Origin: Roseivivax marinus
Lineage (GTDB): Bacteria > Pseudomonadota > Alphaproteobacteria > Rhodobacterales > Rhodobacteraceae
Assembly (NCBI RefSeq): GCF_900109705.1
Contig: NZ_FOAI01000002.1
Coordinates: 186,001-250,000, forward strand
Direction of reading: 5' to 3'
DNA length: 64,000 bases
Both the position numbers and the translations under genes were made by a program. The notes under the pieces are model-generated. The model worked only from the letters and a program-made list of their open reading frames with translations. It ran no database searches and had not been told where the DNA came from. Below are positions 1-64,000 of the stretch, one piece after another. The number at the start of each line of letters is the position of its first letter. The first letter of the stretch is position 1.

Positions 1-198
<198 letters not shown>

Positions 199-257
199 TC
201 ACGAGGCCCACGCGGCCCCCGATTGCGGTCGCGCGCCGGACGGGCCACGGTGCTGCC

Positions 258-728
258 ATGACGGACGACAGCGCCCCCATTCCGATACGGCAGGCCCGCG
301 CGACGGACGTGGACGCGATCCGCGCCTGCGCCGAGCAGGCCTACGCCCCCTACATCCCCCGCATCGGCCGGGCGCCCGCGCCCATGGCCGCGGACTTCGC
401 CGCCCTCGTGGCGCGCGGCGTGGTGTGGGTCGCGACGGATGCCGAGCACGGCCTCCTTGGCTTCGTGACGTTTTGGCCCGAGGGCGATCACGTCTACCTC
501 GACAGCGTGGCGGTGCGCCCCGAGGCGGCCGGGCGCGGGCTCGGCAAGGCGCTGATCCGGTTCTGCGAGGAGCGTGCCCTCGCCGACGGCTTCGGCACCG
601 TCGCGCTCTACACCAACGCGGCGATGACCGAGAATCAGCGGATCTATCCACGGCTCGGCTATGTCGAGGTCGACCGGCGCGAGGACGATGGCTTCGACCG
701 GGTCTTCTACGAGAAGAGATTGACCTGA
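258..728 (+). CDS. GNAT family N-acetyltransferase
   Basis: A 156-residue single-domain GNAT protein. The acetyl-CoA pyrophosphate loop is visible as RPEAAGRGLGKALI at about residues 85-98, preceded by the beta4 strand HVYLDSVAV, and the C-terminal LYTNAAMTENQRIYPRLGY is the usual last helix and strand. I chose the ATG at 258 because the protein then starts at the first beta strand (IPIRQARATD); the longer frame from 171 adds 29 low-complexity residues without homologous character. The substrate cannot be inferred. It is divergent from gltX and 69 bp before thpR. Confidence 0.88.
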   Translation: MTDDSAPIPIRQARATDVDAIRACAEQAYAPYIPRIGRAPAPMAADFAALVARGVVWVATDAEHGLLGFVTFWPEGDHVYLDSVAVRPEAAGRGLGKALIRFCEERALADGFGTVALYTNAAMTENQRIYPRLGYVEVDRREDDGFDRVFYEKRLT

Positions 729-797
729 CGGCCCCTTGCAGGTGCGCTCCCGCCTGACATGATCGCCGCGCCAAGCACTCCGCCGAGAGGACCCGCC

Positions 798-1346
798 ATG
801 CGCGCCTTCATCGCCCTGCCCCTGCCGTCCTCGGACGCCGAGGTGCTCGAGGCGATGGCCGACCGGCTCGACGTGGGCCGCGCCGTGCCGTCCGAGAACA
901 TGCACCTGACGCTGGCCTTCCTCGGCGATGTGCCCGAGGCGGAGCTGCGCGAGGTCGCGGAGGCGCTGGAAACGCTGGCGCCCCCGGCCTTCTCGTTCCG
1001 GCTGTCGGGCGTCCAGAGCTTCGGGCCGAACGAGACCGGTCCGTCGCTGGCGCTGGCGGTCGATCCTGTGCCGGGGGCGCTGAAGGACCTGCACGACCGC
1101 GTGCGCTCGCGCTGCCACGGCGCCGGGCTGGTTCTGGAGCGCCGCCGCTTTCGGCCGCACGTGACCTTCGCGCGCCTGCCAGCCCGGCTGACCACGGAAG
1201 AGGACAACAAGCTCGCCGCGTTCCTGCGCCACGAGGGCGCCATGCACGTGGACGACATCCCGGCGCGCGAAGTGGTGCTCTACGAATCGATCCTGACAAA
1301 GGACGGGCCGGTCTACGAACCGCTTGCGGAGTTCCCGCTTGCCTGA
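798..1346 (+). CDS. thpR: RNA 2',3'-cyclic phosphodiesterase (2H family)
   Basis: A 182-residue 2H phosphoesterase of the LigT/ThpR type. The two catalytic H-x-T-x motifs are both present: HLTL at residues 36-39 and HVTF at residues 121-124, each inside the family context (MHLTLAFLGDV; RFRPHVTFARL). These enzymes hydrolyse 2',3'-cyclic phosphate RNA ends and can ligate tRNA halves in vitro. The ATG at 798 starts directly at the first beta strand (MRAFIALPLP). The frame is open further upstream, but that part has no family character. The gene is convergent with the 2OG-Fe oxygenase, with only 3 bp between stop codons. Confidence 0.92.
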   Translation: MRAFIALPLPSSDAEVLEAMADRLDVGRAVPSENMHLTLAFLGDVPEAELREVAEALETLAPPAFSFRLSGVQSFGPNETGPSLALAVDPVPGALKDLHDRVRSRCHGAGLVLERRRFRPHVTFARLPARLTTEEDNKLAAFLRHEGAMHVDDIPAREVVLYESILTKDGPVYEPLAEFPLA

Positions 1347-1349
1347 GCC

Positions 1350-1901
1350 CTAGCGGAACGCGGGCCCGTGGACCCAGACGGTCAGGGACCGCCGCACGCC
1401 CTCGGTCACCGGCGTCACTCGGTGCAGCATGAACGAGGGAAACAGCGTGGCAGCGCCACGCTGCGTCGGCGCCGTGATGATCGCCGCGCTCGGCATGATC
1501 TCGAGCCCACCGCCGGCGTAGTCGGCAGGCTCGGACAGTTGCACAACCATCGTCAGCTTGCGCCGTGCAGCGACGGCCCCCTCGCCGATATCGGCGTGCC
1601 AGTCGAAATGGCCCGCGCGCTCGGCGCCGTAGCGGGCGACCTGCGGGCTTTCGGCGAAGTCGGTCAACTCGAAGTCGAAAACGCTGCGGTTGGCGCGGCG
1701 CACCACGTCCACCAGCCGGTCCATCACCCACTCGCCGCCCTCGGCCTCATCGAGCCAGGCCAGCTCGGCCCGGCGCTGGCCGTGGTCGTGCTGGCCGCGG
1801 ACAAGGCCGGCGTCCCGCAGGGGCGCTGCGTCGGCCAGCGCGAGGATGCGGTCGCACTCGGCGGGGGAAAAGGCGTCGGGGATGGTGTGCGTGGCGATCA
1901 T
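1350..1901 (-). CDS. 2OG-Fe(II) oxygenase (PKHD/prolyl 4-hydroxylase-like)
   Basis: A 183-residue non-haem iron, 2-oxoglutarate-dependent oxygenase. The facial triad is visible: HxD in FDWHADIGEG near residue 100, and the distal His in FMLHRVTPV near residue 160, followed by VRRSL, whose Arg would hold the 2OG carboxylate. The N-terminal IPDAFSPAECDRILAL is typical of the P4Hc fold. The length suits the compact PiuC/PKHD-like class. The substrate is unknown: protein-bound proline, a siderophore component or a free metabolite are all possible. The neighbours give no pathway context. Confidence 0.85.
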   Translation of the reverse strand: MIATHTIPDAFSPAECDRILALADAAPLRDAGLVRGQHDHGQRRAELAWLDEAEGGEWVMDRLVDVVRRANRSVFDFELTDFAESPQVARYGAERAGHFDWHADIGEGAVAARRKLTMVVQLSEPADYAGGGLEIMPSAAIITAPTQRGAATLFPSFMLHRVTPVTEGVRRSLTVWVHGPAFR

Positions 1902-2023
1902 GGCAGTCGGCGAAGTGGGAAGGTCGGGCCCGATGCCACGGAACGAGAAACCGCGCGCGCCGGAAACCGACGCGCGCGGCGAAAAGCGACATGCTCAGCG
2001 CCCGGTGGCGCGAAACCGCCCGA

Positions 2024-2617
2024 TCAGGCGATGAGCTTCGCGGTCTTCTCGACGAGGCGCTTGGCCTGGTGCGCCAGCGCCGCCTTGTCGGTGTCGGTCA
2101 ACTCGCCCGCGGCCTTGGAGAAGCCGTAGGGGTTGCCGCCTGCCTCGAAGATCGACTGGTCGGTGTAGCCCGGCGGGACCATGATGCAGCCCCAGTGCGA
2201 GAAGGTGACCATCATCGTCAGAAGCGTGGTTTCCTGACCGCCGTGCACGGTGTTGGCCGAGGTGGCCGCGGTCACGGTCTTGTCGGCCAGCTTGCCGTCC
2301 ATCCAGAGAGGGCCGAGCGTGTCGATGAAGACGCGCAGCTGGCTCGCGGGGTTGCCGTAACGGGTGGGCGACAGGAAGAAGTAGCCGTCCGCCCAGGTCA
2401 TGTCGTCGTGGCTGATCTCGGCGATGTCCGACATCTTTTCGAGCTGCGCCTTCCAGGCGTCCTGCCCCTCGACCACCTCTTTCGGCGCGGTCTCGGGGAC
2501 GCGGCGCAGGCGGACCTCGGCGCCGGCTTCGGTGGCCGCACGCTCGACCTCCTTCGCCATGGCGTGGTTGGTGCCGTAGGTGGAGTAGAAGATGATCGTA
2601 ATTTTCGGCTGTGCCAT
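2024..2617 (-). CDS. wrbA: NAD(P)H:quinone oxidoreductase WrbA
   Basis: A 197-residue flavodoxin-fold protein with the standard WrbA length. The FMN phosphate loop [14 protein letters not shown] lies near residues 11-24. The family blocks [22 protein letters not shown] and [18 protein letters not shown] follow, and [13 protein letters not shown] is also characteristic. WrbA reduces quinones by two electrons with NAD(P)H, limiting semiquinone-derived oxidative stress, in the cytoplasm as a tetramer. A purine-rich site (GAAGGAGCTT) lies ahead of the ATG at 2617. It is transcribed alone, divergent from the zincin gene. Confidence 0.96.
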
Positions 2618-2753
2618 CGGAAGCTCCTTCTGAGGAATGGATGGTTGGGTCCGTTCGGTGTCGAAACTTGGCGTATCGCAGAACGTTCCGCGGTGCGATG
2701 CGCGGGTTCTGTGCAGGAACGCAGAGCTTCACGACCGCCGCTCCCCGCGCCAT

Positions 2754-3161
2754 ATGAGCCGGATGACCACGCGTTCCACCCCGTCGCCCGAAGACTTCGA
2801 ATCCATGGCCCGGTCCGCGCTCGAGGCGCTGCCGGCGCCCTTCGACGCCCATGCCCGCGCAGTGCTGCTGCACGTCGCCGACTGGCCCGACCGCGACATG
2901 CTCGAGGATCTGCAGATCGACGACCCGCTCGATCTCACCGGGCTCTACGAGGGCATCCCCCTGACCGAGAAATCCGTGGCCGATCCCGCGCCTTTCCCCG
3001 ACCAGGTCTGGCTCTTCCGCGAGCCCATCATCGCGGAGTGGCGTGACCGCGGCGACGTGGAACTCGAGGACCTGGTGGCGCACGTCGTGGTGCACGAGAT
3101 CGCCCACCATTTCGGCTGGTCCGACGAGGAGATCGCAGAAATCGACCGATGGTGGGAATAG
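2754..3161 (+). CDS. Metallopeptidase family (minimal zincin) protein
   Basis: A 135-residue protein of the DUF1025/zincin-1 type. The zinc motif HEIAHHFGWSDEEI sits near residues 116-129, giving HExxH and, after a short GWSD turn, an acidic segment typical of the family. The middle LTGLYEGIPLT and VWLFREPI segments are also family blocks. It is probably cytoplasmic, and its substrate is unknown for the family. Two in-frame ATGs (2754, 2763) are equally plausible and neither has a good ribosome site; the longer upstream frame from 2637 overlaps the wrbA promoter region and is unlikely. Confidence 0.83.
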   Translation: MSRMTTRSTPSPEDFESMARSALEALPAPFDAHARAVLLHVADWPDRDMLEDLQIDDPLDLTGLYEGIPLTEKSVADPAPFPDQVWLFREPIIAEWRDRGDVELEDLVAHVVVHEIAHHFGWSDEEIAEIDRWWE

Positions 3162-3173
3162 GCCGGAGCAGCC

Positions 3174-3626
3174 CTATTCGCTGTCGCCCTCGCGCCGCGG
3201 GGCGCCGTGCTGCCGGTCGATCCAGATGACCAGCGCGAAGGCGCAGCCCAGCGCGAACACGGCCGAAGCGAGACCGAGCAGAAGCATCCCGGACACGGTC
3301 TCGAGCTCGATCACGATGAGCTTGCGGACCACGGCCAGCATCCCGATCACCAGCACGATTCGGACCTGTGCGTAGATACTGCCCCCCGACAGCATCAGGT
3401 GGACCGAGTGCGCAAGCTCCATCGCGATGACGGCGCCCAGAAGCAGATCGAACAGCGTCTGAAGCGTGGTGTAGGGGATCTGCATCCCGTCGGTCTGCGC
3501 CACCTCGACGGTCAACCGCAGGAAACTCGCGGTGGCGAGGATCACCACCGCCGCCGTGCCCAGCAGAAGCGCCACGGCAACGAGGCGCGAGAACAAGGTG
3601 TAGAGAACGTCCACGGTCTTCTGCAT
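3174..3626 (-). CDS. PsiE-like inner-membrane protein
   Basis: A 150-residue protein with four hydrophobic helices, at roughly residues 12-35, 55-80, 88-105 and 112-135. The pattern LFDLLLGAVIAMELAHSVH, then VRIVLVIGMLAVVRKLIVIEL resembles the phosphate-starvation-inducible PsiE family, which includes many uncharacterised alphaproteobacterial members. The biochemical function is unknown. It is convergent with the zincin gene (12 bp apart) and lies downstream of nadE on the same strand, 69 bp away. I infer PsiE membership from the helix pattern and motifs only. Confidence 0.72.
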   Translation of the reverse strand: MQKTVDVLYTLFSRLVAVALLLGTAAVVILATASFLRLTVEVAQTDGMQIPYTTLQTLFDLLLGAVIAMELAHSVHLMLSGGSIYAQVRIVLVIGMLAVVRKLIVIELETVSGMLLLGLASAVFALGCAFALVIWIDRQHGAPRREGDSE

Positions 3627-3695
3627 GGCAGATGACCTAGGGCGCCGGACGGCGTTGTCGTGACGTCACCCCCAAGACCGTGCTCCGGTCGCGCC

Positions 3696-5357
3696 TCAGC
3701 GCCGCCCCTCGCGCCAGCGGTTCACGATGGGATAGCGGCGGTCCAGCCAGAACGCACGCTCGGACAGGCGCGCGCCGGGCGCGGACTGGAAGCGTTTGTA
3801 TTCGCTGACATAGACAAGGTGCTCGACCTTGGCCGCGTCCTCGGCGGAATACCCCTCGGCCACGCAGTCGGCGATGGAGCCGTCGCGGTCGACGAGTATC
3901 TCGAGAATGCCGTCGAGCACGGGGTAATCGGGCAGCGAGTCGCTGTCCTTCTGGTCCGCGCGCAGTTCGGCCGACGGCGGCTTGGAGATCACCCGTGGCG
4001 GCATGACCTCGCCCCCGGGCGCCTTCATCCAGTCCCGGTGATTGGCGTTGCGCCAGCGGCAGATGTCGAAGACGCGTGTCTTGTAGAGGTCCTTGATCGG
4101 ATTGTAGCCGCCCGCCATGTCGCCGTAGATCGTGGCGTAGCCCACCGCGACCTCGGACTTGTTGCCGGTGGTCAGCAGCATCTCTCCGAACTTGTTGGAC
4201 ATCGCCATGAGCAGCAGCCCGCGCAGGCGCGACTGGATGTTTTCCTCGGTCAGGTCGGCGTCGCGTCCCTCGAAATGCGGGGCGAGCGTTTCGGCGATCG
4301 CGTCCCGGCCCTGCTGGATCGGCACGAAGTCGTAGCGGCACCCAAGCCGCTCGGCCACCGCCTTGGCATCCTCGAGCGAGTGCTCCGAGGTGTACTCCGA
4401 CGGCAGCATGACGCAGCGGACGTTCTCGGGGCCGATGGCGTCGGCCGCGATCACCGCCACGATGGCGCTGTCCACCCCGCCCGAGAGCCCCAGAAGAACC
4501 TTCGAGAAGCCCGACTTGGCAAGGTAGTCCCGCAAAGCGGTGACCATCACGCGGTAGTCCTGCTCCAGCGTGTCGGGGTGGCGGTCGAAGCGGCCCTCGA
4601 CGGCACGCCAGCCGTCGTCGGTGCGCTCGAAGTCGACATGCTCGATGCACTGTTCCAGCACCGGAAGCTGCACCGCCATCTTGCCGCCGGGGTTCAGCAC
4701 GAAAGACCCGCCGTCGAACACCTGATCGTCTTGTCCGCCCACCATGTTGAGGTAGACCAGCGGCAGCCCGGTCTCGACGGTGCGGGCGATCATGTGGTTC
4801 AGCCGGACCTCGTACTTGCCGCGGTGATAGGGCGAGCCGTTCGGCACCAGCAGCAGCTCGGCCCCGGTCTCGGCCTGCGTCTCGGCCACGTCGTCGTACC
4901 AGGCGTCCTCGCAGATGGGCGAGCCGATGCGCGTATTGCCGACACTGTAGGGTCCACCGATCGGGCCGGCGTCGAAGATCCGCACCTCGTCGAACACCGC
5001 GTCGTTGGGCAGGTGATGCTTGAGCTGCGTCGACGCGATCTTGCCGCCCTTGAGGATGAAGTAGGCGTTGAAAAGCTCGGTGCCCTCGATCCACGGCCCG
5101 CCGATGGCCAGCGCGGGGCCGTCGGCGCAGTCGCGGGCCAGCGCGCGGATCTCCTCGATCGCCGCCATGTGGAAGGCGGGCTTCATCACGAGATCCTGCG
5201 TATTGTAGCCGGTCACGAACATTTCGGGCAGCGCCACGAGATCGGCATCCGCCGCGCGTCCGGCCTCCCACGCGTCGCGCGCGAGGCTCGCATTCCCGGC
5301 GAGATCGCCCACCGTGGGATTGAGCTGTGCCAGTGTCAGCCGGAACCTGTCGGCCAT
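3696..5357 (-). CDS. nadE: NAD+ synthase, glutamine-dependent
   Basis: A 553-residue two-domain enzyme that amidates nicotinic acid adenine dinucleotide to NAD+ with glutamine. The N-terminal nitrilase-type glutaminase (about 1-260) shows the Glu of LPEMFVTGY, the Lys of TQLKHHLPN and the Cys of SPICEDAW. The C-terminal synthetase (about 280-553) has the ATP loop LGLSGGVDSAIV and TTGNKSEVAVGYATIYGDM. The length and KSGFSKVLLGLSGG spacing fit the alphaproteobacterial form. The ATG at 5357 is supported by the conserved MADRFRLTLAQLNPTVGD start. The frame stays open upstream as an artefact of the antisense of the MORN gene. Confidence 0.96.
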   Translation of the reverse strand: MADRFRLTLAQLNPTVGDLAGNASLARDAWEAGRAADADLVALPEMFVTGYNTQDLVMKPAFHMAAIEEIRALARDCADGPALAIGGPWIEGTELFNAYFILKGGKIASTQLKHHLPNDAVFDEVRIFDAGPIGGPYSVGNTRIGSPICEDAWYDDVAETQAETGAELLLVPNGSPYHRGKYEVRLNHMIARTVETGLPLVYLNMVGGQDDQVFDGGSFVLNPGGKMAVQLPVLEQCIEHVDFERTDDGWRAVEGRFDRHPDTLEQDYRVMVTALRDYLAKSGFSKVLLGLSGGVDSAIVAVIAADAIGPENVRCVMLPSEYTSEHSLEDAKAVAERLGCRYDFVPIQQGRDAIAETLAPHFEGRDADLTEENIQSRLRGLLLMAMSNKFGEMLLTTGNKSEVAVGYATIYGDMAGGYNPIKDLYKTRVFDICRWRNANHRDWMKAPGGEVMPPRVISKPPSAELRADQKDSDSLPDYPVLDGILEILVDRDGSIADCVAEGYSAEDAAKVEHLVYVSEYKRFQSAPGARLSERAFWLDRRYPIVNRWREGRR

Positions 5358-5588
5358 CGCCCGCCCCTTCGCGTCACGTCTTCGGTCGGGTGCCGACATA
5401 GCAGATGGGGCCGCGAGGGGAAGCGGTGGACCGCGATTGGCGTGTCGCGACCACGGTCCCGGCCCCGGCGGCGGCCCGCACCTCACCGTGAGGGCGGCGC
5501 GAAAGGCGTTGTATGGCAGACGGCGCGCCGTTAGTTTTCCAACACTTTCCGACCGGGTGGCACAGGACGTGGGGGTTCTTTGAGACGC

Positions 5589-7127
5589 ATGCGCGGACAG
5601 TTTCGCCGATATCTCGTGACGGCCGTGGCGGCGCTTGCGCTCCCCGCGCTTGTCTCCGCGCAGTCGCAGGACGGCGATATTCAAACCAAGCAGTACGATG
5701 ACGGCGGTGTCTACGAGGGCACGTTCCGCAACGGGCTGCAGCACGGCACCGGCACCTACCGGCTGCCCAACGGCTACGAATACACCGGTGAGTGGGTGGA
5801 GGGCGAGATCCGCGGCGAGGGCACCGCGACCTTCCCCAACGGCTCGACCTACGAAGGCCAGTTCGCCAAGGGCAAGCCCGAGGGCGTCGGCAAGATCACC
5901 TTCTCCGACGGTGGCTCCTACGAGGGCACCTGGAAGGACGGCAAGATCGCCGGACAGGGCGTCGCGGTCTACGCCAACGGCGTGCGCTACGAGGGCAGCT
6001 TCCGCAACGCGCTGCACCACGGGCGCGGCACGATGACCGCCCCCTCGGGCTACGTCTACGAGGGCGACTGGGTGAACGGCGTCAAGGAAGGCAACGGCAC
6101 CATCACCTATCCCGACGGCTCGGTGTACGAGGGCCGCGTCGCCGGCGGCGCACGCGAGGGACAGGGCACGCTGACCATGCCCGACGGGCTGGTCTACGAA
6201 GGCACCTGGGACGACGGCCAGATCGACGGACAGGGCACACTCACGCAGCCCAACGGCGACGTCTACGAGGGCGAACTCGCCGACGGCCGCCGCCGGGGCG
6301 AAGGCCGGGTGACCTACGCCTCGGGCGACGTCTACGAGGGTGGCTTCTCGGACGACCAGCGCGACGGCCAGGGCACCTTCACCGGGACCGACGGCTATTC
6401 CTACACCGGCACCTGGGTCGAGGGAGAGATCGAAGGCCAGGGCCAGATCACCTATCCCGACGGCTCGGTCTACGTGGGCGAGGTCGCGGACGGGCTGGCG
6501 CACGGAACCGGCCGCATCACGTACCCGGACGGCGCCACCTACGAGGGCGACTGGGTCGATGGCGTGATCGAGGGCGAGGGCCGCGCGGAATACGAGGGCG
6601 GGCTGGTCTACGAGGGCGGCTTCCGCAACGCGCGCAACCACGGCCAGGGCGTGATGACCTATCCCGACGGCTACCGCTACGACGGCGAATGGGTCGACGG
6701 CGAGCGCGAGGGCCAGGGCACCGCCACCTATCCCGACGGCACGGTCTACACCGGCACGTTCGAGGACGGCCAGCGCCACGGCGAGGGCGAGATCGTCATG
6801 GCCGACGGCTTCCGCTACACCGGCCAGTGGGAAGACGGCGAGATTTCGGGCCAGGGCACCGCCACCTACGCCAACGGCGACGTGTACGAGGGCACCTTCG
6901 CCGACGGCAAGCGTCAGGGTGAGGGCACGATGACCTATGCCAGCGGCGAGACCCGCTCGGGCGAGTGGATCAACGGCGCGCTGACGCAGGACCCGGCCGG
7001 CGAGGATGACGCCGCCCCGGACGCGGAGACGCCCGACACCCCGGACGCTCCCGATGCCGATCCCGCACCCGAGACGCCCGACACCGCGGAGACCTCCGGG
7101 GCCGACGCCGCCTCGGACGACGGCTGA
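5589..7127 (+). CDS. Secreted MORN-repeat protein (18 full repeats)
   Basis: A 512-residue protein made almost wholly of MORN repeats. After a signal peptide (RRYLVTAVAALALPALVSAQ) there are 18 consecutive 23-residue units of the form VYEGxWxxGxxxGxGxxxYPDGx from about residue 39 to 455, then a partial unit and an acidic Pro/Asp/Ala-rich tail. MORN units form long beta-hairpin strings that bind lipids or proteins; bacterial ones have no assigned enzyme activity. Some units recur as a higher-order block (units 1, 5 and 14 share FRN-x3-HG). An in-frame TTG at 5580 is an alternative start. The signal peptide implies an envelope location. It lies 4 bp before the DUF4336 gene. Confidence 0.9.
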   Translation: MRGQFRRYLVTAVAALALPALVSAQSQDGDIQTKQYDDGGVYEGTFRNGLQHGTGTYRLPNGYEYTGEWVEGEIRGEGTATFPNGSTYEGQFAKGKPEGVGKITFSDGGSYEGTWKDGKIAGQGVAVYANGVRYEGSFRNALHHGRGTMTAPSGYVYEGDWVNGVKEGNGTITYPDGSVYEGRVAGGAREGQGTLTMPDGLVYEGTWDDGQIDGQGTLTQPNGDVYEGELADGRRRGEGRVTYASGDVYEGGFSDDQRDGQGTFTGTDGYSYTGTWVEGEIEGQGQITYPDGSVYVGEVADGLAHGTGRITYPDGATYEGDWVDGVIEGEGRAEYEGGLVYEGGFRNARNHGQGVMTYPDGYRYDGEWVDGEREGQGTATYPDGTVYTGTFEDGQRHGEGEIVMADGFRYTGQWEDGEISGQGTATYANGDVYEGTFADGKRQGEGTMTYASGETRSGEWINGALTQDPAGEDDAAPDAETPDTPDAPDADPAPETPDTAETSGADAASDDG

Positions 7128-7131
7128 CCGC

Positions 7132-7869
7132 ATGACACAATCGCTCGCGGCCTTCGGACCCGACCTTTTCCTCTCGGAGGGGCCGGTCGTCCGGGGCGCT
7201 GGCGGCTTCCGCTTCCCCACCCGCATGGCCGTGGCCCGGATGCCCGATTGCGGTCTCTGGGTCTGGTCGCCCGTGGCGTTGACGCCAGAGTTGCGCGCCG
7301 CCGTCGACGCGCTCGGGCCCGTCCGCCACGTGGTCGCGCCGAACGGCCTGCATCACCTCTTCGTGGGCGAGTGGGCCTCGGCATACCCGGAGGCACGGGT
7401 CTACGCCGCGCCGGACGTGGCCGGGAAGCATCCCGACCTCGGGCCGGTCCGGCCCCTGTCGGACGACGTGCCGGGAGCCTGGCGAGCTGTCTTCGACATG
7501 GCGCTCGTGCGTGGCAACCGGCTGACCACCGAGGCGGTGTTCCTCCACCGGCCCAGCCGCACGGTCCTCGTCTGCGACCTGATGCAGAACATCCCCCGCG
7601 ACTTCTATCGCGGCTGGCGCAAGGTGATCGCGCGGCTCGACCGCATGACCGAACCCGAACCCGCGATGCCGGCCAAGTTCCGCGTTGGCTTCGTCGATCG
7701 CGCCGCCGCACGCCCGGCCGCCGCGCGGATCCTGTCGTGGCCCGCGGAACGGCTGGTCGTCGCCCACGGCACCCCGGTCGACCGCGACCCCGCCCCCCTG
7801 CTCGAGCGCGCGTTCGGCGCCCTCGCCCGCGGCGGCCGCGGGGAACCGCACGCCTCTGATCCGGGTTGA
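7132..7869 (+). CDS. DUF4336 domain protein (metallo-beta-lactamase-like fold)
   Basis: A 245-residue protein of the DUF4336 family. Visible family marks are the N-terminal GPDLFLSEGPV, the LHHLF segment after VVAPNG near residue 68, a second block TVLVCDLMQN, and VVAHG near residue 215. These correspond to metal-ligand regions of the metallo-beta-lactamase fold, although the canonical HxHxDH is not present. The function is unknown. It starts 4 bp after the MORN gene stop, so the two are likely co-transcribed and possibly translationally coupled. Confidence 0.82.
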   Translation: MTQSLAAFGPDLFLSEGPVVRGAGGFRFPTRMAVARMPDCGLWVWSPVALTPELRAAVDALGPVRHVVAPNGLHHLFVGEWASAYPEARVYAAPDVAGKHPDLGPVRPLSDDVPGAWRAVFDMALVRGNRLTTEAVFLHRPSRTVLVCDLMQNIPRDFYRGWRKVIARLDRMTEPEPAMPAKFRVGFVDRAAARPAAARILSWPAERLVVAHGTPVDRDPAPLLERAFGALARGGRGEPHASDPG

Positions 7870-7895
7870 CCCGCGATCACAGACAGGAGGCCGAC

Positions 7896-8111
7896 ATGGG
7901 CTATTCGACCGGAGACCGCGTGGAATGGGACTGGGGCAACGGCACCGCCTCGGGCGAGATCGAGGAGCGCTATACGCAGAAGGTGACCAAGACGATCAAG
8001 GGCAACGAAGTGACCCGCGACGCCAGCGTCAACGAACCGGCCTTCCTCATCCGCCAGGAGGACGGCACCCCGGTGCTGAAGAAGAGCACCGAAGTCCGGA
8101 AAGCGAACTGA
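7896..8111 (+). CDS. DUF2945 (HVA1/TUDOR-like) small protein
   Basis: A 71-residue basic/acidic mixed protein. The sequence GDRVEWDWGNGTASGEIEERY followed by paired charged strands and ending EDGTPVLKKSTEVRKA matches the DUF2945 hypervirulence-associated TUDOR-like domain, a small beta-barrel of unknown role. The ATG at 7896 has a strong AGGAGG at 7885-7890, which decides the start; the longer frame from 7866 would overlap the preceding gene. It is the last gene of the MORN-DUF4336 run and is followed by a strong hairpin. Confidence 0.85.
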   Translation: MGYSTGDRVEWDWGNGTASGEIEERYTQKVTKTIKGNEVTRDASVNEPAFLIRQEDGTPVLKKSTEVRKAN

Positions 8112-8114
8112 GAC

Positions 8115-8145
8115 GCGGCGCGATCCGAACCCCGGATCGCGCCGC
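8115..8145 (+). terminator. Strong hairpin after DUF2945 gene
   Basis: A perfect 13-bp stem (GCGGCGCGATCCG with its complement) and a 5-nt loop begin 3 bp after the stop codon at 8111. No U-run follows, so it may be a Rho-assisted or RNA-stabilising 3' end. Beyond it, up to 8233, I see nothing else. Confidence 0.6.
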
Positions 8146-8233
8146 CGTCAGGCATATGTGTCCGCTCTGCGGGACGGTTGAACGGCCCGCGCGACGCGCT
8201 TCGTTCAGGTTCCGCGCCCCCGGCCGCCAGGCG

Positions 8234-9199
8234 TCAGGGCCAGATCGCCCAGACATACGCGCCGTAGCCCGCGAGCAGGACAGCGCCCTCCCAGCGCACG
8301 ATCCGCAGGCCCGTGGCCGCGAAGGCGACGAGCGCCACAGAGACCCCCACCATCAGCAGCGCGTCGAACGCGGCAATTCCCTCCGGCACCGGTCCCGGCG
8401 CGATCAGCGCCGTTGCACCGCCGATTCCGAGGATATTGTAGATGTTCGACCCGACGATGTTGCCGAAGGCCACGTCGCTCTGACGTTTCACCGCCGCGAC
8501 GATCGAGGTCACCAGCTCGGGCATCGAGGTGCCGATCGCAACGATGGTCAGGCCGATGACGGTCTCGGGAATGCCGAAGGACTCCGCGAGCGCCACGGCC
8601 CCCGAAACCAGGAGCGAGCCGCCGAACACGACCATCAGCAAGCCGCCGACGGCCAGGCCCAGCGGCACCGCGAGGCCACCGCGGGGGGCGGCCGCCGGCG
8701 TGACGGCCGGGTCCACGCCCTCGAGTGCGGCGGCCTTTGTAGCGACCGCGCCCGCGCTCTCCTGGCGGAAGGCGAGATAGATGTAGCCGCAGAGCACGGC
8801 GAGGAACGCGACCCCCACGAGGCGGCTCATCGGGACGAGCAGGGCAAGCCCCGCGAACGCCACGGCCACGGCCAGCATGACCACCGCGTCGCGGCGCAGG
8901 GCCTGGGAGGCGATGGCGATGGGAAACAGGATCGCCGAGGCGCCGACGATCAGCAGAATGTTCGCGATGTTCGAGCCGACGATGTTGCCGTAGGCGATCC
9001 CCGGCGACCCGGCTAGTGCCGCCTGCACCGACGTCACGAGTTCGGGCATGGACGTGCCGAAGCCCACGAGGGTCAGGCCGATGACCAGCGGCGAGACGCC
9101 CAGCCGCTCGGCCACACGGACCGATCCGCGTACCAGAAGATCGCCGCCGAGGATCAGCAGCGCGAGGCCCGCCAGAAGCGGCAGCCAGATGTCCGTCAT
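8234..9199 (-). CDS. Calcium/sodium antiporter (CaCA family, YrbG type)
   Basis: A 321-residue inner-membrane exchanger with about ten helices in two inverted halves. Both alpha-repeats are plain: GFGTSMPELVTS with GNIVGSNIANILL in the first half (residues ~45-90) and AIGTSMPELVTSI with GNIVGSNIYNILG in the second (~215-260). A hydrophilic loop near residues 140-165 separates the halves, as in YrbG-type proteins. The family exchanges Ca2+ (or K+) for Na+ across the cytoplasmic membrane. It is transcribed alone, convergent with the DUF2945 gene. Confidence 0.95.
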   Translation of the reverse strand: MTDIWLPLLAGLALLILGGDLLVRGSVRVAERLGVSPLVIGLTLVGFGTSMPELVTSVQAALAGSPGIAYGNIVGSNIANILLIVGASAILFPIAIASQALRRDAVVMLAVAVAFAGLALLVPMSRLVGVAFLAVLCGYIYLAFRQESAGAVATKAAALEGVDPAVTPAAAPRGGLAVPLGLAVGGLLMVVFGGSLLVSGAVALAESFGIPETVIGLTIVAIGTSMPELVTSIVAAVKRQSDVAFGNIVGSNIYNILGIGGATALIAPGPVPEGIAAFDALLMVGVSVALVAFAATGLRIVRWEGAVLLAGYGAYVWAIWP

Positions 9200-9335
9200 G
9201 AGAATGTCCCTTCGTGCCCTGTGTCGTCCCTCGGGACCGACGCATGGGCGGCACGGTCTTCGACGACCGCTTGCCGCAAATCGGCGTCGGGCCCTGGTCT
9301 TTCAATACGCCCGCCAGAAAATCGCGCGGGCGAGG

Positions 9336-10862
9336 TCAGACCGTGTCGCCGCTCGACAGCCGCTTGAGGAAATCTTCGGCCTCGGCGACGATGGTCTCGC
9401 GCTTGTCGGGCTTCATGCGGTCCCAGGTGCCATAAATCTGCGCCATGCGGGGGTTCTTCTCGAAGCGGTCGCGGTGGCGGTCCATGAAGTGCCAGTAGAG
9501 AACGTTGAACGGGCATGCGCCCTCGCCCGTTTTCTGCTTCACCGAGTAATGGCAGTCGCCGCAATAGTCCGACATCTTGTCGATGTAGGTCCCGCTCGAG
9601 ACGTAGGGCTTCGACGCGATCACGCCGCCGTCGGCGAACTGGCTCATGCCGACGGTGTTGGGGGCGGTCACCCACTCGAACGCGTCGAAGTAGACACGCA
9701 TGTACCAGTCCTCGACCTCGGCCGGATCGATCCCGCACAGCAGGGCGAAGTTGCCGGTAACCATCAGCCGCTGGATGTGGTGGGCGTAAGCCTCGTCCCG
9801 GGTCTGCTCCACGGCCTTCGACAGGCAGTGCATCTTCGTCTCCGCGCCCCAGTAGAGCGGCGGCAGTGCCCGCTGGTGATTGAGCGCGTTGCGCCGGGGA
9901 TAGTCGGGGCCTTCGTGGAAATAGATCTGGCGCATGTATTCGCGCCAGCCGATCACCTGCCGGATATACCCCTCGGCCGCGTTTATCGGCGTGTCGCCGT
10001 CGCGCCACGACTGCTCGACCGCGTCGCAGACCTCGCGCGGGTCGAGAAGGCCGAGGTTCATGTAGGCCGAGATCACCGAGTGATAGAGGAACCGCTCGTC
10101 CCCCATCATCGCGTCCTGGTAATCGCCGAACTTCGGCAGGGCGTGTTTGACGAAATGCGTGAGCGCGCGCCGCGCCTGGCCCCGGTCGGTGGCGAACCAG
10201 AACGGGCGCAGCTCGCCAAACCAGTTGCCGAAACGGGCCTCGACCAGCTCCAGCACCGCCTCGACGGTCTCGTCGGGGGTGAAGTGCATCGGGCCGCCGA
10301 AGTCGATGTCCTCGGGCGCGGGCTGGCGGTTGTCGTGGTCGTAGTTCCACTGGCCGCCGGCAGGCTCGTCGCCGTCCATCATGTAGCCAGTCTTCTTGCG
10401 CTGCTCGCGGTAGAAATACTCCATCCGCAGCGACTTGCGGCCCTTCGCCCAGTCCTCGAATTCGGAGCGCGATGCGATGAAGCGGTCGTCGGCAAGCTGG
10501 TGAATCTTGAGCGGCATGTCCGACAGCGCCTCGATCAGGCGCCACTCGCCCGGCTCGGTGGCGATAACCTCCTTCGCGCCGGTCTCGTCGGCGCGGCGCA
10601 GAAGCTCGCCGGGGATGGAGCCCGCGTTGTCGGTATCGTCGAGCTCGGTATAGCGCACGTCCCAGCCGTCCTCGCGCAGGCTGGCGGCGAACTTGCGCAT
10701 GGCAGCGAAGACCAGCGCGATCTTCTTGGGGTGGTGCTGAACGTAGGTCGCCTCTTCGCGCACCTCGGCCATGACAACCACGTCCGACCCCTTGTCCGCC
10801 TCGCGCAGGGCCGAGAGGTTTTCCGACAGCTGGTCGCCCAGAACGAGGATCAGACGGCTCAC
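9336..10862 (-). CDS. Cryptochrome/photolyase, FeS-BCP ((6-4) photolyase-like) type
   Basis: A 508-residue member of the iron-sulphur bacterial cryptochrome/photolyase group (CryB of Rhodobacter, PhrB of Agrobacterium). The N-terminal domain begins SRLILVLGDQLSENL, the usual start of this class. The four cluster cysteines are present: one in FALLCGIDP, two in YCGDCHYSV and one in EGACPFNVLYW. GYIRQVIGWREYMRQIYF belongs to the FAD-binding helical domain. These proteins repair (6-4) photoproducts with light and FAD. The start is GTG at 10862, overlapping the stop of the upstream SDR gene by 4 bp; the longer frame to 11126 runs through that gene. Confidence 0.93.
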   Translation of the reverse strand: MSRLILVLGDQLSENLSALREADKGSDVVVMAEVREEATYVQHHPKKIALVFAAMRKFAASLREDGWDVRYTELDDTDNAGSIPGELLRRADETGAKEVIATEPGEWRLIEALSDMPLKIHQLADDRFIASRSEFEDWAKGRKSLRMEYFYREQRKKTGYMMDGDEPAGGQWNYDHDNRQPAPEDIDFGGPMHFTPDETVEAVLELVEARFGNWFGELRPFWFATDRGQARRALTHFVKHALPKFGDYQDAMMGDERFLYHSVISAYMNLGLLDPREVCDAVEQSWRDGDTPINAAEGYIRQVIGWREYMRQIYFHEGPDYPRRNALNHQRALPPLYWGAETKMHCLSKAVEQTRDEAYAHHIQRLMVTGNFALLCGIDPAEVEDWYMRVYFDAFEWVTAPNTVGMSQFADGGVIASKPYVSSGTYIDKMSDYCGDCHYSVKQKTGEGACPFNVLYWHFMDRHRDRFEKNPRMAQIYGTWDRMKPDKRETIVAEAEDFLKRLSSGDTV

Positions 10863-11524
10863 CACGGGATCTCCTCGAAGGCGTAGTCGTAGAAGCCGCC
10901 GGTATGCTCGGGGCCCAGCCGTTCGAACACGTCGCAAAGCCGGGCGGCGGCGCGCTCGGGCGTCACGGTCGGATGGGTGTCCTGGTAGTCGGCGGTGAAG
11001 CGGGTCTCGACGGTGCCGGGGTGCAGCGCGACGCAGGACAGGTGGCGGTGCGAGCGCGCGAATTCCACGGCGGCGGTGTGCACCACCTGGTTCACGGCGG
11101 CCTTGGCCGTGCGGTAGGAATACCACCCGCCGATGCCGTTGTCCCCGATCGAGCCCACGCGCGCCGACAGCACCGCCATCACCGCGGCCTCCTTGCGCGG
11201 CACCAGCCGGATCGCGTGCTTGAGCACCAGCGCCGGACCGACCGCGTTCAGCATGAACTGGTCGCGCATCGCCTCCGGCTCGAGCCTCTTGATCGTCTTC
11301 TCCGGCGCGGCGCCGTCGATCTCCAGGGCTCCGGTGGCGCAGAAGACCAGGTCGAACGGGCCGTCGAGCGCGCCGAGATGCCGCTCGACCGAGGACTCCT
11401 CGGTCACGTCCAGCCCATCGCCCGAGCGCGACAACCCGGTGACATTGACGCCGCGGTCCTTCAGTTCTGCTGCCACGGCAGAGCCGATCCCGCCAGAGGC
11501 GCCGATGATCAGTGCGTTTTCCAT
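10859..11524 (-). CDS. Short-chain dehydrogenase/reductase (C-factor-like)
   Basis: A 221-residue SDR. The nucleotide motif IIGASGGIGSAVA is at residues 6-18. The catalytic Ser is in VLSARVGSIGDNG, and Tyr-x-x-x-Lys is in YSYRTAKAAVNQ. HPGTVETRF is typical of the CsgA/C-factor subgroup. Coenzyme choice is not evident from the loop SRSGDGLDV, and the substrate is unknown. The stop overlaps the GTG of the photolyase by 4 bp, so the two are translationally coupled. It follows truA by 58 bp on the same strand. Confidence 0.9.
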   Translation of the reverse strand: MENALIIGASGGIGSAVAAELKDRGVNVTGLSRSGDGLDVTEESSVERHLGALDGPFDLVFCATGALEIDGAAPEKTIKRLEPEAMRDQFMLNAVGPALVLKHAIRLVPRKEAAVMAVLSARVGSIGDNGIGGWYSYRTAKAAVNQVVHTAAVEFARSHRHLSCVALHPGTVETRFTADYQDTHPTVTPERAAARLCDVFERLGPEHTGGFYDYAFEEIPW

Positions 11525-11582
11525 TGCCCGCGAGCTAGCGGCGGGCGGGTCCGCTTCAAGCGCGACGAAGTGCCCCCGAGCA

Positions 11583-12353
11583 TCAGCCCGAGAACGGATC
11601 TTCGTCGTAGCCCACCCCGGTCAGGTAGAGCCCTTGCGGCGGGGCCACCGGGCCGCACGCTGCGCGGTCCCGGGCCTCTAGCGCGCGGGTCACGTCCTCG
11701 GGCGTCCAGGCGCCGGAGCCCACGCGTTCGAGGGTGCCGACGAAGCTGCGGACCTGGTTGTGCAGGAACGATCGCGCTCGGAACCGCAGGTGCAGCTCGC
11801 GGCCGGCGCCGGTCTCGACCACCTCGACCTCGGCGGCGTCCAGCGTCTTCACCGGGCTCGCCGCCTGGCACATGGTCGAGCGGAACGTGGTGAAGTCGTG
11901 CCTGCCCACGAGCCGCGCGGCCCCCTCGGCCATGCGGTCCGCATCCAGCGCGCGCTGCACCTGCCAGACATGCCCCGCCTCGAGCGTGGCGCGGGCACGG
12001 CGGTTTAGAATGCGAAAGAGGTAGCGCCGCTCGGAGGCCGAAAACCGCGCGTGCCAGTCGTCGGCCACAGGCGCCGCGGCGACGATGGCCACCGGGGCGG
12101 GCCGCATGTGGTGGTTGAGCGCGTTCATCAGCGTCTCGGCTTTCCACTCACGCGCCATGTCGCAATGGCAGACCTGCCCGCGGCCGTGCACGCCGGCATC
12201 GGTCCGGCCGGCGGCGGCGATGCGTGGCAGGTCGGGCTCCAGCCGGGCGAGCGCAGCCTCGATCGTGCCCTGGACCGAGGGCTGATCGTCCTGCCATTGC
12301 CAGCCCGAAAAGGGGCCGCCGTCGTATTCCACCATGAGCGCGTATCGAGGCAT
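11583..12353 (-). CDS. truA: tRNA pseudouridine(38-40) synthase
   Basis: A 256-residue TruA enzyme that isomerises uridines 38-40 in the anticodon arm of tRNAs. The catalytic Asp lies in [15 protein letters not shown] near residue 52, the invariant motif. The start [21 protein letters not shown] is also invariant, and the C-terminal [17 protein letters not shown] and GLYLTGVGY are family blocks. It is divergent from the ycjX-like operon; the 104 bp between them probably hold both promoters. Confidence 0.96.
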
Positions 12354-12457
12354 GGTGGGGCCTTAGAGCCTGCGTCGCGCCCGGGCAAGCGTGCGCGCGC
12401 CCTTTTACCGGGGCCGTGCGGGTTCTATCTAGGGGCGACAGCCAACGGAGCGCGCCC

Positions 12458-13873
12458 TTGAACATCGGAGACTTCGCCCACCACCTCTCGCGTCGTGTCG
12501 AGGGCCTGACCGGCGCGGTCACGGACCCGTTCCGCCCGACGGTGATCCGCCTCGGCGTGACCGGGCTCGCGCGTGCGGGCAAGACGGTGTTCATCACGTC
12601 GCTCGTGGCGAACCTGACCGACCGCGGGCGGATGAGCCAGCTCCGCGCCGTCGGCGAAGGCCGGATCGAGGCCGCCTACCTGCAGCCCCAGCCCGACGAC
12701 ACCCTGCCCCGCTTCGACTACGAGGCGCACCGCGCCGCGCTCCTGGGCGACCGACCGCACTGGCCGGAAAGCACGCGCGCGATCAGCGAGCTGCGCCTCT
12801 CCCTGCGGGTCCGGCCCACGGGCCTTCTGTCGGGCTTTCAGGGCACGCGGACCGTGCACCTCGACATCGTGGACTATCCCGGCGAATGGCTGCTGGACCT
12901 CGCGCTGCTCGACAAAAGCTATGCCGAATGGTCGCGCGACACCATCGAACGGCTCGCCGGACGCCCCGTCGCCGCCGACGCGCTCGAAGCGCTCAAGGGC
13001 GAGGACGCAACCGCCAAGCTCGACGAGACCCGCGCGCAGGTGCTGACCCGTGCCTTTACCGGTTACCTGGAGGCCGCACGGGCCGAGGGATACTCCGACC
13101 TGACCCCCGGCCGTTTCCTCCTGCCCGGCGACCTCGCCGGCAGCCCGGTCCTGACCTTCGCACCTCTGCCACCGCAGGACGACGCACCGCGCAAGTCGCT
13201 CTGGCGCGAGTTCGAGCGGCGCTACGAGGCCTACAAGGCGCGGGTGGTAAAGCCGTTCTTCCGCGACCACTTCGCCCGGATCGACCGGCAGGTGGTGCTG
13301 GTCGACGCGCTCGGCGCGATCCACAAGGGCCCGGCTGCGGTCGAGGACCTTCGACGGACGATGGCCGATATCCTCGGCGCCTTCCGCCCGGGGCGGAACG
13401 CCTTCCTGAGCCAGATCCTCATGGGCAAGCGGGTCGAGAAGATCCTGTTCGCCGCCACCAAGGCCGACCACCTGCACCACACCCAGCACCCGAGCCTCGC
13501 CGCGCTGATGCAGGCGCTGACCCGCGAGGCCGCCGACCGGGCGCGCTTTGCCGGGGCCGAGACGCAGTCGATGGCCATCGCAGCCCTGCGCGCCACCACG
13601 GAGGAAACCCGCGAGCATCACGGCCAGTCTCTGGACTGCGTGCGCGGCACGCTGCTCGAGACCGGAAAGAGCGCCGCGTTTTACCCCGGCGATCTGCCGC
13701 AAGACCCGCAGAAGCTGCTTGGGCCCGCGCAGGAGGGCGCCGAGGGCTGGCTCGACGGCGATTACGGCATCATGAGCTTCGCCCCCGCGAACCTGAGCCT
13801 GCGCCCGGGTGACGGCCCGCCGCACATTCGTCTGGACCGCGCGGCGCAGTTCCTGATCGGGGACAAGCTGTGA
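12458..13873 (+). CDS. YcjX-like GTPase/ATPase (DUF463)
   Basis: A 471-residue P-loop NTPase of the YcjX/DUF463 family. The Walker A motif GLARAGKTVFITSLV is near residues 35-49, and VHLDIVDYPGEWLLDLALL near residue 140 contains the Walker B-like DxxG region. FAATKADHLHH near residue 340 has the TKAD guanine-specificity motif. In enterobacteria ycjX and ycjF are a phage-shock-linked pair, and here ycjF follows two genes later. The start is a TTG at 12458 with CGGAG 7 nt upstream, giving the conserved NIGDF N-terminus; a longer in-frame start at 12416 lacks support. It overlaps the next gene by 4 bp. Confidence 0.9.
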   Translation: MNIGDFAHHLSRRVEGLTGAVTDPFRPTVIRLGVTGLARAGKTVFITSLVANLTDRGRMSQLRAVGEGRIEAAYLQPQPDDTLPRFDYEAHRAALLGDRPHWPESTRAISELRLSLRVRPTGLLSGFQGTRTVHLDIVDYPGEWLLDLALLDKSYAEWSRDTIERLAGRPVAADALEALKGEDATAKLDETRAQVLTRAFTGYLEAARAEGYSDLTPGRFLLPGDLAGSPVLTFAPLPPQDDAPRKSLWREFERRYEAYKARVVKPFFRDHFARIDRQVVLVDALGAIHKGPAAVEDLRRTMADILGAFRPGRNAFLSQILMGKRVEKILFAATKADHLHHTQHPSLAALMQALTREAADRARFAGAETQSMAIAALRATTEETREHHGQSLDCVRGTLLETGKSAAFYPGDLPQDPQKLLGPAQEGAEGWLDGDYGIMSFAPANLSLRPGDGPPHIRLDRAAQFLIGDKL

Positions 13874-14355
13874 GCGGGTCGGACACGATCACGCTCGAGC
13901 GCCCGGTGACCCTGCGGGCGGCACGGACCACGGACGCGGGCGCGGTGGCCGGCATCCTCGGTGCCTTCACCGATGCGACACCGTGGCTGCCGCGCGTGCA
14001 CACCGGGGCGGAGGACATCGCCCATGCGGGCCTGATGATCGACCGCGGCTGGGTCACGCTGGCCGAGGACGAGGCCGGCCGTGTGATTGGCTTCCTCGCG
14101 CGCGAAGGCGACGAGATCCACGCGCTTTACCTGCGCGACGCGGCACGGCGCGCGGGCCTCGGCACCGCACTTCTGGACCGGGCCAAGGCAGTCCGCGAGA
14201 CGCTGGCGCTCTGGACCTTTGCCGCCAACGGGCCCGCGCGCCGCTTCTACGCGCGCCGGGGCTTCCGCGAGGTGGCCGCCACCCGCGGCGCCAACGACGA
14301 GGGCCTGCCTGACGTGCGCTGCGTCTGGACCCGGCGACAGGAGGCGGCGGCATGA
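13870..14355 (+). CDS. GNAT family N-acetyltransferase
   Basis: A 161-residue GNAT protein inserted between the YcjX- and YcjF-like genes. It starts at the strand VTLRAARTTDAGAV, and the acetyl-CoA loop RDAARRAGLGTALLDRAK is near residues 91-108. The C-terminal FAANGPARRFYARRGFREV is a clear GNAT end. The start is GTG at 13870, overlapping the preceding stop by 4 bp (GTGA), and its own stop overlaps the next ATG by 4 bp (ATGA). The substrate is unknown. The tight double overlap says the three genes are one translation-coupled operon. Confidence 0.9.
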   Translation: MSGSDTITLERPVTLRAARTTDAGAVAGILGAFTDATPWLPRVHTGAEDIAHAGLMIDRGWVTLAEDEAGRVIGFLAREGDEIHALYLRDAARRAGLGTALLDRAKAVRETLALWTFAANGPARRFYARRGFREVAATRGANDEGLPDVRCVWTRRQEAAA

Positions 14356-15395
14356 GCGACGAACGCGATACCAAGGCCCGCCGGGGTCCCGTTCTCTTCG
14401 ACCTCGACGCGGATGCCGACACGGGCGCCAGGAAAGGCCCGAGCCCCGCCGACGCGCCCCCGGTGCCGGAACCGGACCTTCCCGACGCGCCGCCCGAGGG
14501 TGCCGCGATGCAGGCAGCGATCCGGGTCGCCGGCCGTCGCAGGACCGCGCTCGGCCGCTGGTTCTGGCGGCTGCTCGCCGCGCTGGTCGGCGTCTTCGTG
14601 ACCGCCGGGGTTTGGGCCTTCGTCGAGGCGATGCTGGCGCAGAACGTCATTCTCGGCTGGGCGATCACTGCGCTGTTCGCCGCGTTCGTTGTGGTGGTCC
14701 TGCTGCTGGCCCTGCGCGAGGCGCGCGCCTTCGCCCGGCTGGCGCGGATCGATAGCCTGTCGCGCGACGCAGGCGTGGCGCGCGCATCCGGCGCGCTTGA
14801 CGCGGCAATGGACGTGACCGACCGGCTGGTCGCACTCTACGCGGGGCGGGACGACACCCGCTGGGGACGCGAGCGGCTGGCCGAGCGGCGCGGCGACGTG
14901 TTCGACGGCGAGGCTCTGTTGAGCCTTGCCGAGCACGAGCTTCTGGCCCCTCTCGACAAGGCCGCCGCGCGCGAGGTGCAGGCAGCGGCGAGACAGGTGG
15001 CCGGCGTGACCGCGCTGGTGCCGCTGGCCTTCGCCGACGTGGCCGCGGCGCTGGCCTCGAACCTGCGGATGATCCGGCGCATCGCCGAGGTCTATGGCGG
15101 CCGGTCCGGCACGTTGGGGACATGGCGGCTGACGCGCGCGGTGTTCTCCCACCTGCTGGCGACCGGCGCGATATCGGCGGGCGAGGACATGCTGGAGCCG
15201 CTTCTCGGGGGGTCCGTGCTTGCCCGGCTGTCACGTCGCTTCGGCGAGGGGGTTGTGAACGGAAGCCTGACCGCCCGTGTCGGAGTGGCCGCGATGGAGG
15301 TCTGCCGGCCCGTGCCCTTCACCCCCGAGACACGGCCGTCGGTCCGCAATCTGGTGGCGCAGAGCATGACCGGGCTATTCGGGTCGGGTCGCTAG
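14352..15395 (+). CDS. YcjF-like membrane protein (TIGR01620/DUF697)
   Basis: A 347-residue inner-membrane protein. A Pro/Asp-rich soluble N-terminus (about 1-65) is followed by two adjacent membrane helices (about 70-95 and 100-120, in FWRLLAALVGVFVTAGVWAF and ITALFAAFVVVVLLLAL). A long helical cytoplasmic part comes next, and the DUF697 region with PLAFADVAAALASNLRMIRRIAEVYGG is near residue 220-245. This matches the YcjF family that is paired with YcjX. The pair is associated with envelope stress in other bacteria; the exact role is unknown. It ends the ycjX-GNAT-ycjF operon. Confidence 0.9.
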   Translation: MSDERDTKARRGPVLFDLDADADTGARKGPSPADAPPVPEPDLPDAPPEGAAMQAAIRVAGRRRTALGRWFWRLLAALVGVFVTAGVWAFVEAMLAQNVILGWAITALFAAFVVVVLLLALREARAFARLARIDSLSRDAGVARASGALDAAMDVTDRLVALYAGRDDTRWGRERLAERRGDVFDGEALLSLAEHELLAPLDKAAAREVQAAARQVAGVTALVPLAFADVAAALASNLRMIRRIAEVYGGRSGTLGTWRLTRAVFSHLLATGAISAGEDMLEPLLGGSVLARLSRRFGEGVVNGSLTARVGVAAMEVCRPVPFTPETRPSVRNLVAQSMTGLFGSGR

Positions 15396-15454
15396 GTTGG
15401 CGCTGCACGCGCACTGAATTGGGGCGATCCACTAAGGCCCTGAAAAAGAGAAAT

Positions 15455-15483
15455 GGCCGGCCCCCCGGCGGAGGGGACCGGCC
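15455..15483 (-). terminator. Bidirectional hairpin between convergent genes
   Basis: GGCCGG-C-CCCC pairs with GGGG-A-CCGGCC around a short loop (11 bp with one mismatch). For the minus-strand gene at 15527 it is followed by a T-rich stretch (ATTTCTCTTTTTC), so it works best as that gene's terminator; it may also stop the YcjF operon. Confidence 0.7.
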
Positions 15484-15526
15484 CATCGCATAGCTGACGA
15501 CCAGGGGAGCCGCCCGCGCCGCGATG

Positions 15527-15835
15527 TCACTCGCCCGCGGCGGGCGCGGGCCGTTGTTGCGTGCCGTCGGCGGTGCCGGTCGGCGCCACCGGGGCCGAGA
15601 CGCCGTCGCTTGCCGGCGCGCCCTGCTCCGTGGCGGCGGGGGCGGTCTGCGGCGCGGTGTCGCCGCCGTCGCCGCCCAAGAAGGACACGCCCACGATCAC
15701 CAGGAGGACGAGGCCGAGGGCGGCGCCGAGGCCAGCCACGCCGCCGCCGGTGCGGGGGGTGCGGTTCAAGGGCTCCATGCCCATGGGCTGAGCATAGGGG
15801 TCGTGGGTCGGGTGCGTGCGGTCGCTGTAAGCCAT
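15527..15835 (-). CDS. Small single-pass membrane protein, unrecognised
   Basis: A 102-residue protein I do not recognise by family. Residues 1-30 are polar (AYSDRTHPTHDPYAQPMG), then one hydrophobic helix (GLGAALGLVLLVIVGVSFLG, about 35-54), then an Ala/Pro/Gly/Thr-rich tail (APQTAPAATEQGAP) likely to be periplasmic. The ATG at 15835 has AAGGAGA 6-10 nt upstream, which decides the start over the longer frame. The layout (short cytoplasmic head, helix, disordered tail) is common in roseobacter envelope proteins of unknown role. Confidence 0.75.
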   Translation of the reverse strand: MAYSDRTHPTHDPYAQPMGMEPLNRTPRTGGGVAGLGAALGLVLLVIVGVSFLGGDGGDTAPQTAPAATEQGAPASDGVSAPVAPTGTADGTQQRPAPAAGE

Positions 15836-16483
15836 GAGGATCTCCTTTGCTGGCGACGCGCCCCGGCTCCGTGCCGGTGCTGATGGAAAGGTTGGCACCC
15901 CGTCAGGACATTGCGAGGGGCGTCACCCCGCCCGGCGCCGGACGGGCGGCGACGCGCGCATCGGGCCCGTTCCCGCAGGCCAAAACCGGCCGCGCCGCAG
16001 CGCAGTATCGCGGGAACCGGCCAAGCTGTGCCGATGCAGAGCACCCGTGGGCGGAACCGGGCCGATTGGTCCTGCGAAGCCCCGGCGCGTGGTCGCGAGG
16101 GCAGCATGCCTTAAGGCCGATACTTGGCCCGCATTTCAGAATGACAGCGCGTTTGCGCGACGTCCCGAAGAGCGTTGTGTCCTCGGAAGTCGCCTCATCT
16201 TCAGGACGGAGCAAGGAGCATCCGGACGCCGCGATCGACGACCGCCATCCGGCTCGCGCAACGAACGCGCCGTTCCTCGAATATCATGCGGCCGGGTCTC
16301 CCCCGAGACGCGCCACCGATCCGGCACGTTCATCGAGCAGCGGGACCTGCCCGATCGTCTCACCGCGGCGTGGTCCCTTCCCGCTCGGACGGTCGCGCAC
16401 CACGGTCGTCTCTACGACGCAGCCCGCCGCGCCTGCTCCGACGCCCTGCCTCCGATCCCTTCGCGCATCGCCGTTTCCCCGGC
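15836..16483. other. Intergenic region upstream of ileS, no gene seen
   Basis: About 650 bp with open frames but no coding character: no frame has a ribosome site plus a recognisable protein, and the longer translations are Arg/Pro/Ala shadows. The left end holds the ribosome site and presumably the promoter of the minus-strand 102-residue protein. I see no RNA gene or repeat. The right end leads into the ileS promoter region described separately. Confidence 0.5.
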
Positions 16484-16512
16484 TTTACGGCGCCGGGGCC
16501 TGCGCCTATAAC
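16484..16512 (+). promoter_or_regulatory. Candidate sigma-70 promoter for ileS
   Basis: TTTACG (16484-16489) and TATAAC (16507-16512) are separated by 17 bp. They match the -35 and -10 consensus at 4/6 and 5/6 positions. Transcription would start near 16518-16520, giving a leader of about 157 nt before the ileS ATG. Confidence 0.5.
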
Positions 16513-16519
16513 GCGCGCC

Positions 16520-16579
16520 ATGACGGACACTTTCGCGATCCGCACCTGCATCCTGCGAATTACCGGCCCGGCGCGGTGA
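16520..16579 (+). CDS. Possible leaderless Ile-containing leader peptide before ileS
   Basis: A 19-codon frame reading MTDTFAIRTCILRITGPAR lies at or within a few bases of the predicted transcription start. Three of its eight residues between positions 7 and 14 are Ile. Directly after these codons CCCGGCGCGG can pair with CTGCGCCGGG (about 16599-16608) or, alternatively, with CCGCGCCG near 16622. No U-run follows either stem. This would fit a translation-dependent switch sensing charged tRNA-Ile, but the frame could equally be chance. Confidence 0.25.
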   Translation: MTDTFAIRTCILRITGPAR

Positions 16580-16675
16580 TCCCACGCGGACACCTCTGCG
16601 CCGGGACAATGGCGTCTGGACGACCGCGCCGCCGCATCCGCTGATATCACCGACGAGTTTCCGAGGACGCCCCTC

Positions 16676-19600
16676 ATGTGCGCCGACACGACCGACACCC
16701 CGACCGCGACTCCCGACTACAAGGACACGCTGAACCTGCCGCAGACGGACTTTCCGATGCGTGCGGGCCTGCCCAAGCGCGAGCCCGGCTGGCTCGAGCG
16801 CTGGGAGGAGATCGGCATCTACGACCGCCTGCGCGAGCGCGCCGGCGACCGCCCGCCGTTCACGCTGCATGACGGCCCGCCCTACGCCAACGGCCACCTG
16901 CACATCGGTCACGCGCTGAACAAGACGATCAAGGACATCATCGTGCGCTCGCACCAGATGATGGGCCACGACGCGCGCTACATCCCCGGCTGGGACTGCC
17001 ACGGCCTGCCGATCGAGTGGAAGATCGAGGAGCAATACCGCTCCAAGGGCATGGACAAGGACGCCGTCGACACCGTCGACTTCCGGCAGGAATGCCGCAA
17101 GTTCGCGGAGAGCTGGATCGACATCCAGCGCTCGGAGTTCAAGCGCCTCGGCGTGACCGGCGCGTGGGACCGTCCCTACCTGACGATGGACTACCGCGCC
17201 GAGCGGATCATCGCGGAGGAATTCCAGACCTTCCTGATGTCGGGCGTGCTCTACCAGGGCTCGAAGCCGGTCATGTGGTCGCCGGTCGAGAAGACCGCGC
17301 TGGCCGAGGCCGAGGTCGAGTACCACGACAAGGAGAGCTTCACGATCTGGGTGAAGTTCCCGGTCACCCAGTTCTCGATGCCCGAGGCCGACGTTTCGGA
17401 CGAGGAGATGTCCGACGACGAGCGCGAGGGCGTCGCCGCCGCCAAGGCCGCCGCGGCCGACCGTCTGATCGGCGCCAACGTCGTGATCTGGACCACCACG
17501 CCGTGGACCATCCCCTCGAACAAGGCCGTGGTCTGGGGCGAGCACATCTCATACGGCCTCTACGAGGTCACCGGCACGCCGGATGAATGCTGGGCCAGCG
17601 TGGGCGAGCGGTTCATCCTCGCCGACAAGCTGGCCGAGGCGACCTTTGCCAAGGCGCGGCTGAACGACGACCAGTGGACCCGCGTCGGCAACGTCACGCA
17701 GGAACAGCTGCGCGGCATGACGCTGGAACACCCGCTGGCCGGGGCCGAGGGCGCGCAGGGCGAATGGGACGACCCGCGCGATTTCCGTGCCGCCGACTTC
17801 GTCACCGACGAAGAAGGCACGGGCTTCGTGCACTGCGCCCCCTCGCACGGCATGGAAGAATACGAGCTCTACCGCGAGCTTGGGATGCTGTCGCAGGTCA
17901 TCACCTACAACGTCATGGACGATGGCTCCTTCCGGGAGGATCTGCCGTTCTTCGGCGGGAAACGTATCCTCGCGGCCAAGGCCAAGAAGGGCGATTGGGA
18001 AGGTGACGCCAACAAGGCCGTCATCGCCAAGCTGACCGAGGTCGGCGGCCTTCTGGCGCGCGGCAAGATCAAGCACTCCTACCCGCATTCGTGGCGCTCC
18101 AAGGCGCCGGTGATCTTCCGCAACACGCCGCAATGGTTCGCCGCCATCGACCGCGCCGTGGGCGACGGTCAGGACACCTACGGCAAGACGATCCGCGAGC
18201 GTGCGCTGACCTCCATCGACCAGCTGGTGAAATGGACGCCCAGGACCGGGCGCAACCGGCTCTATTCGATGATCGAGAGCCGCCCGGACTGGGTGTTGTC
18301 GCGCCAGCGCGCGTGGGGCGTGCCGCTCACCTGTTTCACCAGGGCCGGCGCCAAACCCACCGATCCCGACTTCCTGCTGCGCGACCCCAAGGTCAACGCG
18401 CGGGTCCTCGAGGCGTTCGAGGCCGAGGGTGCCGACGCGTGGTACAAGCCCGGCGCCAAGGAGCGGTTCTTGGGCGACGACTACGACCCCGCCGAGTGGG
18501 AGCAGGTCTTCGACATCCTCGACGTGTGGTTCGACTCCGGCTCGACCCACGCCTTCGTGCTGCGCGACCGCGAGGACGGCACCGAGGACGGCATCGCCGA
18601 CGTCTACATGGAGGGCACCGACCAGCACCGCGGCTGGTTCCACTCGTCCATGCTGCAGGCGTGCGGCACCATCGGCCGCGCGCCCTACCGCAACGTGGTG
18701 ACCCACGGCTTCACCCTCGACGCCAAGGGCAACAAGATGTCCAAGTCGCTGGGCAACGTGACCGTGCCCGACGAGGTGGTGAAGCAGTACGGCGCCGACA
18801 TCCTCCGGCTCTGGGTGGCACAGGCGGACTACACCGCCGATCAGCGCATCGGCCCCGAGATCCTCAAGGGCACCGCCGACAGCTACCGCCGCCTGAGGAA
18901 CACGCTGCGCTTCATCCTCGGCAACGTGGCGCATTACCGCCCCGAGGATAAGGTCGCGGCCGAGGACATGCCCGAACTCGAACGCCTGATCCTGCACAAG
19001 CTGGCCGTGCTCGACGAGACCGTGCGCGAAGGCTACCGCGCCTTCGACTTCCAGCACGTGTTCCAGTCGGTGTTCAACTTCGCCACGGTGGACCTGTCGT
19101 CGTTCTACTTCGACATCCGCAAGGACGCGCTCTACTGCGACCCCGAGGACAGCCTCGTGCGTCGTTCGGCGCTGACCGTGCTGGACCTGCTGTTCCACCG
19201 CCTGACCACCTGGCTCGCGCCGATCCTGGTGTTCACCAGCGAGGAAGTCTGGCTTGAACGCTTCCCGGGCGACGACAGCTCGGTGCATCTGCAAGACATC
19301 CCGGAAACGCCTGCCGCATGGCGCGACGATGCGCTGGCGACGCGGGCCGAGACGGTGCGTGCAGTGCGCCGCGTGGTCACAGGCGCGCTCGAGCAGAAGC
19401 GCCGCGACAAGGTGATCGGCTCCTCGCTCGAGGCCGCGCCGATCGTGCACCTGTCGCCCGAAGCCGCCGAGGTCGTCACCGACCCCGACACCTTCGCGAC
19501 ACTGTGCATCACGTCGGACGTGCGCCTGACCACCGATCCGGCGCCCGATGACGCCTACCGCCTCCCCGAGGTTCCGGGCATCGCGGTGGTGTTCGCCGAG

Positions 19601-19702
19601 GCCGACGGCGCGAAGTGCGAACGCTGCTGGAAGATCCTGCCCGACGTGGGCACGCATTCGCATCCGGGCGTCTGCGGCCGCTGTGACGCGGCCCTCGATT
19701 GA
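16676..19702 (+). CDS. ileS: Isoleucyl-tRNA synthetase
   Basis: A 1008-residue class I synthetase that charges tRNA-Ile. The HIGH motif is in PYANGHLHIGHALNK near residues 67-81. The KMSKS loop is GNKMSKSLGN near residue 685. The editing (CP1) domain shows WTTTPWTIPSNKAV near residue 264. The C-terminal zinc finger, CERCWK and CGRCD near 980-1004, is characteristic of the bacterial type. The ATG at 16676 has GAGGA 9 nt upstream. The gene stands alone between a long leader and a strong terminator. Confidence 0.98.
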   Translation: MCADTTDTPTATPDYKDTLNLPQTDFPMRAGLPKREPGWLERWEEIGIYDRLRERAGDRPPFTLHDGPPYANGHLHIGHALNKTIKDIIVRSHQMMGHDARYIPGWDCHGLPIEWKIEEQYRSKGMDKDAVDTVDFRQECRKFAESWIDIQRSEFKRLGVTGAWDRPYLTMDYRAERIIAEEFQTFLMSGVLYQGSKPVMWSPVEKTALAEAEVEYHDKESFTIWVKFPVTQFSMPEADVSDEEMSDDEREGVAAAKAAAADRLIGANVVIWTTTPWTIPSNKAVVWGEHISYGLYEVTGTPDECWASVGERFILADKLAEATFAKARLNDDQWTRVGNVTQEQLRGMTLEHPLAGAEGAQGEWDDPRDFRAADFVTDEEGTGFVHCAPSHGMEEYELYRELGMLSQVITYNVMDDGSFREDLPFFGGKRILAAKAKKGDWEGDANKAVIAKLTEVGGLLARGKIKHSYPHSWRSKAPVIFRNTPQWFAAIDRAVGDGQDTYGKTIRERALTSIDQLVKWTPRTGRNRLYSMIESRPDWVLSRQRAWGVPLTCFTRAGAKPTDPDFLLRDPKVNARVLEAFEAEGADAWYKPGAKERFLGDDYDPAEWEQVFDILDVWFDSGSTHAFVLRDREDGTEDGIADVYMEGTDQHRGWFHSSMLQACGTIGRAPYRNVVTHGFTLDAKGNKMSKSLGNVTVPDEVVKQYGADILRLWVAQADYTADQRIGPEILKGTADSYRRLRNTLRFILGNVAHYRPEDKVAAEDMPELERLILHKLAVLDETVREGYRAFDFQHVFQSVFNFATVDLSSFYFDIRKDALYCDPEDSLVRRSALTVLDLLFHRLTTWLAPILVFTSEEVWLERFPGDDSSVHLQDIPETPAAWRDDALATRAETVRAVRRVVTGALEQKRRDKVIGSSLEAAPIVHLSPEAAEVVTDPDTFATLCITSDVRLTTDPAPDDAYRLPEVPGIAVVFAEADGAKCERCWKILPDVGTHSHPGVCGRCDAALD

Positions 19703-19711
19703 CGATCACGC

Positions 19712-19745
19712 AAGGCGGCGCGGACCAGATTGTTCGCGCCGCTTT
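19712..19745 (+). terminator. ileS terminator
   Basis: AAGGCGGCGCG pairs with CGCGCCGCTTT (11 bp with one G-U) around a 12-nt loop, starting 9 nt after the ileS stop. The remaining 277 bp up to the LacI gene contain no convincing gene; the upstream extension of the LacI frame from 19879 has no ribosome site and no family character. Confidence 0.75.
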
Positions 19746-20022
19746 CGTTCCGGACCTTCGCTCGCCTTTCCTTGGGTGAAGATGCGCCTTTGCCCGAAAC
19801 CGTTCCCCACCCGGCATTCGGAAACGGACCCCGGCCGGGACCAGCTCGGAGGCCAGCCCTTCCGACGCCCTCGCCGCGATGTCGTTTCGAGACCGAATTA
19901 TCGGCGCCGCCCGCCCCAAGTCCCTCGCGACACGCACGAATAGCGCCGTTTCTCACGCGCTTGTGCCTCTGCCCGCGGTCGCGCTACCTTCGCGCAAACG
20001 CATTCCCGGAGGGACACCCACC

Positions 20023-21045
20023 TTGGCGACCGAACCCCGACCGCTGACCCTGCGCGACGTCTCCGAGGCGTCGGGCGTCTCGGAAATGACCGTGAGCCGC
20101 GTCCTGCGCAACCGCGGCGACGTGAGCGAAGCCACCCGCACCAAGGTGCTCGAAGCCGCGAAGGCGCTGGGCTACGTCCCCAACAAGATCGCCGGCGCAC
20201 TGGCGAGCCAGCGGGTGAACCTCGTCGCGGTCATCATCCCTTCGCTGCGAAACATGGTCTTTCCCGAGGTCATGTCGGGGATCAGCCGCGAGCTGGAAGA
20301 GACGGATCTCCAGCCGGTGGTCGGTGTGACGGACTACATGCCCGAGAAGGAAGAAAAGGTCCTCTACGAGATGCTCTCGTGGCGGCCCTCGGGCGTTATC
20401 ATTGCCGGCCTCGAACACTCCGACGCCAGCCGCGCCATGCTCAAGGCCAGCGGAATCCCGGTGGTCGAGATCATGGACACCGACGGCACCCCGGTCGACT
20501 GCGCCGTGGGCATCTCGCACCGCCGGGCGGGCCGCATGATGGGCCGCGCAATCCTCAAGGCGGGCTACCACCAGATCGGCTTCATGGGCACCAAGATGCC
20601 GCTCGACCACCGCGCGCGGAAGCGGTTCGAGGGCTTCACCGAGGTGCTGGCCAAGGAGGGCGTCGAGATCATGGACCGCGAGTTCTACTCGGGCGGCTCG
20701 GCGCTGGCCAAGGGCCGCGAAATGACCGCGGCCATGCTCGAGCGCACGCCGGAGCTCGATTTCCTCTACTATTCGAACGACATGATCGGCGCGGGCGGCC
20801 TTTTGCACGTGCTGGATCAAGGGATCGACGTGCCGGGCCGGATCGGCCTCGCCGGGTTCAACGGGGTCGAATTGCTCGACGGCCTGCCCCGACGCCTCGC
20901 CACGATGGACGCCTGCCGCACCGAGATCGGCCGGCGCGCCGCGCGTATCATCGCCTCGCGCGTGGCCGATCCGGACACGCCGGTGGAACCGGTGGTGGAA
21001 CTGACCCCCACGATCGATTTCGGCGACACGCTGGAGCGAAGCTGA
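20023..21045 (+). CDS. LacI family transcriptional regulator (GntR-gluconate subgroup)
   Basis: A 340-residue LacI-type regulator. The N-terminal helix-turn-helix and hinge are LTLRDVSEASGVSEMTVSRV and LRNRGDVSEATRTKV, then LGYVPNKIAGALASQR. The periplasmic-binding-like effector domain follows, with IIPSLRNMVFPEVMSGI near residue 66-82, resembling the gluconate repressor GntR of enterobacteria. The start is TTG at 20023 with CGGAGGG about 9 nt upstream; this puts the HTH at the usual place. No sugar transport or catabolic genes are adjacent, so it is an orphan whose targets lie elsewhere. Confidence 0.92.
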   Translation: MATEPRPLTLRDVSEASGVSEMTVSRVLRNRGDVSEATRTKVLEAAKALGYVPNKIAGALASQRVNLVAVIIPSLRNMVFPEVMSGISRELEETDLQPVVGVTDYMPEKEEKVLYEMLSWRPSGVIIAGLEHSDASRAMLKASGIPVVEIMDTDGTPVDCAVGISHRRAGRMMGRAILKAGYHQIGFMGTKMPLDHRARKRFEGFTEVLAKEGVEIMDREFYSGGSALAKGREMTAAMLERTPELDFLYYSNDMIGAGGLLHVLDQGIDVPGRIGLAGFNGVELLDGLPRRLATMDACRTEIGRRAARIIASRVADPDTPVEPVVELTPTIDFGDTLERS

Positions 21046-21135
21046 CCCGCAGGTCCCGACGGGGGCCGGTATTCCGTGCAGATGGTACGCGGCTCGGCGT
21101 ATCGCACGGGGCACGGGCCTATCGCGTCCGGAAGG

Positions 21136-21188
21136 GGCTGGTCCGTCGGCGGCTCGCCTCGGGAAAAGGCTGTCAGCCGGGACCAGCC
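21136..21188. terminator. Long hairpin between convergent lacI-like and NYN genes
   Basis: GGCTGGTCC (21136-21144) pairs perfectly with GGACCAGCC (21180-21188) with a 35-nt interior that can fold further. It sits between two convergent genes. No U-run follows, so termination is only inferred from the position. Confidence 0.35.
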
Positions 21189-21203
21189 TTGCGAAGCCCG
21201 CGG

Positions 21204-21986
21204 TCAGGCCAGCTTGCGCACCGCGTAATCGCTTTTCAGGCTGACGCTGACCACGGTCGAATTTTTCCCGCCATAGGTGACGTCCGCGATACCGGATGCC
21301 TTTACCAGAGTTGTCAGGTTCGAATATCCAAGTTTCCTGGAGTCGAAATGCGGTGCGTTTTGCGAAAGGTGCGATCCAACCGCCGATAGGGTCGCCTGCC
21401 CATTCTTCGTGGACGCGTGAATCGCCTTGGCCAGCGTCTCGATGGCCTTGCTTTTTATCGCGGGTTTCTGCGCGGGCGGCGCTTTCACGGCATTTGCCGA
21501 TACTTTGCTTTTTTGCGCGCACGGCTCTGCCGGCGCGACGGGTTTGGCGGACGGAGCGTCGATATAGTGGAACGTATCGCAGGCCGTGACGAACGGCCGG
21601 GGCGTCTTCGGTGCGCCGAAACCGTGGACGCTCAGCCCGTCCTCACGGATACGCGCGGCGAGGCGCACGAAGTCGCTGTCGCTCGAAACGAGGCAAAATC
21701 CGGAAAAGCGACGTGTGTAGAGCAGGTCCATCGCGTCGATGATCATCGCGCTGTCGGTGGCGTTCTTGCCGAAGGTATAGGCAAACTGCTGGATCGGCTG
21801 AATCGAATGCTCGAGCAGGCAGGCTTTCCAGCTATCGTTATCCGGTCGCGTCCAGTCCGCGTAAATGCGTTTCACGCCGAGGGTGCCGTACGCCCCTGCC
21901 TCGGCCAACAAATCGGTCACGATCTTCGGCGACACGTTATCGCCGTCGATCAGCAATGCCAGAGATTGGCCTTTATCACCCGTCAT
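21204..21986 (-). CDS. NYN-domain (PIN-like RNase) protein with C-terminal LOTUS/OST-HTH
   Basis: A 260-residue protein. The N-terminal NYN domain (about 1-150) keeps the acidic metal-binding residues of the limkain-b1 type: LALLIDGDNVSP, NATDSAMIIDAMDLLY and FCLVSSDSDFVRLAARI. A Lys/Ala/Pro linker (about 152-185) leads to a LOTUS/OST-HTH fold (about 186-255; ALAKAIHASTKNGQATLSAV, then KLGYSNLTTLVKASGI). NYN proteins are predicted or shown RNases and LOTUS domains bind RNA, so a role in RNA turnover is likely. The third codon positions are less G+C-rich than those of the neighbours, which hints at transfer. Confidence 0.9.
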   Translation of the reverse strand: MTGDKGQSLALLIDGDNVSPKIVTDLLAEAGAYGTLGVKRIYADWTRPDNDSWKACLLEHSIQPIQQFAYTFGKNATDSAMIIDAMDLLYTRRFSGFCLVSSDSDFVRLAARIREDGLSVHGFGAPKTPRPFVTACDTFHYIDAPSAKPVAPAEPCAQKSKVSANAVKAPPAQKPAIKSKAIETLAKAIHASTKNGQATLSAVGSHLSQNAPHFDSRKLGYSNLTTLVKASGIADVTYGGKNSTVVSVSLKSDYAVRKLA

Positions 21987-22271
21987 ATCGTCCCCGCGTG
22001 CCCCCGTATTCTCATTCTAAGCGCGACACGAGCGGCCTGTCCATTGAATTGTCGCGGCGATTGCCATGCAGAACCCTCGGGCGGCCGGGAAACCGGGTCC
22101 CCGCCGGCGCGTAGCAAACCGGATGCGAGCGCTGCACAGCCCGGAATGCCTCACCTCGCTGGATGACTGCGATCCGCCGAACACCTCAGACACGGCGCCC
22201 AGAGAGACGCACGTTTTATCCGGCGATTTCCATGTCACTTCCCCGACATACGCGCGCTCTAGGTTCGCGGC

Positions 22272-23417
22272 ATGTCACCTGCCGGATTCCAGAGTGCCGC
22301 CCCGAAGTCGGTCCGCCTGCGCCTCACCGGCGGGCGTGTGCTGCGCGAAGGGCGTCTGTGGCAGAGATCGGTCGCGATCGCGGATGGCCGGATCTCGAGG
22401 GGACCGCTGCCCGAGGTCGACATGTCGGGTTATTACATCCTGCCGGGGATCGTGGACCTTTACGGCACAGGGCTCGATCAGGCGCCAGACGCCGATCCGG
22501 TCGCACGCCTCGCCGCGGCCGAGCGCGAGGCCGCCGCCCACGGCATCACGACCGCGTGGCTGTCGCAGGGCTGGAGCCGCGAGGGCGGCGCCGCCGATCC
22601 GGGCACGGCGCTGGCCATGCTGGAGGCGCATGGCGACTACGCCTCATCCCGCGCGCTTGTGGACCTGCGCCTCGCACTGGTCTGCGATACCCATACCGTC
22701 GCGTCGCGCGACGCGCTTCTGGCAGCCGTGCGCCGCTTCCGGGTGGACCTGGTTCTCTTCGCCGACCGCCTGTCGCAGCTCGGCGCGCGCGGACCCGCCG
22801 ACCGACCGTCAAAGGAAGGTCTGTGCGAGGTCGCAAGCGCGGCCCGAGACGTGCCCCGCCACCTCTGCCGGCTGGCCGAGGGGTTCGACACGCTGGGCGT
22901 CACCTATGGCAGCCTCGACGACCGGGACGGCGAAACCCGCGAGACGTACTCGATGATCGGCGCGAAGCTCTGCACGCGACCCGAGCGGCGCAGCGCGGCG
23001 GCGCTGGCCCGCGCGGTCGGAGACCCGGTGCTTGTGAGCTCGACCGCGATCCTGGGCGCGGGCGGGGCTGGCGCCGACCGCACCGCCCTCGACCTCGTGC
23101 GGCACGGGATGGTGAATGCCCTCGTGTCCGACACCTCTTACGGCGGGCTGGCCCGGGCGGCCTTCGCGCTGACCCGGGCGGACATCCTGCCGCTGCCGGA
23201 GGCCTGGTCCCTGATCTCGGCGGCGCCGGCGTCGATCCTGCGGCTGCCCGACCGCGGAGTGATCGACTACGGCCGGCGCGCCGACCTCGCGCTGGTCAAC
23301 GCCGACACCCGCGAGGTCGAGGGCACGATCGTTGCGGGCCGGGTGGCATACCTCTCGGGCGCCGCGGCCGAGCGCTTCATCCTGAGCCGGGCCGAGGTGG
23401 CGCTGGCGGCGGAGTGA
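22272..23417 (+). CDS. PhnM-like amidohydrolase-fold protein lacking metal ligands
   Basis: A 381-residue homologue of PhnM, the alpha-D-ribose 1-methylphosphonate 5-triphosphate diphosphatase of phosphonate breakdown. The framework is kept: LTGGRVLREGRLW, ILPGIVDLYG, AAHGITTAW, VNALVSDTSYGGLARAAFALTRA, and RGVIDYGRRADLALVN. The expected metal-binding histidines are not: LPGIVDLHGD has become VDLYGT, the HLR of the next strand is DLR, the DHTPGQ segment is ADRLSQ, and the GSHSG loop is GAGGAG. I therefore expect no PhnM catalysis. No other phn genes are nearby. Family membership is fairly sure; the role is unknown. Confidence 0.75.
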   Translation: MSPAGFQSAAPKSVRLRLTGGRVLREGRLWQRSVAIADGRISRGPLPEVDMSGYYILPGIVDLYGTGLDQAPDADPVARLAAAEREAAAHGITTAWLSQGWSREGGAADPGTALAMLEAHGDYASSRALVDLRLALVCDTHTVASRDALLAAVRRFRVDLVLFADRLSQLGARGPADRPSKEGLCEVASAARDVPRHLCRLAEGFDTLGVTYGSLDDRDGETRETYSMIGAKLCTRPERRSAAALARAVGDPVLVSSTAILGAGGAGADRTALDLVRHGMVNALVSDTSYGGLARAAFALTRADILPLPEAWSLISAAPASILRLPDRGVIDYGRRADLALVNADTREVEGTIVAGRVAYLSGAAAERFILSRAEVALAAE

Positions 23418-23569
23418 AGCGCTTCGCGCAACCCGATTTTCAGAAAACGGTGGCCCGAACGTTGTCGTATCGTCATGGCCCGGCGCTACCCTTCCCCTGC
23501 GACTGTGACCGCACCCGGCCCGCGGGCCATCCCTTGTTGCCGACGCCTTTCAGACAGACGATTTGAGAC
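23418..23569. other. Intergenic region before the terminator, possible small RNA
   Basis: This begins the 333-bp gap between the PhnM-like gene and the DUF1127 gene. It has no convincing frame. Because an excellent intrinsic terminator ends at 23597, 180 bp past the last stop codon, the stretch may be a long 3' untranslated region or an independent small RNA. No clear promoter was identified. Confidence 0.3.
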
Positions 23570-23597
23570 AAGGGGTGGCCACGGCCGCCCCTTTTTT
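23570..23597 (+). terminator. Intrinsic terminator
   Basis: AAGGGGTGGC pairs with GCCGCCCCTT (10 bp, one G-U) around a CACG loop, followed directly by TTTT. This is one of the best terminators in the window and points to plus-strand transcription through 23418-23570. Confidence 0.85.
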
Positions 23598-23750
23598 CCG
23601 GACATCCCACGGCCTTAAGGGTCCGTCATGCACCAGACGGGACGCCGGCTTGCGGTCTGGCGGGCTTCCCACGCTGCGACGCAGCATCTAACTATCAGCG
23701 CAAGGGAGGGAGCACAGACGTTGTCACAACTCACAGAGGCTCCGATCGAC

Positions 23751-23975
23751 ATGGCATACGCAGCAGACATCAACACCGCATCCGCATCCCACGCAGGCGA
23801 GCGCCGCGGTATCTTCACCCGCATCTTCGACGGCCTCGTGGCCATCGCAGAGAACAACCACCGCGTCCGTCGCGTGCAGTATCTCAGCCGGCTCTCCGAC
23901 GCTGAGCTCGAGGCCCGCGGCCTGAAGCGCGACGACATCGCACGACACGTGTTCAGCGACGTGTTCTACGTCTGA
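23751..23975 (+). CDS. DUF1127 small protein
   Basis: A 74-residue protein ending in the DUF1127 motif: RVRRVQYLSRLSDAELEARG then LKRDDIARHVFSDVFYV. DUF1127 peptides are short Arg-rich proteins of alphaproteobacteria implicated in RNA binding, phosphate and carbon metabolism and small-RNA processing in Rhodobacter and Agrobacterium. The ATG at 23751 (MAYAADIN) has CAGAGG about 12 nt upstream; an in-frame TTG at 23721 is an alternative. It is followed by two hairpins, and a small RNA processed from this 3' region would have parallels in Rhodobacter. Confidence 0.85.
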   Translation: MAYAADINTASASHAGERRGIFTRIFDGLVAIAENNHRVRRVQYLSRLSDAELEARGLKRDDIARHVFSDVFYV

Positions 23976-24016
23976 ACCGGGCACGAGGGGCGGACCTGTC
24001 CGCCCGACGATTGCAG

Positions 24017-24047
24017 GGCCGCGCCGGGGAACCGGACGCGGCCTTTT
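24017..24047 (+). terminator. Terminator of the DUF1127 transcript
   Basis: GGCCGCG-CCGG pairs with CCGG-A-CGCGGCC around GGAA, followed by TTTT. A smaller hairpin (GGGCGGA/TCCGCCC) lies between it and the stop codon, at about 23986-24003. Confidence 0.85.
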
Positions 24048-24083
24048 GCTTGTCCGGGGGTCGGGTCCCCGTCCCCTGGCACG

Positions 24084-24122
24084 AAAAATGGCCGCGCCGG
24101 GGATCCCGGTCGCGGCCATTTC
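24084..24122 (-). terminator. rpsD terminator
   Basis: AAATGGCCGCG with its complement CGCGGCCATTT forms a long stem around CGGGGATCCCGG. On the minus strand it is followed by a run of five T residues, as expected for the end of rpsD 44 bp away. Confidence 0.85.
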
Positions 24123-24165
24123 CGAAGCGTATCGCGGCGCGGCCCGCGCGGGGCCGCCAGCCGGA

Positions 24166-24786
24166 TCAGTTCTGTGCGTAGTATTCGATGACCAGGTTCG
24201 GCTCCATCTGTACCGGGTACGGCACGTCGCCGAGGCCGGGCTGGCGCACGAAGGTCGCGGTCATCTTGGAGTGGTCCACCTCGAGGTAGTCCGGAACGTC
24301 ACGCTCGGGCAGTTGGACGGCCTCGAGCACCGAAGTCAGCTGCTTGGACTTCTCGCGGACCTCGATGACGTCGCCTTCCTTCACGCGGTAGGAGGGGATG
24401 TTCACCTTGCGGCCGTTCACGAGGACGTGGCCGTGGTTCACGAACTGGCGCGCGGCGAAGACGGTCGCGACGAACTTCGCGCGGTAGACGACGGCGTCGA
24501 GGCGGCGCTCGAGCAGGCCGATGAGCAGCTCACCGGTGTCGCCGCGCAGACGCTCGGCGTCTGCAAAGATGCGGCGGAACTGCTTCTCGGTGATGTCGCC
24601 GTAGTAGCCCTTGAGCTTCTGCTTGGCGCGGAGCTGCAGACCGAAGTCGGACATCTTGCCCTTGCGGCGCTGGCCGTGCTGGCCGGGGCCGTATTCGCGG
24701 CGGTTCACCGGGGACTTCGGGCGGCCCCAGATGTTTTCGCCCATGCGGCGGTCGATCTTGTACTTGGCAGAGGTGCGTTTGGTCAC
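24166..24786 (-). CDS. rpsD: 30S ribosomal protein S4
   Basis: A 206-residue S4 protein, a 16S rRNA-binding primary assembly protein of the small subunit and a fidelity factor. The start [20 protein letters not shown] and the S4 RNA-binding domain ([40 protein letters not shown] near residues 95-130) are standard. No zinc-binding Cys residues are seen near the N-terminus, as in most alphaproteobacteria. The start is GTG at 24786 with GGAG upstream; the longer frame to 24912 adds non-homologous residues. Unlike in many bacteria it is monocistronic, away from the alpha operon. Confidence 0.97.
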
Positions 24787-25028
24787 CGTCTGATCTCCTT
24801 CAATGATGTGCCGGCCCTTGCGGTGGTCGCTCGGGCGGCGGATGAAGGGCGTTGTCCTCTCGGGTCTTCTGGCCCGTGACAGGCATCCCCTTGCGGGGGC
24901 CACCAACACCAATGAGCGCGCCGCGTATCGCAGGGACAGGGGCGAGTCAAGCCGGCCCGCGCGGGCGTTAAGCGCATGGCAACGGACGCGGGTCTAGATG
25001 GGGCCGCCATGACCTGGGACCGCGTGCC

Positions 25029-25853
25029 GTGACAGACGATTCCCCAAGGGACCGCCGCCCCCGCAATCCGCTGGTCGAGGCCGTGCTCGCCCGCGACCGC
25101 GAGGCCGAGGGCGCGGCCCGCACCGCGATCCGCCACGGGCAGGTGCGGCTCGCCTACCAGCCGGTGGTGCAGGCCGCCAGCACCGAGCGCACCGCTTTCT
25201 GGGAGGGGTTCGCCCGCGTCCTCGACGAAACCGGGCGCGTGCTGCCGGCGGCCGACTTCCTGCCCGCTATAGCCGAGGACGAGGATGCCCGGCGGCTCGA
25301 TTGCATGGCGCTTGACCGGGGGATCGCCGCTCTGATCCGGGTGCCGGCGTTGCGGCTGGCGGTAAACCTCTCGGCGCGCTCGATCGGCTACCGGCCGTGG
25401 CGGCGCGCCCTCGAACGCGGGCTGAAGCGCGACGCGACGCTGGGCGAGCGCCTGATCCTCGAGATCAACGAGGAATCGGCCATGCAGGTGCCCGAGATCG
25501 CCGGCGCCTTCATGACCGAAATGCAGGCCGAGGGCATCGCCTTCGCACTCGACGACGTGGGCGCGGGCCGGACATCGCTGCGCCATCTGGCCGAGCTGCC
25601 GGTCGACATCCTCAAGATCGACGGCCGCTTCACCCGCGACCTCGACACCCGCGCCGACGCGCAGGCGGTGGTGCGCGCCGTGGCGGCTCTGGCGCGGGAA
25701 CTGGACCTTTTCACCGTGGCCGAGAAGGTCGAGACGGCCGGCGACGCGGCGCTGTTGACCGACATCGGAATCGATTGCCTGCAGGGGTATTTTTTCGCCG
25801 CCCCCACCCTGTCGCCGCCGTGGGCCGACGACGCGACCCGTGCCGCCGGATAG
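25029..25853 (+). CDS. EAL-domain protein (cyclic-di-GMP phosphodiesterase-like)
   Basis: A 274-residue stand-alone EAL domain. The signature EAL-x-R is degenerate here: WEGFARV near residue 57 keeps the metal-binding Glu but has Gly-Phe for Ala-Leu. The other catalytic positions are kept: Asn in AVNLSARS, Glu in LEINEES, Asp-Asp in ALDDVGAG, Lys in DILKIDGRF, Glu in AEKVET and Gln in CLQGYFFA. Activity on c-di-GMP is therefore possible but unproven. No sensory or GGDEF domain is attached. The start is GTG at 25029. It is divergent from rpsD. Confidence 0.88.
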   Translation: MTDDSPRDRRPRNPLVEAVLARDREAEGAARTAIRHGQVRLAYQPVVQAASTERTAFWEGFARVLDETGRVLPAADFLPAIAEDEDARRLDCMALDRGIAALIRVPALRLAVNLSARSIGYRPWRRALERGLKRDATLGERLILEINEESAMQVPEIAGAFMTEMQAEGIAFALDDVGAGRTSLRHLAELPVDILKIDGRFTRDLDTRADAQAVVRAVAALARELDLFTVAEKVETAGDAALLTDIGIDCLQGYFFAAPTLSPPWADDATRAAG

Positions 25854-25973
25854 GGCGCAAGCCCCCCGCGCCGCCACGTCATTGTGCCGTTCCCCGCGAT
25901 CCGATATTGACCGTTGGGAAAGGTCCGGCCGCCCGCCGCGCGGCCGCGCGCCCGTGACAGAGGAGACGTAGGC

Positions 25974-27149
25974 ATGACCAATATCGTGATCGCATCCGCG
26001 GCCCGGACGGCCGTCGGCGGTTTCAACGGCGGCTTCGCCACAACCCCGGCCCACGATCTGGGCGCCGCGGTGCTCGAAGCGCTGGTGGAGCGGGCGGGCA
26101 TCGAGAAGTCCGACGTCTCCGAGACGATCCTCGGCCAGGTCCTGACCGCCGCGCAGGGACAGAACCCCGCGCGCCAGGCCCACATCAATGCCGGCCTCCC
26201 GCAGGAAAGCGCCGCCTGGGGCATCAACCAGGTCTGCGGCTCGGGCCTCCGCGCCGTCGCGCTGGGTGCTCAGCACATCATGCTCGGCGATGCCGACATC
26301 ATCTGCGCCGGCGGCCAGGAAAACATGAGCCTCGCGCCCCACGCCCAGCACCTTCGCGCGGGCCACAAGATGGGCGACGTGACCTACATCGACACGATGA
26401 TCCGCGATGGTCTTTGGGATGCCTTCAACGGCTACCACATGGGCCAGACCGCCGAGAACGTCGCAGAGAAGTGGCAGATCAGCCGCGAGCAGCAGGACGA
26501 GTTCGCCGCCGCCTCGCAGCAGAAGGCCGAGGCCGCCCAGAAAGAGGGCAAGTTCAAGGACGAGATCGTTCCGTTCACCGTCAAGACCCGCAAGGGCGAA
26601 ACGGTCGTGGACACCGATGAGCACCCCCGCCACGGCGCCACGGTCGAGGGCATGGCCAAGCTGCGCCCGGCCTTCGCCAAGGACGGTTCGGTCACCGCTG
26701 GCAACGCCTCGGGCATCAACGACGGCGCCGCGGGCGTCCTGCTGATGACCGCGGACGAGGCCGAGAAGCGCGGCATCGAGCCGCTCGCGCGCATCGTGTC
26801 CTACGCAACCGCCGGTCTCGACCCGCAGATCATGGGCGTGGGCCCGATCCACGCCAGCCGCAAAGCCCTGGAAAAGGCCGGCTGGAAGCCCGAAGACCTC
26901 GACCTCGTGGAGGCGAACGAAGCCTTCGCGGCGCAGGCCTGCGCGGTGAACAAGGACATGGGCTGGGATCCGTCGATCGTGAACGTGAACGGCGGGGCCA
27001 TCGCCATCGGCCACCCGATCGGCGCGTCGGGCGCGCGCATCTTCAACACGCTGCTGTTCGAAATGAAGCGCCGCGGCGCCAAGAAAGGCCTGGCCACGCT
27101 CTGCATCGGTGGCGGCATGGGCGTCGCCATGTGCGTCGAACGCCCCTAA
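25974..27149 (+). CDS. phaA: Acetyl-CoA acetyltransferase (beta-ketothiolase)
   Basis: A 391-residue biosynthetic thiolase that condenses two acetyl-CoA into acetoacetyl-CoA for PHB and the ethylmalonyl-CoA pathway. The nucleophile Cys lies in [15 protein letters not shown] near residue 88. The C-terminal blocks [17 protein letters not shown] (catalytic His) and [10 protein letters not shown] (second Cys) are intact, and [11 protein letters not shown] appears as [16 protein letters not shown] at 25960-25965 sets the ATG at 25974. It is the first gene of a phaA-patatin-phaB run; a strong hairpin follows the stop. Confidence 0.96.
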
Positions 27150-27163
27150 AAGGGGGGACATAC

Positions 27164-27191
27164 GGAACGGCGGGCTCCATTCCGCCGTTCC
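27164..27191 (+). promoter_or_regulatory. Perfect 10-bp hairpin between phaA and patatin gene
   Basis: GGAACGGCGG pairs exactly with CCGCCGTTCC around an 8-nt loop. It begins 15 nt after the phaA stop and ends 7 nt before the patatin ATG. No U-run follows and it occupies the place where a ribosome site would be, so it may stabilise the phaA message or limit translation of the patatin. Confidence 0.6.
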
Positions 27192-27197
27192 CATCTC

Positions 27198-28040
27198 ATG
27201 GCACAGGCGTTCAGATCCCCCGACCAGATGGTCTTTTCCGGTGGCGGCCTGCGCTGCTTCTGGCAAGGCGGATTCCTCGAAGTCGTCGCGAAGGAGCACA
27301 AGTTCGCGCCGAAACGGGTCACCGGGGTCTCTGGCGGCGCGCTCTCCGCGGTGGGCTTCCTGTCCGGCCGCGAGAGCGCTCTCTACGAGGAGATGTGCGC
27401 CGCCTTCCGGTCCCAGGAAACCAACCACAACGCCCACTCCCTGTTCGACGAGAAGGACGGCGGCCTGACGCCGCACCAGGAAATCTACTGTAGCGTCGTC
27501 GAGAAGGTCATTGATGCCGAGGCCGAGCGCATCATCGCCGATGGACCGCAGCTGCAAATCCTGATCGCGCACCCGCCCGCCTCGAAAGCGCCGGCCACCA
27601 CCGGCGCCGCGATGGCGCTGGCCTACCAGTCCGAGCTCTACATCAAGTCCAGTCCGCACTTCGGCTGGGCCGAGAAGATGGGCCTGACCTCGACGCTGGT
27701 CGATGCCAACCAGGCCGCGCGGGACGGCAAGCTCGTGCACCTGATCTGCTCGGCCGCGACGATCCCACCGGTATTCAAGCCGCCGAACTGGGACGACAAG
27801 CCGGTGATCGACGGGGGGATGGCCGACCAGGCGCCGATGCCGGATCCGGACGAAGGCGAAACGATGATCCTGCTGACGCGCGAGTATCGGAATCTGCCAA
27901 ACGACCCGCGACGCACGTATATCGAGCCGTCCAAGGAGACACCGGCGGACAAGATAGATTTCACGGATCCGGAGAAACTCGGACTGACTTGGCGGCAGGG
28001 AGAAGCCGACGGAAGACGCTGGCTTGACGGGCGTCTCTAA
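27198..28040 (+). CDS. Patatin-like phospholipase
   Basis: A 280-residue patatin-fold hydrolase. The oxyanion loop GGGLRCFWQGGF is at residues 15-26, the nucleophile elbow GVSGGALSAVG near residues 43-53, and the catalytic Asp in VIDGGMADQAPMP near residue 208. The family hydrolyses acyl esters of phospholipids or other lipids. Its place between phaA and phaB suggests a link to PHB granules or membrane lipid turnover, but this is inference; it is not one of the classical PHB depolymerases. No ribosome site is visible ahead of the ATG, and a hairpin covers that position. Confidence 0.88.
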   Translation: MAQAFRSPDQMVFSGGGLRCFWQGGFLEVVAKEHKFAPKRVTGVSGGALSAVGFLSGRESALYEEMCAAFRSQETNHNAHSLFDEKDGGLTPHQEIYCSVVEKVIDAEAERIIADGPQLQILIAHPPASKAPATTGAAMALAYQSELYIKSSPHFGWAEKMGLTSTLVDANQAARDGKLVHLICSAATIPPVFKPPNWDDKPVIDGGMADQAPMPDPDEGETMILLTREYRNLPNDPRRTYIEPSKETPADKIDFTDPEKLGLTWRQGEADGRRWLDGRL

Positions 28041-28064
28041 AGCTGGTCTGAGGTGAGACATATT

Positions 28065-28093
28065 GTTGCGCAAATAATGCATAACAGCGCAAC
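28065..28093 (+). promoter_or_regulatory. Inverted repeat upstream of phaB
   Basis: GTTGCGC (28065-28071) and GCGCAAC (28087-28093) form a perfect 7-bp inverted repeat with a 15-bp A+T-rich spacer. The site lies 30-58 bp before the phaB ATG. TGC/GCA-rich dyads of this kind are bound by PhaR in other PHB-forming alphaproteobacteria; assignment to PhaR is inference. Confidence 0.5.
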
Positions 28094-28122
28094 GTAATTA
28101 CCGCGGGAGTGGAGGAGGACCT

Positions 28123-28845
28123 ATGGCACGGACAGCACTTGTCACTGGCGGCAGCCGCGGCATTGGCGCGGCGATCTCGAAAGCATTGAAGGAGGCCGGC
28201 TACCAGGTTGCCGCGACCTACGCGGGCAACGACGAGAAGGCCAAGGCCTTCACGGATGAGACCGGCATCAAGACCTACAAGTGGAACGTCGCCGACTACG
28301 ACGAGTCCAAGGCCGGGATCGAACAGGTCGAGTCCGACCTCGGACCGATCGACATCGTGGTTGCCAATGCCGGGATTACCCGCGACGCACCCTTCCACAA
28401 GATGAAGCCCGAGCAGTGGAAAGAGGTGGTCGACACCAACCTGACCGGCGTCTTCAACACCGTGCATCCGGTCTGGCCCGGAATGCGCGAACGCGGCTTC
28501 GGCCGGATCATCGTAATCTCGTCGATCAATGGCCAGAAAGGTCAGTTCGCCCAGGTGAACTACGCGGCGACCAAGGCCGGCGACCTCGGGATCGTGAAAA
28601 GCCTCGCGCAGGAGGGCGCGTCCAAGGGCATCACCGCCAACGCGATCTGCCCCGGCTACATCGCGACCGAGATGGTCATGGCCGTGCCCGAGAAGGTGCG
28701 CGAAGCCATCATCGGTCAAATCCCGACCGGCCGCCTTGGAGAGCCCGAGGAGATTGCGCGCTGCGTCACGTTCCTGGCCTCGGACGACTCGCAGTTCATC
28801 AACGGCTCGACCATCTCGGCGAACGGCGGCCAGTTCTTCGTCTGA
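28123..28845 (+). CDS. phaB: Acetoacetyl-CoA reductase
   Basis: A 240-residue SDR that reduces acetoacetyl-CoA to (R)-3-hydroxybutyryl-CoA with NADPH. The coenzyme loop TGGSRGIGAAIS is at residues 8-19, the catalytic Ser in ISSINGQKGQFAQ near residue 140, and Tyr-x-x-x-Lys in NYAATKAGDLG. The motif FHKMKPEQW and SINGQKGQFGQ-like block are diagnostic of PhaB rather than FabG. AGGAGG at 28113-28118 sets the start. It may have its own promoter, given the 82-bp A+T-rich gap carrying an inverted repeat. Confidence 0.95.
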   Translation: MARTALVTGGSRGIGAAISKALKEAGYQVAATYAGNDEKAKAFTDETGIKTYKWNVADYDESKAGIEQVESDLGPIDIVVANAGITRDAPFHKMKPEQWKEVVDTNLTGVFNTVHPVWPGMRERGFGRIIVISSINGQKGQFAQVNYAATKAGDLGIVKSLAQEGASKGITANAICPGYIATEMVMAVPEKVREAIIGQIPTGRLGEPEEIARCVTFLASDDSQFINGSTISANGGQFFV

Positions 28846-28875
28846 CGCGGGCTGCCGCGCATGACGTGAAACCGG

Positions 28876-28908
28876 AGGGGCGTGCCCGCGTGGCGCGCCC
28901 CCCTTTCT
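28876..28908 (+). terminator. phaB terminator
   Basis: AGGGG-CG-T-GCC can pair with GGC-G-CG-CC-CCCCT (interrupted stem), followed by TTCTG. It lies 31 nt after the phaB stop. Confidence 0.55.
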
Positions 28909-28996
28909 GTTCGGTAGCGCACGAATGGGCTGTGACGGTGGCTGTTCCGCGCAGCGAGGCGCGAACCTATATGGGGACCAAAGAAAAGGAGGCCCC

Positions 28997-29932
28997 ATGA
29001 CCCGCCATATCACCGGATTGCACCACGTCACCTCCCTGGCCTCGGACGCGCAGGGCGTGAACGACTTCTTCACCGGGACGCTCGGCCTGCGGCGGGTGAA
29101 AAAGACGGTCAATTTCGACGCGCCCGACGTTTACCACCTCTACTTCGGAGACGGTGCGGGCACGCCCGGCAGCGTGATGACCCATTTCCCCTTCCCCCAC
29201 GCTGCGCCCGGCCGGCGCGGCACGGGCGAGGCCGGGACCACCGCCTTCGCCGTGCCCGTGGGCGCCCTGCCCTACTGGCACGAACGCCTGACCCGCGCGG
29301 GCCTCGGCGACAGCCTCGAACCCGGTATCCGCTTCGGCGAGGCGCGGCTCGGCTTCGCGGGCCCGGACGGCGACGGCTTTGCGCTTGTCGAGGTCGAGGA
29401 CGACGACCGAACCCCTTGGGAGGGCGCGGATATCCCCTCAGACGTGGCGATCCGGGGATTCCACTCGGTCGAACTGGTCCTGCGAGAAATCAACGGCACG
29501 GCGCGGTTGTTGGGAGTGATGGGCTACGAAGACGCGGGCGCAGAGGGCGAGACGCGGCGACTGGCGATCCCGGACGGCAACGGCGCCCACCGGATCGACC
29601 TGACCCGCAGCAGCGCGGCGCCGGCCGTGCAGGGCGCCGGATCGGTGCACCACGTGGCCTTTGCCGTGGAGGATCGCGCGGCGCAGGCCGAGGTGCGGGA
29701 CGCGCTGACGCGCGCGGGCTTCGACCTGACACCGCCGATCGACCGCGACTACTTCTGGGCTGTCTATTTCCGCAGCCCCGGCGGCGTCCTGTTCGAGATC
29801 GCCACCGCCGAGCCCGGCTTCGACCGCGACGAGACGCCGGAGACGCTCGGCACCGCGCTCAAGCTGCCGACTCAGCATGAACATCTGCGCGACCGGCTCG
29901 AAGGCCGCATCCTCGCGCCGATCGTGGACTGA
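28997..29932 (+). CDS. Ring-cleaving dioxygenase, VOC family (MhqO-like)
   Basis: A 311-residue protein of two vicinal-oxygen-chelate halves. The N-terminal half starts ITGLHHVTSLASDAQG with a first His ligand. The second half has GFHSVELVLRE and SVHHVAFAVEDRAAQ, and the acidic ligand is in GGVLFEIATAEPGF near residue 263. The family includes Bacillus MhqA/MhqO proteins that cleave hydroquinones, which suggests quinone or aromatic detoxification. The physiological substrate here is unknown. AAAGGAGG 5 nt ahead of the ATG at 28997 is a strong ribosome site. Confidence 0.9.
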   Translation: MTRHITGLHHVTSLASDAQGVNDFFTGTLGLRRVKKTVNFDAPDVYHLYFGDGAGTPGSVMTHFPFPHAAPGRRGTGEAGTTAFAVPVGALPYWHERLTRAGLGDSLEPGIRFGEARLGFAGPDGDGFALVEVEDDDRTPWEGADIPSDVAIRGFHSVELVLREINGTARLLGVMGYEDAGAEGETRRLAIPDGNGAHRIDLTRSSAAPAVQGAGSVHHVAFAVEDRAAQAEVRDALTRAGFDLTPPIDRDYFWAVYFRSPGGVLFEIATAEPGFDRDETPETLGTALKLPTQHEHLRDRLEGRILAPIVD

Positions 29933-29955
29933 CGCGGCCCCACGAAAAACACAAA

Positions 29956-29979
29956 GGCTCCGGCGATGCCGCCGGAGCC
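29956..29979 (-). terminator. Bidirectional terminator between convergent genes
   Basis: GGCTCCGGC pairs perfectly with GCCGGAGCC around GATGCC. On the minus strand it is followed by TTTGTGTTTTT, making it the terminator of the DUF465 gene. Confidence 0.8.
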
Positions 29980-30006
29980 CCATTCCACGGCCAAACAGGC
30001 CAGCCC

Positions 30007-30186
30007 TTAGTGGAGCGTGGCGCCCGACGACAGGCGCGCGATCTCCTCTTTCAGGCGGAGCTTCTGCTTCTTCATCTCGGCCACCTGCAGGCCATCCGTA
30101 CTCGGCGCGCGTTGCGCCGCCTCCACCGCCTGCGACAGGGATGCGTGTTTCCTCTTCAGTTCCTGCAGATGCGAACTCAAGCTCAT
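30007..30186 (-). CDS. YdcH family protein (DUF465)
   Basis: A 59-residue coiled-coil protein of the YdcH/DUF465 family: SLSSHLQELKRKHASLSQAV, then DGLQVAEMKKQKLRLKEEIARL. The two heptad helices with a central turn and the final KLRLKEEI are typical. The role is unknown, and many alphaproteobacteria carry several copies. The ATG at 30186 has AAGGAGG 5 nt upstream, so the longer frame to 30240 is rejected. Confidence 0.9.
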   Translation of the reverse strand: MSLSSHLQELKRKHASLSQAVEAAQRAPSTDGLQVAEMKKQKLRLKEEIARLSSGATLH

Positions 30187-30302
30187 GGAGACCTCCTTGC
30201 GATGGATGAGACTATGATCGAAGCACGAAACGGCCCTCAAGTCACGCCGCGACGCACGAATGCGTAACGTTTTGCCGAAAGGCAGTTAACAAAATTGCAA
30301 AG

Positions 30303-31085
30303 CTATGCCGAAAAGTGCAGATCGGCGGCCCGGCGCAGCACGGCCTCGATCGCCGGGGCATAGTCGTCGCCGTCCTTCTCGTGCGATGTGCCACGGTGCA
30401 GAACGAGCGGGGCGTGCAGCCGGAAGGGTGTGCGTCCGCCCTTACGACCACGCACCAGAACGAGGCGCGGTGGCCGTCCCGCGCGCGGCGCAAGTGGCTG
30501 CAATTCAACGGCCCCGATATGCGCGCAGAAGCCAGCCAGCAGTTCGGGCACCCGTTCGGCCCGGTGGATGAAGGTGACTTCACCGCCCGGCGAACAGCGG
30601 CGCGCCGCGACCTCGATCCAGGTGGCGAGCGGCGTTTCCTCGGCCAAGCCGGCCTCGCGGCCTGCATCGGCGGCGCGGGTCCGGCCGGTGCTCTCGAAAT
30701 AGGGGGGATTCGCGATCACGCGGTCAAATCGCACCTGCCTCACGTCGGCTGGCAACGCAGTGAGGTCGGCGGTGACGATGGCGGCGGCGATGCCGTTCTC
30801 GTCGGCGTTCCGCCGCGCGAGCGCCGCGTAGTCGTCCTGCCGCTCGATCCCCGTCAGCGCGAGCCCCGGCACCCGCGTCCCGAGGCATAGAAGTGCAGGC
30901 CCCGCGCCGCAGCCCAGCTCCAGCACCGACTGCCCGGCCCGGGCCCGAACCGAGGCCGCGAGCAGCACAGGGTCGATCCCCGCGCGGTAGCCGCCGCGCG
31001 GTTGCAGGAGATGCAGCGCGCCGCCGAGAAACGCATCGCGGCTCAGCGCCTCGGGCGCGAAGCCCGCCCGGGCCTCAGCCGTCAA
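30303..31085 (-). CDS. tRNA1(Val) (adenine(37)-N6)-methyltransferase-like (TrmN6)
   Basis: A 260-residue class I SAM-dependent methyltransferase. The SAM loop VLELGCGAGPALLCL is near residues 55-69, and the amino-methylating NPPYFES is near residue 125. The N-terminal FLGGALHLLQPRGGYRAGIDPVLLAAS is the family's opening block for TrmN6 (YfiC), which makes m6A37 in tRNA-Val. Related N6-adenine or N5-glutamine methyltransferases share NPPY, so the exact substrate is inferred. It overlaps the DUF2007 gene by 11 bp and is co-transcribed with it. Confidence 0.85.
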   Translation of the reverse strand: MTAEARAGFAPEALSRDAFLGGALHLLQPRGGYRAGIDPVLLAASVRARAGQSVLELGCGAGPALLCLGTRVPGLALTGIERQDDYAALARRNADENGIAAAIVTADLTALPADVRQVRFDRVIANPPYFESTGRTRAADAGREAGLAEETPLATWIEVAARRCSPGGEVTFIHRAERVPELLAGFCAHIGAVELQPLAPRAGRPPRLVLVRGRKGGRTPFRLHAPLVLHRGTSHEKDGDDYAPAIEAVLRRAADLHFSA

Positions 31086-31290
31086 TCCGCACCCCGTTTT
31101 CCCACAGGACCCTGCGCGCCGCGGGCAGATCGTCGCGTCGCACCATCAGCCGCCGCGGCAAAATGCCGATGGAGCCCTCCAGGACGCTCATGTTTACGTC
31201 CAATTCGAAGCACTCTATACCCTCGTCGGCGAGAAGGGTCCGTGCAAGCGGGATGACGGTGATGTCGGTCGTGCGCAAAAGCTCTTCCAT
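31075..31290 (-). CDS. DUF2007 small protein
   Basis: A 71-residue protein of the DUF2007 'putative signal transducing' family: a ferredoxin-like half with EELLRTTDITVIPLARTLLAD and RRLMVRRDDLPAARRVL. It usually has a role only guessed at, often near methyltransferases or PII-like genes. Its 3' end overlaps the TrmN6-like gene by 11 bp, and it is divergent from the polyprenyl synthase gene. Confidence 0.88.
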   Translation of the reverse strand: MEELLRTTDITVIPLARTLLADEGIECFELDVNMSVLEGSIGILPRRLMVRRDDLPAARRVLWENGVRIDG

Positions 31291-31348
31291 GCCAGCGATC
31301 TAACCCTTGGGGGCTCGCCCTGTCGAGCCTGCCCGGCAAAGGACGGAC

Positions 31349-32356
31349 ATGCCTCTGGACCATCCCGGCGAGAAGCCCCACGACCAGCTTGCGAAGCGCC
31401 TGTCGGCGGACATGGACGCGGTCAACACCCTGATCCGCGCACGCATGGCATCCGAGAACGCGCCGCGGATCCCCGAAGTCACCGCGCACCTCGTCGAAGC
31501 CGGGGGCAAGCGCCTGCGGCCGATGATGACGCTCGCCGCGGCGCGGATGATGGGTTACCCCGGTGACGACCACGTGAAACTCGCCGCGACGGTTGAGTTC
31601 ATCCACACCGCGACATTGCTGCACGACGACGTGGTGGACGAGAGCAGCCAGCGCCGCGGCCGCCCGACCGCCAACCTGCTGTGGGACAACAAATCCAGCG
31701 TCCTGGTCGGCGACTACCTCTTCGCGCGGTCGTTCCAGCTCATGGTCGAGACCGGCAACCTGCGGGTCCTGGACATCCTGTCGAACGCGGCGGCGACCAT
31801 CGCGGAAGGCGAAGTGCTGCAGCTGTCTGCGGCGCAGAATCTGGCCACCGACGAGGGCATCTATCTGAAGGTGGTGCGCGGCAAGACGGCGGCCCTGTTC
31901 TCGGCCGCGACCGAGGTTGGCGGTGTGATCTGCGGCGCGCCCGAGGCGCAGGTCGACGCGCTGCGGACCTATGGCGACGCACTCGGGATCGCCTTCCAGA
32001 TCGTCGACGACCTGTTGGACTACCAGGGCGATGCCAAGGCCACGGGCAAGAACGTCGGCGACGACTTCCGCGAGCGCAAGCTGACGCTGCCGGTCATCAA
32101 GGCGGTGGCTGCCGCAGACGCCGAAGAGCGCGCGTTCTGGTCGCGCACCATCGAGAAGGGCAAGCAGGAGGACGGCGACCTCGAACACGCGCTCGTGCTG
32201 CTCGACCGTCACGACGCCCTGACCGCCACGCGCGCGGATGCCATGGGGTGGGTGGAACAGGCCAAGGCCGCCCTGTCCGAGGTGGAGCCCGCCGATGCGG
32301 AACTGCACGCGCTGATGCTGGCGCTGGCGGACTACGTGGTCGAACGGGTGCGCTGA
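31349..32356 (+). CDS. Polyprenyl diphosphate synthase (octa/decaprenyl type)
   Basis: A 335-residue trans-prenyltransferase that makes the long isoprenoid tail of ubiquinone from IPP. The first Asp-rich motif is in ATLLHDDVVDESSQRRG near residue 90, the second in IVDDLLDYQGD near residue 221, and GGKRLRPMM near residue 52 binds IPP. The small residues upstream of the first Asp motif fit a long-chain (C40-C50) enzyme; exact length cannot be read from sequence. The ATG at 31349 gives the normal N-terminus; the longer frame from 31307 lacks family character. It is convergent with ispE. Confidence 0.92.
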   Translation: MPLDHPGEKPHDQLAKRLSADMDAVNTLIRARMASENAPRIPEVTAHLVEAGGKRLRPMMTLAAARMMGYPGDDHVKLAATVEFIHTATLLHDDVVDESSQRRGRPTANLLWDNKSSVLVGDYLFARSFQLMVETGNLRVLDILSNAAATIAEGEVLQLSAAQNLATDEGIYLKVVRGKTAALFSAATEVGGVICGAPEAQVDALRTYGDALGIAFQIVDDLLDYQGDAKATGKNVGDDFRERKLTLPVIKAVAAADAEERAFWSRTIEKGKQEDGDLEHALVLLDRHDALTATRADAMGWVEQAKAALSEVEPADAELHALMLALADYVVERVR

Positions 32357-32369
32357 AGCGCGCCCTTCC

Positions 32370-33227
32370 CTATTCTGACGGCATGGGCCCGTTCAGGGTC
32401 GTGGCGCGCACCCACCAGTCGGGACGTGCGGCGGAGATGCGCGCAGCAGCGCCGGCCGCGGCTTCGGCGTCCGGGTAGAGACCGAAACAGGTCGCCCCCG
32501 ATCCCGACATCCGCGCCAGGTCGGCATCCGACAGCGCTTCCAGAACCTCGGACACCACGGGCGCGACCGCTAGGGCGGGCGCCTCGAGGTCATTGCGTTG
32601 GGTGGCGAGCCAGTGCGCAGCGTCGCGCGGCGTGGCGAGTGTCGGCAGGGTATCCGGCATCGGCGGATTCTCCTTTGTCTCGAGCCGCGAAAAGACAGCC
32701 GGTGTCGCGACGGGGACGCGCGGATTCACCAAGACCGCCGGCAGCTCCGGCAAGCCGTCGAACGGGGCGCAGTGCTCTCCGATGCCCTGCACGCGCTGCG
32801 CCCGTGGCGACAGGCACATGGGGGTGTCCGCGCCGAGGCTCACGACGTCCACGGGCACCTCCCGCCCCCAGAGCCGCGACAGCAGCCGCAGGGTTGCCGC
32901 GGCGTCGGAGGACCCGCCGCCGACCCCGGCCATGCTCGGCAGGTCCTTGACCAGAGTGAGATGCGCGCCTGCCTCGGCGTCCATGAGCCGCGCCGCACGC
33001 AGGACGAGGTTCTCGGGCCCCTCGGGCACGCCCGCCGCCATCGGCCCGAGGACGGACAGCGACAGGGTGTCGGCCACCCGGGCCTCCAGCGTGTCGCCGC
33101 AATCGGCGAATACCACCAGCGAGTCGAGTTCATGGTAGCCGTCGGCCCGGCGGCCGGTGACGTGCAGCGTCAGGTTTATCTTCGCCGGGGCGAAGGCGCG
33201 GAGCCGTGACGGCTCAGCGCTGCTCAT
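32370..33227 (-). CDS. ispE: 4-diphosphocytidyl-2-C-methyl-D-erythritol kinase
   Basis: A 285-residue GHMP kinase of the MEP isoprenoid pathway that phosphorylates CDP-ME at the 2-hydroxyl. FAPAKINLTLHVTGRRADGYH at residues 12-32 and the phosphate loop PSMAGVGGGSSDAAATLRLL near residue 100 are diagnostic. The final motif ARMSGSGATCFGLY near residue 240 closes the active site. The ATG at 33227 lies inside the 3' end of the upstream TPR gene (14-bp overlap), so the two are coupled. It faces the polyprenyl synthase gene, which uses the product of the same pathway. Confidence 0.95.
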   Translation of the reverse strand: MSSAEPSRLRAFAPAKINLTLHVTGRRADGYHELDSLVVFADCGDTLEARVADTLSLSVLGPMAAGVPEGPENLVLRAARLMDAEAGAHLTLVKDLPSMAGVGGGSSDAAATLRLLSRLWGREVPVDVVSLGADTPMCLSPRAQRVQGIGEHCAPFDGLPELPAVLVNPRVPVATPAVFSRLETKENPPMPDTLPTLATPRDAAHWLATQRNDLEAPALAVAPVVSEVLEALSDADLARMSGSGATCFGLYPDAEAAAGAAARISAARPDWWVRATTLNGPMPSE

Positions 33228-34938
33228 CGGCGGCCACGTCGAGCGGCGGCGAACCTTCCTCGGCCAGAACCGTGTCGAGGCCGACCTCCAGCTTGCGGCG
33301 GATGCGGTCGGGATCGGCGTCCTGGCTGACATCCTCGGCATCCACGAAGGACAGGGCGCGGTTCCACATGAACTCGGCCTCGAGCTCGCGGCCCACGGCC
33401 CAGTAGACGTCACCGAGGTGGTCGTTCACCACCGGGTCGATGGGCATCAGCTCGGCAGCACGCTCCATATGGCCGACCGCTTCGTCGTAGCGGCCAAGCC
33501 GGTAGAGGACCCAGCCGAGGCTGTCGACGATGTAGCCGGAGTTCGGCTCGATCTCGACGGCCCGCTCGATCATGGCGAGCGCCTCGTCGAGGTTCTCCTG
33601 CTGCTCCACGAGGCTGTAGCCGAGGTAGTTCAGAACCTGCGGCTGCTCGGGATTCAGCTCGAGCGCGGCGCGGAAGTCGGATTCGGCCTCGTCCCAGTTG
33701 CCTTGCCGCTCCTGGCTGATTCCGCGGGCGTAGTAGAGGAACCACTGCGCGGTATCCGGCTCTGCGAAGAGGTCGAGCGCGGCCGTGTAGGCGTCGACCG
33801 CGGCCTCGAAGCGCTCCATCGTGCGATAGGTGTCGCCCAGCGCCGACATCACCACCGGCAGATCGCCATGGCTGTCGGCGAGGCTTTCCAGCACTTCCAC
33901 CGCGGCGTCATCACGGCCACTGCGGCGCAGGCTTTCGGCGCGACCGAGCTCCGCGGCGTGGAAGGACGGATCGTCGCGCGGCACCTGTCGGTAGGCCTCG
34001 ACCGCGAGGTCGAACTGGCCGACCTCGTCATAAAGCTCGGCGGTCAGCAGCTGCGCGTCGATGTGATCGGGGCGCAGTTCGGTCGCGATGCGGGAATAGA
34101 TCAGCAGGAAGTCGCTCGACATTTCGGACGAGAAGGCGCCTGCAAGAGTGTAGAACACCTCGGCCAGTCCGTCGCGGGCGCTCTGCGCGTGGGTGAAGGG
34201 CAGCGCCTCACCCGATTCGAGCGAGTCCCGCAGGGCGCGCAGGCCGGGATCGATGCCGGGGCCGAAGCTGTCGTTCAGCAGCGCCAGCGCCTCGTCGGTG
34301 CGATCGAGCTGCGACAGCACCTCGGCGTGGGCCATGATGGCGCGGCGGGTGCCTTGCACCGACCCCATCGCGCCAGAGGCGAAGATCGCCTGGGCGCCCT
34401 CGTAGTCGCCGACCGACGCCAGCGCCAACGCCTTGTGATAGCTCGCAAGCGGCGCGAGGCCCTGCATCTGGGCAACCTCGTCGAAGGCCACGAGCGCGGC
34501 GGACATGTCGCCCTCGCCCAGAAGCGCCCACGCCCCGATCAGGCCGTCGACCACGGTTCCGACGCCCTTGCCGTCCTCGATCATGGCGACCGTGCCGGCA
34601 TAATCGCCGCCCGACAGCCGGTCCGCGATCATCGCCATCTGCGCGATGCGGCTGGACTGCCCCAACTCGGTCAGGCGGTCGCCAAGGCTGCCGGCGCGAT
34701 CGAACTCGCCCAGCGCCATATGGGCGAAGATCGACCGCTCCAGTAGTTCGGGCCGGGAATTGTCGCGGGCGATGGTGCGGTCGTAGTAGCGGGCGGCGGC
34801 CTCGAAGTCGCCGAAGATGCTGGCCTGACGGGCGGCGAGGTAATCGCCGGCAAATCCCTGCGCCATGGCGCCGCCGGGGGCGGCGAGCACGAGGGCGAGC
34901 GCGGCGCCCCTGATCCAGTCGCGTGCGGGTGCGGCCAT
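33214..34938 (-). CDS. Secreted/periplasmic TPR-repeat protein
   Basis: A 574-residue protein with a signal peptide (IRGAALALVLAAPGGAMAQ) followed by an almost continuous array of about a dozen TPR-like helix pairs. Good ones are ALELNPEQPQVLNYLGYSLVEQ, AVEIEPNSGYIVDSLGWVLY and AAELMPIDPVVNDHLGDVYW. TPR arrays scaffold protein complexes; similar proteins are widespread in Rhodobacteraceae without a known partner. It overlaps ispE by 14 bp. The ATG at 34938 is chosen because it places the signal peptide at the N-terminus; the frame to 34989 adds a non-signal prefix. Confidence 0.88.
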   Translation of the reverse strand: MAAPARDWIRGAALALVLAAPGGAMAQGFAGDYLAARQASIFGDFEAAARYYDRTIARDNSRPELLERSIFAHMALGEFDRAGSLGDRLTELGQSSRIAQMAMIADRLSGGDYAGTVAMIEDGKGVGTVVDGLIGAWALLGEGDMSAALVAFDEVAQMQGLAPLASYHKALALASVGDYEGAQAIFASGAMGSVQGTRRAIMAHAEVLSQLDRTDEALALLNDSFGPGIDPGLRALRDSLESGEALPFTHAQSARDGLAEVFYTLAGAFSSEMSSDFLLIYSRIATELRPDHIDAQLLTAELYDEVGQFDLAVEAYRQVPRDDPSFHAAELGRAESLRRSGRDDAAVEVLESLADSHGDLPVVMSALGDTYRTMERFEAAVDAYTAALDLFAEPDTAQWFLYYARGISQERQGNWDEAESDFRAALELNPEQPQVLNYLGYSLVEQQENLDEALAMIERAVEIEPNSGYIVDSLGWVLYRLGRYDEAVGHMERAAELMPIDPVVNDHLGDVYWAVGRELEAEFMWNRALSFVDAEDVSQDADPDRIRRKLEVGLDTVLAEEGSPPLDVAADEQR

Positions 34939-35068
34939 GCTGCTCTCTCCTCGGGCTGCAAACGGGTTGTCGAAGCCTATCGGGCGCACGCGGAAGGCGC
35001 AACAAACGCCCCGTCGGGGCGGGCGGATGCGGGCGTCACGTCTCCGTCACCGCCCACATCCCGATCTC

Positions 35069-36718
35069 TTACATGTTGGGGTAGTTCGGCCCGTCACCGC
35101 CCTGCGGCGTGGTCCAGACGATGTTCTGCGCCGGGTCCTTGATGTCGCAGGTCTTGCAGTGGACGCAGTTCTGGAAGTTGATGACGAACTTCGGATCGCT
35201 GTCGGTGTCCACGAACTCGTAGACCCCGGCCGGGCAGTAACGCTGCGACGGCCCGGCGAATTCGCGGTAGTCCACGTCGACCTGCACCTTGGGATCCTTC
35301 AGCTTGAGATGCGCGGGCTGGCTTTCCTCGTGGTTGGTCATCGCGAAGGACACGTTGGTCAGCCGGTCGAAGCTCAGCTTGCCGTCGGGTTTGGGGTAGT
35401 CGATCGGCTTGAACTTCTCGGCCTTTCCGGTGGCCTCGGCGTCGGACTTGCCGTGCTTGATCGTACCCAGCACCGACGCCCCGAAAAGCGAGTTGGTCCA
35501 CATGTCGAAGCCGCCCAGCGCCAGCGAGGCGTTGAGTCCGTACTTGGACCACAGCGGCTTGACGTTACGCACCTTCTTGAGGTCGTCGCCGATGGCGCCG
35601 CCGCGCACCTCGGTCTCATAGTCCGACAACTCGTCGGCCGAACGCCCGTCCCTGAGCGCGGCATGTGCGGCCTCGGCCGCCGCCTTGCCCGAGAGCATGG
35701 CGTTGTGGTTGCCCTTGATGCGCGGCACGTTGACCATGCCGACCGAGCAGCCCAGCAGCGCCACGCCCGGCGCGACCATCTTCGGCATCGACTGGTAGCC
35801 GCCCTCGCTGATCGCGCGCGCACCGTAGGCCAAGCGCTTGCCGCCCTCGAGAAGCTCGGCCACCAGCGGGTGATGCTTGAAGCGCTGAAACTCCATGTAA
35901 GGGTAGAGATACGGGTTCTCGTAGTTCAGGTGCACCACGAAGCCCACGTAGACCTGGTTGTTCTCGAGGTGGTAGATGAACGACCCGCCGCCGGCATTCT
36001 TGTTCAGCGGCCAGCCCATCGTGTGGGTCACCGAACCCTCGCGGTGCTTCTCGGGGTCGATCTCCCAGATTTCCTTCATGCCGAGACCGTACTTCTGCGG
36101 CTCGGACTCCTTGTCGAGCTCGTACTTGGCGATGACCTGCTTGGAGAGCGAGCCGCGCACGCCTTCGCCCAGGAAGACATACTTGCCGTGCAGTTCCATG
36201 CCCGGCTCGTAGCCGTCACCCTTCGTGCCGTCGGGCGCGATGCCGAACTCGCCGGCGACGACGCCCTTCACTTCGCCGTTCTCTCCCCACACGATCTCGG
36301 AGCAGGCCATGCCGGGGAAGATCTCGACGCCCAGTTCCTCGGCCTGCTCGGCCATCCATCGGCAGACATTGCCCATCGAGACGATGTAGTTGCCGTGGTT
36401 GTTCATGAGCGGCGGCATCGGCCAGTTCGGCACGCGCACCTTGCCCTCTTCGCCGAGCAGGTAGAAGTTGTCGTCCTTGACCGGCACGTTCAGCGGCGCG
36501 CCCTTCTCCTTCCAGTCCGGGATCAACGCGTCGAGCCCGCAGGGGTCCAGCACCGCGCCCGACAGGATGTGTGCGCCGACCTCGGAGCCCTTCTCGAGCA
36601 CGACCACCTCGAGGTCCGCGTCGAGTTGCTTGAGCCGGATCGCGGCCGAGAGGCCCGCCGGCCCCGCCCCCACGATCACCACGTCGTACTCCATCGTCTC
36701 GCGCTGGGTGTCGGTCAT
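35069..36718 (-). CDS. Electron transfer flavoprotein-ubiquinone oxidoreductase
   Basis: A 549-residue membrane-associated FAD/[4Fe-4S] enzyme that passes electrons from ETF (fed by acyl-CoA and other dehydrogenases) to ubiquinone. The FAD-binding loop YDVVIVGAGPAGLSAAIRL is near residues 11-29. The cluster cysteines are in RYCPAGVYEF and NCVHCKTCDIKDP near the C-terminus. The ubiquinone-side blocks GGYQSMPKM and CSVGMVNVPRIKGNH are conserved. The ATG at 36718 has a GGGAGA-type site upstream. It is transcribed alone, divergent from greA. Confidence 0.96.
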   Translation of the reverse strand: MTDTQRETMEYDVVIVGAGPAGLSAAIRLKQLDADLEVVVLEKGSEVGAHILSGAVLDPCGLDALIPDWKEKGAPLNVPVKDDNFYLLGEEGKVRVPNWPMPPLMNNHGNYIVSMGNVCRWMAEQAEELGVEIFPGMACSEIVWGENGEVKGVVAGEFGIAPDGTKGDGYEPGMELHGKYVFLGEGVRGSLSKQVIAKYELDKESEPQKYGLGMKEIWEIDPEKHREGSVTHTMGWPLNKNAGGGSFIYHLENNQVYVGFVVHLNYENPYLYPYMEFQRFKHHPLVAELLEGGKRLAYGARAISEGGYQSMPKMVAPGVALLGCSVGMVNVPRIKGNHNAMLSGKAAAEAAHAALRDGRSADELSDYETEVRGGAIGDDLKKVRNVKPLWSKYGLNASLALGGFDMWTNSLFGASVLGTIKHGKSDAEATGKAEKFKPIDYPKPDGKLSFDRLTNVSFAMTNHEESQPAHLKLKDPKVQVDVDYREFAGPSQRYCPAGVYEFVDTDSDPKFVINFQNCVHCKTCDIKDPAQNIVWTTPQGGDGPNYPNM

Positions 36719-36918
36719 CTCTCTCCCTTTCGGCGCCCGGAGGGGCGCAAGCATCCTTGAAGAATTTGCAAAGAAGTAAAGCGCGGCACGGGCGGGGGTC
36801 AATCGCGACACGGCGTCCCGGCGCCGCGGTGCGGCGTTGCGTTTCGGAAACCCGGCACTGTCGGGCCCCGACCCTTGAAATCGACCGGGGATTGGTCTCA
36901 CATGCACAGTAACAGAGC

Positions 36919-36938
36919 GGGCGGCCCACGGGCCGCCC
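36919..36938 (+). promoter_or_regulatory. Hairpin in the greA 5' leader
   Basis: GGGCGGCCC and GGGCCGCCC are exact complements two bases apart, giving an 8-bp stem-loop followed by CAAAACGTTT, 20 nt before the greA ATG. The greA leader of enterobacteria contains a terminator that also yields a small RNA (GraL); this could be an analogous attenuator. Confidence 0.45.
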
Positions 36939-36957
36939 CAAAACGTTTGGACGACCC

Positions 36958-37428
36958 ATGGAAAAGATACCGATGACCCGCGCGGGCAACACCGCGCTCG
37001 AAAAGGAACTGAAGACGCTCAAGTCCGAAGAGCGTCCGGCCATCATCGCCGCCATTTCCGAGGCGCGCGAGCACGGCGACCTGTCCGAGAACGCCGAGTA
37101 TCATTCCGCGCGCGAGAAGCAGAGCTTCATCGAGGGCCGGATCAAGGAGATCGAGGGCATCCTGTCGCGCGCCGACGTGATCGACCCCAAGACCCTGTCG
37201 GGCTCGATCAAGTTCGGCGCCACGGTCACAGTCGTCGACGAGGACACTGACGAGGAGAAGACCTGGCAGATCGTCGGCGAGCACGAGGCCAACATCGAGA
37301 AGGGCCTGCTCAACGTGAAATCTCCCATCGCACGCGCCCTGATCGGCAAGGACGAGGGCGACAGCGTCGAGGTCCGCACGCCGGGCGGCGAGAAGTCCTA
37401 CGAGATCATCAAGATCGACTACGTCTGA
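36958..37428 (+). CDS. greA: Transcription elongation factor GreA
   Basis: A 156-residue factor that rescues backtracked RNA polymerase by stimulating transcript cleavage. The N-terminal coiled coil has the acidic tip in [18 protein letters not shown] near residue 41-58, and the C-terminal FKBP-like domain contains [15 protein letters not shown] as [15 protein letters not shown]. The length is standard. The ATG at 36958 ([18 protein letters not shown]) is supported by homology. It is followed 16 bp later by an unrecognised membrane protein gene. Confidence 0.97.
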
Positions 37429-37444
37429 GCCGGAGGGCCGGGAC

Positions 37445-38476
37445 ATGGCCGAAGAGACCAGCGCGCGGGGCACGCCCATCGGGCTCTACGGGCACGAGGG
37501 CCCGGAGGCCATCGGCCCCGGAGAGGTTGCGGCCGCGGCGCTCGCCGGCGCGTGGGTGCTGCTGACCGGCGGCTATTTCGCCCTGTTCGGTCCGGATGGG
37601 ACGGATGGCCTGCGGGGCGTGCTGATCCTGCTCGCGGTGTTCCTGCCTGTCGCCCTGATCTGGGTGGCGGTCATGGTCATGCGCTCGACCCGCGTGCTGC
37701 GCGCCGAGGCCGCGCGCCTCGAATCCGCCGTGGACGCGCTGCGCCACGCCTATGTCTCGCAGGCGCAGGGGGGCCGCAACGAGCCCGGCCCCGACAGCAT
37801 CTCGCGCAAGCTCGACGAGATCGCGGCGGCCCAGCGCAAGACCGAGACGGCCCTTGCGGTGTTCTCCTCGACCCGGGCGGCTGCGCGCAACGCGGGCGGC
37901 AGTCCCCGTCCCGCCGAGCCTGCCCCGGCCGCGTCCACGCCCCCCGCGCAGTCCGGCGATCAGGCGTCACTGGCACTCAGCACCCCGCCCGACGCGATGG
38001 GTCCGGCGATCGGCACCGCCGACCTGATCCGGGCATTGAATTTCCCGGACACGCCCGACGACGCCGACGGTTTCGCCGCCCTGCGCCGCGCGCTGAAGGA
38101 CCGGCCGTCGGCGCAGCTGATCCAGGCCGCGCAGGACGTGCTGACGCTGCTGAGCGAGGACGGGATCTACATGGACGACCTGCGTCCGGACATGGCGCGG
38201 CCCGAAACCTGGCGGCGGTTCGCGCAAGGCTCTCGCGGCCGGGAAATCGCCGCGCTCGGCGGCATCCGCGACCGTTCCTCGCTGGCGCTTGCGGCAGCGC
38301 GCATGCGCGAGGACCCGATCTTCCGGGACGCGGCGCACCATTTCCTGCGGCTCTACGACAAGGGCTTCGCCCGGTTCGAGCCCGAGGCCAGCGACGCCGA
38401 GATCTCGGATTTCGCCGACACCCGCTCATCGCGCGCCTTCATGCTGCTGGGCCGGGTCGCCGGGACCTTCGACTGA
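37445..38476 (+). CDS. Unrecognised two-helix membrane protein
   Basis: A 343-residue protein I do not recognise. Two membrane helices lie near residues 27-47 (AAAALAGAWVLLTGGYFALF) and 57-80 (LRGVLILLAVFLPVALIWVAV). A short heptad-rich segment follows (VLRAEAARLESAVDALRHAYVS), then a Pro/Ala linker near 140-180. A conserved-looking helical C-terminus has RALNFPDTPDDADGFAALRRA and GIYMDDLRPDMARPETWRRF. The arrangement suggests an inner-membrane anchor with a large cytoplasmic domain. It lies 16 bp after greA and is convergent with the helicase gene. Confidence 0.8.
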   Translation: MAEETSARGTPIGLYGHEGPEAIGPGEVAAAALAGAWVLLTGGYFALFGPDGTDGLRGVLILLAVFLPVALIWVAVMVMRSTRVLRAEAARLESAVDALRHAYVSQAQGGRNEPGPDSISRKLDEIAAAQRKTETALAVFSSTRAAARNAGGSPRPAEPAPAASTPPAQSGDQASLALSTPPDAMGPAIGTADLIRALNFPDTPDDADGFAALRRALKDRPSAQLIQAAQDVLTLLSEDGIYMDDLRPDMARPETWRRFAQGSRGREIAALGGIRDRSSLALAAARMREDPIFRDAAHHFLRLYDKGFARFEPEASDAEISDFADTRSSRAFMLLGRVAGTFD

Positions 38477-38494
38477 GAGTCGACCGTGCGCCTC

Positions 38495-40042
38495 TCAGGA
38501 GGCCTGCGGATCCCCGTCCACCTCGACCTCGAGAGCGAGCGGCGCGGCCTTGCTCGGCAGGTCGTCGATCGTCAGCGGCGCGGTCGGCTTCGACAACCGG
38601 TTCCGCACCACCCAGTGCAGCCGCTCGGACGAGCGGGTGATCGCCACGTAGGCGAGTCTCTTCCACAGCGGCTGGCCGGCCTCGACCCGCCCCATGCGCG
38701 CGGCGGCGTAAAGGTCGGGCGCAAAGACTTGCACGTCAGGCCATTGCGACCCCTGCGCCTTGTGGATCGTCACCGCCGCCCCGTGCAGGAACGTCGCCCC
38801 CATGCGCGCAGCGAAGGGAATGAACGGCTCTTCCTCGTCCGGCTTCTCGATCTTGACGATGGACGCCGCCGACAGCCGCGGGTCCTCCGCGCCCACCACG
38901 TGCAGCCGCGAGAATCCGGACTTCTTGCCGGGGCCGAGGTAGATCACCTGCGCGCCCTTCACGAGGCCGCGCGCCTCGAGGTCGATACGCTTCTTGCGGT
39001 GCTTGATCGGCAGCTCGATGCCGTCGCAGATCAGCGGCTCGCCCTCCAGCAGCGCGGTCTCGGGGGCGCCGTGCACCGCGCGGAACGCGTTGATAAGCCG
39101 GATGCGCGTGGCGTTGCGCCAGACCAGAACCGGCGAGCGGGCCATCAGGTCGACCTCGACCCTCTGCCCCCAGATCACCCGCTCGTCCTGCCGTGCACGG
39201 TCCTCGACCATGCGCTCGAACTCCTCGAAGCCGAGTTGCGGGTCGGCCAGCGCGTGAGCGAGATCGAGGATCGGGTTGTCCGCGGCCTGCCGGTGGATGC
39301 GCGCCAGCTCGATCTTCTTCGGGGCGGGGATGTCGTCGAACACCATCTTGCCGGACTGGTTCACCGGCGCGAGCTGCGCGGGATCGCCGAACAGCAGCAG
39401 CGTCGGGAAAATCTCGCGCAGGTCGTCGTATTGCCGTTCGTCGAGCATCGAGGCTTCGTCAACGAAGCCCACGTCCAGCGGCTCTTCCCGGCGTTTCCAG
39501 CCGGAGATGAAGTCCGATCCGCGCAGGCCTGCCGCGGCCAGCGCCGCCGGCACCGACCCGTGAACCTGGTAGGCCGCGAAAGCGCGATCGAGCGCCTCGT
39601 CCGACAGGGCCTCGGTCTCGGGGCGTTCGGCCTGTCCGGTCAGCCACTCGGCGACCTTCTCGAACTCGGGGTCGTAGACCGGCGTGTAGAGAATGCGGTG
39701 GATCGTGGTCGCGGGAACGCCACGCGTGCGCAGAACGCTCGCCGCCTTGTTTGTGGGGGCGAGCACCGCCAGCGTGCGTCGTTCGCGCCGACGGCGGCCC
39801 TCGTAGTCGCCCGAGACGATCTCGACCCCCGCCTCCTTCATCGCGCGGCAAAGCTCGGCCAGTAGCAGGGTCTTGCCCGACCCGGCCTTGCCGAGGATCG
39901 CCAGCATGCGCGAGGCGCCGTTTTCGCGGGCGGCGGCGGTGTGTCCGTCCGCGAGATCGACGCCGGCCTCGGACAGAAGGTCGGCGACACGGTCCCAGGC
40001 ATCGGCCTGGTCGTCGGAAAGCGTGAGGGCGGGCGCGGTCAT
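38495..40042 (-). CDS. RecD-like ATP-dependent DNA helicase (SF1)
   Basis: A 515-residue superfamily 1 helicase. Walker A is in LAILGKAGSGKTLLLAEL near residue 48-65, motif Ia in VLAPTNKAASVLRTRG, Walker B in VGFVDEASMLDERQ near residue 195, and motif III in LLFGDPAQLAPV. The C-terminal UvrD_C_2 region has VTIHKAQGSQWPDVQVF and LAYVAITRSSERLHW. It resembles the exonuclease V alpha-subunit/RecD-like group but is shorter, without the RecD2 N-terminal region; a role in DNA repair is inferred. The ATG at 40042 is preferred; the frame to 40228 overlaps the divergent phosphatase. Confidence 0.92.
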   Translation of the reverse strand: MTAPALTLSDDQADAWDRVADLLSEAGVDLADGHTAAARENGASRMLAILGKAGSGKTLLLAELCRAMKEAGVEIVSGDYEGRRRRERRTLAVLAPTNKAASVLRTRGVPATTIHRILYTPVYDPEFEKVAEWLTGQAERPETEALSDEALDRAFAAYQVHGSVPAALAAAGLRGSDFISGWKRREEPLDVGFVDEASMLDERQYDDLREIFPTLLLFGDPAQLAPVNQSGKMVFDDIPAPKKIELARIHRQAADNPILDLAHALADPQLGFEEFERMVEDRARQDERVIWGQRVEVDLMARSPVLVWRNATRIRLINAFRAVHGAPETALLEGEPLICDGIELPIKHRKKRIDLEARGLVKGAQVIYLGPGKKSGFSRLHVVGAEDPRLSAASIVKIEKPDEEEPFIPFAARMGATFLHGAAVTIHKAQGSQWPDVQVFAPDLYAAARMGRVEAGQPLWKRLAYVAITRSSERLHWVVRNRLSKPTAPLTIDDLPSKAAPLALEVEVDGDPQAS

Positions 40043-40136
40043 GGCGCGGACCCTAATTGCCACGCGCGGGCGGCGCCAGCGGCTTCCCGCGCGCACCGGC
40101 TTGGCGGGAGCCACGGCAGCCATTACCTCGGGCGTC

Positions 40137-40874
40137 ATGCGATTGCCCGACCTCCTCCGCCGGTTCCGCGCGCCGGCCTTCGATGCGCCCCTCGCCCCTG
40201 ACCGGCCCTTCGCCGCGATCGGCGACATCCACGGCTGCGACGACCTCGTGGCGCGGCTCCTCGACCGGCTCGACGGGGACCTGAGCCTGGTTTTCGTCGG
40301 CGACTACGTGGACCGGGGTGACGACAGCGCGGGCGTCCTGCGCCGGCTGCGCCGGCTCGACGGCGAGCCGCGTGTGACGTGCCTCATGGGGAACCACGAG
40401 CAGATGCTGCTCGACGCGCTGGACATGCCGGAGACGGCGATGCCGCGCTGGCTTCAGCATGGCGGCCTTCAGACCGTGGCGAGCTTCGGCGTGGGCGACG
40501 TGCCCGACCGAAGCGACACCGCGGGCCTCGCCGCCTTCGCCGACCGCCTGCGCGGCGCGATGGGCGACGATCTGCTGACGTGGCTGCGCGCCCGCCCCCT
40601 GTCGTGGCAGAACGGCAACGTCGCGGTGGTCCACGCGGGCGCGGCGCCCAACGTGGCGCTGGACGATCAGTCGCCTGACACGCTGATCTGGGGTCATCCG
40701 GATTTCGGCCGCCGCGCCCGCACGGACGCGCTGTGGGTGGTACACGGCCACACCATCGTCGACGCTGCGACGGCGCGGGACGGCGTCGTGTCCATCGACA
40801 CCGGCGCCTATGCGACGGGGCAGCTGACAGCAGCGGTCGTGCGCCCGAACGACGTGAGCTTCGTGACCGCCTGA
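40137..40874 (+). CDS. Serine/threonine phosphatase-like metallophosphoesterase
   Basis: A 245-residue calcineurin-fold phosphoesterase. The metal-binding motifs are intact: FAAIGDIHGCDDL near residue 25, VFVGDYVDRGDDSAG near residue 54, CLMGNHEQM near residue 83, and the distal His residues in VVHAGAAP and VVHGHTIV. This is the PPP-type (lambda phosphatase/ApaH) arrangement. The substrate is unknown: phosphoprotein or dinucleoside polyphosphate. The ATG at 40137 gives the family N-terminus. The gene is convergent with luxI, 9 bp apart. Confidence 0.92.
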   Translation: MRLPDLLRRFRAPAFDAPLAPDRPFAAIGDIHGCDDLVARLLDRLDGDLSLVFVGDYVDRGDDSAGVLRRLRRLDGEPRVTCLMGNHEQMLLDALDMPETAMPRWLQHGGLQTVASFGVGDVPDRSDTAGLAAFADRLRGAMGDDLLTWLRARPLSWQNGNVAVVHAGAAPNVALDDQSPDTLIWGHPDFGRRARTDALWVVHGHTIVDAATARDGVVSIDTGAYATGQLTAAVVRPNDVSFVTA

Positions 40875-40883
40875 GGCAGCCGC

Positions 40884-41519
40884 TCAGGCCGCCGCGACGA
40901 CCGTGCGAGGGCGCCCGCCGAAGGCCGCCTCGAACCAGCGGCGCGAGGTCTCGGGCGCGATGCCGGCGCTTTCGGCCACCCGCGCCTGCGCCTCGGCAGA
41001 GAATGCCCATAGCCCCACCGCAATACGCGCGCGGCCCTGGCCCTCGGCGCCCAGCACCTCGGGCGAGGCGCCGATGCGGCGGTAGATGCGGACCATGCGG
41101 GCGTCGAACACGCCGACGTAGTGCTCGACACCGAAGCCTCGCATGACCTCGCCGCCGGCCAGCATCAGCGCCGCCGCCGTGCCCGGATCGGTGTCGCGGG
41201 CGAGGCAGAAGCGGGTGCATTCCCAGATCAGCGGGCTTTCGATCCTGACACCGCCAGTGAGGTGGTGGAAGTGGTCGTTGACCATCGTCTCGCCGGTCGT
41301 TGGCAACAGGCGCATTGAGCCGCCGTGCCGCCCGTCGGACCTCTCCCAGATGACGTAGAGCGGGTTCAGATCGTCGTAGCGGTCGCGCTCGGCGCCGGTG
41401 GCGTCGACGCTGACCTCCCACCCGAGGCGAGTGTGGAACTGGTCGGCGCGGTCCTCGAACATGCTGCGCGCGAGGCGCGGCACGCGATGCAGTTCGGATG
41501 CTTGGATGAAGCGGATCAT
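40884..41519 (-). CDS. luxI: LuxI-type acyl-homoserine-lactone synthase
   Basis: A 211-residue autoinducer synthase that couples acyl-ACP to SAM to make an acyl-homoserine lactone. The conserved residues are visible: RSMFEDRADQFHTRLGWEVS (Arg, Phe, Trp), the Asp pair in ERDRYDDLNPLYVI, Arg in GSMRLLPTTG, Phe in NDHFHH, and Glu-x-x-Arg in WECTRFC near residue 101. The acyl chain made cannot be read from the sequence. It follows luxR on the same strand after 165 bp that contain the luxR terminator and a GGTTAACC palindrome, so it probably has its own regulated promoter. Confidence 0.96.
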   Translation of the reverse strand: MIRFIQASELHRVPRLARSMFEDRADQFHTRLGWEVSVDATGAERDRYDDLNPLYVIWERSDGRHGGSMRLLPTTGETMVNDHFHHLTGGVRIESPLIWECTRFCLARDTDPGTAAALMLAGGEVMRGFGVEHYVGVFDARMVRIYRRIGASPEVLGAEGQGRARIAVGLWAFSAEAQARVAESAGIAPETSRRWFEAAFGGRPRTVVAAA

Positions 41520-41565
41520 GGCGGGTTTTCCTCCGTGCAGTGACGGGGGAAAGCTGCGTCGGGGC

Positions 41566-41575
41566 CGGTTAACCG
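41566..41575 (-). promoter_or_regulatory. CGGTTAACCG palindrome upstream of luxI
   Basis: A perfect 10-bp palindrome 47-56 bp before the luxI ATG. Its GGTTAACC core is the same as the half-site in the box ahead of the luxR operon. It could be a CtrA half-site (TTAACC) or part of a Lux-type operator. Confidence 0.45.
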
Positions 41576-41663
41576 CCTCCCCGCGCGGAGCGCGCGGCGT
41601 TTACCGTCGCCGCAAAGTGGGTGAACGAAACCTTGGCCCCACCGCGCGGCAGGCGCAGCCGCA

Positions 41664-41685
41664 ACGAAAAAGGCGTTTTCCGCCT
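41664..41685 (-). terminator. luxR terminator
   Basis: On the minus strand AGGCG-GAAAA-CGCCT is followed by TTTTC. The stem uses the first base of the coding stop signal, so it lies directly on the luxR stop codon. It would separate luxR from luxI transcription. Confidence 0.7.
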
Positions 41686-42413
41686 CAGACCACGATGACC
41701 CCGCGCTGGAGCGCGCGGGCCACGGCATGGGTCGTATTGAGCGCGCCGAGCTTGTGTCGCGCGCTTTCAATATAGACCCGCAGCGTATGCTCCGAGATCG
41801 TGAGCGTATCGGCCACCTGAGCCCGGCTGTAGCCCATAGCCAGCAGGGTCAGCGCATCGATTTCGCGCGGCGACAGAGGTGTGGCCTCGGGCGGCGCGCG
41901 CCCGGGCTCGAGTTCGAGCACCTGATGATTGAAGTAGTGAGCCAGCAGGATCAGGTCGCGGCGGTTTTCTTCGGTAAAGGCGGCCCAAACGTCGTCATCG
42001 CAATCGTGGTTCACCGTGAACAGCGCGAATTGACCGTTCGGGCCGCGAATGGGGATCGAATAGCCCTGGTTTCCCAGACCGAAAGCGACGGCGTCTCGGA
42101 GGAAGTCCCGCGCCACCTTTCCCGACCAGTCCAGCCGTTTCCAGTCGACCGGGTGAAAGCGCTGGTAGCAGCCCTGTATGACCGGATCGATGCGCAAGTA
42201 GTTGCGGTCGAGATAGCGCTGGACCCAGGCCGGCTCGTAGGTGCCGCAGCCGTATTGCTGTCCGGCGCTGTTCACCCAGTGATAGACGACATGTCCGACA
42301 CCGTATTCGGCGCGAATGCGCTCGGCCAGCGCCTGAAGATCGCCAAGACCCTCAGCCGACTCCAAATCGGCCAACACCTTTTCGATCCACGGTATGGACG
42401 AGAGGAAGCCCAC
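41685..42413 (-). CDS. LuxR-type autoinducer-binding regulator
   Basis: A 242-residue quorum-sensing regulator. The N-terminal autoinducer-binding domain has GVGHVVYHWVNSAGQQ, YLDRNYLRIDPVIQGC (the Tyr and Asp of the ligand pocket) and FHPVDWKRLDW. The C-terminal LuxR helix-turn-helix is PLSPREIDALTLLAMGYSRA then VADTLTISEHTLRVYIESAR. It should sense the product of the adjacent luxI. The start is uncertain: GTG at 42413 overlaps a small upstream gene by 62 bp, while GTG 42377 or TTG 42374 would reduce this to about 25 bp. None has a clear ribosome site, which suggests coupled translation. Confidence 0.92.
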   Translation of the reverse strand: MGFLSSIPWIEKVLADLESAEGLGDLQALAERIRAEYGVGHVVYHWVNSAGQQYGCGTYEPAWVQRYLDRNYLRIDPVIQGCYQRFHPVDWKRLDWSGKVARDFLRDAVAFGLGNQGYSIPIRGPNGQFALFTVNHDCDDDVWAAFTEENRRDLILLAHYFNHQVLELEPGRAPPEATPLSPREIDALTLLAMGYSRAQVADTLTISEHTLRVYIESARHKLGALNTTHAVARALQRGVIVV

Positions 42414-42561
42414 CAGTGAGTTCTTTCGCCGTCTTGGACGCGATCTCGGTGTGCGCGACGATCGTCGCGTCGTTGATTTGCGCGGCGAGCGCGGACAGGT
42501 CGTTCTGCTGCGCGAAATCACGTAGGTCCGAGAGAACGTCGATGATCCAGTCGTGTTGCAT
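42352..42561 (-). CDS. Small protein upstream of and overlapping luxR
   Basis: A 69-residue reading frame beginning MQHDWIIDVLSDLRDFAQQN and continuing LSALAAQINDATIVAHTEIA. It is predicted to be two amphipathic helices, then a basic Gly-rich tail. I recall similar short proteins preceding luxR genes in Rhodobacteraceae but cannot name a family. The frame overlaps the luxR coding region, which suggests translational coupling. The ATG at 42561 is preferred over a TTG at 42576. A CtrA-type box ends only 18 bp upstream. Confidence 0.65.
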   Translation of the reverse strand: MQHDWIIDVLSDLRDFAQQNDLSALAAQINDATIVAHTEIASKTAKELTGGLPLVHTVDRKGVGRFGVG

Positions 42562-42579
42562 CCTTGTCGCCCTCAAAAG

Positions 42580-42596
42580 GTTAACCGCGGGTTAAC
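42580..42596 (-). promoter_or_regulatory. CtrA-type box TTAA-N7-TTAAC ahead of the luxR operon
   Basis: The 17-bp sequence GTTAACC-GCG-GGTTAAC is a perfect palindrome and contains TTAA, seven bases, then TTAAC in both directions, which is the full CtrA consensus of alphaproteobacteria. It lies 19-35 bp upstream of the ATG of the small protein preceding luxR. That is close for an activator site unless transcription starts inside the small frame, so repression or a downstream luxR start should be considered. Confidence 0.6.
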
Positions 42597-42704
42597 TTCT
42601 AGACTATCCACGGTTGTGGTTCCGCACCATTCACGAAAACTCCCTCCCCGATTCCGGCGAGGGCGGCCCGTGCAGATCATTGATCTTCAGCGCCGGCCCG
42701 AAAG

Positions 42705-42736
42705 AACAAAGGCCCGCGCCGATACGGCGCGGGCCA
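42705..42736 (-). terminator. ccr terminator
   Basis: GGCCCGCGCCG pairs with CGGCGCGGGCC around ATA; on the minus strand it is followed by TTTGTTCTTTC. It lies 29 bp after the ccr stop. Confidence 0.85.
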
Positions 42737-42764
42737 GTCCTGACATGGTTCGGAAAAGGATCCG

Positions 42765-44051
42765 TTACTTCTTGGCGTCCAGCGCGTCTTCGAGCGTCCG
42801 CAGGCCGGTGGTCGGCGCCTGCACGAGAACCGACATGTTGCCCGGCTTGTGCTCGTTGCGCATCATCTTCATGTGCGCGTCGGGGATCTCGGCCCAAGGG
42901 AAGACCTCAGACATGCAGGGATCGAGACGCCGCTCGACCATGAGCTGGTTCGCGGCTGCCGCTTGCTTGAGGTGCGCGAAGTGGGAGCCCTGCAGGCGCT
43001 TCTGGTGCATCCACATGTAGCGCACGTCGAACGTCGTGTTGTAGCCCGAGGTGCCGGCGCAGATCACGACCATGCCCCCCTTCTTCACCACCAACGTCGA
43101 GACCGGGAAGGTCGCCTCTCCGGGATGCTCGAACACCATGTCGACGTTCACGCCCTTGCCGGTGATCTCCCAGATCGCCTTGCCGAACTTACGCGCTTCC
43201 TTGAGCCACTCGTTGTATTCCGGCGTGTTGACCGTGGGCAGCTGCCCCCAGCAGTTGAAGTCCTTGCGGTTGATGACGCCCTTGGCGCCCATCGACATGA
43301 CGAAGTCGCGCTTGCTCTCGTCCGAGATGACGCCGATCGCGTTGGCGCCCGCGGTGTTCGCCAGCTGGATCGCGTAGGAGCCGAGGCCGCCGGACGCGCC
43401 CCAGACCAGCACGTTCTGGCCGGGCTTGAGCTCGTGCGGATGGTGGCCGAACAGCATCCGGTAGGCGGTGGCCAGCGTCAGCGTGTAGCAGGCGCTCTCT
43501 TCCCAGGTCAGGTGCCGGGGCCGCGGCATCAGCTGCTGCGCCTGCACGTTGGTGAACTGCGCGAAGGAGCCGTCCGGCGTCTCGTAGCCCCAGATCCGCT
43601 GGCTCGGCGACAGCATCGGGTCGCCGCCGTTGCATTCCTCGTCGTCGCCGTCGTCCTGGTTGCAGTGGATCACGACCTCGTCGCCGACCTTCCAGCGCTT
43701 CACCTTGTCGCCCACCGCCCAGACGATCCCCGAGGCGTCGGAGCCGGCGATGTGGAACTCGGCCCCGTGAACGTCGAAGGGCGAGATCGGCACGCCCTTG
43801 CCCGCCCAGACGCCGTTGTAGTTCACGCCGGCGGCCATCACGAGAACCAGCACCTCGTGGCTGTCGAGCTTCGGCACGTCCACCACTTCCTGTTGGAAGC
43901 TCTTGTCGGGGTCGCCGTGGCGCTCGCGCCGGATGGCCCAGCAATACATCTGCTTCGGCACGTAGCCCATCGGGGGCATCTCGCCGATCTCGTAGAGGTC
44001 CTTTTCGGGCGCGTCATACTGCGCGACGTCGGTTTGCGTGTCCAAAGCCAT
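42765..44051 (-). CDS. ccrA: Crotonyl-CoA carboxylase/reductase
   Basis: A 428-residue medium-chain dehydrogenase/reductase that reductively carboxylates crotonyl-CoA to (2S)-ethylmalonyl-CoA with NADPH and CO2, the key step of the ethylmalonyl-CoA pathway. NADPH binding is shown by VLVWGASGGLGSYAIQLA near residue 210. Family-specific segments include HCNQDDGDDEECNGGDPMLS, QRIWGYETPDGSFAQF, and GLNCWGQLPTV-like NCWGQLPTVNTPEYNEWL. The ATG at 44051 has AAGGAGG upstream. It is monocistronic and ends in a strong terminator. The companion ecm gene lies 1.7 kb upstream on the other strand. Confidence 0.97.
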   Translation of the reverse strand: MALDTQTDVAQYDAPEKDLYEIGEMPPMGYVPKQMYCWAIRRERHGDPDKSFQQEVVDVPKLDSHEVLVLVMAAGVNYNGVWAGKGVPISPFDVHGAEFHIAGSDASGIVWAVGDKVKRWKVGDEVVIHCNQDDGDDEECNGGDPMLSPSQRIWGYETPDGSFAQFTNVQAQQLMPRPRHLTWEESACYTLTLATAYRMLFGHHPHELKPGQNVLVWGASGGLGSYAIQLANTAGANAIGVISDESKRDFVMSMGAKGVINRKDFNCWGQLPTVNTPEYNEWLKEARKFGKAIWEITGKGVNVDMVFEHPGEATFPVSTLVVKKGGMVVICAGTSGYNTTFDVRYMWMHQKRLQGSHFAHLKQAAAANQLMVERRLDPCMSEVFPWAEIPDAHMKMMRNEHKPGNMSVLVQAPTTGLRTLEDALDAKK

Positions 44052-44181
44052 CCGGGCCTCCTTCAATGCGACCTGTCGGGACGGCGCACCGCGTGCCGCG
44101 GCGCAGAATCATCCGCCCGTTTCCGGTGGAATATCGTCCGGCGCGCAACAATTCAACACGTGTGACGTCAGGTTTGTAATT

Positions 44182-45570
44182 TTATGACCGAGCGGGCGCA
44201 GAAAAATCCGGCGGCACCGGGTCTTCCGCGACAAGGTGAGCGATCGACTTTGCATAGAACTTCAGGAGATCGGTCTCGTCCTCGGCGATCCGGTAGACGC
44301 CGTCCTCCTCGATCACGAGGCCGCGGGTCGTCAGGGTGCGCAGGCCGACCTCCACCGCGTAGTCGCGGTGACCGCGCGGCACATGTGCCACGGGCCGCTC
44401 GAGAGCGCGCAAGACGGCGGTGAAACCGAGTTCGATCTCTCCACGCGTCATCGGCCCCTTCGCCAGCAGGAGATGCGCGACCAGTGGCACCGGCAGCACC
44501 GGCACCACGTCGCCGATGCGGGACATGATCTCGTCTCCCAGCGCCTCGGGCGTGCGCGCACCGGTCCAGTTTTTCCACGACAGCGGTGATCCGAAGCTGA
44601 CGGAGGCATAGCCGAACTTGTGGTAACGCCCGGTCACCCGCCGCCAGAGGTGGCGCAGGGCAAAGCCAGCGACCACGCCGATCCGCGCGTCGAAGCGCCG
44701 CCCCCCGCGTTTGAGCGCCCGCGTCAGGATCCGGTCCTCCAGCACCCGGTCGTAGTTCAACGCCACCGGCACGAAGACCACGTCGCGCTCACCCTCCTCT
44801 GCCCCGTCCACGAGGTATTTCAGTAGTCCCAGCCGCGGCGGCGCCATGCCACCGTCGAGACTGAGACCGCCCTCCGGGAAGATCGCCTGCGTTACGCCGT
44901 TCACGGTGGCAAGATGCACGTAGCGCTCCAGCACCCGGCGGTAGAGGTCGTTGCGTGTCCGGCGGTGGATGAAATATGCCCCCATCGCACGGATCAGGCG
45001 CGACAGCGGCCAGACCTGCGCCCATTCGCCCACGGCATAGGATAGCGCCGAGCTGTCCGCGGCGAGATGCGTCACCAGCACGTAGTCCATGTTCGAGCGG
45101 TGGTTCATCACGAAGACCACGGTCGCGTCCGGGTCGATGGCGCTCAGTGCCTCGTGGTCGTGGCGCACCAGCCGGACCCGGTAGAGCGCGTTCGACAGCG
45201 CCCGTGCCAGCCGGATCGCCACCCCGAAATAGAGCGATGCAGAGAACGACGGCACGATCTCGCGTGCGTAGCGGCGCGCCTCCTCGAAGGCCACGTCCTC
45301 GCGCACGCCGGTGCGATGGGCGTGGTCGACGATGGCGCGCGTGACCTCGGGGTCGTAGCAGAGCCGCTGAATCAGGTCGTAGCGGCGCAACAACTTGAAC
45401 GGCTGGATCGGGCGCTCCAGGCGGGTATTGAGCTGCGCCACGGCCCGCTCCAGCCGCCGGCGGAAGAACCACCGCACCGACGGAAACAGGAAATGCGACG
45501 CGAAGGTCACCGCCGCGAAGGCGAGGATCAGCACGAAGAGCCAGACGGGAAGCGTGACGGAGCCGGTCAT
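44182..45570 (-). CDS. PlsB-like 1-acyl/glycerol-3-phosphate acyltransferase
   Basis: A 462-residue acyltransferase. The N-terminus has a membrane helix (LPVWLFVLILAFAAVTFASHFL). The acyltransferase motifs are FVMNHRSNMDYVL (HX4D) near residue 158, RRTRNDLYRRVLERY near residue 205 and AIFPEGGLSLDG near residue 235. The order and spacing fit the PlsB/GPAT family, which starts phospholipid synthesis by acylating glycerol-3-phosphate at the membrane. The ATG at 45570 is preferred because the helix then follows directly; the frame to 45672 extends into the ecm promoter. It sits between ccr and ecm. Confidence 0.88.
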   Translation of the reverse strand: MTGSVTLPVWLFVLILAFAAVTFASHFLFPSVRWFFRRRLERAVAQLNTRLERPIQPFKLLRRYDLIQRLCYDPEVTRAIVDHAHRTGVREDVAFEEARRYAREIVPSFSASLYFGVAIRLARALSNALYRVRLVRHDHEALSAIDPDATVVFVMNHRSNMDYVLVTHLAADSSALSYAVGEWAQVWPLSRLIRAMGAYFIHRRTRNDLYRRVLERYVHLATVNGVTQAIFPEGGLSLDGGMAPPRLGLLKYLVDGAEEGERDVVFVPVALNYDRVLEDRILTRALKRGGRRFDARIGVVAGFALRHLWRRVTGRYHKFGYASVSFGSPLSWKNWTGARTPEALGDEIMSRIGDVVPVLPVPLVAHLLLAKGPMTRGEIELGFTAVLRALERPVAHVPRGHRDYAVEVGLRTLTTRGLVIEEDGVYRIAEDETDLLKFYAKSIAHLVAEDPVPPDFSAPARS

Positions 45571-45659
45571 CGGCGACAGATTGCAGGACGGGCCGTGCCT
45601 GACAAGCGCGCGGACGCTGCGAAACGGCGACGGCACCGGGCCTGCCGCAACGCAGCGAA

Positions 45660-45687
45660 TTGACATTGGCACAATGTTTCCACTAAT
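45660..45687 (+). promoter_or_regulatory. Candidate sigma-70 promoter for ecm
   Basis: TTGACA (45660-45665) and ACTAAT (45682-45687) are 16 bp apart, matching the -35 perfectly and the -10 at 4/6. The site lies about 60-85 bp ahead of the ecm ATG, in an A+T-enriched gap after the divergent acyltransferase gene. Confidence 0.55.
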
Positions 45688-45745
45688 CCACTAGCAGCGC
45701 AATAATCTTGCTCAGCCAGTTTTCCAGCCTCAGGTGACGCTTGCC

Positions 45746-47725
45746 ATGACCGAGATCCCCGCCCTGCCGCCCCGCGACAAGCCGTGGCTCATCCGCACCT
45801 ATGCCGGCCATTCCACGGCCGCCGCGTCCAACGCGCTTTACCGAGGCAACCTCGCGAAGGGCCAGACCGGACTTTCGGTGGCGTTCGACCTGCCGACGCA
45901 GACAGGCTACGACAGCGACCACGTCCTGGCGCGCGGCGAGGTCGGCAAGGTGGGCGTGCCCGTCTGCCATCTGGGCGACATGCGCACGCTGTTCGACCAG
46001 ATCCCGCTGGAACAGATGAACACCTCGATGACGATCAACGCGACCGCGCCATGGCTGCTCGCGCTCTACATCGCGGTGGCCGAGGAACAGGGCGCCGACA
46101 TCTCCAAGCTTCAGGGCACGGTCCAGAATGACCTGATCAAGGAATACCTGTCACGCGGCACCTATATCTGCCCGCCCAAGCCGTCGCTGCGGATGATCGG
46201 GGACGTGGCCGAGTACTGCTACAAGCACGTGCCCAAATGGAACCCGATGAACGTCTGTTCCTACCATTTGCAGGAGGCCGGCGCGACGCCCGAGCAGGAG
46301 CTGGCTTTCGCGCTGGCCACCGGCATCGCCGTCCTCGACGAGCTAAAGCCGCGTGTCCCGGACGAAGACTTCCCCACCCTCTGCGGCCGCATCTCGTTCT
46401 TCGTGAACGCGGGCATCCGCTTCGTCACCGAGATGTGCAAGATGCGCGCCTTCGTGGACCTCTGGGACGAAATCCTCGCCGAACGCTACGGCATCGAGGA
46501 CCCGCGCTACCGCCGCTTCCGCTATGGCGTGCAGGTGAACTCGCTGGGCCTGACCGAACAGCAGCCCGAGAACAACGTCTACCGGATCCTCATCGAGATG
46601 CTGGCTGTCACGCTGTCCAAGAAGGCCCGCGCCCGCGCGGTGCAGCTGCCGGCGTGGAACGAGGCCCTCGGCCTGCCCCGCCCGTGGGACCAGCAATGGT
46701 CCATGCGGATGCAGCAGATCATGGCCTACGAAACCGACCTTCTGGAATACGACGACCTCTTCGACGAGAACCCCGCCGTCGACCGCAAGGTCGCTGCGCT
46801 GAAAGAGGGCGCTCGGGCGGAACTCGCGAACCTCGACAGCATGGGCGGCGCCATCGAGGCCATCGAATACATGAAGGGCCGGCTCGTGGAGTCGAACGCC
46901 GACCGCGTGAACCGGGTCGAACGCGGCGAGACGGTGGTGGTCGGCGTGAACCGCTGGACCGAGAGCGAACGTTCACCGCTTCTGGGCGAGGACGGCGGCA
47001 TCATGACGGTCGACCCCGCCGTGGAACAGGACCAGGTCACGCGACTCGATACATGGCGCGCCGAGCGCGACGCCGACGCCGTGGCGGCCGCATTGGCCGA
47101 TCTGCGCGCCGCCGCGCGCGAGGGCCGCAACGTGATGGAAGCCTCCATCGCCGCAGCGAAGGCCGGCGTCACCACCGGCGAATGGGCCGGCGAGATGCGC
47201 GCGGCCCACGGCGAATATCGCGGCCCCACAGGCGTCTCGAAATCGGTGTCGAACAAGACTGAGGGTCTCGACGACATCCGCGAGTCCGTGGCCGCCGTGT
47301 CGGACCGTCTGGGTCGCCGGCTCAAGTTCCTCGTCGGAAAACCCGGTCTCGACGGCCATTCCAACGGCGCGGAACAGATCGCCTTCCGGGCACGCGACTG
47401 CGGAATGGAGATCGACTACGAGGGCATCCGACTCACGCCAGCGCAGATCGTCGCGGCCGCCCGGGAGGGTGACGTGCACGTCATCGGCCTTTCGATCCTG
47501 TCGGGAAGTCACCTGCCCCTGGTCGAGGAAACGCTCGCCCGACTACGGGAGGCCGGACTTGGACACCTGCCCGTGATCGTCGGCGGCATCATTCCCGAAG
47601 AGGACGCAAAAGCCCTTAAAAATATGGGTGTAGCGCGGGTTTATACACCCAAGGATTTCGAATTGAATACCATCATGCGGGACATCGTGACGCTTGTGGA
47701 TCCCGAGCCGGTTGCAGCCGAATAG
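45746..47725 (+). CDS. ecm: (2R)-Ethylmalonyl-CoA mutase, B12-dependent
   Basis: A 659-residue adenosylcobalamin mutase that converts ethylmalonyl-CoA to methylsuccinyl-CoA. The N-terminal barrel starts PWLIRTYAGHSTAAASNALY and has GLSVAFDLPTQTGYDSDH near residue 45. The C-terminal B12-binding domain shows GKPGLDGHSNGAEQIAF (DxHxxG) near residue 530, then GLSILSGSHLPLV and VIVGGIIPEED. The short N-terminus and sequence KFLVGKPGLDGHSNG favour Ecm over methylmalonyl-CoA mutase (which is longer). The ATG at 45746 is chosen over a GTG at 45734. Confidence 0.95.
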   Translation: MTEIPALPPRDKPWLIRTYAGHSTAAASNALYRGNLAKGQTGLSVAFDLPTQTGYDSDHVLARGEVGKVGVPVCHLGDMRTLFDQIPLEQMNTSMTINATAPWLLALYIAVAEEQGADISKLQGTVQNDLIKEYLSRGTYICPPKPSLRMIGDVAEYCYKHVPKWNPMNVCSYHLQEAGATPEQELAFALATGIAVLDELKPRVPDEDFPTLCGRISFFVNAGIRFVTEMCKMRAFVDLWDEILAERYGIEDPRYRRFRYGVQVNSLGLTEQQPENNVYRILIEMLAVTLSKKARARAVQLPAWNEALGLPRPWDQQWSMRMQQIMAYETDLLEYDDLFDENPAVDRKVAALKEGARAELANLDSMGGAIEAIEYMKGRLVESNADRVNRVERGETVVVGVNRWTESERSPLLGEDGGIMTVDPAVEQDQVTRLDTWRAERDADAVAAALADLRAAAREGRNVMEASIAAAKAGVTTGEWAGEMRAAHGEYRGPTGVSKSVSNKTEGLDDIRESVAAVSDRLGRRLKFLVGKPGLDGHSNGAEQIAFRARDCGMEIDYEGIRLTPAQIVAAAREGDVHVIGLSILSGSHLPLVEETLARLREAGLGHLPVIVGGIIPEEDAKALKNMGVARVYTPKDFELNTIMRDIVTLVDPEPVAAE

Positions 47726-47772
47726 CACCAATTCACCCGACTCCAGTTAGCGTCAAATTGGTAAAGAAAAGG

Positions 47773-47806
47773 AGGCCCCGGACACCAATCCGGGGCCTTA
47801 TTCGTT
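47773..47806 (+). terminator. ecm terminator
   Basis: GGCCCCGGA pairs with TCCGGGGCC around CACCAA, followed by TTATTCGTTTT. It lies 48 bp after the ecm stop. Confidence 0.85.
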
Positions 47807-47900
47807 TTAGATTGCTTTTACCCTTGTGACTTTACATTAATTGCAGTTAGGGGACTTTTACCTTTCCGGGCTTTCCCGGACATCCTAATGGGGACATCTC

Positions 47901-48212
47901 ATGGATATCGATCTAGAACAGTACTCGAAAGAAGACCTGCGAAAGCTGAAAGCGGACGTGGAACGCGCCTTGAAGACCATCGACGCCCGGCGCAAAGCCG
48001 AAGCGAAACGCGCGGCGGAACACGCCGCAAAGGAATACGGGTTCTCTCTCGACGACCTCATCGTCGAAGGCGGCGGCAAGGCGTCCAAGGGAATTCCGCG
48101 CTACAAGAATCCCGAAGATCCGTCCCAGACCTGGACCGGTCGCGGCCGCAAGCCGAACTGGGTGATTTCCGCACTCGACGACGGCAAGACGCTCGACGAC
48201 CTCAAGATCTGA
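47901..48212 (+). CDS. H-NS family nucleoid protein (HvrA-like)
   Basis: A 103-residue H-NS-type protein. An N-terminal coiled coil ([20 protein letters not shown], then Lys/Ala-rich helix) serves for oligomerisation. The C-terminal DNA-binding motif is [20 protein letters not shown] then NWV, the hallmark T-W-T-G-R-G-R-K-P loop that inserts into the minor groove of A+T-rich DNA. HvrA, the Rhodobacter member, modulates photosynthesis genes. The upstream 95 bp are A+T-rich, themselves a plausible target for autoregulation. It sits 4 bp before deoD. Confidence 0.92.
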
Positions 48213-48216
48213 GCCG

Positions 48217-48927
48217 ATGACAATTCATATCGGTGCCGAACCGGGCGAGATCGCGGAAACCGTGCTCATGCCCGGCGACCCCTATCGCGCGAAATGGGCG
48301 GCCGAGACATTCCTGTCGGACGTGCGTCAGGTGAACGCCGTCCGCGGAATGTTGGGCTTCACCGGGACATGGAACGGAACCCCCGTCACTTTTCAGGGCT
48401 CCGGCATGGGAATGCCGTCGCTTTCGATTTACGCCAATGAACTCATTCGCGATTACGGCGCAAAGACGATGGTGCGGATCGGGTCCTGCGGCGCAATGCA
48501 GGAACGGATCGCCCTGCGCGACGTCATCCTCGCGATGACGGCAACCTCGGTCTCCACACCGTCGCGCAGCATATTCCGGGAAGTGAACTACGCCCCCTGT
48601 GCCGACTGGTCCCTGCTCGAGGCCGCCGTCGCCGCGGCCCGCGCCAAGGGCACCACCCTGCATGTCGGCGGCATCTATTCGTCCGACGTCTTCTATGACG
48701 AGCGCCCCGACCTGACCGAGCAGATGACCCGCCACGGCATCCTCGGCGTCGAGATGGAAGCGGCCGAGCTTTACACCGTGGCGGCGCGCCACGGTGTCCG
48801 GGCCCTCGCGGTGCTGACGGTCAGCGACCACCTGATGACCGGCGCCGCCCTGCCCTCGTCCGAGCGTGAGACCAGCTTCGCCGAGATGGTGGAGATCGCC
48901 CTCACCGCGGCGGTGCAACCGGCGTAG
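48217..48927 (+). CDS. deoD: Purine-nucleoside phosphorylase (DeoD type)
   Basis: A 236-residue PNP that reversibly phosphorolyses purine (deoxy)ribonucleosides in salvage. The start [30 protein letters not shown], the block [16 protein letters not shown] near residue 62 and [10 protein letters not shown] near residue 177 (phosphate and ribose binding) are diagnostic of the hexameric DeoD class. It follows the H-NS-like gene by 4 bp with little room for its own ribosome site, so translation is probably coupled. A minus-strand DUF1989 gene lies 22 bp after its stop. Confidence 0.95.
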
Positions 48928-48949
48928 GACCTCGACCGGCCACGGCGCC

Positions 48950-49792
48950 TCAGGCGCCGTGGCTGCCGTCGTAGCCATTCCGCGCCGGCGGCGCCCATCC
49001 CGGCACCTCCTTCGAGGGCGCGAGGATCTCCACGTCCAGCGGATGACAGTGTGCCACGTCGCTCGAATGCGCCTGGCCGCAATCCCCGCCGGGACAGGCG
49101 CTCAGTGCACCCAGCACGTCGATCTCGGCCCAGAGAGTCAGGGCATCGCCCGGGCGCACCGGGCTTGCCTTCATGAAGTACTGTCCCGTGTCCCGCGTGA
49201 AGCCCGTGCACATGAAGACGTTCAGCACGTCGTGCACATGCGGCTCCGCCTCCGCGACGCTCACCTCCATCTCCGCGGCCAGCGCGCGCGTCAGGTTGGA
49301 GTGGCAGCAGTGGTGATACTGCGCGCCCGACAGAAGCTGCGCCGTGTAAGGATCGCAGCGCGTGCCGATCACGTCGTGCACCGACCCGCCATCCCCGTCG
49401 ATCCCGTACCAGTCAAGGCTGTCCGCAACGATGGTCGCCATGGGCCGCAGGTGCGGAAAGCACGACCACAACCGGTCTCCGGTGCTCACATGCGTGCCGT
49501 GCAGCGCGCGGGTCTTGCCGGAATAGAACCGCTCCGAAAGGTCGTTTGCCGCCCATAGGTTCAGGTCGCCGACCTGGGGCCCCTCTACCGACACGATGCG
49601 GAAGAAATGCCCCGCGGGCACCCGGAACGTCGCCGCATCGCGCGGCGGAACGCGCACACGGTCCACGACCCGCGCGTCCTCGAGGGCCTTTGCATAGACC
49701 GAGAGGTCCGGCGCCGGCAGTGTCTCCGGCGGGTAGCAGATCACCGGAGGCGCCGTGCGCCGCGCCTCTGCATCGCTTGGCTCGCGTCCCAT
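48950..49792 (-). CDS. DUF1989 (urea carboxylase-associated) family protein
   Basis: A 280-residue DUF1989 protein of the family that includes urea-amidolyase-associated proteins. It carries a His/Cys set likely to bind a metal: HGTHVSTGDRLWSCFPHL near residue 115, YHHCCHSNLTRAL near residue 165 and HDVLNVFMCTGF near residue 192. The family members are often found with urea carboxylase or amine-utilisation genes. Here the partner is the PLP decarboxylase upstream, so a role in amine/nitrogen metabolism is a guess. The ATG at 49792 has GGGGA upstream. Confidence 0.85.
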   Translation of the reverse strand: MGREPSDAEARRTAPPVICYPPETLPAPDLSVYAKALEDARVVDRVRVPPRDAATFRVPAGHFFRIVSVEGPQVGDLNLWAANDLSERFYSGKTRALHGTHVSTGDRLWSCFPHLRPMATIVADSLDWYGIDGDGGSVHDVIGTRCDPYTAQLLSGAQYHHCCHSNLTRALAAEMEVSVAEAEPHVHDVLNVFMCTGFTRDTGQYFMKASPVRPGDALTLWAEIDVLGALSACPGGDCGQAHSSDVAHCHPLDVEILAPSKEVPGWAPPARNGYDGSHGA

Positions 49793-49856
49793 CCCGTTCC
49801 CCCGCTTTCCGGCTTCGTCCTGGTTCGAATATCCAAATCCGAAGGGGCCGCAAAAG

Positions 49857-49882
49857 AAAAGGCCGGGACGATTCCCGGCCTT
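49857..49882 (-). terminator. Terminator of the decarboxylase gene
   Basis: AAGGCCGGGA pairs with TCCCGGCCTT around a short loop; on the minus strand TTTTCTTTT follows. It lies 25 bp after the decarboxylase stop and would isolate it from the DUF1989 gene. Confidence 0.85.
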
Positions 49883-49906
49883 CACTCCAGAAACAGGTGT
49901 CGCGCC

Positions 49907-51091
49907 TCAGATGGCCACGACGTCGAGCGGCGGGAAGCCGTTGAAGCCGACCGACGAATAGGTCGACGTGTAGGCGCCGCAGCTGCGGATGATGATCTTA
50001 TCCCCGGCTTTCAGACCGAGCGGCAGCTCGACCGGGCGCTTTTCGTACATGACGTCGGCCGAGTCGCAGGACGGGCCGGCCAGAACGCAGGGGCCTTTGG
50101 CCTCGCCGTCACGCTCGGTTACGAGCTGGTAGCGGATCGCCTCGCCCTCGGTCTCGGCGAGACCCGAGAAGCGGCCGATGTCGAGGTAGACCCAGCGGTG
50201 GAGGTCCTGCTCCGACTTGCGGGAGACAAGCAGCACTTCGGCGGCGATGGCGCCGGCCTCGGCCACGAGCCCGCGACCCGGCTCGGCCATCACGTGCGGC
50301 ACGTCGCCAAACCGCTCCTGCACCAGTTCCATGACGCGGGCGGCATAGGCCGTCGGGGCGTCGATGCTCTCGGTGTAGAAGGCGGGGAAGCCGCCGCCGA
50401 TGTTGAGCGTGTGCAGCGCGTGGCCTGCCTCGTGCGCGGCGCGCCAGACGGCCGCAACCTGATCCAGCGTGCCCGACCAGCCGAGCGCCCGCTTGGTCTG
50501 CGAACCGACGTGGAACGACAGGCCGATCGGCTCGAGTCCGAGGGACACGGCGAGGTCGAGCAGCGAGATCGCCTTGTCCTGCGCGCAGCCGAACTTGCGC
50601 GACAGCGGCCAGTCGGCCTCGGAGGCGTCGACGATCATGCGGACGTAGACCTGCGCGCCGGGCGCGTTGTCGGCGATCTTGTGCATCTCCTCCTCGGCGT
50701 CCACGGCGAACATGCGGATGCCCGCCTGGTGCGCGAAGGCGATGTCGGAGGCGCGTTTGATCGTGTTGCCGAACGAGATGTCCTGCGGGCGCGCGCCCTG
50801 CGACAGGCAAAGCTCGATCTCACCGCGGGAGGCCGCGTCGAAGTGCGAGCCGAGGCCCACGAGGGTCTCGATCACGGCACGGTCGGGGTTGGCCTTCACT
50901 GCGTAGTGGATCGTGGCGCGACCCAGACCGGCCTTCAGGGCGCGGTACTGCTCGGCCACGGCTTGCGTGTCGATGACGAGCGTCGGACGGTCGAAGGCCG
51001 TGGTGCGGATGAATTCCTCGACGCGCGAGGACACGCCGCGGGGCGCGCGCACGACTTCGGTTGCCGAAAGCTCGGTGACGTATGCGTTCAT
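49907..51091 (-). CDS. Ornithine/lysine decarboxylase, group IV (alanine racemase fold)
   Basis: A 394-residue type III PLP-dependent decarboxylase that makes putrescine or cadaverine. The PLP lysine is in HYAVKANPDRAVIETL near residue 66. HVGSQTKRALGW near residue 195, GGGFPAFY near 236 and EPGRGLVAEAGAIAAE near 270 are family blocks. The cross-subunit active-site Cys-Asp is in LAGPSCDSADVMYEKR near residue 325. The substrate preference (ornithine or lysine) depends on subtle residues I cannot assign; ornithine is the usual call in this clade. The 197-bp leader is structured. Confidence 0.93.
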   Translation of the reverse strand: MNAYVTELSATEVVRAPRGVSSRVEEFIRTTAFDRPTLVIDTQAVAEQYRALKAGLGRATIHYAVKANPDRAVIETLVGLGSHFDAASRGEIELCLSQGARPQDISFGNTIKRASDIAFAHQAGIRMFAVDAEEEMHKIADNAPGAQVYVRMIVDASEADWPLSRKFGCAQDKAISLLDLAVSLGLEPIGLSFHVGSQTKRALGWSGTLDQVAAVWRAAHEAGHALHTLNIGGGFPAFYTESIDAPTAYAARVMELVQERFGDVPHVMAEPGRGLVAEAGAIAAEVLLVSRKSEQDLHRWVYLDIGRFSGLAETEGEAIRYQLVTERDGEAKGPCVLAGPSCDSADVMYEKRPVELPLGLKAGDKIIIRSCGAYTSTYSSVGFNGFPPLDVVAI

Positions 51092-51288
51092 GGTTCATCT
51101 CCAATAGGACCCGGTCCTCGCAAGAACCGACCAGTGCTGTCAGAGACGTTACCGTCGCTACGTAACCGTGGGGCGGACCCATGGGACAGAGGCGCGTGCG
51201 TTGGCGTCTGGTAAGACGCATATGCGCCCGGATGCGAGTCGCATCAAGACGGTATCTGCATCGGATTTTCGATTTTTCCCCGTCGCCG
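51092..51288 (-). promoter_or_regulatory. Structured leader/promoter region of the decarboxylase gene
   Basis: No gene. It contains a dyad around ACGTTAC/GTAACCGT (about 51146-51170) and a 15-bp perfect inverted repeat GATGCGA-G-TCGCATC (51231-51245). An alphaproteobacterial RNA element (the speF leader, Rfam) is known ahead of ornithine decarboxylase genes and could lie here, but I could not recognise its consensus by eye. Confidence 0.4.
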
Positions 51289-51483
51289 TCAGGCGTTGTC
51301 GCGCAGACACATCTCGGGCGATTTCCGGGGCAGTCCGGTGGTCTTGGCCCCGCACTGGACACAGGTCCACGTGCTTTCCGTGTCACTGGTCCGGTATTCG
51401 CGCCACCGGCAGGCGCGCGTCGCGCGGTTGCCGAAGAAGAACATGAGCGCGAAGGCGATGATGAATCCGATGACGACGATCAT
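51289..51483 (-). CDS. Small membrane protein with zinc-ribbon-like tail
   Basis: A 64-residue protein. A hydrophobic helix at the N-terminus (IVVIGFIIAFALMFFFGN) is followed by a basic stretch and TWTCVQCGAKTTGLPRKSPEMC. The Cys-x-x-Cys and the later Cys may bind zinc. I do not recognise the family. GAGGTT about 6 nt before the ATG at 51483 and normal codon use support it as a real gene. Confidence 0.65.
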   Translation of the reverse strand: MIVVIGFIIAFALMFFFGNRATRACRWREYRTSDTESTWTCVQCGAKTTGLPRKSPEMCLRDNA

Positions 51484-51503
51484 GGAACCTCAACGCATAA
51501 GGC

Positions 51504-51535
51504 GCCCCGCCCGATCCCAGATCGGCAGGCGGGGC
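51504..51535 (-). terminator. Hairpin after the 55-residue gene
   Basis: GCCCCGCC pairs with GGCGGGGC, enclosing an inner CGAT/ATCG stem. It lies 13 bp past the stop of the minus-strand gene at 51548. No clear U-run follows. Confidence 0.5.
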
Positions 51536-51547
51536 GAACGGCGGCGC

Positions 51548-51715
51548 TCAGGCCGCGTCGAAGTAGGCCGGCGCGCCTTGCGGAGCATTTGCGTCCGCGT
51601 CCTTGTCGGACGTCACGACGCGCGGAGCCGGCGTGTAGTAGGAGAGCTGGTCTGCGAGAATGGCGAGCGCCTGTTCGGGGCGCGTGGCGGGAGCTTTCGC
51701 GGAAGTCTCGGTCAT
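51548..51715 (-). CDS. Small hypothetical protein (55 residues)
   Basis: A 55-codon frame: MTETSAKAPATRPEQALAIL, then ADQLSYYTPAPRVV and an Asp/Ala-rich tail. It has AGAGG 9 nt before the ATG and ends just before a hairpin, and the Tyr-Tyr-Thr-Pro segment looks conserved in style. I do not recognise the family. It lies alone between the sdh operon and the 64-residue gene. Confidence 0.55.
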   Translation of the reverse strand: MTETSAKAPATRPEQALAILADQLSYYTPAPRVVTSDKDADANAPQGAPAYFDAA

Positions 51716-51849
51716 TTCGGGTGCCTCTAGCTGCGGTTTGCTGTGGCCCCTCCCTGACGCGTTAGATGATGCCGCAATGCAGCATTGTCACCCCCGGAAC
51801 AGTGCAACCGTGCCATGAAGCAGGCGCAAAGCGACGCAGGGTCACAATG

Positions 51850-51885
51850 AAAAAGGCGGCACCCTCGCGGATGCCGCCCCTTTTT
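51850..51885 (-). terminator. sdh operon terminator
   Basis: AAAAAGG-CGGCA pairs with TGCCG-CCCCTTTTT around CCCTCGCGGA, with A/T runs at both ends; it lies 23 bp after the sdhB stop. It is likely to work in both directions. Confidence 0.85.
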
Positions 51886-51907
51886 CTCGTGGTTCAGGTC
51901 GCGTCGC

Positions 51908-52687
51908 TCAGACGGTGCGCTCGACCATGGTCTTTTTGATCTCTGCGATGGCCTTGGCCGGGTTCAGACCCTTCGGACAGGTCTTGGCGCAGTTCATGAT
52001 CGTGTGGCAGCGATACAGCTTGAACGGATCCTCGAGGTCGTCCAGCCGCTCGCCCGTTGCCTCGTCGCGGCTGTCGATGATCCAGCGATAGGCATGAAGC
52101 AGCGCGGCGGGCCCGAGATAACGGTCACCGTTCCACCAGTAGGACGGGCACGCGGTCGAGCAGCAAGCGCACATCACGCATTCGTAGAGGCCATCGAGCT
52201 TCTCGCGGTCCTCGATGGACTGCTTCCACTCCTTCGCCGGCCGCGGCGTCTCGGTTTCCAGCCAGGGGTGGATCGAGGCGTGCTGCGCGTAGAAGTGCGT
52301 GAGGTCGGGGATGAGGTCCTTGACCACCGGCATGTGCGGCAGCGGGTAGATCTTCACGTCGCCCTTGATCTCGTCCATGCCGTAGATGCAGGCGAGCGTG
52401 TTGATGCCGTCGATGTTCATGGCACACGAGCCGCAGATGCCCTCGCGGCACGACCGGCGGAAGGTCAGCGTCGGGTCGATCTCGTTCTTGATCTTGATAA
52501 GCGCATCCAGAACCATCGGCCCGCATGTGTCCATGTCGACGAAGTAGGTGTCGACGCGGGGGTTCTCGCCGTCGTCCGGCGACCAGCGGTAGACCTGGAA
52601 CTTGCGCAGGTTCTTCGCGCCCTCCGGCTTGGGCCACGTCTTGCCGGTGCGCATTTGCGAATTCTTGGGCAGGGTCAGTTGGACCAT
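51908..52687 (-). CDS. sdhB: Succinate dehydrogenase iron-sulphur subunit
   Basis: A 259-residue SdhB that carries three Fe-S clusters of complex II. The [2Fe-2S] cysteines are in [18 protein letters not shown] near residue 80. The [4Fe-4S] and [3Fe-4S] cysteines are in [18 protein letters not shown] near residue 170 and [15 protein letters not shown] near residue 235. It passes electrons from SdhA FAD to ubiquinone. The ATG at 52687 is chosen because it directly follows GGGAGG; the frame to 52771 would run into the preceding gene. A lipoprotein gene separates it from sdhA. Confidence 0.97.
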
Positions 52688-52688
52688 A

Positions 52689-53012
52689 TCAGCCTCCCGT
52701 TCGGAGAAGGGCCGGCAGCCCTTCGGCTGCCAGACAGGTAAGCGTTTCCGGGCGTTGGACAATCTCTGCAACGATTTGCGCGGAGGAGGCCGTGGGCCCG
52801 GTGACCGAGTCGGCGGCGAGCGCGTAGATCTGCTGCGCGCTCGCGTTGTCGATGACGCAGCCGATGGCCGGCTCGACGGGGACGCCGGGATAACGCTCGA
52901 GCACGATCCGGTTCACCGTCGAGCGCGCGGCGTTCCGCGCGATCTGGTCCTGCGTCTGCGCCGTGCAGGCGCCGACGAGGAGCAGGGTAAGGCACGCCGC
53001 TTCGAGCCGCAT
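52689..53012 (-). CDS. Small predicted lipoprotein inside the sdh operon
   Basis: A 107-residue protein with a lipoprotein signal: [20 protein letters not shown], lipobox LVGAC with acylated Cys at residue 16. The rest has two Cys (IGCVIDN and LTCLAAEG) that could form a disulphide in the periplasm. I do not recognise the family. It starts at the ATG that overlaps the sdhA stop by one base (TGATG) and its stop is 1 bp from the sdhB ATG, so it is translated in the operon. A role in complex II assembly is only suggested by position. Confidence 0.75.
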
Positions 53013-54817
53013 CAGAACGTCCGCGCCTTGGGGGCGATCCGCTCGAGCTCGATCCCGCCCTGCTGCTGCTCGGTCAGCGGGTCGGTGATGACGGGGCGGT
53101 AGGTGAGATCGACCTTGGTGTCGTGCACGTGCGCGATCGTGTGCACACGCCACGCGTCGTCGTCCCGGTCGGGATGATCCTCGTGCGCGTGGGCGCCGCG
53201 GCTTTCCTTGCGGGCCTCGGCCCCCACGATGGTCGCCAGCGCGTTCGGCATGAGGTTCGTCAGTTCGAGGGTCTCCATCAGGTCGGAGTTCCACACGAGG
53301 CTGCGGTCGGTCACCTTGATGTCGTCGAGCTTCGCCGCGACAGCGCCCATCTTCTCGACACCTTCGGCCATGGTCTTGGCGGTGCGGAACACGGCCGCAT
53401 CCTCCTGCATGGTCTTCTGCATCTCGAGGCGCAGTTCCGCGGTGGGCACATTGCCCGAGGCATGGCGCAGGCTGTCGAAGCGATCGAGCGCCTTGTCCAC
53501 CTGGGCGATGTCCACCGTGCGCGGACGTGCGGCCCGGTCGATGGCCTCGGAGGCCCGGATTGCCGCGGCCCGGCCGAACACCACGAGGTCGATCAGCGAG
53601 TTGGAGCCGAGACGGTTCGCCCCGTGCACCGACGCGCACCCGGCCTCGCCCACGGCCATCAGGCCCGGCACGATGCGGTTGGGCTCGTCCTGGGTCGGGT
53701 TCAGAACCTCGCCCCAGTAGTTCGTCGGGATACCGCCCATGTTGTAGTGCACTGTCGGAAGGACCGGAATCGGCTCCTTCGTGACATCGACGCCGGCGAA
53801 GATGCGCGCCGATTCCGAGATACCCGGCAGGCGCAGCTGCAGCGCCTCCTTGGGGAGGTGCGACAGGTTCAGGTGGATGTGATCACCGTGCTCGCCGACG
53901 CCCCGGCCTTCGCGGATCTCCATGGTCATGGAACGCGAGACGTAGTCGCGCGGCGCGAGGTCCTTGTAGGTGGGCGCATAGCGCTCCATGAACCGCTCGC
54001 CCTCGGAGTTGGTGAGGTAGCCGCCTTCGCCCCGCGCGCCTTCCGTGATGAGGCAGCCCGCGCCGTAGATGCCGGTCGGGTGGAACTGCACGAATTCCAT
54101 GTCCTGAAGCGGCAGGCCCGCACGCGCCACCATGCCGCCGCCGTCACCCGTGCAGGTGTGTGCGGAGGTGGCCGAGAAATAGGCCCGGCCGTAGCCGCCG
54201 GTGGCCAGCACCACCGTCTTGGCGTTGAAGACGTGGATGGTGCCGTCGTCGAGCTTCCAGCACACGACACCGGTGCAGGCGCCGTCCTCGCTCATCATCA
54301 GGTCGATGGCGAAGTACTCGATGTAGAACTCGGCGTTGTTCTTCAGCGACTGACCGTAGAGCGTGTGCAGGATCGCGTGGCCGGTCCGGTCCGCGGCGGC
54401 GCAGGTGCGCTGCACCGGGGGACCCTCACCGAACTCGGTGGTGTGGCCGCCGAACGGGCGCTGGTAGATCTTGCCTTCCTCGGTGCGCGAGAACGGCACG
54501 CCGTAATGCTCGAGCTCGTAGACCGCCTCGGGGGCGTGCCGCGCGAGGTATTCCATCGCGTCGGTGTCGCCCAGCCAGTCCGACCCCTTCACGGTGTCGT
54601 ACATGTGCCACTGCCAGTGGTCCGGGCCCATGTTCGACAGCGAAGCGGCGATGCCGCCCTGCGCCGCCACCGTGTGCGAGCGGGTCGGGAAGACCTTGGT
54701 CACGCAGGCGGTCTTGAGCCCCTGCTCGGCCATGCCGAGCGTCGCGCGAAGGCCGGAACCCCCGGCGCCCACCACCACGACGTCGTAGTCATGCGTCTCG
54801 TAGTCGTATGCTGCCAT
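53012..54817 (-). CDS. sdhA: Succinate dehydrogenase flavoprotein subunit
   Basis: A 601-residue SdhA that oxidises succinate to fumarate. FAD binding is in [18 protein letters not shown] near residues 12-29. The covalent-FAD His is in [14 protein letters not shown] near residue 47. The substrate-binding block [25 protein letters not shown] and [19 protein letters not shown] are invariant. The C-terminal [18 protein letters not shown] is also typical. It starts at ATG 54817, 15 bp after sdhD. Confidence 0.98.
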
Positions 54818-54832
54818 GTCGTCTTGCCTTGT

Positions 54833-55204
54833 TCAGAGCGCCAGCCGCACGACGGCATAGATGCCGAACGCCGCGGCGGCGTAGGAAATGCAGGTCATCA
54901 GGAGGATGAGGATCTTCTCGGCCAGCCCGTGAACGTAGTCCTCGATCAGCACCTGGACGCCGTCGGCGAAGTGGAACCAGCTGACAAGGATCGTCAGTGC
55001 GGCCACCACGGCCGGGAACGGACGGGCGTAGAAGGCTGTGACCTCCTCGTAGCTCGAACCCAGGATCGGCCCGAACGTGAAGATGAACAGCGGGATGAGG
55101 AAGAACAGCGCGACGGACTGCACGCGGGTGCGCCAGAAGTGCTGGGTGCCGGACTTCGCGCTGCCGAGGCCGGTGGCGCGCTTGCGGTCGGTAAGAAAGG
55201 CCAT
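54833..55204 (-). CDS. sdhD: Succinate dehydrogenase membrane anchor subunit
   Basis: A 123-residue anchor with three membrane helices (about 30-50, 63-85, 95-120). The haem/quinone residues are in SWFHFADGVQVLIEDYVHG: the His and the Asp-Tyr pair are the family signature. With SdhC it anchors complex II in the inner membrane and binds haem b. It begins 12 bp after sdhC. Confidence 0.93.
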   Translation of the reverse strand: MAFLTDRKRATGLGSAKSGTQHFWRTRVQSVALFFLIPLFIFTFGPILGSSYEEVTAFYARPFPAVVAALTILVSWFHFADGVQVLIEDYVHGLAEKILILLMTCISYAAAAFGIYAVVRLAL

Positions 55205-55216
55205 GTGCGCGCTCCT

Positions 55217-55600
55217 TCAGACGATGAGGGCAGTAAGGACGGTGAGGACGGCGGCGCCGATCAGGCAGGCCCAGCCGAGCTTCTCGGCGAACTCGATTTC
55301 CATGCCCCAGGCGGTGTCCCAGACGAGGTGACGCACGCCCGCGAGGAAATGGTACCAGAGGCCCAGAAGCGACAGGAACATTACGATGTCGCCGAACCAG
55401 CTGGTGATGAAGCCGTTCGCCGTCTCGAACGCCTCGGGGCCGACCGAGGCCGCCACGAACCACCACACGATCATCAGCATCGCCACGATCAGCGCATTGC
55501 CGGTGATACGGGTCAGGATCGAGGTGATCGAGGTCAGTTGCGGGCGATAGACCTGGAGGTGGGGTGAGAGCGGGCGATTGCCGCGGTTCACGTCTGCCAT
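55217..55600 (-). CDS. sdhC: Succinate dehydrogenase cytochrome b556 subunit
   Basis: A 127-residue SdhC. The start NRGNRPLSPHLQVYRPQLTS followed by ITSILTRITGNAL is the conserved opening, and the haem-binding His lies in YHFLAGVRHLVWD near residue 85. Three membrane helices are visible. It is the first gene of sdhC-sdhD-sdhA-lipoprotein-sdhB. AAGGACG is the ribosome site, and a large dyad operator-like element lies 116-148 bp upstream of the ATG. Confidence 0.95.
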   Translation of the reverse strand: MADVNRGNRPLSPHLQVYRPQLTSITSILTRITGNALIVAMLMIVWWFVAASVGPEAFETANGFITSWFGDIVMFLSLLGLWYHFLAGVRHLVWDTAWGMEIEFAEKLGWACLIGAAVLTVLTALIV

Positions 55601-55715
55601 TGTGGACGTCCTTTCGCTTCCCTTGGCTGCGTTCTAATCGTTTTTGACGCGGTGTCACGGACCGACCGCTTGCAAGGGCGCGGTTTTTTGGCGCATTCGG
55701 GTCGATCCCGGCCTT

Positions 55716-55748
55716 GCGTGATCACACGGCAGCCACCTGTGATCACGC
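55716..55748 (-). promoter_or_regulatory. Operator-like double GTGATCAC element upstream of sdhC
   Basis: GCGTGATCACA and TGTGATCACGC form a perfect 11-bp inverted repeat with an 11-bp spacer. Each arm itself contains the palindrome GTGATCAC (55718-55725 and 55739-55746), with start-to-start distance 21 bp. The nearer box ends 117 bp before the sdhC ATG. The same two-box arrangement, also 21 bp apart, precedes sucC. Confidence 0.7.
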
Positions 55749-55762
55749 TGTTCGCGCTACCA

Positions 55763-56173
55763 TCAGACCAGCGACAGCACGGGGCCGAGAATCGCGAGAC
55801 CGCAGATTCCGGCGACCGTGCGCCACGGTGTGCGCGGCCCCACGCGCCTCTCCATCCCGTGCAGGACAAGGGTTGCCGTGCCGCAGCTCAGCCCCGTCAC
55901 CAGGGCCACGCCGAACAGCGCGAGCGACGCGCCCTGCCCGTGCGCCAGCAGCGCCAGAACCGCGATGCCCACGGCCGAAGCCGCCAGCGCGCCCGCCAGA
56001 ACCGTGTAGATCGCCCGCATCAGCGTGCGCAGCCCGTCGCTTTGCGGGGCATCCAGCGCCTCGAGCAGTTGCGCGTGGTAGCCCACCGGCACCGGTCCGG
56101 TCACGTAGATCGCCGCCAGCCGCAGCAGCCACGCGGCGGACAGGAGCAAAAGCGCGGTGGCAACCAGGGACAT
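55763..56173 (-). CDS. Unrecognised four-helix membrane protein
   Basis: A 136-residue protein with four hydrophobic segments (about 4-24, 50-72, 77-96 and 112-134). Polar segments are short: VPVGYHAQLLEALDAPQSDG between helices 1 and 2 and HGMERRVGPRTPWRT between 3 and 4. I do not recognise a family. It ends 163 bp before sdhC and starts 4 bp after the mesaconyl-CoA hydratase stop, so it belongs to the mch transcript. Confidence 0.7.
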   Translation of the reverse strand: MSLVATALLLLSAAWLLRLAAIYVTGPVPVGYHAQLLEALDAPQSDGLRTLMRAIYTVLAGALAASAVGIAVLALLAHGQGASLALFGVALVTGLSCGTATLVLHGMERRVGPRTPWRTVAGICGLAILGPVLSLV

Positions 56174-56177
56174 CCGC

Positions 56178-57230
56178 TCAGACCGGCATCAGGGCCCAGT
56201 AATCGAGGTCGAGCAGGACGCCGGGCAGGTACTTTCCGTCGTCGCCCTTCAGGTCCCCGACGCCGCCGTCCTTGGTGGCCACCAGCCGCAGGCGGATTGC
56301 GCCGACCCCGGGGCGGGCCGTCTCGGCGGTGTCCAGCACCTCGGACCACGCGCGCACGGTGTCGCCCGAGAAGGCGGGGTTGGCGTGCGCGCCGCCGTTC
56401 AGACCGACGATCATCTGTGCGTTGGCGAGCCCGTTGAACGACAGCGCGCGGGCCATCGAAATGACGTGACCGCCGTAGATCAGCCGCTTGCCATCCTCGC
56501 GCATGGTGCCGTCGAAATGGGTCTTGGAGGTGTTCTGCCAGAGCCGCGTCGCCATCATGTGCTCGGCTTCCTCGAGCGTCACGCCGTCCACATGGTCGAT
56601 GATCTCGCCCACCTGGTAGTCGCCGAGGCGATGCGGCTCTCCGGCAAGGCTGAAATCATAGTCGGCAAAGGTCAGCTCCGGCGGCACCGCGAGGTCGGAG
56701 GGGGCCAGCGCGCCCTTCAGTTCGGGGACCACGGTCTCGGGCGCCGGCGATCCCTCGTCGCGCTTCTTGACCATCACCCATCGCACGTACTCGATCACCA
56801 CCGCGTCGTTCTGGTCGAGCCCGCGGGTGCGGACCCAGACCACGCCGGTCTTGCCGTTGGAGTTCTGCTTGAGGCCAATCACTTCGGATTCCGAGCGCAG
56901 CGTATCGCCCGGGCGCGCCGGCCGACGCCACAGGCCCTCGGCATAGCCGAGATTCGCGCGGGCGTTCAGCGACACATCGGGCACGGTCTTGCCGAAGACC
57001 ACGTGGAACGCCAGCAGGTCGTCCAGCGGCGCCGCGCCCAGCCCGCAGGCCTGCGCGAAGAGATCCGAAGAGTGCAGCGCGTGCCGGGCCGGGTAGAGCG
57101 CGTGGTAGAGCGCCCGCTCGCCCGAGCCCACGGTGCGCGGCACGCCGTGCAGGATCACTTCCCCGACTGTGTAGTCCTCGAAGAACCGGCCCGGATTGGT
57201 TTTCGACGTGGCGCGCGGCGCGTCGGTCAT
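56178..57230 (-). CDS. mch: Mesaconyl-CoA hydratase (MaoC-like)
   Basis: A 350-residue two-hotdog-domain MaoC-like enzyme. It matches the mesaconyl-CoA hydratase of the ethylmalonyl-CoA pathway, which hydrates mesaconyl-CoA to beta-methylmalyl-CoA. The N-terminal FFEDYTVGEVILHGVPRTVG, GYAEGLWRRPARPGDTL and the C-terminal half with YGGHVISMARALSFNGLANA are visible; DLFAQACGLGAAPLDDLLAFHVVFGKT holds the catalytic region. The ATG at 57230 overlaps the DUF1737 stop by one base; a GTG at 57233 is less likely. The malyl-CoA thioesterase is nearby. Confidence 0.92.
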   Translation of the reverse strand: MTDAPRATSKTNPGRFFEDYTVGEVILHGVPRTVGSGERALYHALYPARHALHSSDLFAQACGLGAAPLDDLLAFHVVFGKTVPDVSLNARANLGYAEGLWRRPARPGDTLRSESEVIGLKQNSNGKTGVVWVRTRGLDQNDAVVIEYVRWVMVKKRDEGSPAPETVVPELKGALAPSDLAVPPELTFADYDFSLAGEPHRLGDYQVGEIIDHVDGVTLEEAEHMMATRLWQNTSKTHFDGTMREDGKRLIYGGHVISMARALSFNGLANAQMIVGLNGGAHANPAFSGDTVRAWSEVLDTAETARPGVGAIRLRLVATKDGGVGDLKGDDGKYLPGVLLDLDYWALMPV

Positions 57231-57433
57231 CACTGCTCTCCCAGCTTGAGATCGGGGGAATAGGTGCCGTCGACCTCCTTGGTGACGGCCTGCCCGCAGC
57301 GCATGACGCCATTGGCCTCGTCATAGGCATAGGTGGGATCGCCGTAGAGGTCCCACCCCTTCGACAGCGCCTCGGACACCTTGTGGCAGAAGGCCGATGT
57401 GTCGTCGGCGGACAGGAAACGGAAGAGTTTCAT
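57230..57433 (-). CDS. DUF1737 small protein
   Basis: A 67-residue DUF1737 protein: KLFRFLSADDTSAFCHKVSE, then ALSKGWDLYGDPTYAYD and MRCGQAVTKEV. The family is a short domain of unknown function, and this full copy lies between the mch and nnrU-type genes. Its stop overlaps the mch ATG by one base (TGATG), indicating translational coupling. Recurrence beside mch in Rhodobacteraceae would suggest a function in the ethylmalonyl-CoA pathway. Confidence 0.85.
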   Translation of the reverse strand: MKLFRFLSADDTSAFCHKVSEALSKGWDLYGDPTYAYDEANGVMRCGQAVTKEVDGTYSPDLKLGEQ

Positions 57434-57437
57434 CGAC

Positions 57438-57983
57438 TTACCCCGGGAATGGCCAGACGCCGAGCCAGGCGTGGATGCCGGTAATGATCGCGAACATCAC
57501 CAGCGTGATGATGACGAGAACCACGTCTTTCTTGGCGGGGCCCGGCTCGGGGCGGTCCCAGGTCGTGGTCTTGTTGATGACGATGACCTCGGCCACGGCC
57601 CAGGCCAGCATGCCGCCAAACAGGATGATCGAGGCAAGATCGCCGTTCACCAGCAGGTGCGCCACGGCCCATATCTTGACCGCCGTCAGCTGCGGGTGGC
57701 GCATCTTGCCGCGCAGGCGGCCGGTGGTGGCGCTCATGCCATAGACGAAGACCGCCAGGATCATCAGCAGGTTGTTGAGGTGGGTCAGGAACGCGGGCGG
57801 CGTCCAGACCGGCACGAAGGCTGCCCCGCGATAGCCTATGATGATGAGCACGAGGCCCAACAGCACCCCCGCGGCGACGGCGCCCTTTCCGGCATTGCCC
57901 ATGCGGGCGCGGGCGTCGGGCGCGAGGCGTGGAAACAGGTGCGCGCCCACCCAGAGGGCGAGGCCGAGAATGAGAAGGATCAT
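57438..57983 (-). CDS. NnrU family membrane protein
   Basis: A 181-residue inner-membrane protein of the NnrU family with five or six helices. HLFPRLAPDARARMGNAGKG, LTHLNNLLMILAVFVYGMSA and RHPQLTAVKIWAVAHLLVNGD are family blocks. NnrU proteins were named for a denitrification gene cluster, but members are widespread and some resemble methyltransferase-like membrane enzymes. The position between malyl-CoA thioesterase and DUF1737/mch is metabolic, so the denitrification link is doubtful here. It starts 3 bp after the malyl-CoA thioesterase stop. Confidence 0.88.
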   Translation of the reverse strand: MILLILGLALWVGAHLFPRLAPDARARMGNAGKGAVAAGVLLGLVLIIIGYRGAAFVPVWTPPAFLTHLNNLLMILAVFVYGMSATTGRLRGKMRHPQLTAVKIWAVAHLLVNGDLASIILFGGMLAWAVAEVIVINKTTTWDRPEPGPAKKDVVLVIITLVMFAIITGIHAWLGVWPFPG

Positions 57984-57986
57984 GGC

Positions 57987-58841
57987 TTACTCCGCTGCGA
58001 TCTGCCCTATCGCCTCGGCTTGTGCCAGAATCCGCCGTGCGGTGTCCACGTGAAGGTTCTCGACGATCTTGCCGTCGACGACCGCCACCCCCTGCCCGTC
58101 GGCCTGCGCGGCCTCGTAGGCGGCGATCTGGCGGCGGGCGAGGTCGATCTCGTCCTCCGAGGGGCCGAACTCGGCGTTCGCGGTGTCGATCTGCGCGGGA
58201 TGGATCAGCGTCTTGCCGTCGAAGCCCATGTCCCGCCCCTGCCGGCACTCGGCCGCGAGGCCCGCCTCGTCCTTGAAGGCGTTGTAGACGCCATCGACGA
58301 TGACCTTGCCGTGGGCCTTGGCCGCGATGACGCAATGGCCGAGGCCGGTCATGACCGCCACGCGGTCGGGCGTGGCGCGCCCGTTGAGTTCTTTCACGAG
58401 GTCGTTGGTGCCCATGACCATGCCGCCGAGCTGGCGGTGCGCGGCGATGGCCCGGGCCTCGAGCATCCCTAGCGGGGTCTCCATCATCGCCCAGACTGCG
58501 CGGTCGGTGCCGATCAGCCCGGCAAGCCGGTCGATCTGCTCTGGCCCTTCGACCTTGGGCAGCAGGACTGCGTCGCAAGCCATGTCCGCCACGGCGCGGG
58601 CGTCCGCGGTGCCCCAGATCGTATCGAGTCCGTTGATCCGCACGATGGTGAAGCGGTGACCGAAGCCGCCCTCGGCCAGCGCCGAGGCCAGCGTCTCGCG
58701 CGCGCTCTCTTTTTCTTCGGGCGACACCGCATCCTCGAGATCGAAGATGATTGCGTCCACCGGCAGGCTCTTGGCCTTCTCGATGGCGCGCACCTTGGAG
58801 CCGGGAATATAGAGGACGGAGCGGAACGGCTGGACGGTCAT
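57987..58841 (-). CDS. (3S)-Malyl-CoA thioesterase / CitE-like (Mcl2)
   Basis: A 284-residue CitE-like TIM-barrel enzyme. The start RSVLYIPGSKVRAIEKAKSL, Glu-Asp in IIFDLEDAVSPEEK near residue 35, Arg in TIVRINGLDT and ALLPKVEG are the Mg2+ and CoA motifs. At under 290 residues it fits Mcl2 of Rhodobacter, the (3S)-malyl-CoA thioesterase, better than the longer malyl-CoA lyase Mcl1 (about 318 residues). It would give malate plus CoA and so finish the ethylmalonyl-CoA route. It is first in the run to nnrU, DUF1737 and mch. Confidence 0.88.
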   Translation of the reverse strand: MTVQPFRSVLYIPGSKVRAIEKAKSLPVDAIIFDLEDAVSPEEKESARETLASALAEGGFGHRFTIVRINGLDTIWGTADARAVADMACDAVLLPKVEGPEQIDRLAGLIGTDRAVWAMMETPLGMLEARAIAAHRQLGGMVMGTNDLVKELNGRATPDRVAVMTGLGHCVIAAKAHGKVIVDGVYNAFKDEAGLAAECRQGRDMGFDGKTLIHPAQIDTANAEFGPSEDEIDLARRQIAAYEAAQADGQGVAVVDGKIVENLHVDTARRILAQAEAIGQIAAE

Positions 58842-59004
58842 CGGCACACCTCTGGGACGGGTCGGATCAAGTGCGAAACAAAGTTGCGCGATAAACGACA
58901 TTTCGTGCCGAAAAATTCAAGCGCAAAATGCCGCAACGCAGCGGAATCGTATGCGATGGTGCACGGACGGCAGCGCTGCGCGAGATTTCCGCGCGCCCTC
59001 CCCC

Positions 59005-59760
59005 CTAGCCGAGCGCATCCCAGACGAGCTTGAGCCCCGTTACGGTGAGCAGCACGTAGGTGATCGCGAAGAAGGTGCGCTCGGACACGCGCTCGTGGCC
59101 GACCACGCCCAGCCAGGTGCCGAGGAACGCGAAGGGCGACAGCGCAATTCCGAGCAGCAGCGTCTCGCGCGTGAAGATGCCCATGCCGGCATAGAACCCG
59201 GCCTTCGACAGGTTCACTGCCCAGAATGTCAGCACCGTCGTCGCCTGGAATGTCGTCTTGTCGAGTTTCCGCCCCAGCAGGTAGACCGCAGCCGCAGGCC
59301 CGCCCGCGTGGCTGACGAAGCTGGTGAACCCGACGGCAAAGCCGCAGATTGCGCCGGCCGCGCGGCCTAGCGGGCGTTGACCCAGTGTCACCCACCCGCG
59401 CGAAAGCGCCAGTCGCCATCCCACGAATCCAAGGGCCACCGCACCGATCAGCAGACGCACCGCATCGGGGGACGCCCAGTCGTAGAACGCCGCGCCGAGC
59501 GCCACGCCCGGCAAGGCAGCGAGGATCAGCAGCCGCGCGTCGCGCCAGTTCCAGCGCCGCCAGTAGGCGCGCAGACTGGTCGCGTCGATCAGCATCAGCA
59601 GCGGCAGCATCACCCCGAGCGCGGCACCGGGCTCGAGCACGAGGGCGAGAATCGTCGCGCTGGCGAAGGCCGCGCCCGAGCCGAATCCGGCCTTGGAGAT
59701 ACCGGCGAAGATCACCGCCGGCACACCAAGGGCAAACACGCTCCAGCTTAGTACGTCCAT
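59005..59760 (-). CDS. Sulfite exporter TauE/SafE (TSUP) family permease
   Basis: A 251-residue inner-membrane protein with about eight helices. The first TSUP repeat has VPAVIFAGISKAGFGSGAAF near residue 15-35 and the second FAVGFTSFVSHAGGPAAAVY near residue 130-150. Members export sulfite, sulfoacetate or other organic anions, but the cargo here is unknown. The ATG at 59760 is taken; the frame to 59802 has an unlikely prefix. It is divergent from mdh. Confidence 0.9.
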   Translation of the reverse strand: MDVLSWSVFALGVPAVIFAGISKAGFGSGAAFASATILALVLEPGAALGVMLPLLMLIDATSLRAYWRRWNWRDARLLILAALPGVALGAAFYDWASPDAVRLLIGAVALGFVGWRLALSRGWVTLGQRPLGRAAGAICGFAVGFTSFVSHAGGPAAAVYLLGRKLDKTTFQATTVLTFWAVNLSKAGFYAGMGIFTRETLLLGIALSPFAFLGTWLGVVGHERVSERTFFAITYVLLTVTGLKLVWDALG

Positions 59761-59762
59761 GA

Positions 59763-60908
<1,146 letters not shown>

Positions 60909-60936
60909 TCGCGAATTCGTCTCCCGGACGACATAC

Positions 60937-60965
60937 GCCCCGGCCCGCCAAGGCCGGGGCGTTTT
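60937..60965 (+). terminator. mdh terminator
   Basis: GCCCCGGCC pairs with GGCCGGGGC around CGCCAA, followed by GTTTT. It lies 28 bp after mdh and also separates it from the convergent glycosyltransferase. Confidence 0.88.
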
Positions 60966-60980
60966 CGTGTGCGGCGTGGT

Positions 60981-62048
60981 TCAGCCCGGAATGTCGCGGA
61001 TCAGCCCGTCAAGCGAGCGCGGCCCCTCGTAGCGCCGCGTGCCCTGCCAGACCGGCGACCGGGCCAGCACGTCGCCACGCTCCAGCATCTTGCGGATGCC
61101 CCGGGCGCCCTTGTTGTGCTGGCCGCGCGCCGCCGTGTATTCCAGACCCGCCTGCCCGCGCGTGAACTTGTAGTGCAGGAAGGCCGCGATGCTCTCGGAC
61201 ACGGGCAGAGCGCGGTCGACCTTGTGCGCCCCGCCGTTGAACGCCATCCCTGCCTGCCAGCGGATCAGCCCGAGCTTGGTCTGGTTGGCGTTGGCCCGCA
61301 CCGTGCGGTAGGTCAGCGCCCGTGCCGCGAGGTTGCGCGCCCGCTCGGCCGGGCCGGGGTTGATCGGCCGGTCCAGCCTGTTCAGCCGCTCGATCGCGGC
61401 AGCCTTCCAGCCCGGCAATCCCTCCATGTGGTCGGTGAAGAGCCGGTGCCGCAGCCCGCCCGAGAACGCCACCGGCGGGGTCGGCCAGCGCTTTCGCTCC
61501 CGCCCCGAGGTGGGTCGCATGAAATAGCCCGCGGGCACCGCGGCGGGGCCATCGAACAGCGGGAAGGTCTCGGTGAGGGTGCGATCGTCGGCAGGGTCGA
61601 AGACGTGTTCCGCCAGCGGCCGGTCGGCATACATGTCTATCATCAAGGTGGCGACGGCCTCGGCCCCCTCGGCCTCGAGCGCGGCGCAGTAGGCGTCGAG
61701 AGACCGCGCCTCCATGCCCGGGAAGACGAAATGCTCGTCCAGGTCCGGGGCCAAGCACCAGCGCCCGTCACAGTAGGTGTCGAGCAGGTCCGACCGCCAC
61801 TGCGCCTTGTCGTCGCGATAGTTCGAGCCCGCGCGCGGCGTGAACACGGTGACGTCCGGCGCGGCGGCCAGGATCTCGGCCGTGCCGTCGGTCGAGCGGT
61901 CATCGACGATAAGGAAGGCGGGCCTGGTGATCGCGCGGTAATGGTCGAGAAACGCGCCGAGGATGTTCGCCTCGTTGTGCGCCAGCGCGATGATCGGGAC
62001 CCCGTCCTCGGGGCGGCGGTCTGGCCCGGTGCGATCCAGTTTCTTCAT
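60981..62048 (-). CDS. Family 2-like glycosyltransferase
   Basis: A 355-residue protein with a glycosyltransferase-A core. [20 protein letters not shown] near residue 17, [15 protein letters not shown] near residue 46 (nucleotide-sugar Asp), and [13 protein letters not shown] near residue 100 (DxD-like metal site) are visible. The C-terminal half ([20 protein letters not shown]) is longer than minimal GT2 domains and resembles DUF4922/GT92-like 'glycosyl transferase family 2' proteins of roseobacters. The acceptor is unknown. The ATG at 62048 has GAGGC 8 nt upstream. It is convergent with mdh. Confidence 0.85.
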
Positions 62049-62166
62049 GCGCGGCGCCTCGTGTACGGACAGGTCTGCGCCCGCTTTGCCCGCCCCGTGC
62101 GCCTCGATCAAGGCCCCCGGCAGCGCCCGCCGCGGCCGATTCCGCATCGGTTCCACCTTTGCCCGG

Positions 62167-62198
62167 CTTGTGATCACAAGGTCCACACGCGTGACCAC
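62167..62198 (+). promoter_or_regulatory. Operator-like double GTGAYCAC element upstream of sucC
   Basis: CTTGTGATCACAAG (62167-62180) is a perfect 14-bp palindrome with core GTGATCAC at 62170-62177; GTGACCAC follows at 62191-62198. The two boxes are 21 bp apart start to start, as in the element upstream of sdhC. The element ends 112 bp before the sucC ATG. Confidence 0.7.
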
Positions 62199-62309
62199 AA
62201 AGGGCGAAAAATGCCCGTCGGGCCGTGTCACCGGCAAGAAACCCTTTATGTCGGTCCGGTAGTCGTGCCTAGAACGGGCCAACCGCAGCAATACGGGGAC
62301 AGGATTTCC

Positions 62310-63503
62310 ATGAACATCCACGAGTATCAGGCAAAGGCGCTCCTGCGCAGCTACGGCGCGCCGGTGTCGGACGGCCGCGTGGTCCTCCGCGCCGAGGAGG
62401 CCAAGACGGCCGCAGGCGCGCTTGACGGACCGATGTGGGTCGTGAAGGCCCAGATCCACGCCGGCGGCCGCGGCAAGGGCTCCTTCAAGGAGTCGGACGC
62501 GGGTGAGAAAGGCGGCGTGCGCCTCGCCAAGTCGGTCGAGGAAGCGGCCGAGGAAGCCAAGAAGATGCTCGGCAAGACGCTGGTGACCCACCAGACCGGT
62601 CCGGCCGGCAAGCAGGTCAACCGGATCTACATCGAGGACGGCTCGGACATCGAGCGCGAGCTCTACCTCGCGCTGCTGGTCGATCGCGTCACCAGCCGGG
62701 TGTCCTTCGTCTGCTCGACCGAGGGCGGCATGGACATCGAGGAAGTCGCCGCGTCGACCCCCGAGAAGATCCTGTCGTTCAGCGTCGACCCGGCCACCGG
62801 CTACCAGGCGTTCCACGGCCGCCGCATCGCGTTCTCGCTCGGCCTCGAGGGCGCGCAGGTCAAGCAGTGCGTCAAGCTGATGGGCATCCTCTACAACGCG
62901 TTCATCGAGCGCGACATGGAGATGCTCGAGATCAACCCGCTGATCGTCACCGACAAGGGTGACCTCAAGGTGCTCGACGCCAAGCTCGGCTTCGACGGCA
63001 ACGCGCTCTATCGCCAGTCCGACGTGGCCGAACTGCGCGACGAGACCGAGGAAGACTCCAAGGAGCTCGAAGCGTCCAAGTACGACCTCAACTACATCGC
63101 GCTCGACGGCGAGATCGGCTGCATGGTCAACGGCGCGGGCCTCGCCATGGCGACGATGGACATCATCAAGCTCTACGGCGCCGAGCCCGCGAACTTCCTC
63201 GACGTCGGCGGCGGCGCCACGAAGGAGAAGGTGACAGAGGCGTTCAAGATCATCACGTCCGACAAGAACGTGAAGGGCATCCTCGTGAACATCTTCGGCG
63301 GCATCATGCGCTGCGACGTCATCGCCGAGGGCGTGATCGCCGCGGTCAAGGAAGTCGGCCTTCAGGTTCCGCTGGTCGTCCGCCTCGAGGGCACCAACGT
63401 CGAGAAGGGCAAGGAGCTCATCAACAACTCCGGTCTGAACGTGATCGCCGCCGACAGCCTGTCGGACGGGGCACAGAAGATCGTGAAGGAAGTGAAGGGC
63501 TGA
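62310..63503 (+). CDS. sucC: Succinyl-CoA synthetase beta subunit
   Basis: A 397-residue SucC. The start [20 protein letters not shown] and the ATP-grasp fold ([20 protein letters not shown] near residue 45; [10 protein letters not shown] near residue 210) are standard. The C-terminal block [18 protein letters not shown] appears as [18 protein letters not shown], with the phosphate-linked [16 protein letters not shown]. With SucD it makes ATP from succinyl-CoA. The ATG at 62310 follows GGACAGGA; the frame open to 60969 is an antisense artefact. sucD probably lies beyond the right edge. Confidence 0.98.
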
Positions 63504-63523
63504 GGTTCGGGATCCGGGACATG

Positions 63524-63617
63524 CGGAACGCGGTGAACAAAGCGGCGGTGTCGGGGGTTTGCCCCTCGTCGCCCCGTGCCCGCAAGGGCGCGGCTTTGTC
63601 CACCTGCTCGCGTTCCG
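63524..63617 (+). ncRNA. Candidate structured RNA between sucC and the next gene
   Basis: CGGAACGCG (63524-63532) and GTGAACAAAGC (63533-63543) are matched downstream by GCTTTGTCCAC (63593-63603) and CGCGTTCCG (63609-63617). This forms a long stem with one mismatch and a 5-nt bulge. Two internal hairpins (GGGG/CCCC and GCCC/GGGC types) fit in the interior. A further perfect hairpin CCGGGCC/GGCCCGG (63615-63632) overlaps the right arm and could be an alternative fold. Confidence 0.45.
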
Positions 63618-63663
63618 GGCCGTCCGGCCCGGTCATCCGTCCATCTCTTTGAACGAGGCTCAC

Positions 63664-64000
63664 ATGTCCCTCTTCTCCCGCTCCTCCACTCAGAACCTGC
63701 CCAGCGTGTCCGACCACCTGCCGGACATGCCCGAGCTTCCCGAGTTGCCCGAGGGCCTCGGCGCCTATGCCCCGCTCTTCGCGGGGGCGGCGATGATCGG
63801 CGCGGGGCTTCTGATGCGCCGCATCGAGCCCGAGACCCTGCGCCTGCCCGAACCGTCCCGCCGGCCGAAGTCGCTGCGCGACGTCCGGTCCGGGCGCGAC
63901 GCGGTCCGGGCAACGCGCGACGGCATCGCGCGGTTCACGCCGCACAACCTGACCAAGACGCTGGGGCGCTCGCTCGTGCTCATGGGCGCCGCCACCATCG
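63664..64000 (+). CDS. Partial gene downstream of sucC, open at the window edge
   Basis: An open frame from ATG 63664 to the right edge (112 codons seen). The protein begins MSLFSRSSTQNLPSVSDHLP and has a hydrophobic segment LGAYAPLFAGAAMIGAGLLM near residue 32-51, then Arg/Pro-rich polar residues with SRRPKSLRDVRSGRDAV. A second hydrophobic stretch starts at the edge (LGRSLVLMGAATI). It could be a membrane protein of unknown function between sucC and sucD. I do not recognise a family. Confidence 0.6.
   Translation, partial: MSLFSRSSTQNLPSVSDHLPDMPELPELPEGLGAYAPLFAGAAMIGAGLLMRRIEPETLRLPEPSRRPKSLRDVRSGRDAVRATRDGIARFTPHNLTKTLGRSLVLMGAATI

Follow-up and report, generated by a model that had tools for sequence, protein, structure and literature searches.

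Two pairs of 8-bp palindromes in the window (the whole stretch of 64,000 nucleotides analysed), one ahead of sdhC and the other ahead of sucC, are very likely to be operators of AkgR, a predicted GntR protein of the FadR/FCD type that would activate both promoters. No new kind of system is involved: a familiar one turns up in a further genome, with a few novel features of architecture. An earlier note on this DNA left the regulator unnamed and treated the system as unknown. A very probable name can now be supplied, AkgR having already been described in Rhodobacter sphaeroides; the observation holds, but most of it now has an explanation.

The operator pairs and their rarity

The sdhC pair (55718-55746, minus strand) reads GTGATCAC-N13-GTGATCAC, with the promoter-distal box at 55739-55746 and the promoter-proximal box at 55718-55725, the latter ending 117 bp ahead of the sdhC ATG (55600). 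The sucC pair (62170-62198, plus strand) reads GTGATCAC-N13-GTGACCAC. Its promoter-distal box (62170-62177) is contained in TGTGATCACA, and its promoter-proximal box (62191-62198), 111 bp ahead of the sucC ATG (62310), is one step off the consensus, so that the AkgR-type palindrome GTGATCAC is exact in three of the four boxes. The four positions, the start-to-start spacing of 21 bp at both pairs and, at sdhC, the perfect 11-bp inverted repeat (55716-55726 and 55738-55748) are as the earlier note gave them; of its range of 112-117 bp between element and start codon, the sdhC value stands and the sucC value becomes 111 bp by coordinates. The mdh upstream region, as also stated there, lacks GTGATCAC, and the sole further copy within the window, at 53879, lies inside sdhA.

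Behind the first pair, all on the minus strand, lie sdhC (succinate dehydrogenase cytochrome b556 subunit, 55217-55600), sdhD (membrane anchor subunit, 54833-55204) and sdhA (flavoprotein subunit, 53012-54817), which match TIGR02970, TIGR02968 and TIGR01816, respectively, above cut-off, and sdhB (iron-sulfur subunit, 51908-52771; ORF as listed, start provisional), which has Fer2_3 and Fer4_17 matches. The second pair precedes sucC (succinate-CoA ligase beta subunit, 62310-63503, plus strand), which is followed on the same strand, past the window end, by sucD, sucA, sucB and lpd, with some small ORFs between. Sites ahead of both the sdh and the sucC operons are what is expected of the targets of an AkgR regulon.

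The 4,013,190-bp genome contains exact matches to GTGAYCAC-N13-GTGAYCAC at the sdhC and sucC places only; four further pairs at one mismatch (L003-L006) all fall inside long ORFs by a crude test. The exact pair was found in 340 of 394 family genomes. The 46 distinct sites obtained from 50 fetched loci comprise 24 ahead of sucC, 21 ahead of sdhC and one ahead of fumC; 19 genomes, picked for odd counts, were examined further. G324 has a further pair ahead of fumC. A search of 41 family genomes for two copies of GTGATCAC separated by spacers of 0-30 gave 63 pairs, 58 with N13, two with N12 and three with some other spacing. Chance origin is ruled out by the genome-wide rarity, the family counts and this spacing bias, and the genome and family searches that the earlier note proposed found the pair neither absent from orthologous promoters nor equally frequent in coding DNA. 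The reversed pattern gave 5 strand matches in the genome scan versus 45 for the true pattern, a lenient control because CTAG, which is rare in many bacteria, replaces GATC on reversal. We therefore place the weight on the spacing test and on genomes without AkgR. Sixteen places in this genome match TGTGATCACA with at most one mismatch, and 15 of them were inspected. Besides the known sites, four single-box places (L289, L291, L296 and L298) lie outside long ORFs by the crude test.

Association with a candidate akgR gene

A candidate akgR gene (G000:C21:102592-103263, minus strand), with GntR and FCD domains above cut-off, lies 83 kb outside the window and approximately 138 kb from the sdhC pair; an AkgR-type GntR gene is thus present in the same genome as the predicted sites. 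The exact 10-mer TGTGATCACA occurs genome-wide in two places only, ahead of this gene and in the sucC pair. The akgR promoter is a third place, which the earlier note missed because it is outside the window.

An orthologue of the candidate AkgR (E<=1e-70) is encoded in 356 of the 394 family genomes. Tallied by hand from the pair counts and the orthologue search, the exact pair is present in 330 of the 356 genomes with the orthologue versus 10 of the 38 without (Fisher p 7e-20), and among 347 good genomes in 303 of 322 versus 3 of 25 (p 1e-20), both p values being inflated by shared ancestry. Two further groups were compared by their upstream regions, namely all 26 genomes that have the orthologue and lack an exact pair, and 24 of the 28 with neither (G122, G157, G207 and G335 were left out). 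In the first group, the reading covered the 16 sucC and 20 sdhC upstreams for which the gene was found and the contig continued; in the second, it covered 20 of each. All 16 sucC upstreams of the first group contain an N12 pair or a one-mismatch pair, and 12 of the 20 sdhC upstreams contain a pair at two mismatches or fewer, the other eight having none; in the second group no near-pair was seen in any of the 20 sucC or 20 sdhC upstreams. Six of the 26 genomes stay without a pair (G061, G147, G155, G166, G201 and G322), only the sdhC upstream of G201 being readable among them. Ten genomes have the pair but no orthologue. Their completeness is 100% (G114), 93% (G256), 91% (G019), 88% (G319) and 70-77% for the other six, one of which (G033) has a 46% relative 8 kb from the pair.

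The pair might instead be the operator of another GntR/FCD paralogue with the same GTGATCAC specificity, such as L066 of this genome, AkgR being a bystander. In G539, from another family, an N13 pair does lie ahead of a GntR gene with approximately 30% identity to L066 and likewise to AkgR, and passages of PMC6365646 propose that a Pseudomonas GntR protein 32% identical to AkgR uses GTGATCAC. However, none of the other 16 GntR-domain matches in this genome has a box directly ahead of its assigned start (the boxes near L057 and L067 are intragenic, and the box near L071 is GTGGTCAC, 220 bp ahead), and the presence or absence of the pair follows the AkgR orthologue. We consider a paralogue improbable; the predicted regulator of both pairs is very probably AkgR. 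Family conservation, co-occurrence with one GntR gene and published work all support the earlier suggestion that complex II and succinyl-CoA synthetase share a regulator.

The candidate gene would be the orthologue of R. sphaeroides AkgR, which we take to be RSP_0981. This assignment rests on family, motif and targets and weakly on synteny, because R. sphaeroides is not among the best 80 of the 588 named loci matched by the candidate. Synteny with the pair is mixed: orthologue and pair are no more than 17 kb apart in 10 of the 41 genomes used for the spacing test (by eye), and in none of the 80 named loci (the best 80 of 588) does an exact pair occur within 10 kb of akgR. The former count agrees with the numbering of RSP_0981 close to the sdh genes RSP_0974-6 in R. 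sphaeroides, as given in passages of PMC4344238.

Promoter geometry and proposed regulation

A box was found upstream of akgR in 23 of 30 loci and in 78 of 80 (the best 80 of 588), with none in the reversed control of either set; of the seven among the 30 that have no exact box, two are off by one mismatch. Where the distance was measured, the box starts 12 bp after a TTGACn hexamer in 19 of 22 loci and, within the best 80 of 588, in 74 of 77. A single box in this position suggests autorepression.

At sdhC, the proximal box is followed after 59 nt by a putative -35-like hexamer, GTGACA (55653-55658, minus strand; position read from sequence). The corresponding count across the family covers 69 of 78 distinct sdhC upstreams, each with a pair in which neither box has more than one mismatch (this genome included). 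GTGACW is present in 62 of the 69 and missing from seven; it was found in two of the 69 reversed sequences. Of these 62 upstreams, 51 have an offset of 57-60 from box to GTGACW, and the remaining 11 offsets (36, 47-49, 68-70 and 78-80) are in phase with 10.5 bp, although these are few and not independent. Distances that differ by whole helical turns suggest a face-dependent activator. This argument is drawn from sdhC alone because at sucC the core promoter is defined only weakly: an EM motif there lies at an offset of 37-40 in 70 of 87 upstreams and of 27-29 in nine. By our own reading, the sdhC and sucC promoters appear to be out of phase with each other. Simple sigma-70 scans detected no promoter at the sdhC or sucC site.

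An alternative is that the inverted repeat acts at the RNA level, either terminating the gene that precedes sdhC or forming a hairpin in the mRNA. The sdhC arms do form a perfect 11-bp inverted repeat directly past the stop codon of the upstream ORF, but pairing between the boxes is a by-product of each box being (nearly) palindromic by itself, and the repeat scan did not report the sucC boxes as an inverted repeat. Neither pair coincides with a terminator-like site in the scans (the two such sites in the sdhC stretch lie away from the pair, on the opposite strand), and the fixed N12/N13 spacing and the promoter-like GTGACW hexamers downstream of the sdhC pairs suit DNA binding, making a role in RNA very improbable. 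A reading of the boxes as sites of GATC methylation, or as some other signal of general use across the genome, is scarcely credible: GATC is present in three of the four boxes, but each genome has few of the 8-mer pairs, with one main spacing, flank conservation extends beyond GATC, and none of the 40 upstreams from genomes without AkgR or an exact pair holds a pair within two mismatches.

If the pairs are AkgR operators, each 8-bp palindrome would probably be read by one AkgR dimer. Ahead of the sdhC and sucC promoters, two dimers would then occupy the same face of the helix, two turns (20-21 bp) apart, and may activate from there in a class I-like manner. Shared control would make the levels of sdhCDAB and sucCDAB-lpd rise and fall together, the inducer possibly being a TCA-cycle metabolite. 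The single box between the -35 and -10 elements of akgR probably allows AkgR to repress its own gene. On balance, we lean slightly towards a dual-mode code that holds across the family, in which paired dimers on a fixed face activate complex II and sucCDAB-lpd and a single dimer between -35 and -10 represses akgR, with fumC added in some lineages. If true, this would be a self-limiting controller of the TCA-cycle segment that runs from 2-oxoglutarate to fumarate.

The double operator, which is conserved very widely in Rhodobacteraceae-type genomes, can now be linked with a regulator that has a name, and probable AkgR sites could be annotated in hundreds of genomes. The geometry has also been made exact and testable in its spacing, phase and feedback box. 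We found no published account of the 20-21 bp spacing, the akgR box or the sdhC phase (the original AkgR article lies outside the literature covered), and the literature search found no publication linking TGTGATCACA with GntR.

Comparison with known systems

CRP/FNR half-sites have the form TGTGA-N6-TCACA or TTGAT-N4-ATCAA. The GTGA and TCAC half-sites of both pairs abut without a central spacer (by eye), which rejects a CRP/FNR-type operator; the earlier remark that the spacing is not CRP-type fits the assignment to AkgR. RedB was also set aside: the text passages on it contain no GTGA/TCAC string and treat suc and sdh genes as indirect targets.

RSP_1663, presumably CceR, belongs to the LacI family. 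Passages of PMC4344238 give it a predicted set of target genes that overlaps, mdh and sdh included, but the predicted motif is GTT-N6-8-AAC rather than GTGATCAC. The PS417_07240-type GntR of Pseudomonas simiae, which acts in deoxyribonate catabolism, is 32% identical to AkgR and has a conserved upstream GTGATCAC palindrome; as described in passages of PMC6365646, it differs in having a single box, at -47 to -40 relative to the start codon of its own gene, and in its pathway and its distant host.

The closest likeness is to AkgR of R. sphaeroides, which shares the motif, the GntR family and the predicted targets. Passages of PMC4344238 predict RSP_0981 to regulate sucCD, sdh and 2-oxoglutarate dehydrogenase, and passages of PMC6365646 describe AkgR as an activator with GTGATCAC among its reported sites. 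Beside AkgR as those passages describe it, the system here has double boxes at a fixed 21 bp (20 in some relatives) and a single box in the akgR promoter.

Paired boxes at sdhC and sucC

Both sdhC and sucC are preceded by two 8-bp palindromes arranged as GTGAYCAC-N13-GTGAYCAC. The sdhC boxes (55718-55725 and 55739-55746, minus strand) both read GTGATCAC and are enclosed by a perfect 11-bp inverted repeat; the sucC boxes (plus strand) read GTGATCAC (62170-62177) and GTGACCAC (62191-62198). Reading the sequence bore out these four positions, as claimed in the earlier note, together with the start-to-start distance of 21 bp in each pair. The note had also placed the end of the element about 112-117 bp before the start codon; this holds at sdhC (117 bp), but 111 bp was measured at sucC. 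As claimed, no pair precedes mdh, and the sole other GTGATCAC in the window lies within sdhA, at 53879.

Between mdh and sucC sits an open reading frame (60981-62048, minus strand) that is divergent from sucC and has no NCBIfam match. Several relatives have mdh upstream of sucC in the same orientation, and the pair lies in the interval separating the two genes. The sdhC-mdh interval (55763-58901, minus strand) holds a small membrane-protein-like frame, a mesaconyl-CoA hydratase-like MaoC protein, NnrU and a CitE/HpcH-type lyase, the last three of which also lie between sdhC and mdh in many 20-kb loci of relatives.

The earlier note had proposed searching for the pair genome-wide and in related Rhodobacteraceae. 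Across all 39 contigs of the genome (4,013,190 bases), the sdhC and sucC sites are the only exact matches. Allowing up to two mismatches gives 45 strand matches; the four one-mismatch pairs beyond the window's own sites (L003-L006) all fall within long open reading frames by a crude test. Two GTGATCAC boxes separated by 0 to 30 bp occur at 63 places in 41 family genomes, with a spacer of 13 bp at 58 of them, 12 bp at two, 28 bp at two and 22 bp at one. This dominance of N13 argues that the spacing itself is under selection.

Conservation among relatives

The exact pair is present in 340 of the 394 Rhodobacteraceae-type genomes compared, mostly twice per genome, and the sites before sdhC and sucC recur; a control with the pattern read backward found a match in one family genome (G255). 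Outside the family the pair is nearly absent (2/285 genomes of the class). Fifty loci fetched around pairs contained 46 distinct sites, 107-192 bp from the gene start. Of these, 24 precede sucC, 21 precede sdhC and a single one, listed as both L056 and L085, precedes fumC. A second fumC site (L314:1501 in G324) adds to the first (L085:9294 in G042); fumC is a predicted further TCA-cycle target in these two genomes. Judged by sequence comparison, the pair is real, strongly conserved and a predicted regulatory element.

Some matches depart from this pattern. In G296, a pair (L301:1501) lies about 200 bp before a gene resembling thiolase/acetyl-CoA acetyltransferase. Among 19 genomes picked for odd counts, several further pairs matched no query gene, and many were apparently inside long open frames. 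Three genomes have triple GTGATCAC arrays in 21-bp steps before sucC (G135, L336; G191, L337; G285, L335). One of the two class matches (L125) is G+C-rich and appears to be coding. The other (L124, in G539 of another family, around position 960-1020) consists of two GTGATCAC boxes with N13 before a GntR gene about 30% identical to AkgR, with a third similar box upstream by eye. This operator grammar thus seems to be shared by a related regulator from beyond the family.

AkgR as the candidate regulator

One of 17 GntR-domain hits in the R. marinus genome (G000:C21:102592-103263, minus strand) carries GTGATCAC immediately upstream of its ATG. Its 224-residue product, with GntR and FCD domains above curated cut-offs, is the candidate orthologue of R. 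sphaeroides AkgR, which we take to be RSP_0981; work by Imam et al. in mBio in 2015 reportedly found that AkgR directly activates TCA genes. Genome-wide there are two exact copies of the 10-mer TGTGATCACA, one before this gene and one within the sucC pair, and single-mismatch copies lie at both sdhC boxes.

With orthologues defined by E<=1e-70, akgR is found in 356 of the 394 family genomes. The exact pair is present in 330/356 genomes with the orthologue versus 10/38 without (Fisher p 7e-20), and in 303/322 versus 3/25 (p 1e-20) among the 347 genomes with completeness of 90% or more and contamination of 5% or less; these counts were tallied by hand, and the p-values ignore ancestry. Nevertheless, SucC in several akgR-less genomes is as close to that of R. 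marinus (for example 85% in G048 and G167) as in some carriers (81% in G291, 82% in G069).

Genomes with the gene and no exact pair are mostly only apparent exceptions once their upstream regions are read: all 16 sucC upstreams contain a pair, 14 with a 12-bp spacer and two with a single mismatch, as do 12 of 20 sdhC upstreams at up to two mismatches, together accounting for 20 of the 26 genomes. Where both orthologue and exact pair are missing, none of 20 sucC and none of 20 sdhC upstreams holds a near-pair, the best having three mismatches (G017). Ten genomes hold a pair but lack the orthologue. Most of them are incomplete assemblies, but G114 (100% complete), G256 (93%) and G019 (91%) are not and run counter to the association. 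G114 (3.1 Mb) has two pairs, and no AkgR orthologue was found in it. Conservation and co-occurrence back the earlier claim of a common regulator of complex II and succinyl-CoA synthetase.

Promoter architecture and proposed mechanism

Both boxes are almost invariant, with T/A-rich outer flanks and AAA following the promoter-proximal box at sucC; the spacer centre is A/T-rich across relatives, yet G+C-rich in R. marinus. The probable -35 element of sdhC is a hexamer, GTGACW, which lies 57-60 nt after the proximal box in 51 of 62 upstreams. The other 11 offsets (36, 47, 48, 48, 49, 68, 70, 70, 78, 79 and 80) are displaced by approximately whole 10.5-bp turns (V-test at 10.5 bp, p 3e-5; the observed value was attained in 0 of 200,000 random draws). 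Such phasing is the mark expected of an upstream activator that has to be oriented towards the polymerase. The core promoter of sucC is weaker than that of sdhC, and no conclusion is drawn from it.

At akgR, the single box begins exactly 12 bp after TTGACn in 19 of 22 measured cases from 30 loci (the best matches from 61 genomes), 7 of the 30 having no exact upstream box. The same spacing occurs in 74 of 77 measured among the best 80 of 588 loci, a count that overstates generality because these are the closest relatives; none of the 80 has an exact pair within 10 kb of akgR. A box between the -35 and -10 elements, as predicted here, is a repressor's place.

Two AkgR dimers on one face of the DNA upstream of sdhC and sucC would probably activate transcription, and AkgR would probably curb its own synthesis. 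As sucD, sucA, sucB and lpd follow sucC on the same strand, one operator could cover the steps that convert 2-oxoglutarate into succinate; the sdhC operator would probably serve the step to fumarate.

In the literature searched, which did not extend to the primary AkgR paper, we did not find the two-turn pair, its phase or the autoregulatory box stated. AkgR sites described in print include GTGATCAC (PMC6365646). In R. sphaeroides, the GntR-family protein RSP_0981 is predicted to control succinyl-CoA synthetase, succinate dehydrogenase and 2-oxoglutarate dehydrogenase (PMC4344238). As far as the accessible part of the published AkgR work goes, it already explains the main point of the pair.
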